A stretch of 64,000 nt of DNA, from the NCBI RefSeq assembly GCF_025698545.1, contig NC_068577.1, forward strand, positions 1,426,001 to 1,490,000, given 5' to 3'. The position numbers were made by a program, and so were the translations under genes. The notes under the pieces are model-generated. The model did no database searches, was not told the origin of the DNA, and saw only the letters and a list, made by a program, of their open reading frames with translations. Each line of letters starts with the position of its first letter. The first letter of the stretch is position 1. The stretch is from Gossypium raimondii. Its lineage: Eukaryota; Streptophyta; Magnoliopsida; Malvales; Malvaceae. Shown here in pieces: positions 1-64,000 of the stretch.

Positions 1-601
1 GAATCTTGTCAATCTTATAAATAATAGAAGTCATGAAAATCGACACATGATATAATGAGAGCGGTGAAAGAAGTATAGTTAGTAAAAGTCACGCACCCTT
101 GTATGTACCCGGCTCAAACTTGTTCCTATTTATTAGCATCTCTAAATTTAAATTGGATAAAATAAAGAAGTTAACTGAATAACAAATAGTTAATTTTGTC
201 GAAATGTATTGAGAAAATCATTGCTAATTAAAGAAGTTATCCATAATCCTAATTCATTTAAAAGGAAAAAAGTTTTTTACTTGATAATTAAAGCTTCAAT
301 ACAATTATATTTTTGGTAATAACGTGACAAAAAATAAAAAAATCTTCTGTTAAAATTTTATAATAACATAAAATCAATATCCAAAAACAGCTAACATAAG
401 AACCAAAGAGTTGGCTTCGCCTTTTATTTCGCTGTTCTTAAAAAAAAAAAAAAACCAAAATTTCTTAACAATGCCAAATCAAGTTTACACAAAAATCAAA
501 GCATTGGACCTTTCATCTCTCACAAATCAAAAACAAAAAATAGATTAGTTTCAATTTTTTTAATTCGTATTACGTTTGTTTTCCTCTATGATCGTATAAA
601 A
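1..601. other. Upstream region of the O-fucosyltransferase gene
   Basis: AT-rich sequence with a poly-A tract near 439-453 and no recognisable coding segment. It should hold the promoter and 5' UTR of the gene starting at 602, but I see no convincing TATA box at a sensible distance. Confidence 0.4.
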
Positions 602-3380
602 ATGTTAACCATTTCGGTGACGAGTATAGCAGCAACAGAAGATCCCTCAAGTACAGCCGACGTATCTCCAAGGATTGTAAGGTTAATGGCGAGGAGAAGA
701 GTTATCGAGTCGGTCGACGGCAATGTCTTGCCGATGAGGAACGCGGTATTGTTCCGCCGGAAAGGGCGGTTCTGGCCGGACATTTTTAGGCCGGGGAGGT
801 ACATGTGTATTTTGATGTTTTGGGGTTTGATGACACTTCTTTTCATGATGTTGCTCGCCAAGTTTGCTTTGTTGAACACTCTCCATGACTTGAAGCTCGA
901 CCAGAGTGAATTCATTACGGCGAGGTCGGTTGAGATTTCGATTAGGACAAACAAATTGATCACCGAAGGTGACAATATTATTATTTCCGAATTCAAGAAA
1001 ATTCCGTTACCTCCCAAACTCACGGTTAGAAAATCTTAATTCGAATTTAATAAATTCATTTCAAAATTGATTAATATATAACTCTTTAAGTAAGTTTACT
1101 TAAACTACATTTATTTATTTGTTGCATAATAAGCTACCTGATATTTGGACCAAGCCAAATGCAGATTTGTACTATAAATGTGTTCAAAGATCAAGTAAAG
1201 ATATAAGTAAGTTAAATTAATTAATGTTTTGATTTTTTTTTTTAAAATTTCGTTCTAATCATTCATATATTTATATTATTGGGCTGTTTTTTAGTGCAAT
1301 CATTTCACTTCAGTTTCAGGAGACCCTACAAATGGTTATATTCTTGTTCATTCCAATGGAGGATTGAATCAAATGAAAACTGGGGTAAGTTCGAACTTCA
1401 AAATAATATTATTTGAAATGACCATTACAAATAATACAAAATCTAACTTTGCAGATAAGTGATATGGTTGCCATTGCAAAAGTGATGAATGCCACTTTGG
1501 TTCTCCCATCTTTAGATCACAATTCCTTTTGGACTGATCCAAGGTTCAAATTTTATTTATTTATTTACAATTTTTATGTATAACATAGATATCTTTTTAA
1601 TTCAAGTGATTTGCACAGTGATTTTAAAGACATATTTGATTGGAAACATTTCGTTGAATATTTGGAAGAGGATATAAGTGTTGTGGATCATCTCCCACCA
1701 GCTTATGCATCAATTAAGCCTCACCAACGAGCTCCGGTTTCTTATTCCAAGGTATTAATGACGGGTTAATATTTGATATATTGATAGTAGATAATTTTTT
1801 TGGTTAATTTTGTTTTTAATATGCAGGCAAGTTATTACAGTAATCAAATGTCTTCTTTGCTGAAGAAACATAAGGTGATTAACTTCACCCACACCGATAG
1901 CCGGTTGGCTAACAATGGCCTTCCTAACCCTATTCAAAGGCTCCGCTGCCGTGCAATGTATGAAGCCCTTAAATTCACCGACGAAATACTAGAACTTGCC
2001 GACAAGTTGATTACTAGGCTTAGGGACGATGACAAGCCTTTTATTGCTCTTCATTTAAGGTACTTAAAAGGGTCGAATTTTCAACAAGTTCGGTATTTTT
2101 CTCGAATAGAATTTTGCTTCCTAAGTACTTTATCGAAAATCTTTGGCTAGTTTTCTAACTTTCCTAACTTGGGGGTGGTTTATCTCAAAGTGATAGCATT
2201 CTCCAAAAATGGACTATATGCTATAAGTCACGGGTTGAGTTAGACTTTAGACAAACTCTTCAATTTATCATGATTTTATCTATTCATGCACTATAAAACA
2301 CTATTAGTCTATGAATTCGTTAGAATTCATAATTCTTAGAATAAAATTTTGCTCGAGATAATATTGAACATGTTGAATACTAATAACTAAACACATGGTA
2401 GCGATAGTGAAGCTTACATAGGCTTAACTCACCCTTTGAAAATTATAAAATATACGATAAAATTACATTTTAACTCTTAATCTTTTTTAAAAAAAATTAT
2501 ATTTTATTTTAAAAAAATATATAATTCAATTCTTACCCTCCAAAATTTCTAGTCTCGGTAACATGTTGATTAATTGTTTGTAATGGTTTCTTGAATTTGA
2601 ATGATTTGCTTTTGTGTGTAGATACGAGAAGGACATGCTTGCTTTTACGGGTTGCAGTCACAACCTAAGCAAAGCCGAAGACGAAGAGCTTCGACAACTA
2701 CGACGCAGTGTCCGACACTGGAAGGAAAAACACATCAACGGTGAAGAAAGGCGACGACAAGGGGTATGTCCGATGACACCACGAGAAGTGGCTGTGTTCC
2801 TCGAGGCGATCGGGTTCCCTTCCGATACCAAAATCTACATCGTCGCCGGAAATATTTACGGTCAAGATGGTGTTAAAGCACTCCAAGACAAGTACCCAAA
2901 TATATACACTCATTCAAATTTAGCAACGGAGGATGAATTATCGCCTTTCAATAATCGCCAAAATAAGCTCGCAGCTGTGGATTACACCGTAGCACTTGAA
3001 AGCGATGTTTTCGTTTTCACTTACGACGGAAACATGGCCAAAGCCGTCCAAGGTCATCGGAAATACGAAGGTTTCCGAAAAACTATCATACCAGACAAGT
3101 ATGTTAAACCATTAGTTCAAATTAATAAATTATGGTCCTTTTATCAAATGGTTACTGAGACCATGTTCTTAATTTCTTTCTTTACCCCAGGAAAAACTTT
3201 GTGAAATTGATTGATCGAATGGATAAGGGATTAATATCGTGGGAGGAGTTTTCAATGAAGGTTAAGATACTACATGCAAACAGAACAGGGGGAGCAGTTT
3301 TAAGAAAGCCTGGAAAAGTAGTGAAATCAGAGGAAAGTTTCTATGCCAATCCATACCCAGGCTGCATTTGCGAAAAGTAA
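602..3380 (+). CDS. O-fucosyltransferase family protein (plant GT65/68-like), 8 exons
   Basis: Predicted type II Golgi membrane glycosyltransferase of the plant protein O-fucosyltransferase-like family, which uses GDP-fucose. Exons are 602-1024, 1134-1206, 1320-1384, 1455-1543, 1619-1751, 1827-2059, 2622-3098 and 3191-3380. All junctions are GT-AG, phases agree, and the joined product is 560 aa, normal for the family. Visible parts are a cytosolic basic N-terminus, one membrane anchor at about residues 60-85, the [15 protein letters not shown] segment in exon 3 and [18 protein letters not shown] across the exon 6/7 junction. There follow the tract [40 protein letters not shown], and a C-terminal ANPYPGCIC. 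The start is the first ATG of the open exon 1 frame. The exact acceptor sugar or protein is not readable from sequence. Confidence 0.93.
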
Positions 3381-5559
3381 ACCCTAAAAAGGGATAGTGT
3401 TCTTTTTAGAGTTCAGATTAGGGTTTTCGAGCAATGGGAATCGAGATTGATCCGCCATTGCATAAGAACCCTTTTCTTATTTTTTCTCCATCGAACCTTT
3501 AGTTCAGTCGATAGCTGTAAGCCTCTCGTGCTTCGATTAATGGGAGGAATAGATGAGCTAAGCATTTAAAGGTTAGATCAGAAAGAAGAAATCATTATTC
3601 GGACTAAAAAGCAGGAGAAGTCCGAATAACAAAAGGGAAATACCATTTGTTGTAAAATAAGTTAAACACAAGTTTTGTAGAACTTACTGTTATACAAATG
3701 AAACTTGTACCAACTTTGCTTCCAAAAATAGAATTTGCATTTCAATATTTCTTCAAAAATGTCCAAATTAAAGAAGTCTACAACTTTAGATGAATCAATC
3801 ACCACATCTAAAAAGTTATCTGAACTATCTAATGTTGTAAGAGATTCTTGATGACCCATCGAATATTATTTAGATTATTGAAAAGACAACATGATGAACT
3901 CGAGACCTGTGAATGTCAAATTTTGATTTCTTGAAGAATTCGACACCTATGGTTGTAGACTTCTTTATTTTAGTAATTGTTACCCATAGTAGTTAACTTC
4001 TATTCAAGCGACTATAGACTAATTTCTCCTATCATATTTAGCAATCATATCCAACCTTGAATCCATTTCAACTTTTATGGTTTAGAATTTATTGTTGGAA
4101 TCTTTGCATCTTGTTTAGGGAAATGAGTTATTGCTTTATCAAGAATTTGTATTTGGTGTTATAAATTGAACATCTATTTGCTTGGTAGATCTCTTTGGTA
4201 TTGAAGCCTAAATAAATTTCACAACAGATAATATGCACAATGGATAATCATCAGTATGCTGAATCCTCTCGACATTATGGTCTTGGTAACATAAAGAAAA
4301 ATAGTATATGGTAAGTCATAATAGATTATTATTTTGTTTGCAATTTCCTTCAAGTGTTACTTCATCAAAGTTAATCCATTTCTACCATTCACCTTCATCC
4401 AGGTGGAAGATGTCCAACCACTATCAAACCCTTCGATTTCACCATAAAACATAATTTGGTTGTAGTGTTATTAATATACTATAGTATGTGAGATTCATCT
4501 ATAATTGTGATCTATAATTGTGAACAATATGCTAAAATTTTTTATGCTTGATGTACACATTGTGATGTTTATATTGTAGTCAAGCACAAACATTGGTATG
4601 TTAAGTTTTTATTTGTATTTTTACCTATTATTGTTATATCGATACCCTAAACCTTTAAAGTAACATTCTTATTTGAATTTCAAATATCTTATCTATATTT
4701 TTTTAAGTCATTTAGTAAACACAACTAGAAACATGGGTGAATCCAGAGGGGTAGGCAATAGCCTTGGCTCCACTTGGTTTAGTTAGGTTAATTGTTCTTT
4801 TAGTTATTCTAAAACTTTTAGAATTCTGTTTAAGGTTTTTTAATACAAATTCATGCTTTGGCCCTTAAAAAAATTAATTTTATTTTAAGCTATTTAATAA
4901 AAAGTTCTAGTTTCACTCCTGACTAAAAATTAAAAAAAAAATTACATATGAAAATATTAAAATTTACATATAGTATCTAGGCATAAACCTTAACAAAAAG
5001 AAGCTTTAAGATTAATGACGTGAAAGCCATGAGTGAGTTCTATAACCCAGTTGATGGAGACTCTGTATCGGATTTCACCACAGTGGACCCTAGATTAGTA
5101 CATCATCATTCCCCATGTCATTTGTTTCACGAGCTAGTAAGGAGAAATCAAATTGTGCACTCAACTATCTCATCAAAGAATAATGATGCATTGGGCAGAG
5201 GGACTAAGGCGTGTTCCAGCTTATTTGATTGAAAGTTTATGTAAACTCTGGATTTGTGATTGTCATTTCCATCATTGAAGTCATAAATGGCGACGTAGGG
5301 GTGTTGGAATGATTGGATCCCTCGCCAAAATGGTACAAGGGCTCGCAAGGATAGTACATTGAAGAAGCAAATAGGTTGAATTGTTGCACTGATGACTCTG
5401 GATTCTACTGGAGAGGTTTGGATGCTCAGGCATAACCTTGTTGATGTGCTTTTGACGGCTAGATGGTACATATTATTCCGTTACTACCGGATACTCCTCT
5501 ACCGTATGAAAATGCTTGTGGCCTACCTGAATGAACCATTGCATATATGCCTCAAAGAG
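3381..5559. other. Gene-free stretch
   Basis: Contains the 3' UTR of the O-fucosyltransferase (to roughly 3660) and then AT-rich sequence with only short, unconvincing open frames on both strands. No domain, RNA gene or clear repeat boundary was recognised. Confidence 0.4.
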
Positions 5560-6760
5560 TTGTAAATTACCATTTTGGATAATTTTCCCATATATGCACT
5601 ATTGAGCTCTCTGGTCCTAGAGCTCAACCTACAGTGCATGCTTTGTCTATCAATGCTTATTCTACCCCCTTAGATCTATTCCATAAATCTGTTTGATGTT
5701 CTTTGAACCCATTGGAGTATTTAACAAACCCAAATTTTTGTTTCACCCGATTAGAGTGTTGCCACACTACAATGTGAAAATAGATGGATGGGCACCTAAG
5801 CTTTGAATATCGCATACTGTTGGAAAGTTATTTTGGGTATGATGGAAAACATCGAGTTGTCCAGTACAACATCCATTGAAACTTTAAATATGTACAAACA
5901 CAATTATATTCATTAACAAAAACATTAAATTTAATTAAATGATAAAAAAACATCAACATACCTCTTCATTGACTTGTCGACTAATTTCTCATTGCATCCA
6001 AGTCAAGTACCTTATATAACACGTATGATCCAAACGACTCCTAAATATGTTTAAATATTTAATGTGATAAGGAATTATAATTATTGATAGTTGAAGACAT
6101 TTCAAGATATTATGCACGATTCTAGTTTTACCTTCTATTAAGAGGAAACTTTCATGGTTACGAAGGGATGTATGTTAACCATAACATTCGTATTTAAGCC
6201 AGTGTTTGAAAAAAGTAGGCAACAATCATTTAATTTGTCGATTGATTCTTGTGTTGCCCTGCATAGCGCCTTGTATATCCATGCTAGAGCCACAAAACCC
6301 TAACTAAATCTATCAGTTGCCTTAAAATACTCCAATAAAGGAAGATACATGCAATGAAACATTGACTTGTCTTGCAACAACATCCCCTCTATCATCCAAA
6401 GCATCTAAGCTCTGACATATCAATCCATCTCCTCCATGGTTGCATGTGGTAGAGGGGCCGGTTGTTCAAACCTCTCCAACCAAGTGCACTTCACTCTATT
6501 TTCATCTAATTCATTCTTTGACTTATCCTTAGATGGGACGACAACCAACAATTGATGGCACTTATATGTTGCGTCAATGTTATTGGCTCCAATTATCGCA
6601 TGCTCGTTGATTGAAAGGTCAATTATTAAAATGACATCTTTTAGCATTATAGTCCTTTTTCTGGCCTCCGTCTTTCCAACAAGGTGACAAGCAACTTTGA
6701 TATCAGAGTGATCTTCATCATCATAGATGTTAAATATAATGCCCTTAAATACGTGCATTG
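5560..6760 (-). pseudogene. Degenerate plant mobile domain (aminotransferase-like PMD) relic
   Basis: Read on the minus strand, three successive blocks resemble the plant mobile domain of MAIN-like proteins and MULE-carried PMD genes. The 6758-6420 frame carries RTIMLKDVILIIDLSINEHA and later ENRVKCTWLERFEQPAPLP, matching the family pattern of a 'TxxLxDVxxLxGLPxxG' strand followed by an 'N-R-(I/V)-K-x-(S/T)-W-L' segment. Around 6380-6180 there is ICQSLDAL, then FVALAWIYKALCRATQ, matching the 'AxLAWLYRxLCRAT' helix. Around 5770-5690 there is VVWQHSNRVKQKFGF, matching the C-terminal 'VEWHxPDRVxRQFG' block. Frames shift between blocks and in-frame stops occur, so it is not coding as it stands. 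PMD genes move with Mutator-like and Ty3 elements, so it may be a host gene relic or transposon cargo. Confidence 0.62.
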
Positions 6761-7815
6761 ACCTCTAAGGATTTTAGATTATGTTAGATTTGAAGAACAC
6801 AATCATCCATTGTTCAAAATTTTTTTATAATATCTTAAAAACATTTTCACAAAATTTACACAATAAAAAGAGGATTTAGGGTGGAAAAAGAGAAACCTTA
6901 TGGTAATTTGATAAAATCCTAAACTTAAAATCTATTGGTTTGAAATATTCCTAAAAATTATTTTGCTTAATTTAATTATATTGTTAAAAGAATTTAATAA
7001 CATAATAAAAAGAAAACGAAAATCTGGATTCTCTTAAATTTTTAAGTTTTGTGTTTAGATTTTATAAATACATATTTTAAAATTTTCAAATACTGACATT
7101 ATGATTTTTGCATGTCATAATTTTAAAGTGACACATGTCCTACACTTACGGTATGTTTAGTCCGTTGTAATTGAATAAAGAAAAATATAATATCTGTTCA
7201 GTGAGAATAAAGGAATGTAATAGATATTACATCGTTTGATTGATTCCATGTAACAGACAAGAAATAACGATGTTACAAAAAAATATTAAAATAGTTGATA
7301 ATTCAAGTATCAAATTGAAAAAAAAAATCATTAATACCACATTCAAGTTTAAGGACGAAATTGAATTTCATCTCTAAAAAAATTGGACCCTAACCGACCC
7401 ATTTCATTTAGATAAATTTCTACAGTTGCATATGCTAAAGAGCTCTCTCGCACGATCTGCATTAACAAATAATCACTTCTGCTGGTAAACATTGATTACA
7501 TTTTCTCTTTTGATTTTCTTTTTCCTTATTTTCGCTTTGTTTTTTTGTTTTCTTTGTGCCTTTTTGTTGTCTAATAATGTTTCTAAGTTTTTTTTTTTTT
7601 CTGATTCTTTATTTATTTTGGATGCTTTTTTCCCCTTTTAATGATTAATGCATGATAATTTCGATCTTTTTTGCTTTAAAAACATTGGGTTTTTAATTTT
7701 AAGTCTAAATTCGAATTCCATTGATCTGTTTTTATTGATGTTAGGGTTGCACTGTAATGGGTTTTTGCTTATATCTGCCATTAACGTCTTTATTTGTGTT
7801 TTTGTAATGCAGAAA
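6761..7815 (+). promoter_or_regulatory. Upstream region and 5' UTR of the Yos1-like gene
   Basis: Mostly AT-rich intergenic DNA. The segment from about 7430 is more pyrimidine-rich and probably transcribed. A likely 5' UTR intron runs from a donor near 7483 (CTGGTAAAC) to the acceptor AG at 7811-7812, four bases before the start codon. No clear TATA box. Exact promoter limits are not visible. Confidence 0.4.
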
Positions 7816-8049
7816 ATGGGGTTATGGACAATACTGGAAGGGTTTTTGCTGCTTGCAAATGCAATGGCAATATTAAACGAGGATCGATTCCCTGCACCCA
7901 GAGGTTGGAGTTTCTCGGAATTTTCTACAGGGCAGACCAAATCATTTAAAGGCCAGCTTATTGGTCTTATTTATGCTACCCAATACATGAGACTTCCTCT
8001 TATTCTACTCAATGCTATCTGCATTGTTGTAATGTTGATTTCTGGTTGA
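7816..8049 (+). CDS. YOS1: Yos1/IER3IP1-like ER-Golgi transport protein, 77 aa
   Basis: Small two-helix membrane protein. In yeast, Yos1 is a subunit of the Yip1-Yif1 complex needed for ER-to-Golgi vesicle transport, and the animal homologue is IER3IP1. The product begins MGLWTILEGFLLLANAMAIL (first hydrophobic helix), continues with NEDRFPAPRGWSFSEFSTG, then a GQLIGLIYATQYMRLP tract and a C-terminal hydrophobic helix ending in LISG. This order and the near-80-residue length match the family end to end. The ATG at 7816 is chosen over the upstream in-frame ATG at 7648 because it gives the canonical MGLW start and lies just after an intron acceptor. Confidence 0.95.
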   Translation: MGLWTILEGFLLLANAMAILNEDRFPAPRGWSFSEFSTGQTKSFKGQLIGLIYATQYMRLPLILLNAICIVVMLISG

Positions 8050-8104
8050 TGATTGCATTGCTCTTTCAAGTTCAGATGTTATTGTTTATGACTTACTATT
8101 ACGT

Positions 8105-8440
8105 GATAGGGATTTAAATAGCGGTAGCTAGCTCAAGTACTATCATATACCCCTATAAGTGACCTATATGCCATAAGTCGGGTTCAAACTCCACCAAGGG
8201 CAAGCCACTCAAGTTGCCTCTTAGTGGGCGACTGTATGCCCACGTATAGTTGAAGTGCTCCCAGCTCTGTGAACCAGGTTCTCAGGGCAGCTCCTCATGG
8301 CATGTTGGCTCTCGACAGAGCACAGGAGACAAAATCCTCTCTCAGGACAGTACCTTCGGTTGTTGGGGGACTGGCAACACTATTCCGTGGTTATTTTGCA
8401 GTTTCGACTCTCTACACGTGGTCGATTAAACAGGGCAGGT
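8105..8440 (+). repeat. Possible SINE-like or other GC-richer insertion downstream of the Yos1-like gene
   Basis: A 330-base block of distinctly higher GC than its surroundings. It contains GGGTTCAAACTCC (about 8169-8181), close to a pol III box B, and TAGCTCAAG upstream as a weak box A. No target-site duplication or terminal A-tract is clear. It could equally be an unusual 3' UTR segment or a fragment of a larger element. Confidence 0.25.
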
Positions 8441-8554
8441 ATTAGGCATTCTGTTTTGGCTGGTTTTGGTTTGTGATTTGAACAATTTGGCATGGATTTG
8501 TTCATTTAATACTGCAAGTTTCTATTGTGTTGCATTGATGCAAATGTTGAATAG

Positions 8555-8911
8555 GACAGAGTAGGAAATGCAGAACTGGATCAATTCCTTTTATTGGAAC
8601 ATATAAATTACGTAAACAAGACTGGTGGATCGAATCGGCTACCTGTCAAAGAGAGAAAACGGCTTTTTGGCAGGTCATAAGAGTTGTACTTTTTCGTTAT
8701 TTTGCATTCGTTTGTTTTGTTTTCGAATTATTTGTTTTGGGTACTTTAGAAGCTTGCCACAGATTTTTCACTCTTGTTAAAGAATACAGGAGATGCTCAT
8801 TTTGCTATACTGTTTGCAGGTATTCCTAGAATGTGATTTCCTTATCTGTTCATAATTTGCAGAATTCATGAAGTTGAACCCGGAAAATCGGAAACGTGCA
8901 AGAGGTTGTGA
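8555..8911 (+). other. Possible two-exon short coding remnant
   Basis: An open stretch at 8555-8673 reads as protein-like sequence (for example NAELDQFLLLEHINYVNK and SNRLPVKERKRLFG) and ends at a GT donor at 8674. Joining it to the acceptor before 8863 keeps the frame and ends at TGA 8909-8911. No start codon lies in the open stretch and I do not recognise the family. It may be a gene tail, an alternative 3' exon of the Yos1-like transcript, or chance. Confidence 0.2.
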
Positions 8912-9305
8912 AAGATGGGAGCGTTCAGTTCAAAAAATCAGCGGATAAGTTCTTAAAATCGAATTTTAGGTTTTGTGATGGGATCATATTGAACTGGGAA
9001 ATGCATCATTTGTATCATTTGGGACAGCTTCTGCACTGTCATTTTGAAGTACACAGTTTTATTATGGCTGAAATTTGCTATTATTTGGCATCACTTCATG
9101 TATCTGTTCTTTTGTTAGGCCTAACAGAAGTTTTTGGTCAGCTGGCACCGGGACATGTACATTTAATATTCTCAAATAAATTCATTTAATTTAAATGAAT
9201 GAACATGTACACACAACTATAATTTTTTTTAAAGAACATTCCTTCAAGCTTGGTGTTCATTTAGATTAATTAAGCCTGTATCAATAAACAATGGCATTGT
9301 TGAAA

Positions 9306-9660
9306 GGGTAAATTATTCTCAAGGTCACCGAACTATTAGTAAGTTTACGTTTTTATCATTGAAGTATTCGAGAGTTTTTATTTAAGTTATTAGGCTGTTA
9401 AAATTTATTGTTATATGGCATTCTTTATTCGCACTGCTTACACCAATTGAAAGCTCTCCTCTTCCTTTTCTATAGTTTAATTTTTTTCATGAAATAACTT
9501 CAAATGTCATGGATCTATAAACTAAAATCCAAACAGTTTTCTTCTCTAATCTCCGATACTAACCGTTATATCGATTGGGATCTAAGACATGTTTTATTAC
9601 TCGTAGATGAGTACTAATCTATTGTCTCAATTATCAAACCATTAAGTCCCAATTGTCAAA
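9306..9660. mobile_element. MITE-like repeat, left end and interior (copy 1)
   Basis: Begins GGGTAAATTATTCTCAAGG and continues with CGAACTATTAGTAAGTTTAC and a TTTATTTAAGTTATTAGGCTGTT tract. The reverse complement of 12391-12260 carries the same series of motifs. An interior segment (about 9540-9625) also matches 12126-12205. No right terminus was found in this copy, so it looks truncated. Confidence 0.5.
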
Positions 9661-10168
9661 TCATTGAGTGTAGTTAACAATACAAGGACAGTGAAAAAGA
9701 TTAGGAAAAAGTAGAAAGGGAACAAATAGATTCGCTTGTTATCCAAAGAAGCAAGCAAAAGAAAATGCTAAGGGTGCATGTGAAGCAAGTGAAAAGGAAA
9801 AAGAAAACATTAAACATATAATATCCATTAATCATTTGGTCTTGGAATCAAATTCCAATCTAATAGGATCAGTATTCCTTGGAATCAAATTCCAGTTTAA
9901 TAGTATCGATATTCCTACACCAAAGATGAACTATACAGTGGATTCGAATTAGAACAAGAAACCATCCTCCCTTTATTCGTAACTGCAACACTAAGAAGAT
10001 TGGAGAAGAGATACCAATATCGAGTTAAACGGTTGATGAGGTTTCCTATGAGGATTTGAAAGAGAACCATCTTCCATTTAATCATTACCGCAACCCCGAA
10101 AAGATCGGAGACGAGAAAGAAGAGATAGGTTATGGAGACAACTCTAGACCCTTACTCTAGAGTTGAAA

Positions 10169-10350
10169 GGTAAAAGTACCATGGAGACTCTTGTACTAGG
10201 AGTTAGATTGCATTTTATCCCCTCTACTAAAAATATGGACAAATTAGTTCTTATACATTTGATCAAAGAGCAAATTAGTCATTCTGTTAAAAATTACATC
10301 CATTGCTACTGTTAAAAACTGGTTCATGTACGTCAAAATGAGGCATTGAA
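10169..10350. mobile_element. Partial copy of the GGTAAAAGTACC MITE family
   Basis: Starts GGTAAAAGTACCATGGAGAC and carries the family's left half (GCATTTTATCCCCTCTACT, then CAAATTAG and CTGTTAAAAACTGG). The right half is absent. Fuller copies are at 33189-33517, 42541-42864 and 49859-50282. Confidence 0.6.
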
Positions 10351-10693
10351 CTTTCTTGTACAAATAAAAAAGATCACTGTGTTATTAGTGAGTCTAAAGA
10401 ACATTGCCAATGGCCTATTGAATGGATTAAAAGCTAAAATACAAGACATTTCTTGAAGAATATAAAAGATTCAACTTGGGGTCTAAGCAACAGATCTAGA
10501 ATTTCAAAGAATATAAATCACAGTAATGTTCAGCATATGCTTACAGCAAAAAACATGACTACATTGCATTACAAGCTACACACAGCAATGCATGAAGATG
10601 GCGTACAAAGTTTTGTCGAATAGCTACATTAGTAAACAACAAAGAAAAACAACAATACGAAATTCAAATCATAACCTTTATAAGACTCCATTG

Positions 10694-11773
10694 CTAAACC
10701 TTATTGCATTGATCTTCCTTCTCTACAACCACATTGACTTTCTCATACCTGAAATCTTCATGACTGGGTTGATACTTGACGGGGAATACTGTGTGCCTAC
10801 TAACGAAAATCGCCCACATAAACAGCATCATGAACGCAAACAAGGCACCACATCCAGTAGCGAAAATCAACCTAGCGAGAATTGGCAAAGCACAAAACTT
10901 CCCCTTTTCTTCCCTAGTTTCCTCACTATCCTTCTTATCCATGTAACTTCTTGGATCAGCAGGCAATGAATGCATCCAACTTGGAACAACATTTACCCTG
11001 AATCTCCATGAATGAACATTAACATTGCTACTAATTTGTGAAGATTCATCACTAGTTGTTGATATTATACCAACAAAAACATCATGATTACCCCACATTT
11101 CTACCAAATCAATATGGTATGCTAGAATTGGATTCAAAGGCCTATTTTCATCTAATTTGCTTAATCTAACTTGTAAAAGTTTGGAACTCGAATCATAATC
11201 AACCCAAGATTTCAACACATTCCCACTGTTCAACACTAAATTCAGAGATGACAAATTGCTAAGTTTAACAGATTCAACACCATGAATATCAATGCTTACA
11301 TGATTTGCATTAAAGTTTCCAGCTTTATCATCATCTTTCTTTGTATCAAATTCAATACCAAGGAATATATTTTCACCAGAAAGACCAAAAGACCCTTGGC
11401 CCTGAAATCTTGTGTGGAAACCATTAGGAATAAGCACAAAAGCTAATCCATCACAATTACCAGGAGCTATAGAAAAGGAAAACTCAGTTGAAAACGACAC
11501 CGGTTGACCCACATTGTTTTCCATTGTGAGCTTCAATGGCTTGTGCAGCAATAGAAGCCCGGAACTAGGCGCGTGAGGACGCGTGAGCTGCACATCGGAG
11601 CTTCCATCTTCAACCCTTGCATCACCAAAGAGGGAAATGTGGGGATCAAAGCTGGGGTTGTTGTCAAGGGCTGAATGGGCAAAAGAGGAAATGGGTTTTG
11701 CTGTAAGGAACAGGAAGATGAAGATTTGGAGATTGAAAGAGGGAATATAGCTGTTACTGGAAATCGGAGCCAT
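10694..11773 (-). CDS. Membrane-anchored L-type (legume) lectin-domain protein without kinase, 359 aa
   Basis: Secretory-pathway protein with an extracellular legume-lectin fold, single exon as is usual for this family. Residues 1-31 form a hydrophobic signal peptide (IFIFLFLTA core). A legume-lectin domain covers about 40-263, including GLLLLHKPLKL, the CDGLAFVLIP strand with its ligand-site Asp at 109, the GIEFDTKKDD strand and NANHVSIDI. One membrane helix spans about 297-324, followed by a 35-residue basic and acidic tail. Relatives are the plant lectin receptor kinases, but there is no kinase domain: the chain stops 35 residues after the membrane helix. It resembles kinase-less lectin proteins such as Arabidopsis At3g09035-type genes. 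Sugar specificity cannot be read from sequence. Confidence 0.92.
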   Translation of the reverse strand: MAPISSNSYIPSFNLQIFIFLFLTAKPISSFAHSALDNNPSFDPHISLFGDARVEDGSSDVQLTRPHAPSSGLLLLHKPLKLTMENNVGQPVSFSTEFSFSIAPGNCDGLAFVLIPNGFHTRFQGQGSFGLSGENIFLGIEFDTKKDDDKAGNFNANHVSIDIHGVESVKLSNLSSLNLVLNSGNVLKSWVDYDSSSKLLQVRLSKLDENRPLNPILAYHIDLVEMWGNHDVFVGIISTTSDESSQISSNVNVHSWRFRVNVVPSWMHSLPADPRSYMDKKDSEETREEKGKFCALPILARLIFATGCGALFAFMMLFMWAIFVSRHTVFPVKYQPSHEDFRYEKVNVVVEKEDQCNKV

Positions 11774-11826
11774 TGTTGTACAAGTTTTGGAGGTTTTCGA
11801 GGAAGGAAGGGTGATATTAAGGGTGA

Positions 11827-11832
11827 TATATA
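11827..11832 (-). promoter_or_regulatory. Probable TATA box of the lectin gene
   Basis: TATATA on the minus strand about 55 bases upstream of the lectin ATG at 11773, in an otherwise mixed-composition stretch. The spacing implies a 5' UTR of roughly 25 bases. Confidence 0.5.
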
Positions 11833-12049
11833 AGGGGCTTCCTAATCAAAAGGGGCTCAATTTCAACTTTCGTGTTTAGCAGTTGGCAAAGATCCCATTT
11901 TTGGGTGATGGGGACTGTGATTAGCCATTTTCTTTTTGTTTCTTTATCAAAATAAAATTATTATAAAAAAACAATTATCAGTAGTTTCTTCGGTTTTTCT
12001 ACATTAATATTAAAGAATTTATTATTTATTGAAATGTGTGAGAAAAATA

Positions 12050-12391
12050 TTTCTCCAAAAATTAAATATATCAAAAAATTATAAAATGATTAAACTATTC
12101 AAAAGCTTTTATTAGTTTTCTTTTTTGATCTCCAATGCTGATTGTCAAATCAATTCGGATCTAAAGTATATTCTTTTATTCGTTGATGTGTACTAATCTA
12201 TCGTACCAGTCGTCGAATCGTTGCTTGGAACTTGCTAACCAAACTTAAAAAAAAAAAAAAAGCTTAACAGCCTAGTGACTTAAATAAAAACTTTTGAATA
12301 GTTCAATGATCATTTTATAACTTTTTGAAGTTGAGTGACCAAAATGTAAACTTACTAATAATTTAGTGACATTAGGTGTAGTTTACGTACC
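12050..12391. mobile_element. MITE-like repeat with right terminus (copy 2)
   Basis: Contains ATAAAATGATTAAACTATTC at the left, the shared interior around 12126-12205, a poly-A tract near 12246-12260, and a right end whose reverse complement reads GGGTACGTAAACTACACCTA followed by AAATTATTAGTAAGTTTACA. This is the same family as 9306-9660. The two copies bracket the lectin gene. Confidence 0.5.
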
Positions 12392-12699
12392 CAATATATT
12401 TTTTTTGGGATGCCAATTGTCAAGTTTCCTATAGTAAAAATAGGCACTAAATTTGTCATGCCTAAAATAATTATTATGATATGATTAGAATTGTTCAAGT
12501 CGATCAAGGAAATGTTTGAAAATTTAATGATTTAAGTATAATTTAAAATTGGATCGAATGTAATTTGAAATTGCAATTGATGTGACATTTTTTGAAAATC
12601 AATATGAAAATATTTCTACTCCTTCAAGATTTCATGGTAAAAATCCTTGTTGTTGCACGAGTTAATCTCTCTCATATAGAATTATTGATGAGTTAACAA

Positions 12700-13660
12700 T
12701 TATTGCACTCCTTGTTAAAATATCGTATTGCAGGGAGTGTGTTGATGCTACAATTAAGGAGGAATGTGTTGATGGTATCACTAAGGGAGAGTTTTTAGTG
12801 CTCAGGATGACGAGGATTGATTGGCAATTCTCTTAAACAAAAAGGGGAGAAGAAATTTGAGGAGGGAAGTTGGAACTTGCTGATGATGGGGAGTTTTATT
12901 TGATTGGGAGTCATTATATTTGAACTCTTATTTTAGTTATTTTGATTATAGTTGGGTAAATACGGAATTAGACATTGAGTGCTAGGGAAGTGTCCACTAA
13001 ATCTGTTCAAAGATAGTTTCCATATTTAAAGGATTAGCAATTTATTGAAAAATATAAATGGACTATGTTGAGTATTAGGTTGATATCTAGCCCATAAATG
13101 AAGATCATTCTATTTAGGGAAACATTTTGTAAAGATTGGATTGAACTGAATCATTTAAGTAATCCTTTGGATCGTGGACATTTGGATTGGATTGGGACTC
13201 TAATTGTTTAGCTGTTAAGAGTCCATATTAGTATTACTTGCTATTATTATGATGTAATCAATTTTATCTTATTACTGTTTTAATGAGATTGTGATAGATC
13301 TTCTATGTAAGCATATTGAACAAAATTTATTTAAAGGAGGGACTTGTATAGGTTGTTGTACTGAGAGTTTAAGCACTTATCCTGTTTAAGTGAGGAACTT
13401 GCTTAGAGTGCAAATTGAAAGTAAATCCTTTGGTGTTGTATTTTTACTTGCTGAGTTTTGTGAACTTAGTGGTGAAAATATTGATATTCAAGGTTCAAAA
13501 GTGAGGAGAATTGTCACTAGGTATGAAATAGGTTAAAATCACTTGTAATTGTTGAAGAGAGTGGATGTTTCTCATTGAGTTAAGCTCTATAAACGTAGAA
13601 AAACCGAATTACGTAAATAATTTCTATGTGTTTAATTTTGTTTACTATTTTTTAATTTGG
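12700..13660 (+). mobile_element. Possible LTR-like fossil (copia-type), low certainty
   Basis: Sequence style resembles the LTR of a Ty1/copia element: GGAGGAATGTGTTGATGG near 12756, transcript-like sequence, and a segment ending near TTTGGTGCCAAAG at 13655, which could be an altered tRNA primer site. No partner LTR or coding region is recognisable here. It is a broken relic if real. Confidence 0.25.
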
Positions 13661-13744
13661 TGCCAAAGAACTGTCCACTCCCTTATTACTCCTTCTAACC
13701 ATTTATAAATATCTTAAGGCCTTCCTTACATAACACCCATCCAT

Positions 13745-13965
13745 CTACTTCTTTGATAATATAATGGGTAAATTTTAGTTTTAATCTCTCTACTTTTTTG
13801 AGATTATATAAGAATGAGTAAATTTTAGTTTTGATTCTTATATTTTACTCAAATTTGAGATTTAATCTATATACTTTAATTTTGACATAATTTGGTATCT
13901 CAACTTTTATAATATCATTAGTTAATCTAAATACTTTATTTTGATTGATGTGGATTTTTAAGAAT
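13745..13965 (-). repeat. Left arm of an inverted repeat flanking a LINE
   Basis: Its reverse complement (…CACATCAATCAAAATAAAGT then TTATAAAAGTTGAGATACC and TCAAAATTAAAGTATATAGA) aligns along its length with 16590-16760 on the plus strand. The pair forms imperfect inverted arms about 2.6 kb apart, with the LINE in between. Confidence 0.6.
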
Positions 13966-14039
13966 TGGTTAGTTCGGTTAATTACTCGATTTCAAACCGA
14001 ATTAAACGATAACTTCTTACCGAACTAAAATCGACCACC

Positions 14040-15925
14040 GGCCATTCTTTTCACATTCATAAAGGAAATACATGATGGGTTATTATTAAAATCCACCTTG
14101 AAAAGCTTATGATAAAGTTGGTTGGGATTTTATGCAAGACTCTTTGGTCTATACGAAGTTGCCAAGTAATCTGGTATGTGTTAATGCACCGTATTTCATC
14201 TTCCTCTATTCAGCTATTATGGAATGGGGCTTTAACAGAAAATTTTGTTCCAATGAGGGAATTAGACAAGGTGATCTTTTGTCTCCAAATCTTTTCGTTG
14301 ACAAAGCATTTATGAATCGATTGCTAATGAGATTTGGAAACCTATTCGGCTATCTAGAGGTGGTCCTTTGCTTTCTCACTTGTTCTGTGTTCTACGAGGC
14401 CTCGTTGGAACAGGCTACGATTTTGAGCACACTATTGAACCAATTTCGTCACCTTCTGGTCATAAATGAATGCAAGGAAATCGAAGATTTTCTTTTCAGC
14501 TAATACGCTTGAATCAGTTGCTTCCCTTGTCTCTAATTAATTGGGGTTCCAGCTGGTTGAGGACCTTGATATTTATTTAGGGATGTCGCTTTTTCATCAG
14601 AAGGTGAAAAATGCTACTTTTCAATTTCTTGTTGATAGGGGTCGAAGCAAGCTTTCCGGTTGGGAGGCTAAGACATTTTCTTTGACAGGTAGAATTACTT
14701 TAGCTAAATCGGAACTAATGTCCATTTTTATGTAAACTACTATGATCCCGATTGGGGTGTGTAATGCCATTGAGAAGTTAGTTTGGAGTTTCATTTGGGG
14801 TTCTACTAGAGGAACATGCAAGGTGCCACTTGGAAGTTGGGATTCATGCTGTCAACAGTTAAGTAATGGTGGTCTCAGCTTACGGAAACTAGCGGATCAG
14901 AATAAAGCTTCTCGTAAAACTTGGCTTCCATCTTATTACTAAGATTGATGCTCTGCGGGTTTAAGAAGCAAGTATAAATCGATGGGGGATGTCCTATGTC
15001 TATCGCTAGACCCTGCTGTTCCTTTGGAGATCTTTGTACGAGTTTTGGGATGTTTTACGAGAAAGCATACATTGGGCGGTTCGAGATGGTCCAACAGTAA
15101 AGTTTTGGGAAGACAGTTGGATACCGGGTATGGGACCGTCAACGCATAAGTTTGCGATTCCAGGAGGGGATTGCTGTTCTAGTTATGTGACTGATTATGT
15201 GAATTGCAAAGGTGATTGGGAGTGGGGTCGGATTGTGCCTTACATCGATCACCAAACGATGATCAATATAGCGTCCGCTTCTCCTCCTTCTGCGGGTTCC
15301 AACCCGGATATCTGCTTATGGCGTGACAAGGCGAATGGCATTTGCTCGGCGGCTTTAGCTTATGACAGAATCACGGGCGGATCTTGGAAACCGAAGGACA
15401 AGAAGTGGAAGAATGTTTGGAAAATTCGGGGTCCTCAGAGAGTACGACAGCTTATTTGGTTGGTTTTGAAATTCGACTGGGAAACCAAAGGAATGGGTTT
15501 ATTTTTCAGGGTAAATCTACTATTGAGGGGTGGTTCAGAGAAGTACATGCAGGGCTAAATGGTACAACAACGTCGCTAATGACCCGGATATTTCCTATCG
15601 GCCTTCCTATCAGACTGTTACTTGGTCGAGACCTCCCCATGGAGTGCTGAAGATTAATACCGACGGAGCACCGATTAAATCGAGTGCCATGGCTTCCGCA
15701 GGGGAAGTTGTACGCGATGACAAAGGAGATTGGATTTCGGGTTTCTCACGAAGCCTTGGGGTCGCTACTGTTCTTCATTCCGAGCTCTGGGCCATTCTTG
15801 ATGGGTTGAATCTTGCTTGGGATCGAGGTTTCAGGAAAATAATTCTAGAGAGTGATAGTAAAGAAGCAATTGATATTATCAACAATGGTAGTGATTTCCT
15901 CTCCACTTTGGCACTGGTAATAATT
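14040..15925 (+). mobile_element. LINE (L1-clade, RNase H-bearing) fragment, 5'-truncated
   Basis: Non-LTR retrotransposon ORF2 remnant. In order it shows AYDKVGWDFMQD (RT, about 14100), NEGIRQGDLLSPNLF (RT motif, about 14255), then SKLSGWEAKTFSLTGRITLA, the IWGSTRGT segment, a C-terminal HWAVRDGPTVKFWEDSWIPG block, and an RNase H domain at 15640-15900 (INTDGA, HSELWAILDGLNLAWDRGF, LESDSKEAI). The RT catalytic YADD-type segment is not intact. The frame is broken by several shifts and stops between 14085 and 15600, so the copy is dead. The endonuclease is missing at the 5' end and the RNase H is cut short near 15925. No poly-A tail or target-site duplication was identified. Confidence 0.85.
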
Positions 15926-15989
15926 GATGAGAGTTCATTTTGCTCCTATTTTAGTATTCAGGTATAAATTTATTCAATTTTTTCAAAGT

Positions 15990-16072
15990 AGAAAAATAAA
16001 AATACAATTTAAGGTATAATGCAGTGGTACAGAAACAGGCAATTGAGTTGCTGCAGCAAGAAAAAGACTAGT
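15990..16072 (+). other. Exon-like fragment after the LINE
   Basis: An AG before GTATAATGCAGTGG opens a short frame reading YNAVVQKQAIELLQQEKD and then a stop. It looks like the last exon of a gene, but nothing upstream joins to it and I cannot name the family. It may be a captured gene fragment or chance. Confidence 0.15.
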
Positions 16073-16559
16073 CTTGCTGAAACTGACTTTGTAAAATCCT
16101 ATAAAACAGCAACCATAAGATGATAGTAAAAACTATAAAAACTATCTTTTGGGAAGTGGTTAATTTAGCAGGCGAAACCCATAATATAGCCATAGACAAC
16201 AGGCATTGCCAGTTTTGCCGATGTTGTCAAGTGGTGGGTGCATGCTTGCCTGGTTTGACTGTGATATCTTGAAATTACAGCCAGAAACACATGTTTTATT
16301 TTTCCAACAAAAATGACCTTGATGGACCAATATTGAAATTTTGATTACACCTTTCTTCAAATCCTACCCAACACCTAAAAAAATATGAAAAAAATATCTT
16401 CAAATTCTCCGTTTTATTTTTGGAATTTAAAAATTCATATCCAATTGTTAAAACCATTAAATTCTTTTATTAAATTCACGGGTTTTATATTATGAAATTA
16501 AAAAATCTTGATAACTATGTAATAAAAAGATGACATTGTAATGATTTTAATTTAGCAGA

Positions 16560-17130
16560 AAATTTAAAGGTGTTAACAATTTTTAAAACCACATCAATAT
16601 TTTAATCAAAATAAAATATTTAGTCTAACTAATTATATTATAAAAGCTAATGTACCAACTTATCAAAATTAAAGTATATAAATTAAATGATAAATTTAAC
16701 TATAGTATAAAGATTAAATTGAAATTTCACCATTATTATATAATTTAGAAAAAGACTGAAAGGTTGTAACATGTGTCACATAAAAATGACTACATTACAA
16801 ATTTGAATAGTCCAAGGATCAAAACTAAAATTTCACCATTATAATATAATCTAAAAAAAAAAAAAATGTTGTGGCATGTGCCACATAAGGAATGCCTGAA
16901 ATTTTTTGTATAAAGAGAGTATAGTTACGTCAAAAATTAAAGTACAGATTAAACCACAAATTTGAGCATGATATAATGTCTAAAAAATTATTATCATTGT
17001 ATAATCTCGGAAAAAAAATTTGTGACACGTCACATAAGGAATGTCAGGCATTCCTTTTATAGAGCGTAGAGATTAAATCACAAACTAAGCATAATATAAA
17101 TATTGAAATTTTATTATTGTATAATCTAAA
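16560..17130 (+). repeat. Right inverted-repeat arm plus degenerate tandem units
   Basis: 16590-16760 is the inverted partner of 13745-13965. From about 16690 to 17130 a unit of roughly 110-140 bases recurs three to four times. Each unit has an AGATTAAA(T/C)CACAAA start, an ATTATTGTATAATCTAAAAA middle and a GTGCCACATAAGGAATG end. The copies are clearly diverged. Confidence 0.5.
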
Positions 17131-17259
17131 AAAAAATTGTTTGTTTGAGTCACTTTGATGACGAATGTGGTGCGCTATGTCCGATCGTTTAGGTCAAGTG
17201 TAGGGTGCTACAATATTGTTCTTCTTTGTTTTAAGTATGTTAGGTTTTAAGTTGATTAC

Positions 17260-19385
17260 AGATTTTAGCATGGCGGATTTCTTAGTTCTAGCATTCTTTC
17301 CACGGGGTAATATGAAATTTTCTCTAACTTTTTATGTCATACTTTGTTAGGGATGTGATTAGTAGTCTCTCCCCTCACCCCAAGTCTTGATGTGCTTCCA
17401 AACTTAAACATGGTATTCACCACTTGTTTTAAAGTTTGGTTTTTTTGGCTTAGCAATGCCATTTTATTGAGATGAATAAGGTGCATTAGTTGGCTTTCAA
17501 CTTCAATCTTGTAATGTTTAAACGCTTCAAATGCTTAAGCAAATAGGTGTAACAATACCACTCTTATTAAGTACAAAATTTCCATTTTCAAAGACCATTT
17601 TAAAACCATTTTTTATCAACAATGAGTCAGGCACTAGATTCTTCCTAACATCTTCTACATGGAGTATATTGCTAATATCTTCTGCATAAAGTATATTGTA
17701 CAGGGTAAGAAGTTCCACTATGGTCATTTTTAAAATGACTTTTAAAGTAGATGCATTCCCCATGTAAAAGTTGTTCTCCATCCACTTCTTTATAAGTGGA
17801 GAACATCTTCTTTTCAGCACAAGAATGTCTTGGGGAACTAGTGTCAATCCATCATTGCCCAAGGTTATTGACCAAGTTGACCTCGAAGACAATTGTTGAC
17901 AAATTCATTTATGAAACTTCCTTTGAAAGTTCATTCACCTCTATGACATGGGCTTGAGGAATATTTCCTTTTCTAAAAGGAGCCTTATTTTTGCAATCTT
18001 TGACTTGATGATTAATTTTGTTGCATACAAAGCATTTGCCATGAAATTTCTTAACAATGCATTTTTCCTTTCACGGAAAGCCTTTTCTATTGGTTCTTAT
18101 TAAGGGTTTTAGTCACATATTCAATCGAAATTCCCTTTGAAGCCATTGAAGAATAACTTTCATTCTTCATGGACAATTTATTGTCCTCCTCTATCCTCAA
18201 ACTAGAATGAGATCTCTAACTCTTATTTCCTTGTGCTTGTGCTTAAGGTAGTTTTTGAAATCATTCCAAGAAGAAAATTTTTCAATAATTGTAGCCACTT
18301 GGAAAAATTCACATGAAACCATACCTTCAACAAGAATTTCATGCAAGATTAGTTGAAATTCTTCAACTTGGTTTATCACATACTTTGAATCAAACATCTT
18401 GAAACCAAGAATTTATTTTTACTATGAAATTTTTTCAAGCTCACATCTTTGACTTTGCACTTTCAATCCAAAGCTTCCCATAGTGTATTTGAACTATTAA
18501 TGAAACTATAAACATCATAAAGTTTATTGTCCAAGCCATTGAGGATGTAATTTTTCATACGAAGCCATTATGCTTGCATACATCCACAACAACAACTGTT
18601 CTGGAATCAAATTCTATTTTTGAGAGTTTTGCTCATCCTTAGTTGAGAACCTAGCCAAATTCAAGGTGGTCAAATAAAACATCATTAGGGATCGACCCAT
18701 ATAAGCAACGAGAAAGAAAGAATAGAGAAAGTTGGGCACACAAATTTACGTGGAAACAATCAAGGGGATAAAAAACTACAGGCAAAGGAGACTTCATTAA
18801 TGAGCAAAAAAACGAAGAGTACAAGACGGAGAAATTCAAAACAAACCCTAAACCCTGAAAAACAAAACTTTCTAGCTAAAACACAAAATTCCCTTAAAGC
18901 TCTCTCGAAACTCTCTTGATCTTCTCTCAAAATTTGATGTTATGAAGATCGTATGAAGATGTCTATTCTAAAGTTACTAAGGCCCTTTTCATAGGCTAAG
19001 ATTAGAGTTCTAATTATACTAAAATATGTATTGTATAATCATAGTTTAACTGGGAAAAGTAACCCTACTGAAAGTCTAATTACGTAACTGCTTTAAGTTA
19101 GAATTCCTGGCGTCATCGCAACGTTGTATGCTTCTTGTTGTGACGTTGTCGTCTGTTGGAGATGTCGCGATACTGAAGTCTTCATGTCGCAATACGAACT
19201 ATGATAAGGGCCTAGAAGTGTCCGAAAATGCTAGACACACTTCACAGTTGCCACCACTTAAAGTTTGTTCCATCAAATTTTTTAGGTTTCTCACCATGCA
19301 CAAGTAAGGGTGATAGTGGAATCTTCCCTTTCGGAAAAGTCTTACCTCATTGGTTTCATAATTTTGAGTAGATGTCATGTTATCT
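17260..19385 (-). mobile_element. Ty1/copia fossil (gag and part of pol), interrupted by an LTR
   Basis: Old, broken Ty1/copia element on the minus strand. Recognisable parts from high to low coordinate are the start of gag (about 19385-19240), the rest of gag (about 18675-18190), a zinc-knuckle and GAG-pre-integrase region (17892-17527) and part of the integrase (about 17480-17270). Reverse transcriptase and RNase H are not seen. The gag region is split by an unrelated LTR at about 18682-19235. The copy carries several breaks and looks old. Confidence 0.75.
18682..19235 (-). mobile_element. Solo LTR nested in the copia gag relic
   Basis: About 550 bases lying between two adjoining parts of the copia gag. 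It shares its GGGATCGACCC end, its CACACAAATTTACGTGGAAA block and its general layout with the solo LTR at 22137-22558, so it is the same or a sister family. Ends are given to within about 10 bases and the target-site duplication is not clean, so it is older than the 22137 copy. Confidence 0.6.
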
Positions 19386-19775
19386 AAAAATCAATATAAA
19401 AAATTATTTTTGATTAAAAAAATAAACACTAGTATTGAACTTATGGCAATCCAACAAAGTAAATAGAATAAACAAAAAATAATTAAAGTTTTTAACTTAA
19501 AAATGTTAGGGAAAAAATATATAATTCATTTATTTGTAAACTTTGTTAAAACTAGAAGCAACAACAACAACTTATTGTGAACCACACACTTGTTCAAAAT
19601 AAAATTGAAAAATCGGTATTTAACATTGTTGCCAAGAGTTAAACCTTTTATCTTTAAGGTAAAATTGCTCGTCAATTGGTGCATAAGATTTGATGCAATT
19701 CTCTTAAAGGTCCACAGATTTATGGAATAATTAAATTTTCTCTCTACAATAATAGTCTTAAGGTGAAAAAAAATT

Positions 19776-19870
19776 TGTGATGGCCTGATGATCAAGGGTG
19801 TTCACCGCTTCAGGTGTGACCTGGATTCAAGTTGCGCTAGTCGTTCAATTATAAGTTTAAAAAAAATAGA
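19776..19870 (+). mobile_element. Short SINE-like element with tRNA-type boxes
   Basis: GTGATGGCCTGATGATCAAGG resembles a pol III box A region. CCTGGATTCAAGTTGCGC, 40 bases on, resembles box B. An A-rich tail follows at 19858-19868. Length and layout suit a tRNA-derived plant SINE, 3'-truncated. Target-site duplications are not clear in the A-rich flanks. Confidence 0.4.
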
Positions 19871-19899
19871 AATATATTTTCTAATATTTTATAGATATA

Positions 19900-22130
19900 T
19901 GAATAATAAAACGAATCACCAAACTAAACAATGCATAATCAAGCCACATATCTTTTATATTCTTAAAATCTTATCTTCTCTCTTAAACTGTCTATTCATA
20001 CTAAGAATATAAAAACTCATTTATTGTATAACTTTTAAAAAAGAAGAAAAAAGAGGAACGTGTGTTTTGGCAAATTAGCAGAAAGAAATTTTGGGTTGTC
20101 GGCATTTCTCAGAAAATGAAGGCAAGTCAAGGTGATGGGGTCACTTGGCAAGGAGCATCCAAGCTTTTTCTCTTCTTGATTGTATGGAAGTTTGTTTTTA
20201 TATAAAAAAAATTAAATAAAAATGGTTTATGTGTCCTTTGATAAAGATTGTGTAGTCAAAGGAGGAGACACATTTCACATTCACAAGGACAATTTGTACA
20301 CTCTAAATGTCATAATGAACCCAAACACCCCATTTTTAATTTCATTGCACATACGAAAATTTAATTTTATTTAACACCATGTGACAAAAGGGATGCTGGG
20401 GGTCATGTGCTTGGAGGGATAAAGAGCATAAATAAAAGAAAATTAAAGACCTTTTTTTCCCTTTAAAATTAGAGCAAAATTTCATTTTGTTTTTAAGGTC
20501 TCTCATCACATGTGTGTGATTCCTTTGCCTTTAGGACACTCACTGTGAGGCCCCAAAGTGGAAAGGGGAAAAAAGAAGTCCTTAAAATACCAAACTTCCA
20601 CTGCCTTGGATTCTAATTCAAGTCCTTTAAACATGTGATTTGGGGTATTAACTTAGGGCCACTAGGGGCTACTCTGTTTCTAAGATAATTTATCTTGAAA
20701 ATAAAAATGAGGTAAAAAATTTAGTGCAAGGCATGTAAGAAAAAACAACTATTTGACTTTTAATTTCAGGCACTGTTTTATTCATAATGGTTATGAAATC
20801 ATTAATTCAAGGACAGGACCATCACTTATTCCTAGAGACAATATTTTCATTCAATAAATTATAGAAACATTTATTCCTCTAAAATCTCAAAAAAAAAAAA
20901 TTTAGTACAATAAAAATATGGGTTGCTTAAAAATAATAGAAAAAATACATCAAACTTTCCTTTTTTTTTATAAAAAAAATATCAATTTCATATTTTCTAA
21001 AAAGAATAATTAAAAAAAAAGCTTTTACAACTAGTATAATTTTCTTGGGGGACCGATCTCCATTATCTAGGGCTGAGCTACAAAATTTTCATGAAACAAG
21101 ATCCCATGTGTTCATTGGGTTTCATTACAAAACAAAGGAAGAAACCAGAAAAGAAACCCTACCAGACTCAAGTGAGAAAAAAACAAACACATGCAAAAGA
21201 TTTTAAACACTATGAAACCAACACTTACTTGATTTGGAGGATGTTAAGGTCATCGGCGGCAGCCGGCTGGATATTTTCCGATGATTTTTTGCGGTGAAGG
21301 AAAGAGAGAATCATTTTTCATATATATATTTGAAGCAACCAAAGGAGGAATCCAAAGGGATAGCATGATCCAAAATTAGGGTAAAATCTTTTTAAAAATA
21401 AATATAAAGGATCAATGCGATCCCTTTGGATCCCTCCTCTAGTACCTGCGGTGTTAGCCATAGAGCTACTCTTTTCTCTCTCAAACACCTCTCTCTTCTC
21501 TTTCTTTTTTATAGAGGAAAGTGGTTTGAGGAAGACTCCAATATAAAAGAGGCTCAAACCCTCTAAATAAATCAGTCTTGTATTAAATATTGGTTTTTTC
21601 TTAACTAATCTCAATTAATTGTATTTAATAAGTAATACTCATAATGTTAATGAAAACCCTTTTTATCTAATAATTATTTATATTCTTTAATCAATTATAT
21701 TAAATATCAAATTATTTTACTATTTTATTATTAAAATATTGTAATATAATTCCAAATTATTTAAGAATTTATTAAACATTGTAATATTAAATCAATGTCC
21801 TCCTTCACTAGTAAGAATGTTGACACCAACTAAACTAAGAATCAATCGACAAAAATAATGAACTTATATTTTAATACTATTGAACATGTGTTAAATCATA
21901 ATAATATTAATTATAATTTAAAAGAATGAATAATTTTATAATTTCATAACCGAGTTGGTAACCCGATTAAGGATGACGCTAACTCAGTAAAATACTTAAA
22001 TATAAGTATTAGATATATAACAAATTAATTATTAGGAATATTTATAATTTTATTAAAAATGTAAACAATTTATTATTTTGTATAATTATATGGGCTGTGC
22101 AAAAAGTAATGTGGGTTGTTTGTTTTAAGG
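19900..22130. other. Gene-free AT-rich stretch
   Basis: No gene supported. A minus-strand segment at about 21300-21620 has a CTATAAAA box followed by a purine-rich leader and could be an LTR or a dead promoter, but it has no recognisable partner. The rest is A/T-rich without clear repeat boundaries. Confidence 0.35.
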
Positions 22131-22136
22131 CATTTG

Positions 22137-22558
22137 TGTTGGAGATCAACCCAATTAAGTAACGAACAAGTAAAAAATAGCGGAAGAAATTGAGAAATTA
22201 AACACACAAATTTAACATGGAAAAACATCTCTAAAGAGGATAAAAAGACATGGATAAAGATAATTTTACTATAATGGCAAAAGAACGAAAAGTACAAAAG
22301 ATGGAGATAAAAACTAAACTCTGAAACCCAAAAATAAAAAACCCTCAAAACGTAAACACAAAATTCTCCAAAAGTGTTTTAATGGGTGTGTTTTCTAATT
22401 TTGTAAAAAAGCGTATTTATAGGCTAAATTCGTACGTCAAATAAATTATGCTAATAAATGCTAAATATATTTTACTAATAAATGCTAAATATTTTAGGAA
22501 ATAAAATATATTATGTTTAACTTGACTTGCAAGCAATCTCTTATTTTATTGAACAGCA
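22137..22558 (-). mobile_element. Solo LTR with 5-bp target-site duplication
   Basis: 422-bp element with TG…CA ends (TGTTGGAGATCAACCC at one end, GAACAGCA at the other), flanked on both sides by ATTTG (22132-22136 and 22559-22563). It belongs to the family of the LTR at 18682-19235. Internal sequence is gone, as expected after LTR-LTR recombination. The exact duplication suggests a fairly recent insertion. Confidence 0.85.
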
Positions 22559-22563
22559 ATTTG

Positions 22564-23275
22564 AGCCACACAAGACTAACAAATTGTCTTCATATTTTAT
22601 TTTAATTTAGTCCATAATAAGCTATTATTTTAACATGGGATTTAATTGCATTTTAATCCCATCTTCTTTTATTATTTTATATTTAGATTATTTTCATTTA
22701 ATTTTTAGTTTTAGTTTGATTTTGGTTTCAATTTTGATATTAGCTTTATTTTTTGTTTAATTTAAATTCCTACTTGTAATTTTAACTCATTATATTTTCT
22801 TAGATTTTTCAATTTTGTGATTTATTATATTCAATTTTTGATTTCTTTCTAACTTTTATTTTATGCCTACCATGTATTTGATAAAATGTTTGTTTGAAAT
22901 TTAAGTTTGATTATGTGCTAAATTTGGTGATGGTTGGTTGATTAGTTATTTGCTAGTTTAAGTTAATGTGTTTTCTTGATTAATTAATTGTTCAATTATA
23001 TCAAAATACTTAATACGCTAGAATTGACGCCTTTAGTGAAAAATCTAGATAAACGAGATAGAGAGTAGAGTTTGTCCTCGATAGTTAGATATACTTGTAC
23101 CGGGTAGTGAGATCGAGAGAAGAACTTAGTTGGTAATTCCAAATTAGGATTAGATCGAGAGAAGATTCTTAGTTAGGACTTAGGAGCGGCAAACAATATA
23201 ATCAGGATAACAATCGATTAATCAATTCACCATCATTATATTATTTGTAGTGTTTAAAACAATAGGAAAAAAAGT
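22564..23275. other. Gene-free stretch, probably transposon-derived
   Basis: T-rich sequence (22640-23000), then a purine-rich block with repeated GATCGAGAGAAGA motifs (23118-23170). The style suits retrotransposon LTR or leader sequence, but no boundaries are visible. Confidence 0.3.
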
Positions 23276-25380
23276 TTAGCTTAATTTGTTTAATTGATAG
23301 CAATAATAACAAATCACTTTATGATTAGTGGTTGCCTTTTTATCAGTCTTGATCATCATTGATTTGTTGGAGCATTCGCCTGGATCAACACAATTTGTTG
23401 CCTTCACAAACACTGTAGGACTCTTCATGACAACTTTCCCTTTATCTACATAGCCAAAATCTTCTTTTCCTAGATCTCTGCTTCTAGTAGCAAGTACCTC
23501 ATCCAATTTTTCACTATCGAAATTAAACTTCTCGAGCTTCGGCTTGGTGTCACTTAGTTTTCTTTGAGTTTTCTTTAGATTGATTAATTCTCCTGCAAGT
23601 AATGACTCTTTGGCTTTAACTTTCTTGATCTACTTAACATTCTCCTTTTTTAGGTAAGTGTTTTCTTTCAACAATGTAGCATTCACATCATACACTTGCA
23701 CTCATTTCCCAAGCATGATCTTATATGTCTACAAAAAATCCTCTCTAGAGTCTCTTTCAAATTCAACATCAGTGGCAATATCAGATCCTATAGTGACATT
23801 TGTTGTGAATGCTACATAGTTACTAAAATGATTTTCATCAGACTTGGAGTTGCTAGTGAAAAGATCATTACTCCAAGTCACACAGAATGATTTCTTCTTT
23901 TTCTTCAGTGTTAACACACTCGGCTTGGATGGGTCTAAATCCCTGACACTCGTGGCATTTGACTCTTTTCTTTTTCTCTTTCTCAACATATTTTTTTGAT
24001 AACAACACCTTTGGATTTGTTCTTGGGAATGCTTTTGGTGGCCTCAAACTTCTTGAATCTTCTGAATTGCTTCTTCAAAGCTTTGTTGGAATTCTGAGTG
24101 AGCAAAGCAATTTGTTCTTGGAGTTCCTCGATTGCAACGAAGTCAGAACTGGGCACTTCATCTACCATTTGTAGAGAATTCACTGATGGTCTTTGAATCC
24201 TACATTTTCAAAGTCTCGAATTTGGTGGTCAGCATCTGCATCTTGGATTGTTTAACTGTGTTGGTTCCTTCATGGGCCGTTTGAAGTATGTCACATGCTT
24301 CCTTGGCAACAATACATTTCGAGATCCTCTTAACCTCTTGTTGGTCAACACCACAGAAAATAGCATATAATGATTTAGATTTGGAATTAGCTAAATTTTC
24401 CTCATCAATAGTCCATTCCAACTAAGATTTAGGAGTTCTTCCAACTTTATTTTCAATCATAGGTGCTTGCTATCCAGTGAGAACAAAGTGTCATGCCATT
24501 TCATTAGTAGACTTGATTTGAGCTTTCATCATTGCCTTCCAATAGGCATAGTTGTCACTATCTAACATAAAAGGGTGAGTAGTCAAAGATAAGAATATCT
24601 AGCAATCAATAACACTAGGAAACACCACTAGCTATGTTAAGAAGAAAGCCCTTATACCAATTGTTGAATCGAACAGTTGCTAATTGGTTAAAATGTTGAA
24701 TAAAACTGCGCCACTTCGATTGCCACTGCAACGAACAAAATAGAAAACAAAGTAAAACAATGATACAAAGGATTGTTTAAGCAATTTGGTTTCCCTACGT
24801 TTGCGGAACCTAACTGAGTGAGTAAATCCATTATCATTAATCTTCAATACAACAAATGATTCAAGTTCTATCACATTCTCGGTATAGCAATCTCACTTTT
24901 GTATCTAAAGACCTAATCACTCTATCTAGTTCTCCCCTAAGAACTTAGACATAAAAAAAAAAAAACTTGTGTACTCTCTCAAATGTACTCACAAAATACG
25001 TTCCTCAATGGAAATTAAGTGCTCTCAATACTCAAGAAAAAACCTATAAAAGTCTCTCAATATATAAGAGTTTTTGAGACTTGCTAGCATACTAAAGATC
25101 ACTTACAATCAATTCCCTACTAAAAACTAGCTAGAAAATAACAAAATACAATATACTAATAAAGACCAATGTAAAGTGGACTGTTGGAGATTTATTGTTT
25201 AATGTTATCCCAATCCGTTCTCCATAATCCAATGGACCCAATTGCTTGATCCTATCCAATTCAATCTTTAAGATAAGTTGCTTTAATCAACATCATTCAA
25301 AGAGCAAAGATTTTGTTCTAAAATTTACTTCAAATATGGCAAGCAATATATTGATGGTGAAAGTGGCCACTTCAAAAACT
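23276..25380 (-). mobile_element. Ty1/copia fossil: LTR plus gag
   Basis: Broken element on the minus strand. An LTR-like segment starts at 24662 (TGTTGAATCG on the plus strand) and extends to roughly 25380. Next to it is TTGGTATAAGGGC, an altered form of the initiator-Met tRNA primer site. Gag follows (about 24650-23980), with residues typical of the copia gag core, and then a zinc-knuckle region at about 23300. The rest of pol and the other LTR are absent. Several breaks are present. Confidence 0.72.
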
Positions 25381-27157
25381 TGGCTCAATAAATTTTAAAA
25401 CTTATTTCTTATAATTGCAAAAAGAAACTAAGAATTTTTTACTCTTTTTAAAATTGTCATTAAAATAAATATAAAAATATCAAATAGATATTTTAACTAT
25501 AGCTCATAGGCCAAATTTGATATCAACCCTATATAATATTGAGTTAAACGTATCACGTTGTCATTTTGTTAAGAGGGTTAATTAACATACAAGTGACCAC
25601 AACATTACAAATCAATAATATATTATTTTGTAATATTTCATAATTCGATGGAGCAGTTTTAAAAGATCAGAGACCTCTAAGGACATGAAATGTACATTAT
25701 TTCGCTTTTTTTGCAGGGGTTTCATGCATGTCTAGAAACAGCCATTGGCCCTCAAATTTACACCTAGCTACTTTGATTTTTGTGGTCTACTTTAAAAAGA
25801 AAATTGAGTAACTTTCTTTTTATGGGAAAACAATGGGGGCAAGAATTAGAGATTGAAAACTCTTGTCCATGCATGCCACTTTGGTTGGTTGGAAAAATAG
25901 ACATGCACCCCCACGATAATCTCTTTTTCTTCTTCTCATCTTGTTTGTCCATTCTTGGTTGCCCAATGTGATTTTTCATGGATGCCAAAAAAAGAGAAGA
26001 CTCTTCAATAACTATGTAATGCTAGGGATATAGGCCTTCTAGTGTTAGTGACATCAAAACCTGCCTATTTACCACACATATTTGTTAAGGAAATGGGACC
26101 ATTGAAAATTAAGGATGAAGCTAGGATTGGGCCTTTGGTTAAATGGGAAAATGTAATTTTTAGTCCCTCTCAAATATTAATAAGTTAATTTAAGCTTTTT
26201 ATGCTTCGGTTGGTTACTAGTATAATAATATGTGGAAAAGACTTATCTGATACACATTTGTTACAATAGTTAAACATCAAATAAATAAAAAAAGTACAAA
26301 TTTAAACTTGAAATTAGAAAAATGAGTAAAATTTTGTAAAAATAAAACTCTTTAAAATAAATGAAAACTTTACTATAAATTATGGGAGTGGCTAAAATTA
26401 AATATTTAATTTAAGTTCACTTAAAATTTTATAATTTTATCTCAACGTACCCTATTAATATCGTTTTTACATTGTAAAATGTTTTTAAAGATTGATAATC
26501 TATATTCAAGATCTCTTTTTTTTTCTTTTTTTTTTTTTCATAATTTGCTGCCTAAATCAAATATTTTGTTTTCAAAAGCAGCTTTTTACATGAAGTAATG
26601 GTAGGGGAAGAATTATGGTTAAAAACCAAGTTGTTTAAAGCCAACATTGATCCACTCTCCATACCTTCATAACTTTGAAGACAAAAGGAAAACATTTGAC
26701 AAAACCAGCTATTGTTTCATGTCATCTGTATCTTAATCTGTCTCTTTGTCTCACCTTGACCCATCATTGCAGCTGATTTTGTGACTCTTGTGTTTTCTTC
26801 TTTCCTTTTTTTCCTTTGATATGTGCTTAGCTCATCTTTCATATGTCAATAAGGTTAATTTATTTTATATCAATCAATTTACTCGGGATTATTCTATTAA
26901 CAAACAGTAAACTAATATAATAATACGTATTTAATAAACATCGATTTTTTTTTCGTTTCTGTTAAGCGAATATGATTTTAAGACTAGTTTATTAAGTGAA
27001 CGGGACACAAGCAAAACCTGTCCAGTTCATTTATGTTCACGGACAAATTCTTTTATGTTATTTTAAAGCTCTTTTAATATATCATTTAAAACTTTTTTTA
27101 ATTATTCTATATTAATAAAATAATTATTCCTTGTGGGCTTATTTTGTTTACTTATAA
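25381..27157. other. Gene-free stretch
   Basis: No gene recognised. Short local inverted repeats occur at 25794-25825 (AAAAGAAA…TTTCTTTT) and 25833-25865 (GGCAAGAA…CTCTTGTCC). Those explain why both strands show similar short open frames there. Confidence 0.4.
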
Positions 27158-27166
27158 TATAATTAT

Positions 27167-27511
27167 GGGAGGATCCACTTACACCGCTGTAAAATTTAAG
27201 TGGTTTTACACTCTTCGTAATTTTTGTATGTTTAATATTTTAACAATCCAACTATTATATTTCATGCTTTAATCATGTAGATAATGCATGTCAAGTTTGA
27301 CATAAATTAAAATTTTCTAACATTTATTTTTCTTAATAATTTTTACTCTTAAATATTAAACATATAAATATTAAATATTAGATTTATATGTATGACACGC
27401 ATAAAAATTTTGATAAATTTAACGGTTGGATTGTTAAAATATTAAACATATAAAAGTTACGAAAAAGTGTTAAACTACTTAAGTTTTACATTGGTGTAAG
27501 CGATTCCTCTC
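27167..27511. mobile_element. MULE-type MITE, 345 bp, with 9-bp TSD
   Basis: Terminal inverted repeats of about 100 bases: the left begins GGGAGGATCCACTTACACC and the reverse complement of the right begins GAGAGGAATCGCTTACACC. Both continue into TATGTTTAATATTTTAACAA. It is flanked by the 9-base direct repeat TATAATTAT (27158-27166 and 27512-27520), the duplication size of Mutator-like elements. It has no coding capacity. It lies inside another repeat-like AT-rich block. Confidence 0.88.
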
Positions 27512-27520
27512 TATAATTAT

Positions 27521-30500
27521 TAATGCTTATATTTGATTATTCTATATATAAATATATATATATGTTTATTATTCATGAACATTGTTCTTGAACATGTTCA
27601 CAACCATATTCATTTAATGGTCGTGAACATATTCGTTTAACTTAAACAAATGAATAAAAACACAAATTTAAAACTCTTAACAAACACGAACTGAACTCGA
27701 ACAAGTTTAAAAATAAACAAACTAATACAATATCACTTACTGCTCTAATTCTTCAATCCGAATATTTATAATTTAATTCCAATCCGGAAATCTTTTAGCG
27801 TCCCTATATATTTTAATCATATCATGTATTGATATTAGGATGGTATTTGATGGGTTGTAAACTATGAATACTAGAAGTGATTGCGCATGCATATGCATGT
27901 GTTAATATATGATTGAAAACGTGCCTAATATCACTTATGATATTTGTAAAATTTTTACTTTTATATATAATTAATGCATTAAATTTTTTAACTTATAATT
28001 AAATCAACTATTACCAACCTTAAATTAAATAATTAATTGGGTAGAACAATTTTGAAAAAAATAATTCTGCACAATAAAATTCGAATCTAAATACTCGGAA
28101 TTTAAAAGAATAAGTTTTTACGTGTGAAAAAGGTAGGAAGGCTTAGACTTTTGTTTTAAAGTTTAGGGATTCGTGATTATCCTCCTAACAATGTCATTTT
28201 TAAGATTTGAGTATGTTTGGTTTTTCTTTGAAAATGTAGTGTGTCGACTTATCACTACACCTAACACTTGTCGGTAATGTATTACTTTTTTTTTTTAATT
28301 TAATAAAAGTAAATGGGACATAAATGGTAACCTAAGTTGGCACCTTTAATTAGGAAGGGCAATTGATGAAATGAAGGTTAGATTAGGAAATAGACCCAAA
28401 GCTTGATTAAAGGGAATGTGATGAAGATTTCTTTGGAGTGGATGAATGCTTTAAGGATTATAAGTCAACTTAAACACAAATTAAAGGTTATGATTAGTGC
28501 GGGGGCACTCATTATTAAAAAGGGATTAAACAATAATTCTTCTTCTTCTTGTTCCTTGTGTAACAATATAGTTTCTGGAGTACTTGGTTGGCAACCTCAT
28601 CATTACTCATCAATAGGTCAATGGGAATTTTATATCATTGCTTCAACCGTGATTAGATTGGATTTTGGTTGAGTTTAAATAATGATATTAACCCATTTTA
28701 TATTTGTCTAACCTCTATCCAATAAGAAATACGAGCTTAAAATTCTATTCAAGTTTACCCATATTTATACATGACTAATCTGATTCATTTTAGACCTAAT
28801 CATATTATTTTATAATTTTTTTAAAAATAAGATTATTTTAAATTTAATATTTAATTAATATTTTTCATTTACTAAAATTTTATATATAATGAACTTAATA
28901 TGTTTTAATGTTTATGTTATAGTATTAACTACAGATTTAATTTTTATGTGCTTTAAATTATATAATATATTAATATAATATAATATAATATAATATAATA
29001 TAATATATTACAAACTTAAAAAACAGGTTAGACCAAGATCTAGCCTTGAATATTTAAGCTTGAGTTTGGTTCATATTTTAATCAGGACTAATCCTTTTTT
29101 GTCTAGGCTCATTTTTCAAACTTAATATTCAAACCCTCTCAAATTTCAGGTGAACCTTCACGCTTGAACGAGCCCAACCTTGAATAAGTCTACTCATTAC
29201 CAATATAACATACAATGTAAACTAAAGTTTCTACACATTTTTATAAAATTTTAAATCCGACCACCATATTTTACGTCTCATTTAAATATATCATGCATAT
29301 AATGTTTTGAGTAAATATATCATGGAGAACAAAGTTAAAAACCCCAACCTTAAAATATATGTAGGTTGTCCAAACTCTTATTATCCCAACAGCTTGTCCA
29401 AATAGATGTTCGAACAAGGAATGGAACAGAGTGTTTCAACAGACAATCCAAAGAAATATTCGACCAGAGAATGTAACTTTAGTCATTTTAGACAACTAAG
29501 GTCTCAATAATTGTGACTCGAATGTATACATAAAATTTTAATTTTAATTTTAATTATATACATTTAAAAAATTTTAGATAGGTAAATAAAAAAATCATCA
29601 ATTATTTGTCATGGAATTGTCATTTTCCTTGAATTTAGTATTCAATTGAGACAAAATAAAAATTTAGGTACCAAAATAAACATTGAATCCAAAATCAAAT
29701 ATGAAATCGGACGAAAAAAATTCAATTACTAAATTGAACATTGAAGACAAACTCAAATACTGAATAATATATTAACCCAATATAATATTTCTTATTTTCT
29801 AATAAGATTGTAAAATATTTGAAAAGGTTTGCAAACAATTACACCAAATTAGGGGTTGTGTTGGTGGCAAAATCTTCTATATTTTCACACATTTGAGCTC
29901 CATTGGGCCTTGATTTGCCTTGTGATTTAACCAACTTAAAACCCATATGGATTCAATAATGGTTAGTTCTTAGTTAGTTAGGCCCATTAAATCATGTATT
30001 TCATTACTCAACACCTAATTCACTAGGCCCATAAACCAAAATTTGAAACATAAACCAATCGAATTACGAGTAAATTAGACATCAACTTAATTAAAATAAT
30101 TTAAAAATTCATATTTTTATAAAAAATTATTTTATTATTTGGAGGTTTTTATCTTTTTTTATATAAAATCAATAAATACATATAATAAGAGCTTAACTTA
30201 AATTTTGAATACGTATTATTTAAATGTCAAGATGAAAACTATAACCACGGCTCTAAATAAATCTTAATAGTAAAATTTTAATACACAATATTATATATAA
30301 ACATAAATTTTATATTTATCAATTTCTTTTTGTTCTCTTCATGTACGTTTTATAGTTTATACTCAAGTTCGTGACTACTTAATATAAATGTAATGTATAT
30401 ATATATATATTATTTTGAATTTTTTTTATACAAGATTGAAGGTAGGAGATGGAGGTCACATAATTTAAACCTGTATCAAACGGATGTCTGACAAAAATTT

Positions 30501-30840
30501 TAACTACCGCCCCCATACAAATCAAGATGTATTTTATATTGAATTTCAACAAATATGATCTTAACATTGATGGGTCATTTATTTATAAAATCAAGTAAAT
30601 TAATCCATTTGTTTATAAATGGTCCGTCAAAATTAAAGTGAGCAATTTAATCTTTATATTATAAAAATAAACAATTTATTCCGTGTTGATTTAAAATATC
30701 ATAAAAAAAAAGATTTAATTCACAATTAGACTATTAAATGATACCCATTTACTCATTTTAACATTAAAACTTTTTTATCCTAATTTACCTTCCGATTTCA
30801 TTCCACACCTTCCTCGTTTCCTTCCAAATGCACTTATTGT
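27521..30840. other. Gene-free AT-rich stretch
   Basis: No gene supported. It holds a (TAATA)n microsatellite at 28971-29008 and a block at about 28660-29190 with interspersed-repeat style. The rest is unassigned. Confidence 0.4.
28971..29008. repeat. (TAATA)n microsatellite
   Basis: About seven near-perfect five-base units in tandem. Confidence 0.9.
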
Positions 30841-31145
30841 TGCAATAGCGCAATGATGGTGTGCAATATCAGTCAACCATAGACTCCAGTCACTGGATCT
30901 AATCCTCCATGAAAAGTAAGAAATTCCGTATATTTTGACCAATTCAAGGTAAAAAATGAGGCTGCTCCCTTGACAAAATTGGGATAATATTGAGTCAAAA
31001 GATCACGATTCAAGATAATTTCATGGGGAAGTGGGATCTCTTTAGAGTCTTCTCCAGCATTTAGAAATTAGTTTATCGGTAAATATACATGTACTTTATG
31101 CCTCGCCCAAGAAAGGGACCCAAGCTCACAGCCAGCTGTTTCACT
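30841..31145 (-). pseudogene. psaA: Plastid psaA fragment in nuclear DNA (NUPT)
   Basis: Translated on the minus strand, the segment matches an internal part of the photosystem I P700 apoprotein A1. From high to low coordinate it gives GSLSWARHKVHVYLPIN, then [30 protein letters not shown], then [24 protein letters not shown] and, after a one-base deletion near 30873, WLTDIAHHH. In intact PsaA these blocks run in this order at roughly residues 200-300. An in-frame stop replaces the Gln of 'INQFLNAG'. Many substitutions make this an old nuclear insertion of plastid DNA, non-functional. Sequence above 31145 no longer aligns by eye. Confidence 0.85.
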
Positions 31146-31662
31146 TTTAGCGGGGCCTCTTCAATCCAAGACTTAGCCGATTTAAACAGCTTCCCTTCCT
31201 GAGCTATACCATAGGTGGCTGTATGCGTCTTCCTAAATATGTATCGAAACTGAACCTCTTCAAATGACTGAACTTTATCCTGAATTATCGTACCCATAAA
31301 ATAAGACAAAATTAAATAAAGTGGATAACTAACCCTTCAAATAATTTAACCATTAATGATCATATTACTTAAATCCAATCCAAAGTAGATATGTATATTG
31401 CAAAACACCTTTCACTTTATAAACATGTCGGATTATTAAAGTAGCTGCTAATCAACCAAGTCTCAGCTAAATTCAGCAGCCCCATAACACCCTACTTAAC
31501 TCTACATTTTCTATTCAAAAAGCTTGGACAATTTCGTCTTTCCACACACACACAAAAGGAAAAAAATATGGACCACCTATGTCCTAAGCCTAAGTTCCCC
31601 ACTCTTACCAAATTCTTTGGTTGTCCTATCCAAAAATTTCATCCATACCACTGTTAAACAAA

Positions 31663-32159
31663 AGGTTATATTCTGCTATTGGTCCCTGTTCTTTGTGAAA
31701 TTTGTGAATTTAACCCTTATACTTTTTAAATTGGTCAAATTTTGAAATTTTAACATTGACCCAAATAGTAACAATTAAATTCATTTGTTTAAATTCAATT
31801 ATTAGTCTTGTACTATGTGTACAGCTGTAGATTTAGTCCATATTCTTCAACTGAATCATTCTAAGTCCTTACATTTTTAGAAATTTGAAATTTTAATATT
31901 TACACAAATGATAGTCGCTAATCCATTAACAGAATTTTTAGTGAGTAATATATAGAAATAACAAGCGTACATGGCATTACACGTATCATAATATGTTTGT
32001 CGATCGATTTTGAAAACAGAGATCTTAATGAATTTAACAATTATTATTTGGCTAAAACTGAAATTTTAAAATTGAAAAATATAGAAACTAAAAGGACCAA
32101 TTTAAAGTATAAAACTATAACTTTCAGAAAATATAGGGACTAATAACAGAATTTAACCT
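31663..32159. mobile_element. MITE-like element with inverted ends and 7-bp direct repeat
   Basis: The left end is AGGTTATATTCTGCTATTGG and the reverse complement of the right end is AGGTTAAATTCTGTTATTAG. The arms stay similar for about 90 bases. AAACAAA flanks both sides (31656-31662 and 32160-32166). A second copy in opposite orientation is at about 45630-46035. It sits about 420 bases upstream of the RING-CH gene start codon. Confidence 0.65.
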
Positions 32160-32583
32160 AAACAAACTGTAGCAATCACTAAAAGGGCAACCAAATCAAG
32201 GGCTAAGACAAAATATCTACCTCTTAAAAAAGAAATAAATAAAAAACCCAATTTTCTCTATACTTTTCCTTACAAATCTATGTATGTTATATGAGATCTC
32301 TTATTGTATTAATATTTCTCTCTCTTGATTTTCTTCCATGTCTTGTTCTGAACTGACAAAAACAACAAGAGTGAGAAAAAACCAGACAATCAGTTTCAGC
32401 TAAGACATTAGTAAGTAACACACTTTAAAAGTTAAAAAAAAAATATTATTACCCTCGTTGTTCAAGTGCAAGTGTAAAACAATGAGCTTTAAGACATAGT
32501 TAAAACCTGTTGTAGAACTGATGATCTTGGTGTGTTAAAGAACAGAGTCACATGGAAGATTCACACTTTGGATCTTAAAAAAG

Positions 32584-34027
32584 ATGGAAGCTTTAGCTAA
32601 AGAACCTGAAGGGGTAGTGGTAATCATCGACATTGATGGAGAAGAAGAACCAGCAAACCAGACAGACAACGAGGAGCAGCAACAAGGGACCAACAGCAGC
32701 AGGTGTTCGTCGTCTTGTTCGAATGAAGCAAAATCTGGGACAAGTGAGATCATAAAGGAGAGGGGATCTTCAGTGTCGGATACTAGTTGTTCTTCTTCTT
32801 CCTTAGAAGTGGATCTGGAAGCTGAGGTGGTGACTGAAACCAAGCTGCATTTGGACAATGTGGAGAGGGATTGTCGGATTTGTCATCTCAGCTTGGATCC
32901 AAGTAACCAAGAATGTGATTTGCCTATTGAGTTGGGGTGTTCTTGTAAAGATGATTTAGCTGCTGCTCATAAACAGTGTGCTGAAGCCTGGTTCAAAATT
33001 AAGGGAAACAGGTAAAACATTTTTTATTGTTTTGAGCTATTATTGTCTTATTTTGGTATGTACTGTAAGAAATGTGGGTGAATCTTTGTTGTAGCCATTG
33101 CATTATAGATTGGTATATGCTAGGAAGAACTTGGTAAATTTGCCGGTTTTTGAGAAAGGGTCCTCATTGGATTTATTCTGAATATGCTGTAAATACTGAG
33201 TTTCAAATTGCATTTTGCTCACTATTCTTAAACAATGAGCAAATTAATCTTTGTGGATTAGGTCGAAGAGCAAACTAGTTCTTTTTGTTAAAAAATTCGT
33301 TCATTTCTATTGTTAAAATCTGTCATCGTTGACAAAATAACAAAATAATAGCACGTGATGTGTTATGTTACATCTCGTGCTGACATACATTTTTTAACAA
33401 AAAGGATTAATTTACTCTTTGATTTAACGTACATAGATCAATTTATCCTATTTTTTAGTAGAAGGGGCAAAATGCAATCTTACACTTAATATAGGTGCCT
33501 TGATGGTACTTTTTACGCTGAATATGCTCTGCCATGTTGATCATTCTCTTGCAACACCTTTGCAAGGCCTCCTTACTGTGTTTCGGTTTTCTAGTTAAGC
33601 TGGATCAAGGCGTAAGCGGCTAATACACGGCAGATCGTATCGTGTTATTTATGTTGTTCTTGTTGCAGGCATAAGCAGTTAAATATCAGACATGAACTGA
33701 TTTGTATGTTTTACCTAGCATATGTCTTGGTCTATTGATTCTCCTACTGATTTGCATGTTACAATGCCTTTTTCCCCCAGAATATGTGAGATTTGTGGAT
33801 CCACTGCTCGCAACGTTGCTTGCATGAACGAGACCGAGATGATGGAGCAATGGAATGATTCGAATGATTCCATAGCTGTGGCGGCAGCAGCGGCAGTTCC
33901 TGTCGGGACTCGTGGTGCAGACTCGAGAAACTTCTGGCAGGGTCATCGGTTTCTAAATTTCCTACTAGCTTGTATGGTCTTTGCCTTTGTAATCTCTTGG
34001 CTCTTTCACTTTAATATACCATCATGA
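32584..34027 (+). CDS. RING-CH (RINGv, MARCH-like) zinc finger membrane protein, 2 exons, 224 aa
   Basis: Probable membrane-bound E3 ubiquitin ligase. Exons are 32584-33011 and 33781-34027, with a GT-AG junction at phase 2. An acidic, Ser-rich N-terminus (1-90) precedes a C4HC3 RING-CH finger. Its ligands are C97 and C100 (RDCRICHL), C119 and C121 (LGCSCKDD), H129 and C132 (AHKQCAEAWF, with the conserved Trp at 136), and C145 and C148 (ICEICGS), encoded across the intron. One C-terminal membrane helix spans about 200-218 (FLNFLLACMVFAFVISWLF), six residues before the stop. Single-helix plant RINGv proteins of this size are common; the substrate is unknown. The intron contains a MITE (33189-33517). 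Confidence 0.92.
33189..33517. mobile_element. MITE of the GGTAAAAGTACC family in the RING-CH intron
   Basis: The right end reads GATGGTACTTTTTACG, the inverse of the family's left terminus. The interior has the family blocks CAAATTAATC and TTTTTAACAAAAAGGA and the end block GGGGCAAAATGCAATCT. It is flanked by the direct repeat CTGAATATGCT (33178-33188 and 33518-33528), a Mutator-like duplication length. Confidence 0.75.
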
Positions 34028-34489
34028 GAATCTATAGCATGTTGTTTATATTAGTATTTAGAACTTCAACAACTTTTTGTAATAATTTTATGTTGTGTTC
34101 TGTGTTGGATTTTAATTCAACATAACAAAGAATGTTATCAAATTCTGTGTTTTTTTTTTTGTTTACATTGCACCATTTGAACACTTGTGTGTAGCTCTTC
34201 ATGTCCTAAAAAGGAAGAAATTTATTATATAGATCTGAGTTTACAAACAAGTTGCCAACATGGACAAAGAAATATACAACAAATACATTATAATATACAG
34301 CTCATATACAAAATGAACGAACTTATTTTACAAATGTACCTGATTTGTGGATTAAAACTGAATCATTCTTCATTGACATAAAATACTCGTTCCGAAAGCT
34401 TACTATACACGAACTTGAAAAATATGTGCAGTGCAGAAAATGATGAGAGCAGCTCAATGAAGAATATCAGGTGCTACTCGTATCAAAAA

Positions 34490-35296
34490 TCATATTATGG
34501 GATAGTTCTGTTTACGGCTCTCATCAACGGATATCTACATTGGAACATAGCAAAGATCAAACAAGTGACGGATAATGCTAGGTGAGGATAGTTTCGGTTT
34601 ATCGCATGTGAACTTGATGAAAATTTTTAAGTAATTTAGCATTTCAACCAAATAACAATACAAAAAAAGGCAGAAAGTTTCGTTGTTTTATAGATATCTT
34701 ACCAGAAGAAGATCCTCGTCAGTACCGAAGGACTTGCGTGCTTCTTCGAGGGACTTTGATGAGATCCTGTCTTGTTTCCTGCACATATTCTTTCCCAAGT
34801 TTATGCTTCTAGCATAAGATCAAACAAACTCTTAAAAACGAAGCTTGAGAGTTGAATTAACATCAACAGAAGTATAACTAATAAGATAGATACAGGTTCC
34901 ATTGAACCAATTTTATGAACACTGTGTATAACGGCGTGGTGTTCCTAGTGTGAAGTGCCGCCTTAAGTTTCTTAACATGCTTATTTCTGAAAATTATTCG
35001 TAAATCATCATACCAACAATGATTACCTTAATACCTGTGTTTAAAACGATTATATGACCTTGAACAAAACAAAAACAAAAAGAGATTATATAATTGGGAG
35101 CTGCCAAGCAGTGAAAAAGAAGGGTTGGGAAGTACCTAGAACTTGAAGGATCTCTAATCTCAAATTCATCCGCTTCAGCATCATAACCGCATATCACGAC
35201 ATAATGACCTACAACAAGACCAAATTTCTCAACGATGTGATCAAATGTGAAAGATCATATAAGTTCATGGACAAGATTATATAACCATTATGTACC

Positions 35297-35344
<48 letters not shown>

Positions 35345-36549
35345 TCATTATTAGCATTCTGATATTATATTTTCAACTTTTATACAAAAAACAACATTTT
35401 AAAAGCGTGCAACGCTAACCTGTGTATCCTACATCATTGCCATGAAATCCAGGGATGAGAACATCTCCAACCCAAGATCGACTGTAAGTGCAAGATTTTA
35501 GCAGAAGAATTTAATACTAGGGTATCATCACTATATAAGTTTCATCCAAAAACTGAAATATGAATACATACCTCAATTTGTACAGATCAACCAAAGCAAT
35601 CGCAATATACTTCCCCGACAAGATCCAACAAGAGATTTCTTCTTTGCTGATTGACCTGCACTGAAAAATGGGAGCAGTTCAAAACCCCAATGAAACTTAT
35701 CACTAAAGCGATCAAACTGCAGTACGAATATGTGTTCTAACCTATAACAGTTCTAATGCAAAGAGATAAAAGAAAACATGCACTCGGATAAATACCAGTA
35801 TATTGATCCCTGCTTCCACTGCTTTTTGGAATAGCTTATCTACTCGAACTAGATCACTAGGCAGATGTTCCTGCAAAATACTCGAGTAGTTTCTTTGATT
35901 ATTATATTAACAACAATAATACAGACACAGAGCAACTACGAAGATGCATATGATGCAAAGGTAAATTACCTTGTAATATGTCTCCCCAGAGTAGTTCGGG
36001 TTAGCTCCAAATGTTACAGTGTAATAGGAAAACCTAACGGAAAACTTTCGCAGTAAATAAGCGAGATCAACGGTCCAAATGCTGCAAACAAGATGAAATA
36101 AAATGGTATCAGCGTATATCACATCCAAATGTTCATAATGTTTATATAATTCTTTGCAAACGTTGTAATGAAAACATACCTAGTCGAGCAGCAAAGCTCG
36201 GCCAAGTTCTGAATACTATAACCATTAATGCCGACAGTAGACAAAGCCATCAAAACACAAGCAAGTCCACAGTCCCAATAGAACAGCTGGTTAATATGTG
36301 GAACCTGTAAACACCAAACAAACCTCATCATCGAAACATAAACAAAATAAACTTGCAATGCAAGGAAGCTTGAAACAATAATGCACTCACTTGAACAAAA
36401 TGTGATCGAGGCAAGGCGGTCTCGTGGCCATTTCGATTATCAGATGGCAGCTCAAAAGGGTAGCATCTGGCCACCATATTCACTCGATCCCCATCTTTTT
36501 CTTCATCTGTTTTCAGAATCTTGTTTGACAGAAAATATAAAGGCCACAT
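34490..36549 (-). CDS. GC1: GC1/GUCD1-type guanylyl cyclase-like protein, 9 exons, 271 aa
   Basis: Soluble protein of the guanylylate cyclase 2 family (plant GC1, animal GUCD1). Exons in transcript order are 36549-36391, 36304-36180, 36081-35970, 35870-35796, 35660-35572, 35481-35420, 35208-35136, 34778-34703 and 34534-34490. All are GT-AG with matching phase. Landmarks are MWPLYFLSNKILK at the start, VPHINQLFYWDCGLACVLMA (about 54-73), SIWTVDLAYLLRKFSV, FGANPNYSGETYYK, then GYTGHYVVICGYDAEADEFE and a final SLEEARKSFGTDEDLLL. The family shows a papain-like WDCGLACV core, so the cyclase role assigned to Arabidopsis GC1 is family knowledge rather than something seen here. A 5' UTR intron is likely (donor near 37153, acceptor near 36671). 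Confidence 0.93.
35301..35341. repeat. (AT)n microsatellite in a GC1 intron
   Basis: About 20 perfect AT units between exons 6 and 7 of the GC1-like gene. Confidence 0.95.
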
Positions 36550-37229
36550 CAAGTGAAGCCACCCTTGATTAAATCACAACAAATGCCACTGAGCAATTAT
36601 TTTAATCAGTTATAAACAACATTCAAGAACAACACCACCATTAATTCTACTTCCTTTATAGCTCTTCCTGCAGGAAAAAAAAATTCAAAATAATGATTTT
36701 TCCCTGCTGTTTTGATAATTAAAACTTATTCATAATATCATAAATTCGGTCAAATTAAAAATCTTGATTAGGTTAATGTGAAAATTTGCTTCTTCTTCTT
36801 TTTTATTATCAAAATTTAACCTTTTGAAGATATTGACAATCTGTTTAGACAGAAAACAAAGATTTTACTCAACTGATCATCGGAAAACATATCCAATAAA
36901 AGCAAAGAATCAAAACTTTCAGAAAGTAAATAAACTTTGTTAATAATAAAATAAAATAAAAACAATGAATTCTTAATTTCTGATCTAAAACATGAAATGT
37001 TAACGAAGAACTATCAAACGCGGAATCAAGAAAACCAATTAAAATAAGAGGGAAAATTGAAAAAACAAATTTAATAAAAATAAGAAAGGGAGAGAAAATA
37101 AAATACCTTTGAGAGGGAAAATAAGGAAAAAAGGGGCGAAGACTGAAACTTACCTTCTTTGGGATTTGTTGTCTGAAAATTATAGAAGACAGAGCAGAGA
37201 CTTTTCAAACTGTGTAATGGGTCAGGTTG

Positions 37230-38846
37230 CTCTCTCTCTTTCTTTCTTTTTATTTTTATTTTAAATTATTCGAAAAATTTTATTTAAGTTATTGGTTTAT
37301 TAAAATTTTTTAATTTAGGTAGTAAAATTTAAGTAGTGATTTAATGATTGATACGATGAATCATTACTCATTGATGAATAAAAGAATATATCATAGGTCC
37401 AAGTTAATATGATGGTCAGTGCTGGAGAATAAAAAAAGGAAATTATTTAGATTTTAATTTGTGAAGAATGAGAATTTTATGAAGAAAATAGAATTATAAA
37501 AATAATTTTAATAATCCATAATTTCGAATAATTTAATATATTTTAAAATTATTGATTTAACAAGATTGATGGAGAAAGTGAGATGTTGCCAAAATTCCAG
37601 TGGGTCAACACTTATCGATTAAGTGATAAAGTGGGCCAGCCTTGTCTTTCTTTTGGTATGGATAAATTTGATTCTCTTTTTATCTTATTACTTGATTTTA
37701 TTTCAATTTCTGTAAAAATAATTTTTCACTTCTAAAATATAAAAACATTTTATTTAATATTTTAAAAATAATAAATTAATACATATTAAAATGATATGAA
37801 ACACCCTATAATGTATTCTCACCCACCACCAAAATTATTGAAAAACCCAACTTTGATCTCACCCAATTATTGAAATCCCCAAGACTTCTACTTGTTTCAC
37901 AGATGATAAAAATACCTTTTTATATTTTTATAATTAATAAAATAATATATTATATTATAAAATTGAATTAAAAATATTTAGGGTTTAGATATATATATGA
38001 GAAAGTATTAGGTATATTGTTGATAAAATATTTTAATTTCATAAATTGGAATCATAGTATAGTATGAGAAAGCACCAATCACTATTTAAATTTTAATAAG
38101 AATGTAGATTAAAATAATAATTTTAATGATGTTAAAGTGACAACTAGCATGACAGTCACGTGAGTTTTATGTTGGCATGATATTATCTTATATGCTACAT
38201 CGGTAAATAATTTAAAAATTATAAAAAATATTCATAAAATAAAAATTCAAAAATAAAATAAAAGTTCATAAAAATTCAAATGAAAGTTAGCATGAAATAG
38301 ACGTGGATTGTCATGAGGGTTAGTATGTTTAAACTTTACAATTTTAAAAAAATAATTTGATTATTGAAAGGTCGATAGTCAAATTTTGGCTCTTTTAAAA
38401 AGGGTAAGAGTTAAATTTAACTAAAAATAAGAGATAAATTGACAAAAAAACGTAGATTTATCATTATGTAATTTTAAAATAACTTTAAGCATTTAATTGA
38501 CATATAATTGATTGAATTTTCATGTGACACTGACCATTTTACACTTGGCATTAATTTAAAGACGGCACTAAAAATGTTATCAAGTTAGTCCTATTAACAA
38601 CATTACATAAATAAAGGAATTAAATTATGTCAAATTAAAGTATGGAAGATTAAATCTTAAATTTTAATTTAATAGAGGGACTAAAACCATAATTATACTG
38701 TAAATTTCAGCACTGCGGAGAGAATAAAACCAGAAATGTTTCCCCCATTAAAAAAAATAAAAATCACTGTTTTTCAAATTATTTTTAATTTATTTTCATT
38801 TAATATTATACGCCCACCACTTTGCATGAATTTAAGAGTCATTTAA
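37230..38846. other. Gene-free stretch
   Basis: AT-rich. 37262-37430 resembles inverted interior sequence of the MITE family at 9306 and 12050 (TGATGAATAAAAGAATATAT). 38380-38700 has interspersed-repeat style. No gene seen. Confidence 0.4.
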
Positions 38847-38985
38847 GGGTGAGTTTGGATGGGCGGTGCGTTTACCTGCGGCTAGTGTAAAAACAGCGAC
38901 GGCGGTGAGATTAGATATTGTAGCATGAGACAAAAAGTAAGCTAAACGCATCGCACCGCACTCAATCGCCCATCCAAACCCACCC
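38847..38985. mobile_element. Tourist-like (PIF/Harbinger) MITE, 139 bp, TAA duplication
   Basis: Left end GGGTGAGTTTGGATGGGCG and the reverse complement of the right end GGGTGGGTTTGGATGGGCG differ at one base. TAA flanks both sides (38844-38846 and 38986-38988). The 3-bp TWA target and terminal sequence suit PIF/Harbinger MITEs. The interior is GC-rich compared with the surroundings and non-coding. Confidence 0.85.
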
Positions 38986-38989
38986 TAAG

Positions 38990-40350
38990 GCATATATTTG
39001 GAAGCATGTGTTCAACCAAACAATAACTGGTAAGCATCTGTTTTAGATCTTTAGGATGTTTTTAAGGCTGGTGGAAATTTTAGAAAATAAAATTGAAAAT
39101 TGTTGATACGAAGTTGGGATTGTAGCGGTTTATGACGATTCATTTGGTGGGTGGAGAGCCATAAGTGATTAAAGGTGATTAGGAACTAGATTTCTCAAGA
39201 AGATTAGAGTTCAAGAAGAGAAAGAGAGATAACTGAGAATGTAAGAGGAGAGGGAGAGATTTATTTTGTTTTGATGTTTGTCAGCCTTAAAAGTGGGCGC
39301 CTCTAATCATTCTCGAGATGTCACATTTATTCTCATATTACTTCTGTACTACTTGGAGCCTAATTGACTTATTGATGTTATGTTCTCGAATGTATGGCTT
39401 GTCATGTTAGGCCAACAATATATGTGACACATAAGTGGCATGTGTTTTATCCACATTAAGGCTATGGTCCCCAGGATGTGAGTTCATGAGATCTTAGGCT
39501 CACGAGGTTATGGGCTCGTAAAATCTTGAGCTTGCAAGGCCTTGGACTTGCAAGTATTCTTAACTTGCAAGATGATTCTAATCCAAGGTATTGACTGGTG
39601 AGGATAGCAATATGTAAAGCAAGCTCGCTAAGTGTAGGTATAACAATAGCCCCCAGTTAAAGGGGAGGTTATAAAGTGACCTCTCTTGAAACATCGATAT
39701 TTTATAACCTACCTTGGTGATAATTGTTTTGATGGTTGAAAAGGGATTCACATTATTTCAAAGTATTTGCCTTTACAAATATGATCTCGTTGGTGAATGT
39801 AGGTAGATGGACTTAAATAAAATTTAGTATATTTCACTCAAGCTCTAATACTCAGAATCCAAACATGATCTAACCCAATTTTAAATTTATAATATGATTT
39901 TTTTCCTTTTTTATATGTTATATTATTTATATTATATGAAAGTTAAATATACTAAACTATAGTGTGAATATTGAAAATACATTAATTTTAAAATTTTAAT
40001 AAAATATATAGTTATAGTAAAAGATAGGTATACTCACCAAAATAAAAACTAAAAATAGATATATTTTCTTGAAAAAAATATAAAGAGCCTAAAAAAATAG
40101 ATATAACGTAGTTTACCCTAAATAAAATCAATTTTTTAATTTTTTTTCTGAGGGTTTTTTTTTTTTTACCTTTTTAGTCGTAAAAAAGAATGAAAATAAA
40201 AGAAAGAAGAGAGTAGAGTGAAATACATGAAGCCTGAAACATAACAACCTGGTGTGCATCATCTACATTATTTTGCCCGTCTGAGCACAAAAACTAAACA
40301 TACAAAGTTAGATAGAAGGCAAAAAAAGCAGTACAGGTGCTACAAAAAGC
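38990..40350. other. Gene-free stretch with degenerate short repeats
   Basis: 39480-39580 carries diverged tandem copies of a motif like GGCTCGCAAGATCTTGGACTTGCAAG. The surrounding sequence (39060-39700) looks LTR-like, but no ends were found. 40200-40350 is the 3' UTR of the reductase gene. Confidence 0.35.
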
Positions 40351-43408
<3,058 letters not shown>

Positions 43409-43463
43409 TCCCTCAAAAAAGTGTAGTATTCACCGGTCTCTACACCCCCTGTTTTCTCCTTGC

Positions 43464-43470
43464 ATTTATA
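43464..43470 (-). promoter_or_regulatory. Probable TATA box of the reductase gene
   Basis: CCTATAAATG on the minus strand about 56 bases upstream of the ATG at 43408, in pyrimidine-rich promoter sequence. Confidence 0.6.
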
Positions 43471-43473
43471 GGC

Positions 43474-44429
43474 AACTCTCACCCGTCAGCTCAACCCACC
43501 TAACTCTCTCTAGTCAAACTATCACCTTTACTTCTTTGCTTTGCGTGTGTTCCTCTAGGCTACTATATCTACCTACCTCCAACTCTAATTTTAATAAAGT
43601 AATATAATTTGGATTTTAATGAATTTATATACTTTTGAGCCCCTTTGTTTTGTCAGACTGAAATTTCATTCATATAAAAAAGGGTTTTTTCAAATCTCAT
43701 GTGAACAAATTCCATACAAAAATATAATCAATACAAGACAAGACCCAAACCACTTAAAACCCAAATCCGAAGAAACTTCACTTGAATTAGGTCATCATTA
43801 TTTATAAAAGGGAAGCCAAAGCGATCTGATGAGGTTCAGTCATCAGAACGGAGGAACCACCATATGACTATAATGTCTAAAGACCCTATAACCCCTCTCC
43901 TCCGTTGTTTGGGCCTCTGGTTTTAAATGTTAGCCAAGCCCGTTTGGATCTTAAATTTTAAAGCATGTCGGGACTTTGGACTTTGAAGCGTAATTGAGGT
44001 ATTGGATTTTAACTTTTAATTTGGGCTTCTAGATCTTAGCTCTTAGCTTGGGCTTCGGAATTTATGGTTTATTTATAATTATTTACAAAGTATAAACGGA
44101 GAAGAACATACCGAAACAAGGCCGACCGGACGGTGGCAAGTGGAGATCGAGCAAGGTAAAGGTCAGGGTTTATTTTCTAGATCTATTAGTGTACGGATGA
44201 TTTTGGGTGATAAGGATTTTGATTCTGGATTAGGAGGATGGAAGAACTGTGGGAGGATATTTCTTTTGGCCTGTCGAAGCTCCGTCTAATTGCGGCGGTG
44301 CTGTTGTCGGAGTTCTCCATTCTTCTTCGGCTGTTAGAGAGAACCAAAGAATGAAAGAAATAGTTTTAGATGGGAGAATCGAAAGCCAGAAGTTCATAGG
44401 AGGGTGACAAAAAAGAAATTTATTACTAG
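43474..44429. other. Intergenic stretch upstream of the reductase
   Basis: Promoter region of the reductase followed by unassigned sequence. A 38-codon open frame at 44239-44355 (+) begins MEELWEDISFGLSKLRLIAA. It has no recognisable family and may be a transposon or leader fragment. Confidence 0.3.
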
Positions 44430-45002
44430 TGTTACAGGACTAGACCTTTCGTCTCGCAATCCGTGCGGCCTTAGGCGATCCGTTAGTTAAAACTCGCCTA
44501 AGTCAGCCTTTACTCAAGTGAAGGTTCCTTAAGAAATCGTCTAAGGCACCAAATTAAAGAGCAGAAGCGATTTATGTCAAAAAAAATAACAAAGAACAAT
44601 AGAAAGAGCGCATGCTCTCAATTCTCTTATTCACAAAGAATAATGAAACAATAACTGGAGTGAGTACAACTGAGGAGCAGACTCTCTATTTATAGTTGAG
44701 TTCCCCCAAAACCGACGGTAAGATACATTTACAACGATGGATGAGATTAACCATATCCCTTTATTTATGATTCCCTCTATCTTCTAAGATTAGTTACCAT
44801 ATTAGCCTAAGTTGCCATATCTTCATTATCGGGCCAACCAGGCTTCAATCTGACAGGCTTCTCCAATAACTCTTTAAATCGGGTCAGTTCTCATGGGCCA
44901 AATGATCCCCATCTGAGCAATAGACCTCTATTGGATGCATTTTGTACGATGGTCATGGGCTTTGAACCGCGGCCTGTGACACTAGGTGATTATTTCGTAA
45001 CA
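44430..45002 (-). mobile_element. LTR-like element (solo LTR), 573 bp
   Basis: The ends are short inverted repeats: TGTTACAGGAC at one end and TTTCGTAACA at the other. The minus strand carries a promoter-like TATAAATA (44687-44694). No internal domains adjoin it and the flanking 5-mers do not match, so it is an older solo LTR or a fragment of a larger element. Confidence 0.6.
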
Positions 45003-45629
45003 ATTTCTCGGATAATAAAAAAGAAAAATTGCTCTTCAATCCTTAGAGGTAAATATGCTTTATAGTCCCTATAGTTTTAAGTTTATTCCATTTAAGTTTT
45101 TATTTCATTTTAGGGTAAACTACAAAAATAGTCATTAAATTATTGCCTTCATTCTATTTTGGTTAATGAACAATTATTATTATTATTTATTTAGTAACTG
45201 AACTTTTCAAATCGAAATCAAACATAAGTTGATTTGGGCCTTTTTATTGGTATAATAATAAATTTAGCCCTCCAATGTTTGCACATTATATCAATTTAAT
45301 CCTAAATATAAAATATTGAACAAAATTAGCCCTTATTGTTTACAAAATTTGTCATTTTGGTTGAATTTCTAAAAATTCAATAAATTTAACACACAAAATT
45401 TATAAAATTTGTCTAATTAATTCTAATTCTAAAAAATCGATAGACTAATTATTGGTCATTTACAAAATTAATAATTTAAGCTCCTTAACCTAGAAATCTT
45501 TGCTCTAGGTTTCAAAATTTCAAAATTTTATCCTACTCCAATTTTTAAGTCTTGAAGTATATCAATCTTCTTATCCTAATGGACATTCACTTTATAATAA
45601 TAAATTATTTATAACAAATATTTTAATTT

Positions 45630-46035
45630 GGTCATTTTAGTTCTTATACTTTAAAATTTTAGTCCTCATGAAACCAACAATGATTAAATCCATTAAGTTT
45701 TAATATTTTCAAATTTGATATGGCAAACATGTTATCATTTGTGTAATGTCATGTTAGCTTATTATTTTCACGTTACTCACTAAAAATCCAATTAATGAAT
45801 TAACGATTGTCATTTATGTCAAAACTAAAATTTCAAAATAAGAAAAGTTTAGGGACTTAGAATGATTCAACTGGATAATATGGACTAAATCTACAACTGT
45901 AAGTATAGCACAATATTAATAATTGAATTTAACTTAACGGATTTAATCGCTATATTTGATTCAGATTAAAATTTCAAAATTTAAAAAGTACAAGAACTAA
46001 AATTAAACAAATTAAAGTATATAACTAAATCTACA
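45630..46035. mobile_element. MITE-like element, second copy of the 31663-32159 family
   Basis: In reverse orientation it repeats the landmarks of 31663-32159: TGTAGATTTAGTCCATATT, GAATCATTCTAAGTCC, and TTTTTAGTGAGTAA. Ends are approximate. Confidence 0.6.
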
Positions 46036-47277
46036 ACTTTCTCCCACTTTTCGATTAACACCTCTCACATTCTTTTTTTAATATATATATTTACGTTGGA
46101 TTGGAATTTGCTTGTTATTTTTTATTTATTAAGTTTTTTTGTTAGTCCCAACAATCAAAGGTATTGTCCTTATATCAAGGTTTTATTCTCGATTTTCAAT
46201 AAAAGTTGTGTACATTTCACGGAGGGGATGGGCTCCTCTATTAGTGATACTTACAAGACTATCGTGCATAAGAATAATTATGAAATTAATTGTGCGCCGG
46301 ACTTAAACTATCAACCTAACCTGAGGCTTATATTTGTTCCTTTTTCTTTTTACTAACAATTTTATGGATATATAGTGGCATTGGTGTTTGCTCAGCTGCT
46401 CATATCTTATTTGTAAGTATCAATGTTGTAAGGGGTGAATCAATTGAATGACTTGAGCCGATGAACTGTTTGTAGTATCTCATTGCCTGTTAATTTGCTG
46501 CAGATATACCATAGCCAAGATGTGGTATGAGTAAGAAGAGTACACTCAAATGCTATGAGATTGCTAGTTGCAATTCAGGGCCTATTATTTACATGTAATG
46601 ATTAATTACTTTTTAGAGATTATGAATGGGTAATGCTTAAGTGGTAGTATCTTGAATTCCTTTTTTTCCCCCAGTTCTAATGTCTATGAGCTATCATTTT
46701 CCGGTGCTGATTGCAGAACGAACTTCCTTTTAGATGTGCGGTGTAAGGGTTTCTTCCATGCACTTGACCCTTTCAAAGGCAGTCTCGAACACTTTCGACA
46801 TCATTGATTTATATGTGATTTATTGGTAATTAATTAGAATGTGGGTTTGTATTGTCCAAAGAAAAGCTTTTTCTTATGAACATATAGATGACTTCAGCAA
46901 ACATGGTTATAACGATAAAAATATTAGATTAATTAAAATATAGATATTTTAATAAATTCAACGGTTAAATTGTTAAAAAAAAAACTTAAGTTAAACTTGA
47001 AAATTAACCAAGTTATGCCACACTTGGAGCTTAAATCTGTTCATATTTCCCTCTCATATGGGATGGGACTTTGGGTTTGGAAAGATAATCTCATCAATTC
47101 TTAGTACTAATATAAATTTGAATTTCAATAAAGGCAATAGTGATAATACGAAAATTTACTCTTTGCTCACCTTACTGTCTACATCATCAGCAAAACCATA
47201 GAATACAAATATCTAACAACTAAACAAAGTACTGGACCTAGTTCTTTACCTTCATCGTTTTATTGTGAAAATACCCC
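46036..47277. other. Upstream region of the ferredoxin/metallo-beta-lactamase gene
   Basis: No gene recognised. It should contain the promoter and a short 5' UTR of the gene at 47278. No clear TATA box. Confidence 0.35.
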
Positions 47278-50200
47278 ATGGCTATGTCAACCAAAGCTAT
47301 CAATCTTGCTAGTTTTAGCTCAGTTTTTCCTTCTTCACTTGATAAGCTAAACAAGCCATCAAAGGGTGTCCAAAACAGTTTCTGGGTACCAAGAATTCCA
47401 CTGGTTAAAGCAGTTCAAAGCCCAGCTGAATCAGATACTGGCAGATGGGCAAAACAAAGACGCCCCCAGAATGCAGATGGTGACTTCTTTGTAGGTATAT
47501 ATCATAGTTTCCCATAAAATTACTTCTTTGTAGGTATATATCATGGTTCCCCCAGAATTAGATAAGTTCTTTGCTTGAAGGGCTATTAATCTTTTCCCTT
47601 TCCCATGTTGGATGATAACTTCTCTAATTGTTTTTCCCCACAGAATTTTATATTGCTTTTTAATACATGTTGCAGATCATACATGCATAGATTGCGATAC
47701 TTGTCGCTGGATGGCACCGGTAATCTATTAAGCTTGTATTTATATTACTGTGAACTATTTTGAGCATATGAATGTTAGTTTACTGTTGGTAATACCAGGA
47801 ATGGAAAACAAATCTATTGCATGTGCTTTCTTGAATATAAATTTCAATGGTATGGTTTAGAAAATAAATAATGGGAAAAGATGGTTCATCAAATATTTCA
47901 CTTCCTTTGTTCATTGAGAACTCATTTTGTATTAAAATCATCTCTTAAGGAATGGATATTATGTTTAACTCTTAATACTTGTGCTGGTTCACAGATTGAC
48001 TTGAAATGGTGAGAAATGGTACACTTAGGTTGAGAATAATGGCAGGCATCACGGACGCTTTGCTACTAATTTGCGAAGTTTGTATAGGCTATGAAAGTTC
48101 GGATCGGCTTCCTAGCGTACGGAATACGGAATGGATTCCAAAGCCCCTCTGTTTTTTTTTATACTAACGGCATCGATTCCTAGTGCTATAACAGAAACTG
48201 CCCTTAACGCGCAAATGAAAGCCCTCACAACACTTATGGTAGTAGATAAACGGATGAACATGTATATCAATGGTATAATCATTTCATTATGTAGTGGAAT
48301 CATTTCATTATGTAGTGGACTTTGCTTTGTGTATCCCTTTCCAGTGTAGTAGTAGGATGCTCATGTAGTGCAGACCACTGGCTCAGAATTATCAACTATG
48401 ATGTCGGTCAAGATCTTAGAAACTATTCTACTTTTAAGGCTTTTTATTTCTTGCTTTTGCAGCAAGTCTTCACACGAGCCGGTGGGATGTCTGCAGTTTA
48501 CAAACAGCCAACCTGCAAGCAGGATCGATTAAAAGCCCTCCAGGTTTACTTATTTCGTGTATTGTCATCGGTTAGAAGATGATATTTTCCTCTTATAGCA
48601 ATTGCCCCTAGCTTGCAATATAATTGTTCAAATTTGCAGGCCTTGCTTTCATGTCCAACAAACTCGATCCGTACAGAAGTGCCTCCTCCTGATATCCTAG
48701 AAGCTCAGAAGACATTTCCGATCCCAATAGACGAGAAGAAACTTCCAGTAACTCCTTACTGTACCTTCATTTTAGAATATCGTTTGACAGACTGTATAGC
48801 TAATATGATTATATTTTCAGGGTGTTTATCACTGTGGGTATCATTCTTCTAAGTCATATGGAGCTTCTTCCTACTTGATCATTCATCCTGATGGAAATAT
48901 ACTTATAGATAGGTACAAATCTGTTTTCGGGTAAAAGATGTGGGAACAATAAAGCTTCTACATATTAATTTGAGCTAACTTGGTTGTAATAAGTTTTTGC
49001 AGCCCCAAATTCACAGAGAGACTTGCACGTAAGATCGAGGAGTTAGGGGGAGTATGCTATATGTTTCTAACCCACAAGTATGTTAGCAGAAATTTTTTTC
49101 ATCTTTCTGTTCATTTATAGGTTTCTGATCCATGTTTTTATGATCAGGGATGATGTTGCAGATCATGGGAAGTGGTCAAAGCGGTTTAGTTGCAATCGGA
49201 TTCTGCATTCTGGAGATGTAAGTGACGTATCATTACATCTGATATGGTCTATATCATAAACTTATACTTGCTTTGGTCCTTTTGATGTTCTTAACTCCAT
49301 TTGCAGATTCTTGAGTACATACTTTTAACGCTATAGCGTATAGTGTTCTCTGCAATATAACCTTCATGCCGTAAATGAAAGTTACTGCATATCCTAATTC
49401 GATTGTCGAGTTCTAGTTGGATAGTACTTGTATCATTTATCTCTGCAGGTAGAAGCATGTACAGCTGATGTAGAAACGAAGCTAGACGGCAATGGCCCGT
49501 GGAGACTTGGACAAGATATTATGCTTATACATACTCCTGGCCATACAGAAGTGAGTTGTTAATCTAATGTATACAAGAAAATTGTCAGCAATTATAGCTT
49601 CATCATCGCTTGACAACAATAGCACTGAAAAATAGCTCATAATTGAACATTTTCTGAAATGTTGCAGGGTTCTGTTTGCTTGTTTTATATGCCACTTAAG
49701 ATTCTATTCACTGGTGACCATCTACTGATGAGAGAATCCGGGTTGGACATAGTAGCTATGTACAATAGATATTCAGGTAAAGCCTATATTTCTTGGTTTT
49801 TTCAAGCTTTTGAGATGATCGTATCTTCATGCTAATGTCTGGATGTTTGAATACAGAAGTAAAAGTATCATGGAAGCTCATATATTAGGAACTGGGTTAT
49901 ATTTTGCCTATTTTAATAGCAGAAATGGACAGATTTTTTTAAAAGAAGGGATGAGCTTGCTTTTTGATATAGCTTAATGGGATTAAATTTTCATTTCTGA
50001 ATAACCAGACGGCTATATGGGCAATTTTATCAATATATATTAAATCAGAGAGTAAACTAGTCTTTCAGTTAAAAATTTTATCTTTTTTTTACTGTTAAAA
50101 TATGGTCCTTGTACGTCAGAATCTGTCAGCCACACTTGTTTTTAACAATGGAAATGGATGAAATTTTTAATAGAATAACCAGTTTGCTCTTTGATCTAAT

Positions 50201-50867
50201 ATGGAGTGACTAATTTGCTACTTTTTCAGTAGAGGGAGCAAATTACAATTGGCTTTTTAGTACAAAAGCCTCTGCAGTACTTAAATATGAATATTTTGGA
50301 AAAAATGAATAGTCGAAGAAACATAGGGTAAACCTATATGAATATACTATTATCAAGGATATCATGTTTATGGAGCTAGTGTTTCTAATAGTTATTTGAT
50401 TTGTTTTTTCATCATTTACCCAAACCCGGGAAATTTTCATTTTCATTTAAGCTCTTTAAATCTTTTAAAATTTTAAATTAGTAAGGGTAAAATTGCACTT
50501 TAGCTCCCTAAAAATAATAAAAATTTGATTTAATCCTTTAAAATTTATAAAGATAGAGGCTATTAAAATTGTGAAATTACATGCTCACCATGTTGTTTTT
50601 CACAGTTGGTACGCAACTGGATAGCGTTAAAAGGCTCTTAGATTTGGATTTCAATTGGATAATACCAGGTTGGTGTTAGTTCAATATCATTACCGTTTTC
50701 GCATTCTATCGTGATTAATGGCTGATATAATGTGGAAAGCTTGACATGTATTTACAGGCCATGGTAGGAGAATCGAGTTCAAAGATGTTGGGGAGAAGAA
50801 TGCAGTTCTTGAAGCTTTTGTTGAGGAAAAGTACGCCCACTATTCCTCGGTCAAGAATAAATGGTAG
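47278..50867 (+). CDS. Ferredoxin-like plus metallo-beta-lactamase-fold protein, probably plastid, 11 exons, 356 aa
   Basis: Plant hydrolase-fold protein of the At4g33540 type. Exons are 47278-47494, 47676-47719, 48463-48543, 48640-48747, 48821-48912, 49003-49077, 49148-49217, 49449-49550, 49668-49776, 50606-50668 and 50758-50867, all GT-AG in phase. Residues 1-50 are Ser-rich and poor in acidic residues, as in a plastid transit peptide. A ferredoxin-like [4Fe-4S] motif follows: CIDCDTC (C76, C79, C82) with SCPT (C119). The metallo-beta-lactamase domain shows FLTHKDDVADH (H205, D211, H212), HTPGHTEGS (H261), FTGDH (D280) and PGHGR (H322). The first metal motif is longer than the usual HxHxDH. 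Substrate is unknown. Intron 9 holds a MITE; exon 1's donor is duplicated downstream. Confidence 0.93.
47483..47552 (+). repeat. Tandem duplication spanning a splice donor
   Basis: ACTTCTTTGTAGGTATATAT occurs at 47483 and again at 47522, a 39-base period, with the following 11 bases also similar. Each copy contains a GTAG|GTATAT donor. Confidence 0.85.
49859..50282. mobile_element. MITE of the GGTAAAAGTACC family in intron 9
   Basis: Left end GTAAAAGTATCATGGAAGC, then inverted partners TGTTAAAATATGGTCC and GTTTTTAACAATGGAAATGG, and AGTAGAGGGAGCAAATTAC near the right end. It is longer than the 324-bp copy, with extra sequence near 49930-50030. Ends are approximate on the right. Confidence 0.65.
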
Positions 50868-51562
50868 TATTAGGCCTTTAAATGTATGTAAACTCTAACC
50901 CATATAAACAACAACAACAATGATGATGATCATATAGAAATTAAGTAGGATAAATATCCACATCCACGATATTTTTATTAAATTTATTAAAAAAGTAATT
51001 TGAAAAAAATAAAATAAAGGTTGATGTAAAAAAGACTAAAAATATAATTAAAGCCATCTTGACAAAACATATAAACATTAGTGGCCAAATTTATCATTAA
51101 GATTTACGTCACGATATTGCTTTTGAACTATACTTATTTTCTATTATGATATTAAAATATTTTTGTCTCATTTTAGTACCTAAACTATTATTCTATTATA
51201 ATTTTGGTCAAAAAATTAACAGTGTTAAACAATCCTAAATAATGTGAATATGCCACCTACAAGACATTCCTTGACATATGGTAATTGATAAAGTGACATC
51301 CATTAAAAATATATAAATTCAAAAATTACAATTTTTATAATACATCAATTATATAAAATAAAATTTATAAAAGATCACATAAAATAGAAATAATTCAGAA
51401 AAAAGAATTTTTTTAAAAATATACTAAATCGATCAATAATATACGCTGATCAACGATGTCCAATATTCAGTTGATGGACATGTTATCGATCAATGGTCAT
51501 ATCATCGATGATGAGGAAAAAACCAAACAAGTAGCACATTCAAGATTGATATACAAGGAATA
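50868..51562. other. Gene-free stretch
   Basis: 3' UTR of the metallo-beta-lactamase gene, then AT-rich sequence with no recognised feature. Confidence 0.4.
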
Positions 51563-52190
51563 CCTAAAACCTTAAGTAACATCTCATAAATTTGAGAAAC
51601 GAAAATGGAGCAAGGAATACCTCTCAAAGGTTGATATACAATGATTCAAGCTAAGTAAAAAAAATGACTACACTTGAAATAACGAAAGAGACTGAAATCC
51701 CTAGTGTGTACAAAAATAAGATGAGAATTACAAATGAAAGATTAGATTTTTGCACAATAAGCTTTGCAAATTTGTTTCGTGTCCTCTTCTTGATGTTCTT
51801 GAACTCTATTTATACCCCTCAATGGTTTCTATCAACTTGAAGTAGTTAGAGGGAAAATTTAGCTGTTGAAGACATTTACTCGAACATAAAATGTAGTTGC
51901 AGAGACTTTTGTTATGATACACTATTTAAAATATATGATCGTTCAAGTCTTAGGTACTAGACCCTAAGGCTCATGTTCCAATACCTCTATGTTGGGGTTT
52001 GATACTCCTGAATTCTCTCGTAAAACAATTTTGCTTGCCAATGAGGCAAAGGCCTGATACATAGCCATATGTATCCATACTTAGGTCAAAGGGTGAGACA
52101 CCTCTGAAGTTAGTAGCTTATAGACTTCATGTGTTCTGATACTCTTAATAAGTGTATCAGAACACACCCCAAGCTTTGTCAAAATTTACT
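51563..52190 (-). repeat. Dispersed repeat, copy A (LTR-like, promoter on minus strand)
   Basis: Aligns along its length, in the same orientation, with 62345-62930 (shared blocks include GGAATACCTCTCAAAGGTTG and TTTTTGCACAATAAGCTTTG, and AAGCTTTGTCAAAATTTACT at the end). The minus strand has TATAAATA (51807-51814) followed by a transcript-like leader, suggesting a retroelement LTR. Internal parts are not adjacent. Confidence 0.6.
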
Positions 52191-54346
52191 TTGAAAGGGT
52201 TTTTTCGGAGCTTTTAACACTTATAAAACTTTCTAAGCGTTTAAACAACTTTGAAAATTTACTTCAAATAATTTCACAAAAGTTTAACAAAATTTGATTA
52301 AGAAAATATTTTGTTATACCAAAACATTTGAAAATCAAAGCTAATATGTTACGTAAAGAATGAGAAAGAGATAGGGAAGAAAAGAAAATATAATGAGAAA
52401 TATTTGTATTGGTGTTTATATAATTATCCCAAATATTTGCGTAAAACGAATTATTAACATGTAAAATTATATAAATTTCAATACACATTAAAATTAACAT
52501 AAACACATGTGTTTATTCGTTTTATGTATATATTGATGAATTTAAGTTTTTTAATGTGTTTGAATAGATATATATTGTCGAAACCTTTTTGGAAGTTGAC
52601 TTTTATTTTAAAAATGATAATAGAGTTGCCACCAATCCTTTTTATTAGGTGTGATCGGATCACCTCGTAATTTGATTATTTTAATAAAAGTTTAGATTTA
52701 TTAAAACGATGATTTTCGGTTCACAAAGAAACTTAGGAAATGGATTCGAGAGTCGGTTAAGCACGAGGAAGGATTAGCACCCTCGTAACACCCAAAATTG
52801 GTACTTAGTTGATTAATTGATGTCTTAATGTCGAGAATTAAAATTTTGAATAGAATTTAAAACATGATCCCACATTGCATTAAAATCACTCAAGTAAATT
52901 AAACATATGTAAAATGTCTTCTCATCTCGAGGTAAACAAAAATGTTTCGTCCCATAAGTTAGGACACGACGTTTCGAATACTCAAAAATAAGCTTGCTCA
53001 TTATTTGATTATTAGTTAAACCTCAAGTGTTTTAGTTTTAAAAGGGATGTTCGGTTATTTAGATTCAAGGAGAAAGTCGAACCCCGTAAGTTACGACTTT
53101 CTCAATCTCCAAATACGGAACATCGCCTTAATTTTAAAATTTCCTTCATCGAGTAATAACAGATGTAATATTTAAAACAATGTGTATTTATCTTATTTGG
53201 GTATAGTACAGCAATGGATAAATATATCTAAACACGATCCGTGACATGATTATAGTGAAATAAAATGATATGGTGATGTATAAAATGGAATGATGATATA
53301 CGTAAAATAAAAATGTCGTGCTAGTAAATGAAAATAATATAAATATAATAATAAAACCAATTCATAATAATAATGGCGATAATCATGTTATATTTACTAC
53401 TCTAATACTAATGTAAAAATCAAAGAAAAATAAATAATAACAATAATAATAATAGTAACAAAATGTGCAAATAAAAGAATAAAGAACAATATAAATTTTA
53501 AATACAAAAGAGTAAATAAATAAATAAATTTCATGAAAGATTGAAATTAAATAAACCAAGGACCGAATCAGAATTAAAATGAAATTAAAAGTATAAATTT
53601 TGATAAAATAAGTACATAAAAGACTAAAATGAAAAACGCGAAAACAAACAAGGACCAAATGAGAAATTATCCTAATCCTCAGGACACGCGTCCTTTCTCC
53701 AGAAGATCGCGAACCGAGAACCTAATTGTAAGCAGGATAAAATTGAATGGTATAATTTCTAAAAAGAAAGAATAGTGAAATTAGGACTAAATTAAAACAA
53801 CTCAAAAGGCGGAAGGACTAAAATTGTAAATATCCCCACACAAAAAAGCGGATCCTAGGGATACTCGGGTCGGGTCGTCGGATCCTGTCTCAAAACGATG
53901 CTGTTTTGGGGCGTTTAAGGCTTGGATGAAACGGCACCGTTTCACTGGGCCGACAATCCCCCACGATGGCCACCGGTCGCCGGCAACGGGCTCTTCTGTT
54001 CCCGGTCGCCGGAAAACACAAAACGACCCCCATTTTGAGCGTTTCAGCTCCTAAAAACCAGATCTTGTGTTGGTGTTTCCTAAAACTCGACGAAAAATAA
54101 AAAATAAAAAAATTCGAGAGTCCCTTTAGTATCTCCGCCGTTTCACTGAAGGGAGCTATCCGTCATCGGGGACGGTGTCCCCGTCCACTCGCGGCAGTGG
54201 AACATGATTCGACACTGTGAGTTTCTGATTTCTTTTTTCATTTTATGTTTTTTTTAAAAACAACAGATAAAAAAATCACCTTTGAAATTTTTAGCAGTCT
54301 GGTTTCTGATTTCTTCTCTATGTATTTTGAAATTTTTTTGTATTTC

Positions 54347-57162
54347 TGTAATGGCCCAAATTCAAAATTATCGGAATAGTGGTTTCGTAACCACAAATCC
54401 GATTTAAAGAGAAATTTATTTTAATATTTTGCATGAATATTGATATGATAGGAAAAATCGTATGAAAATATCGATAGAAAAATTTTCTTGATTAAGCGGT
54501 TAGTTAGAAAAGAAATTATTGAAGAAATTAGGTAAAATGAGATATCGAGACTTGATCTCAGAAAACCGAGTCAAAAATATTTTTATAAATATTTATGAAG
54601 TGTTAGTAATATGGTATTAAAATTTCGTTAGAAAATTTTAATGTTTGGGTAATCAATTAAGTAAAAGGACTAAATTGAAAAAGGTGTAAAAGTTACTAGA
54701 GGGATTAAATAGCTCAATTGTGAAATGAGGAGGACATAAATTGCAAATAACCCCAAAAGGAGATATTTTGGGCGGCATACGCTGAGAAAAATCAGGAGAA
54801 TTGAAGAAATAAGGGTAAAATTGGAATATTACAAAATTTACTTTAAAAGTTAGGACTAAAGTGGAATTATCTAGATTTCTCTTTATTTTTCTGCACTCTC
54901 ATCAGCCAAAAAACGTCCTAAGGGTTTCTTCAAGCTGGGTTTTCATAATTTTTGCACCAAGTGAGTTAATTCTTACCTTTTTCTTGTAATTTTTGTGTTT
55001 CTAAGACTTTTACAACTAGGTCCTATTACTAAATTCATTAGTTTTTGATTTTAGGAATGAATTTGAAAGTTTCTATGAATATGTGCTGGAATTTTATGAT
55101 GAAATAGGATGAAATTGAAGCTTTAATTTGTTTGTGAGATAATTTTATTAGGTAATTCCAATAGAAATTGATTTGTAGGACCTAATTGTGAAAAAGTTTG
55201 GAATTAAAGTTTAGTGCTGAAATTCTGATTTCCAAAGGTTATAAGGTAGTTTAAAGTGATATAATAAAGTGAGAGGTTAATTGAGCAGGGACGAAATTAT
55301 CATTGTTGAAAGTTTAAGGGAAAAATGGTAATTAACACCATACACTAAAACAGTTTTGGACAGCAGCAGTACTCTAACTTTGAAAATTCACCAAAAATTG
55401 TAGAGATCGAATTAGAGGATGAATAAAATATAAAATTAAAGCTTATTGAGTCTAGTTTTTTATAAAAGAAACGGTGTAAGCAATGGAATTGTAAATCATG
55501 AGATATAATAGATTTTGTGAGACAAGGTCAGAATGAATTCGGGTTCCCCTGTTCTGACTTTGGAAAATCATTAAAAATTGTACAAAAATGATTATGAGTT
55601 ATAATTTATATGCTTAGAATTCTTAATGAGTCTATTTTCTGGAGAAATAAAGGGAAGCATAATCCTAATTCTGTACAGTGAGATAATTAATTTTTAGTGA
55701 AGAGGGGTCAGAACTGTCATACAGTGAAACAGGGGAAACTTTAAAGAATAAACTGTACTTATTGGCTAAACCAAAAATTCTGAAATTTTTATGGTAAGAA
55801 GATATGTGAGTCTAGTTTCAGGAAAATTAACTGATCTTAATTTGGAGTTCTGTAGCTCAAGATATAAATAATTTAGTGACTGTGACTCAGTGAGGCAGCT
55901 TTGAATGCACTATAAATAATAATGGAATTGTAGAGAAAGTTACATATGAACATGAAATGTATTAGATTAATGATTAAATTTATTTATTTAGATCCGGAAA
56001 ATTCAAATACGAAGCAAGATCGAGGAAAAGAAAAAGTTCGGGATTAGTAGATTTTTGGTTACGAACAAGTGTCGAGGTAAGTTCGTGTAACTTGAATTAT
56101 ATTCATAAATGCTTGAAATATTTGTTATTGATGTGAATATGAGTTGGATGTTTATTGTATGATAATTGATGAAGTAGTGATATTCTTGATGAAAAGAGAA
56201 AATAAATCCCGGTTGAATGAAAGGAAAATTCGATGGATCTCTGAAAAGGAATTGACGGTAAAAAGGATCTAGCCCGGACGGGTGATCCTATCCTGATATA
56301 GCCCTCCCGAAGAATATGTGGAAAATGGATTTAGCCCGGATGGGTAATCCGAATTAGGGTCTGAGTTTAGCCTGGACTGGTAATTCAGATCCAAGCTCAT
56401 TAGAGTAATTGTCGTTGCAGGGGATTTAGCCTGGACTGGTAATCCCGACAATACTCTGTGAGTTTATATTACTGATTTAGCTCGACCGTAATCCCATTGT
56501 AAGGATGAGGTTTATGGAGTGTGCTCTCTGAAATGGAAATGTGCGCACATGAATATGAATTGACGGACCCGGATTTGTACACTTAGGTGTACCCCTGAAT
56601 ATCCATCGAAATTCCAAGTAGTTCAACGGGATAAATATGGAAAAATAACAAGGAAATGGAAATCATGGAATTGATGAGCTCATCAATCATTTATCTTTGT
56701 AATGAATTTGTATGAGGTTGAGTTTGTATGTGATAGGTATATGTTTATGTGAATTGGATGTGTGCTTGTGTTATTAAATGATGGATGTATAAGTATGGTA
56801 AGTATAATTCCTGTTGCATGAACTTACTAAGCACAAAGTGCTTACCTGCTTCGCTTTCCCTGTTTGTAGAGTTAAGAGCTCTAAGTCGGATTTGGTCGGA
56901 GACACATCACACTATCAATCTCGAGATCTCGGTACATAAAGGAACTTTATTTTGGAAATCAATGGCATGTATAAGCTAGTAAATTAGATGTTAATGTGAA
57001 ATGAATGTATGGTTAGCCATTGGTATGGCTAACAAATTTTGGTTTTGGTATGTGATGAAATTATCTTATGAATATGATAAATCTATCTTAAAAAAAATTC
57101 GGTAAAATCTGGTAATGCCTCATACTCTATTTCGGCGACGAATACGGGTAGGGGGTATTACA
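54347..57162 (+). mobile_element. Nested 2.8-kb solo LTR with 5-bp TSD
   Basis: TGTAATGGCCC at the left end and GGTATTACA at the right give inverted TGTAAT…ATTACA termini. It is flanked by ATTTC on both sides (54342-54346 and 57163-57167). It lies inside the LTR at 52576-57553, so it inserted later. It contains a hairpin-forming tandem array at 56258-56500. No internal retroelement genes remain. Confidence 0.82.
56258..56500 (+). repeat. Array of short hairpin units within the solo LTR
   Basis: The motif TTAGCCCGGATGGGTAATCC and variants recurs about five times (near 56266, 56329, 56363, 56427, 56475). Each copy is bracketed by complementary bases, for example GGGATTTAGCC…GGTAATCCC. Confidence 0.8.
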
Positions 57163-57811
57163 ATTTCTCTGTCTAAAATACAATCTATTGTCATGGCTTT
57201 TATAGCCATATATTACACTATTTATTAATTTTTCTGATTTGATATTGTTTCTGCTGCTTCTTGTCCTTTCGTTCTTTCCGTTTTTGCAGGTGACGGTGGA
57301 GTCAACGACGAGCAGAAACCCCTGCCTTTTCCGTTTTGGTGCAATGGCGACAGTGGCGCTTCAGGCCTCGGGACGAGGAGCCTCGAGCGACATGCAAGCG
57401 AAGGGGGTGCAGTGCCAGAAATTAGTTTAAAGTTTTTGGGCCATTGGGCCCTTTCTTTTTTTGTAATTGGTATTTGTAATTGGGCCAATTTGTAAATGAA
57501 CTGTTATTTATTTGATTTTGTTTTATTATTTTCCCGGGCAAAATTGGGCTCCTATATATATATTTACACACTAATAATTGGTTTTATGCATGCCTTTCGA
57601 ATATGTGTTATTGTCATGTTATTTTTAATATGGTGTTTTAATTATTTATCTATGTTATTTTCTTTTGAAATCTTAATTTCTTATTTTCAATAGTTTGTTT
57701 GTCTAATTCAATCAAAAGGAAATTTGTATTTTCATGTATTTTTGTGTTGTGATTCAATTCATGAGATAATATTTGATTTGAGTGACATGACGTATTCATG
57801 TAAAATTTAAT

Positions 57812-59160
57812 TTTAATAAGACTTTTTTATATAAAATTAACCTCAAAAAATTAATTACTTACTTAAATGACCTATTTTTTAATAAAATACGTAAATAGCT
57901 TAAAATCTATAGTAAAAGTTGGTAGAGCGAAAGTGTTTGGCGCCACCAACATGCCACGTCAGCAATTACTGAACATCGTAAATATTTTGAGAATCGAAAC
58001 TGCCATTCTGCCCATTTCGTCGAAATAAACAAGACGCATTCTATCATAACTCGTTCCTGCCAAGAACAAAAGTGCAGCACCGATAAAGCCATGGGATATT
58101 ATTTGTAAAATAACTCCGTTGAGTCATGTATTAGTTATCGAACCAATTCTTATAATTATGAAACCCATATGAGATACGGAGGAATAGGCTATTCTTTTTT
58201 TAAAATTCTGTTGACCAAAAGATATTGAAGCTGCATAGATTATTTGCATTGCACCCACTATTATCAACCAAGAAGAAAATATGGAATGTGCATGGGGTAA
58301 TAGAGATAAAAAAAATTATTTTTTTAGTGGAGCTATATAGAATGACGCCACATGTATAAATATTAGGGAAATATTATAATTTTTTGAAAATAGAAGAGCT
58401 TTAAACAAATTTTCCTTTTTCTGGTGGAGCCAACCTTTAGTCTTTATTCTAGTTTTTTATTTGTTTATTTTTTTAAAATTGTTTATTATTTATTTTATAA
58501 TATTTTTAATGTATATTTTAAATATTTTATAATATATTTTTATTCAAACGCTTTTTTTATTTTTAAATTATTTATTATTTGTTTTATAATATTTGTTTAT
58601 TCAAACATTTTTGAATATTTATTTTTAATTGTTTATTATTTATTTTATAATATTTTTATTCAAATGATTTTAAAAATATTATATTTAAAATTAACAATAA
58701 TATTTTATTTAGAAAATATTATAAAACATTTAAAATATAAAACAAATAGTAAACAATATAAAAATTTCAAAAATTGTTTAAATAAACAAATATTATAAAA
58801 CATTTAAAGTATACATTTAAAATATTATAAAATAAATAATAAACAATTTTCAAAAACAAATAAAACCAAAAAAGGACAAAAGTACGTTGGAAGTGGTGCC
58901 GAATTTATTTAAAGCCTCCTATTTTTTAAAAATTCGTAGTATTCTTTTAATATTTATACAGTAGCGTTATTCTATATGGCTCCACTAAAAGATTAATTTT
59001 TTTATCTCGATTGTAACATGATATATTAGTAGCGCCAAACACTTTGACTCCACAAATTTTTACTGTTGAATTTAAATTATTTACATATTTTATTTAAAAA
59101 TAAGTCATTTACATAATTAATGGTTTTAGGTTAGTTTTATAAGAAAACCTTTTAATAATA
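57812..59160. mobile_element. Long-inverted-repeat (foldback-like) element carrying plastid DNA
   Basis: The left arm from about 57812 and the reverse complement of the right arm ending at about 59160 align over roughly 450 bases. Shared blocks include AAGTGTTTGGCGCC(A/T)AC, TTAGTGGAGC(T/C)ATATAGAAT and GTATAAATATTA. The inner part is made of diverged TTTATTATTTATTTTATAATA units on the left and their complements on the right, closing near 58670. It has no coding capacity of its own. The left arm holds a 336-base ndhD segment absent from the right arm. Outer ends are within about 10 bases; no duplication was confirmed. Confidence 0.72.
57967..58302 (-). pseudogene. ndhD: Plastid ndhD fragment inside the foldback element (NUPT)
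   Basis: The minus strand translates as an internal part of plastid NADH dehydrogenase-like subunit NdhD. It reads [57 protein letters not shown], then [38 protein letters not shown] and ends KIFTMFS, all in one frame, with an in-frame TGA between the SIT and LNG blocks. The order matches intact NdhD over about 110 codons with few changes, so the transfer is younger than the psaA piece. It is an isolated fragment without start, stop or promoter and cannot encode the subunit. Confidence 0.9.
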
Positions 59161-60047
59161 TATTAGGGAGCCGCCATATTACATCACTAAATTTTAAAAT
59201 TAAAAAATTCAACAAAATCGAAGTAGTCTTTGATTTAGAATCGTAGACGGCATGAAAAGTCAATAGAAGCCACAATTGACAATTCAGTGGGGGTTGGAAT
59301 TAGATTTTCAATTAAGTTTTTTTAATTTCAAAATATTATAAAAGTAAATTTAATAAAAATTATTACATAATTAGAATTAAATTTTAAAATTAAAAGATAA
59401 TAAAATTAAAATTTTAAAATAAATATTAAATATTAAACTTATAACAACTTACGACATATTTTAATATTTAATTTTAAAAATTCGACTTAAATTAATCTTT
59501 GATTTTGACAATTAACAAATAGAGTAGAGTTGGAATTAGAATTGTATACTTCTTTATCTTGGAATGAGATATATAAAATCAAAATACTTTAGCAAATAAA
59601 ATAATCTGATAATAAGTACAATAATTGGAGTTGGAATTGTATGCTTCAATTGGAATATTTTGATTATATTTTTGTTTTTAATATGATATTTAGAATTATT
59701 CAATTTATAAATAGAAGAATAATATATTTCAAATACTTGAATTTACGTATTTATAATAACAATACTCTTATCAAATGAATTAAGACTAAATCATTAAGTA
59801 TGTATTTAAATGCAATAGCGGTTTGTGAAATGGAAAATAAATTTTAACATTCATTCACGTAGATTTTAGAATAATATTTTGATGTGGATTTAATGTATTA
59901 TTAGTGAATATTTTATACCTAATAACAAACTTAACATGTAACAATAATGTAGATGTAACTTTATTTTGCCACAAACAACATTAACACAACTTTTTTCTAG
60001 GATACTTCTTTCTTTTTTTTTTACCAGAAAGCCATTCCCACGTAAAC
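59161..60047. other. Gene-free AT-rich stretch
   Basis: No gene or clear repeat. 60000-60047 is the likely 3' UTR of the glycosyltransferase on the minus strand. Confidence 0.4.
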
Positions 60048-61448
60048 CTAATAATGACAAGCTGATGTTGAAAACTCTTCAATGAACCGAGTGAATTCAT
60101 TCAAATAATTGTTGCTTAAATCTTCATTGCCAAAAATCTCTCTCATTGCCCACGCGTTTGCCCTAAACACCTCACCTTCTGGTTCCACCATCACCCGCCT
60201 AATGGTTGCAGCCACCAAGTCGCTTGTAAACGAACCGTCCACTTCATTTTTCTCGATTTCTAACCCAACCTTCTTGCCATGCAACAACCTAGCGTTCAAC
60301 CCTTGATCCGAACTTGCCCCAGAAAACAAGATCAAAGCTCGACCGTACTTGAGTGCCTCGATTATGGAACTCCAACCACAGTGAGTCAAGAAACCCCCAA
60401 CAGAAGAGTGGGCTAATATCTGCAACTGAGGAGCCCAATCCCTCAACACTAAGCCCCTGTTAGACACTCGTTTTTCGAACCCTGGAGGAATTATGTCATT
60501 CATCTGCCCTTCACCCACTGGACGGTTCCTTACCACCCAAATGAAGGGCAAGTTGGATTTCTCTATCCCAAATGCCAATTGGTGCATGGACTCTTCACTT
60601 AGATTCACTTCACTACCAAGAGCAATATAGAGAACCGATTTCTCTCCTTCGCTGTCAAGCCAGCTTTTTATAGCTTCCCATTTGTTATCCTCGTTTGATG
60701 GCAGTGATAACAACGGAGGCAACAGGCCTACCGGAACCACAGGTTTCTGGTAAAGCTTGATAAGCAATTTAATCGCGTCCCGTTCGAACTCGAAGCAGGT
60801 GCGCATGGTTACAAATTGGCAACCTTGAATCAGTCGTCCAATCCGTTGGAAATCAGACACGTCGTCATCCATGCACTGTTGGTGGTTCACCATCTCATGT
60901 AGCTTGAAAGCTATGTTGTTGCAAGGATAATCTATCCACTCAGGGATGACCGTGAAATCTTCCGGTCGTTTCCGGCGATCACCGAGCAAAGCTGATGGTG
61001 GACCTAAGAAAGCAAACGTGCTGGCATTGAATATGCTGAAGAAAACCAAGTTGACGCCTAATGGAGCTGCAATACCAGGTAACCAGTAAGGTGCAAAATC
61101 ATGGATTATCCAGTTGACGTTTGAGTTTTTGAGGAAGTCAGTTAAAGGGTCTCGAAGCTTGTCGTATGCCCTTTTAAGGTAAGGGACTTTGTCGATTGGT
61201 ACCTCAGAAGTGGCCTCAACTCCTGGAGGTAAGCCATGCACATGGGGAAGAGAAAACTCGACGAAACTTAAGTTAGAGGACAGATGTGGGGGAAGTTTAG
61301 GGAGGCGACTAATATTTTTAGGGGTGGAAATATAGGATATTCGATGACCCTTTTGAGCCAAGAATTTGGAAACCTCGAGAAACGGCATTGTATGACCATA
61401 AGCTAGCCATGGGAACATAGCTATGTGAAGCTTTTCTGTTCTGTCCAT
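60048..61448 (-). CDS. UDP-glycosyltransferase, UGT91-like, 466 aa, single exon
   Basis: Family 1 glycosyltransferase, cytosolic, expected to move a sugar from a UDP-sugar to a flavonoid, terpenoid or existing glycoside. UGT91 relatives include rhamnosyl- and glucosyltransferases that add the second sugar. The N-terminal motif FPWLAYGHTMPFLEVSKFLA holds the catalytic His19, and WIIHDFAPYWLPG holds its partner Asp117. The C-terminal PSPG box spans 338-382 (WAPQLQILAHSSVGGFLTHC, then GWSSIIEALKYGR, ending SSDQ). Length and intronless structure fit UGT91. Two oddities are HCGWS in place of the near-invariant HCGWN, and a box of 45 rather than 44 residues. The remaining frame is intact, so altered donor use is as possible as loss of activity. 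Confidence 0.92.
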   Translation of the reverse strand: MDRTEKLHIAMFPWLAYGHTMPFLEVSKFLAQKGHRISYISTPKNISRLPKLPPHLSSNLSFVEFSLPHVHGLPPGVEATSEVPIDKVPYLKRAYDKLRDPLTDFLKNSNVNWIIHDFAPYWLPGIAAPLGVNLVFFSIFNASTFAFLGPPSALLGDRRKRPEDFTVIPEWIDYPCNNIAFKLHEMVNHQQCMDDDVSDFQRIGRLIQGCQFVTMRTCFEFERDAIKLLIKLYQKPVVPVGLLPPLLSLPSNEDNKWEAIKSWLDSEGEKSVLYIALGSEVNLSEESMHQLAFGIEKSNLPFIWVVRNRPVGEGQMNDIIPPGFEKRVSNRGLVLRDWAPQLQILAHSSVGGFLTHCGWSSIIEALKYGRALILFSGASSDQGLNARLLHGKKVGLEIEKNEVDGSFTSDLVAATIRRVMVEPEGEVFRANAWAMREIFGNEDLSNNYLNEFTRFIEEFSTSACHY

Positions 61449-61525
61449 GGCGGTTTTGGGGTGCAGATTGCAAAAGACAAAATACGTTTTAATTGGGAAT
61501 CAGAAAATGAAATTCAAGAGGGTAT

Positions 61526-61533
61526 TATATATA
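61526..61533 (-). promoter_or_regulatory. Probable TATA box of the glycosyltransferase gene
   Basis: TATATATA on the minus strand about 80 bases upstream of the ATG at 61448. Confidence 0.5.
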
Positions 61534-61539
61534 TTTACT

Positions 61540-62344
61540 TGTGGGGATATTTTGCTGTGTGGTCTTGCACCGCTGGAACTTTTTAAATGTAAAAAATTAT
61601 AAAAAATTTAAAAATTATTTTAAAAATTATAAAAAAATTAAAATAGGATAAAAGTTATAAATTTATAAAATTACAAAAAATATAAAAAGGAATATAAGTA
61701 TATTTTTTATTTGATTTTAGGATATAATAAATTAAATACTAATTTTTTAATAAAATATAACTAATATTAAAAATATTAATTAATTAAACAAATAAAAACA
61801 AAGGAAGAAACTGAAACTTATCTTCGTCGGTGGGGGAGGTACCTTCAAATATTTAATTTTTTTGTGTGCAGGTTTGGGGATCAAACCAAACTAACCGCTT
61901 GTATACTGTTTTAAAAAAAATTGTATTTTGGTTTTAAATACGAATACTGCCGATTGGTCGGGCATCACCATTTCGCTATTCCTTCTACCTATTTCCGTAA
62001 ATATTGATTCATTTATCCTATTATGGTATTTATTTATTTATTTTATATTATTTATGAAAAAAAACCCTCATTCTTTATTAGAGGATAGTTCTATCAAATG
62101 TCATATAAAACTCAAATGCATTAAGAAGGGTTGAATTAGTTATTACAAATTTGAAGAAAGAAGACAAATAAAAAATGACACAATGATTTAGGTCAGTTTG
62201 ACTCCAATTGTCTACATCCACTACCTTACCTCCCCACAGTTAAAGAATTCTCAAATTTATTAATTTGAAACCTTTTAGGAATAATGTTTAACCTTTACAA
62301 CTTTGTCATTTAAGTGGGCAAGCTAGAGCCAGTTTCTGAGGTTT
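61540..62344. other. Gene-free AT-rich stretch
   Basis: Distal upstream sequence of the glycosyltransferase. No gene, RNA or defined repeat recognised. Confidence 0.35.
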
Positions 62345-62930
62345 TCTGTCTAAAATCTTAAGTAACCACTTATAAAATTGAGAAATGAAAACGGAACGAG
62401 GAATACCTCTCAAAGGTTGATATTCAAGGCCATTCAAATAAATTACAACACTTGAAATAATGAAAAAGAATGAAACCCCGAGTGTGTATAAAAATAAGAT
62501 GAGACTTTCAAATGAAAGATTGAATTTTTGCACAATAAGCTTTGTAAACTTGTTTCTTGTCTTATTCTTGATGTTCTTGAACTCTATTTATATCATCTCA
62601 AATGATTTCTAGCCTTTTGAAGTAGTCAGAGGGAAAATTGAGCCATTGACAATATTTACTCGGCATAAAATGTAGTTGCAGGGGCTTATGTTTTGGTATA
62701 TGTAGTTCCAATACCTCTATATTGGGGTTTGGTACTCCTAAATTCTCACAAAACAATTTTGCTTGACATGTACATGACCAAAGAAGGCAGAGGCCCGATA
62801 CATAGTCATATGTATCGGCAATTAGGCCAAGGAGTTTGATACTTTGAAGTCAGTAGCTTATAGATTTAATGTGTTTTGATACCCTTAATAATGCATCGGA
62901 ATACACCTTAAGCTTTGTCAAAATTTACTT
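62345..62930 (-). repeat. Dispersed repeat, copy B (LTR-like)
   Basis: Same-orientation copy of 51563-52190, ending directly against the LTR that begins near 62931. Differences from copy A include several small insertions and deletions, so the two are not a recent duplication. Confidence 0.6.
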
Positions 62931-63365
62931 GGTACAAGCCCATTTTTTGCCCTAATGGGTAATTTGCGCCTTTGGTCCCTCCAATCCTGTGGCGCATTCA
63001 AGGCAGCCTTTTATTTCATTTAATTTTGGCCACATAATTTGGTGCCTATTCCAACCTAGTCCTGCGCAAAACGATGCGCATAAGGGACGGAGAATTTTCA
63101 CAATCGGTCCCTTGATTTTGAGCACGTTTCATTTCAGTCATCGGCAATCCCTTTTTATTTATTTACAGTTTGGACCCCCGGATTTTGGTTTGATTTTAAT
63201 TTCATCCTTTAGTTCATTTAGTTTTTTTTTTTTAAGAAAAAGGGAGTTCCTCCATTATTTATTTTAAGTTATGTATACATATATATATTATTTACCTAAT
63301 ATCTTTCTTATTATTTGTATTATTTGATTTAAGTCATTATATATACACGCACATGCATTTTGTAA

Positions 63366-63410
<45 letters not shown>

Positions 63411-64000
63411 TTATTTTTTTTTGTAATTTTAAAATATATGTATATACATACACATATTCTCATTTTTCTTTTATATAGTTTTATATTTTTTATTTTTTAT
63501 ATTCATTGTTTTTTTTTCTGTTTATGGGGATAATTTATCATTTGTTTTGAAGTATCTTTATAAATCATTTATTTTGAGCCATTGGTTTCTTAAATTAATT
63601 TATATATTGTTTCGTTTTGTTCATTTTAGTTATTGATATTTGTACTCGACGTATGGTGTAATTATTGTCATTATGTGTATTATTTCGTTTATTCGTATTT
63701 CCATGCTATGGTAATTCATTCGTGTACCCTGTTGTTTGATAACTTGTTTCTCCTTGTTGTAAATTGTCATTCCATCAACACAACCCTTTTTTCACACGCT
63801 ATTTCAAACGTTACGTTTATTTTTACCCAAATTTGTAAAAAGAAAATTTCGAAAACAAGGCAATATCTTGCGTTTGGAAATTCGAGAAAACGTACCCTAA
63901 CTTATTAGGTCTCGATTGTCTCGTTAAACCTAAATAGCAAAATATCCGTTTAAATTTCCAAACACACAAAATTTCAAAAAATAAAGGTAATATTCTATAT
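62931..64000 (-). mobile_element. Partial Ty3/gypsy-type LTR, running off the window
   Basis: Starts near GGTACAAGCCCATTTTTTGC. Its far part, reverse-complemented, carries AAGTTAGGGTACGTTTTCTC and AACGCAAGATATTGCC, which parallel the block at about 52950-53110 of the gypsy-type LTR at 52576. It therefore appears to be a minus-oriented LTR of a related family. It holds an (AT)n tract at 63369-63407. Its end, and any internal region, lie beyond 64000. Confidence 0.55.
63369..63407. repeat. (AT)n microsatellite
   Basis: About 19 AT units within the LTR-like sequence. Confidence 0.95.

What the first reader, a model, noticed from the sequence alone, without database searches (positions are those of the whole stretch)
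57967..58302. Plastid ndhD fragment sits in only one arm of an inverted-repeat element
About 110 codons of NdhD read nearly intact on the minus strand. The flanking left-arm sequence matches the right arm on both sides of the fragment (…TTTGGCGCC and then AGATAAAAA…TTAGTGGAGC), while the right arm runs straight through without it. Either plastid DNA landed in the arm after the inverted structure formed, or an element acquired it asymmetrically. Plastid DNA carried inside a potentially mobile non-autonomous element is unusual and would offer a route for spreading organelle sequence.
Basis: partly seen in the sequence, partly recalled or inferred. Interest (0 to 1): 0.78.

Follow-up and report, generated by a model that had tools for sequence, protein, structure and literature searches.

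The report
Old chloroplast fragment inside nuclear transposon
A decayed 336-base piece of the chloroplast gene ndhD sits in one arm of an old hairpin-like, possibly mobile element in what is probably a cotton nuclear chromosome; it looks like an ordinary insertion of organelle DNA at a repaired break, and nothing found here suggests that the element has spread it.

Summary
Window 57967-58302 (minus strand) matches ndhD of two plant-plastid contigs found as contaminants in bacterial assemblies, over 336 bases without a gap (85.7% and 82.7% identical), with one in-frame stop. It lies in the left arm of an inverted-repeat element that I place at 57820-59149. Leaving it out restores alignment to the right arm, with one right-arm base unmatched at the junction, so the right arm is a built-in empty site. 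An exact 9-base repeat flanks the whole element, compatible with a Mutator-like foldback element, but 361 of 19664 AT-rich pairs do as well. Estimated nuclear decay of the fragment (0.046 per site, interval -0.012 to 0.096) is below per-arm divergence (0.10, 0.071-0.138; fragment lower in 0.97 of bootstraps): the plastid DNA probably landed after the inverted element formed. Best explanation: an ordinary NUPT, captured as filler in end-joining repair inside an old element. The 'route for spreading organelle sequence' has no support: no other copy was found in the window and no host genome is held. Low interest.

The parts
57967..58302 (-). NUPT: 336-bp fragment of plastid ndhD, 111 full codons (about codons 269-379, numbering anchored on the recalled editing codon S293), one in-frame TGA, no indels
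57820..57966 (+). outer part of the left arm of the inverted element
   Evidence: aligns to the reverse complement of 59012-59149: 27 differences at 138 sites, 9 gap columns; controls
58303..58660 (+). inner part of the left arm, continuing directly after the plastid fragment
   Evidence: aligns to the reverse complement of about 58700-59011: 46 differences at 304 sites, 62 gap columns; controls
58700..59149 (-). right arm without the plastid fragment (empty-site reference)
57811..57819 (+). left copy of a 9-base direct repeat, candidate target-site duplication of the whole element
   Evidence: 361 of 19664 AT-rich pairs have a 9-base match as good
59150..59158 (+). right copy of the 9-base direct repeat

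Best explanation
An old non-autonomous foldback element, most like Mutator-like (MULE) elements, came to lie here. Later a short piece of plastid DNA was used as filler when a double-strand break in its left arm was repaired by end joining, giving a one-armed NUPT that has decayed as a pseudogene since. It most likely does nothing now. Shown: plastid origin, presence in one arm only, near-exact empty site in the other arm, no sizeable duplication and no long plastid homology at the junctions. Inferred: end joining as the mechanism, DNA rather than RNA as the intermediate, the order of events, the MULE affiliation, the lack of function, and cotton as the host.
For: Plastid homology begins and ends sharply at 57967 and 58302. 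Joined flanks against the right arm: 11 differences at 78 aligned sites, 10 of them transitions, one right-arm base unmatched at the junction. Reading by eye: at the left junction the base before the plastid match differs between window and plastid; at the right junction AAT is shared between the plastid end and the empty site, so microhomology or fill-in of up to about 3 bases is possible. NUPT integration by end joining, with 1-7 bp of microhomology or blunt, is described in PMC7037861 (passages). Decay 0.046 per site (-0.012 to 0.096) against 0.10 per arm (0.071-0.138), fragment lower in 0.97 of paired bootstraps. Codon S293, the editing site ndhDeU878SL, is still TCA in the fragment as in both plastid DNAs; in PMC5992886 (passages) G. 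arboreum and G. raimondii are in the sample and not in the list of taxa that lost this site, so cotton transcripts are expected to be edited there and an RNA origin would have shown T.
Against: The two intervals overlap; they rest on two distant plastids, not the host's, and on equal rates. The per-arm value pools 241 sites and leaves out the AT-rich innermost part; with the whole inner arm K2P is 0.171, or 0.085 per arm, nearer to the fragment. The joined empty site has another single-base gap a few bases left of the junction and one in an A run, so it is near-exact, not exact. The mutation spectrum is only mildly of the deamination type: 15 of 32 differences are C>T or G>A, 7 are the reverse transitions, 10 transversions, at 300 sites where both plastids agree. 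Codon P296 reads TTT where the plastids have CCT and CCC, which could include an edit, so the editing evidence is not clean.
Confidence: 0.82

Rival explanations
1. The element acquired the ndhD piece in its own transposition history (Pack-MULE-like capture) and has moved or multiplied with it.
For: Inverted-repeat form and a 9-base flanking repeat. Pack-type elements capture and shuffle host coding DNA (PMC8903248, start of abstract and passages).
Against: The piece lies inside one arm, whereas captured sequence in Pack-MULEs lies between the arms (recalled). No second copy was found in the window. The fragment appears younger than the arm divergence. The words chloroplast, plastid and organell do not occur in the main text of PMC8903248.
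Confidence: 0.07
2. Both arms once carried the fragment and the right arm lost it by deletion or gene conversion.
For: Nothing direct; the upper bound of the fragment's decay (0.096) lies inside the arm interval.
Against: The right arm reads through with only one extra base at the junction; a deletion would have to be almost exact, or a conversion from an empty copy would be needed.
Confidence: 0.05
3. The fragment reached the nucleus by way of the mitochondrial genome. This could still end in end joining as above.
For: Cotton mitochondrial genomes hold plastid DNA (PMC6852956 abstract) and some nuclear plastid-like fragments also match the mitochondrion (PMC3989485 passages).
Against: No mitochondrial sequence was recognised next to the fragment, but this was not searched for; the host mitochondrial genome is not held.
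Confidence: 0.06

Closest known systems
NUPTs, including those of Gossypium (PMC6852956, outline and section 7 part 1 of 2)
   Same: Short decayed plastid fragment in nuclear DNA, sharp ends, almost no target DNA lost; nuclear copies of nearly all plastid genes are reported in cotton, ndhD being listed as absent in G. raimondii but not in the other three species
   Different: Lies in one arm of an inverted-repeat element, so the other arm records the site before insertion
Non-autonomous long-TIR or foldback Mutator-like elements of plants (PMC3310237, PMC4486113: search listing with start of abstract only)
   Same: Long inverted arms, no ORF of 150 or more codons inside, 9-base flanking direct repeat
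   Different: No second copy, no link to a known TIR family or transposase shown here; membership open

Membership tests
NUPT | Collinear nucleotide similarity to plastid DNA beyond chance | tested here: met
   288/336 and 278/336 identical, no gaps, E 2e-109 and 8e-96
NUPT | Lies in nuclear DNA | tested here: met
   Both flanks are element sequence matched by the other arm; the window has miR393 and MIR7502 precursors (MIR7502 only just over threshold, 71.8 against 71) and O-FucT, lectin and UDPGT ORFs
NUPT | End-joining type junctions | tested here: met
   Joined flanks against right arm: one base unmatched at the junction, no long homology
Mutator-like element | Target-site duplication of about 9 bases (recalled definition) | tested here: inconclusive
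   Exact 9-base repeat at paired ends; 361 of 19664 AT-rich pairs as good; ends chosen by inspection
Mutator-like element | Terminal inverted repeats | tested here: met
   Outer arms 111 of 138 aligned sites identical, above all 500 shuffles and all 500 random pairs
Mutator-like element | TIR or transposase relationship to a known MULE | not testable with these tools
   No host genome held; no TIR library on hand
Pack-MULE | Captured host sequence between the TIRs (recalled definition) | tested here: not met
   The segment interrupts one arm, with arm sequence on both sides
Pack-MULE | Segment present in several transposed copies | tested here: inconclusive
   None in the window; genome not available

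The most novel reading that the evidence does not exclude
The element stayed mobile after gaining the plastid segment and has carried ndhD-derived DNA to further nuclear sites, a transposon vector for organelle sequence.
Probability: 0.04. Interest if true: 0.5.

Novelty: new member of a known kind. Interest (0 to 1): 0.12.

Why it matters
[quoted passage not shown] If copies of the element carrying ndhD were found elsewhere, it would show a transposon spreading organelle DNA; nothing found here suggests that.

Tried and rejected
Host genome search: none held. NdhD stretch against viral contigs: 17 stretches matched a pattern, none confirmed. Element motifs against viral contigs: 0 matches. 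Degenerate ndhD DNA pattern: 0 in viral contigs, 2 in bacterial genome contigs, both read as plant plastid contamination. Further copies of the element in the window: with the low-complexity filter on, only the element against its own arms; with it off, many AT-rich matches (best E 2e-8 outside 57780-59450), which I took as low complexity. RNA-mediated transfer: disfavoured by unedited S293, but P296 is not clean. Hairpin: predicted with and without the fragment (z -23.7 and -28.8 against 20 mononucleotide shuffles each); this fits a foldback element and says nothing about function.

Literature on plastid DNA inside transposons: searches (20 of 192 listed; 12 of 550; 5 of 5; 12 of 13; 15 of 29) listed no paper that I recognised, from titles and starts of abstracts, as describing plastid DNA inside a MULE or foldback element. 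Most of these lists were cut, so this is no proof of absence. Read: PMC6852956 outline with abstract and section 7 part 1 of 2; PMC3989485 passages and section 13; passages only of PMC5992886, PMC7037861, PMC8903248, PMC12572781 and PMC11110229. Others were seen in listings only.

Full report
What is there. Read on the minus strand, 57951-58309 gives an NdhD-like frame with one internal TGA before it runs into element sequence. The peptide matches chloroplast NdhD chains of solved complexes (E 3.8e-53) and the Proton_antipo_M family (E 6e-18). For nucleotides, a degenerate pattern for a plant NdhD peptide found two contigs in the bacterial genome collection. Their ORFs and Pfam matches look like the ccsA-ndhD-psaC-ndh region of plant plastids (gene order recalled), so I read them as plant contamination and use them as plastid references (7.2 and 8.0 kb held). 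The window matches both from exactly 57967 to 58302 without a gap, 288/336 and 278/336 identical; at E 1e-4 this is the only place in the window that matches either of them.

The element. 57820-57966 and 58303 to about 58660 align in order to the reverse complement of 59149 to about 58700, with the plastid piece looped out. The arms score far above dinucleotide shuffles and random window pairs. An exact 9-base direct repeat lies immediately outside both ends, 57811-57819 and 59150-59158. Of 19664 pairs of AT-rich 60-mers from the window, 361 had a 9-base match as good within 3 bases of symmetric ends; I chose the ends by inspection, so this is suggestive only. A 9-base duplication fits Mutator-like elements (general knowledge). 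The window has four ORFs of 150 or more codons, none inside the element; three match non-transposon families and one matches nothing. Shorter ORFs and exons were not examined.

The junctions. The joined flanks differ from the right arm at 11 of 78 aligned sites, 10 of them transitions; one right-arm base has no partner at the insertion point, and two more single-base gaps lie nearby. There is no duplication of more than about three bases, and plastid homology does not continue past the ends. This is what end-joining repair with plastid filler DNA is said to leave (PMC7037861 passages).

Timing. With two plastid references, codon positions 1+2 against 3 separate plastid-lineage change from nuclear decay. 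Decay comes out at 0.046 per site (bootstrap -0.012 to 0.096). Arm divergence pooled over 241 sites, without the AT-rich innermost part, gives 0.10 per arm (0.071-0.138). The fragment is lower in 0.97 of paired bootstraps. With the whole inner arm counted, that arm gives 0.085 (K2P 0.171), so the gap narrows. Equal rates are assumed. This is moderate evidence for insertion after the arms had begun to diverge. Third positions hold 30 of 48 differences from L002 and 41 of 58 from L001, and at sites where both plastids agree 18 of 83 third positions differ against 14 of 217 others (Fisher p 0.0005). Much of the divergence from these references was therefore gained under coding constraint in the plastid, before transfer.

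DNA or RNA. Codon S293, the editing site ndhDeU878SL, is unedited TCA in the fragment. PMC5992886 (passages) samples G. arboreum and G. raimondii and does not list them among the losses of this site, so edited cotton transcripts should carry T. P296 reads TTT where the plastids have CCT and CCC, which could be an edit, a plastid-encoded T or decay. DNA transfer is favoured; actual cotton editing data were not read.

Host. Precursors of miR393 and MIR7502 reach Rfam's gathering scores, the latter only just. 14 papers hold both miR7502 and Gossypium, 6 listed. Cotton NUPTs are documented; nuclear ndhD is listed as absent in G. raimondii and not in the other three species (PMC6852956 section 7, part 1).

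Meaning. TEs are enriched around NUPTs in Arabidopsis and maize, not significantly in rice (PMC3989485 section 13). Across 30 species NUPTs are nearer than expected to DNA transposons in 3 and farther in 22 (PMC12572781 passages). A NUPT in one arm of an old DNA element is thus not the commonest setting, yet it needs nothing beyond a break repaired with plastid DNA at a site under little constraint. The claim of a spreading route needs other copies; none was found in the window and the genome could not be searched.

Noticed in passing
window 40967-41110 (MIR7502), with about 10169-10339, 33193-33513, 40866-41167, 42541-42836, 50015-50273: The MIR7502 Rfam match lies inside one of five diverged copies of a short element whose copies match each other in both orientations; this cotton microRNA family may derive from a MITE.
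   Followed up: partly
window 57937-59053: 8 of 17 window matches (up to 1 mismatch, both strands) to GTGGMGCCA lie in the 1.33-kb element. The motif was picked after seeing the element, and two of the 8 overlap as a palindrome; possible subterminal motif repeats, untested.
   Followed up: partly
window 27159-27520: A second inverted-repeat structure, 72% identical to its own reverse complement over 381 columns.
   Followed up: no
L001 1-7234 and L002 1-8000: Apparent plant plastid DNA filed in bacterial assemblies: an uncultured Lactobacillus MAG and Solirubrobacter sp. CPCC 204708.
   Followed up: partly
window 51564-52191 and 62350-62930: Direct repeat, 75% identical over 643 columns, not examined.
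   Followed up: no
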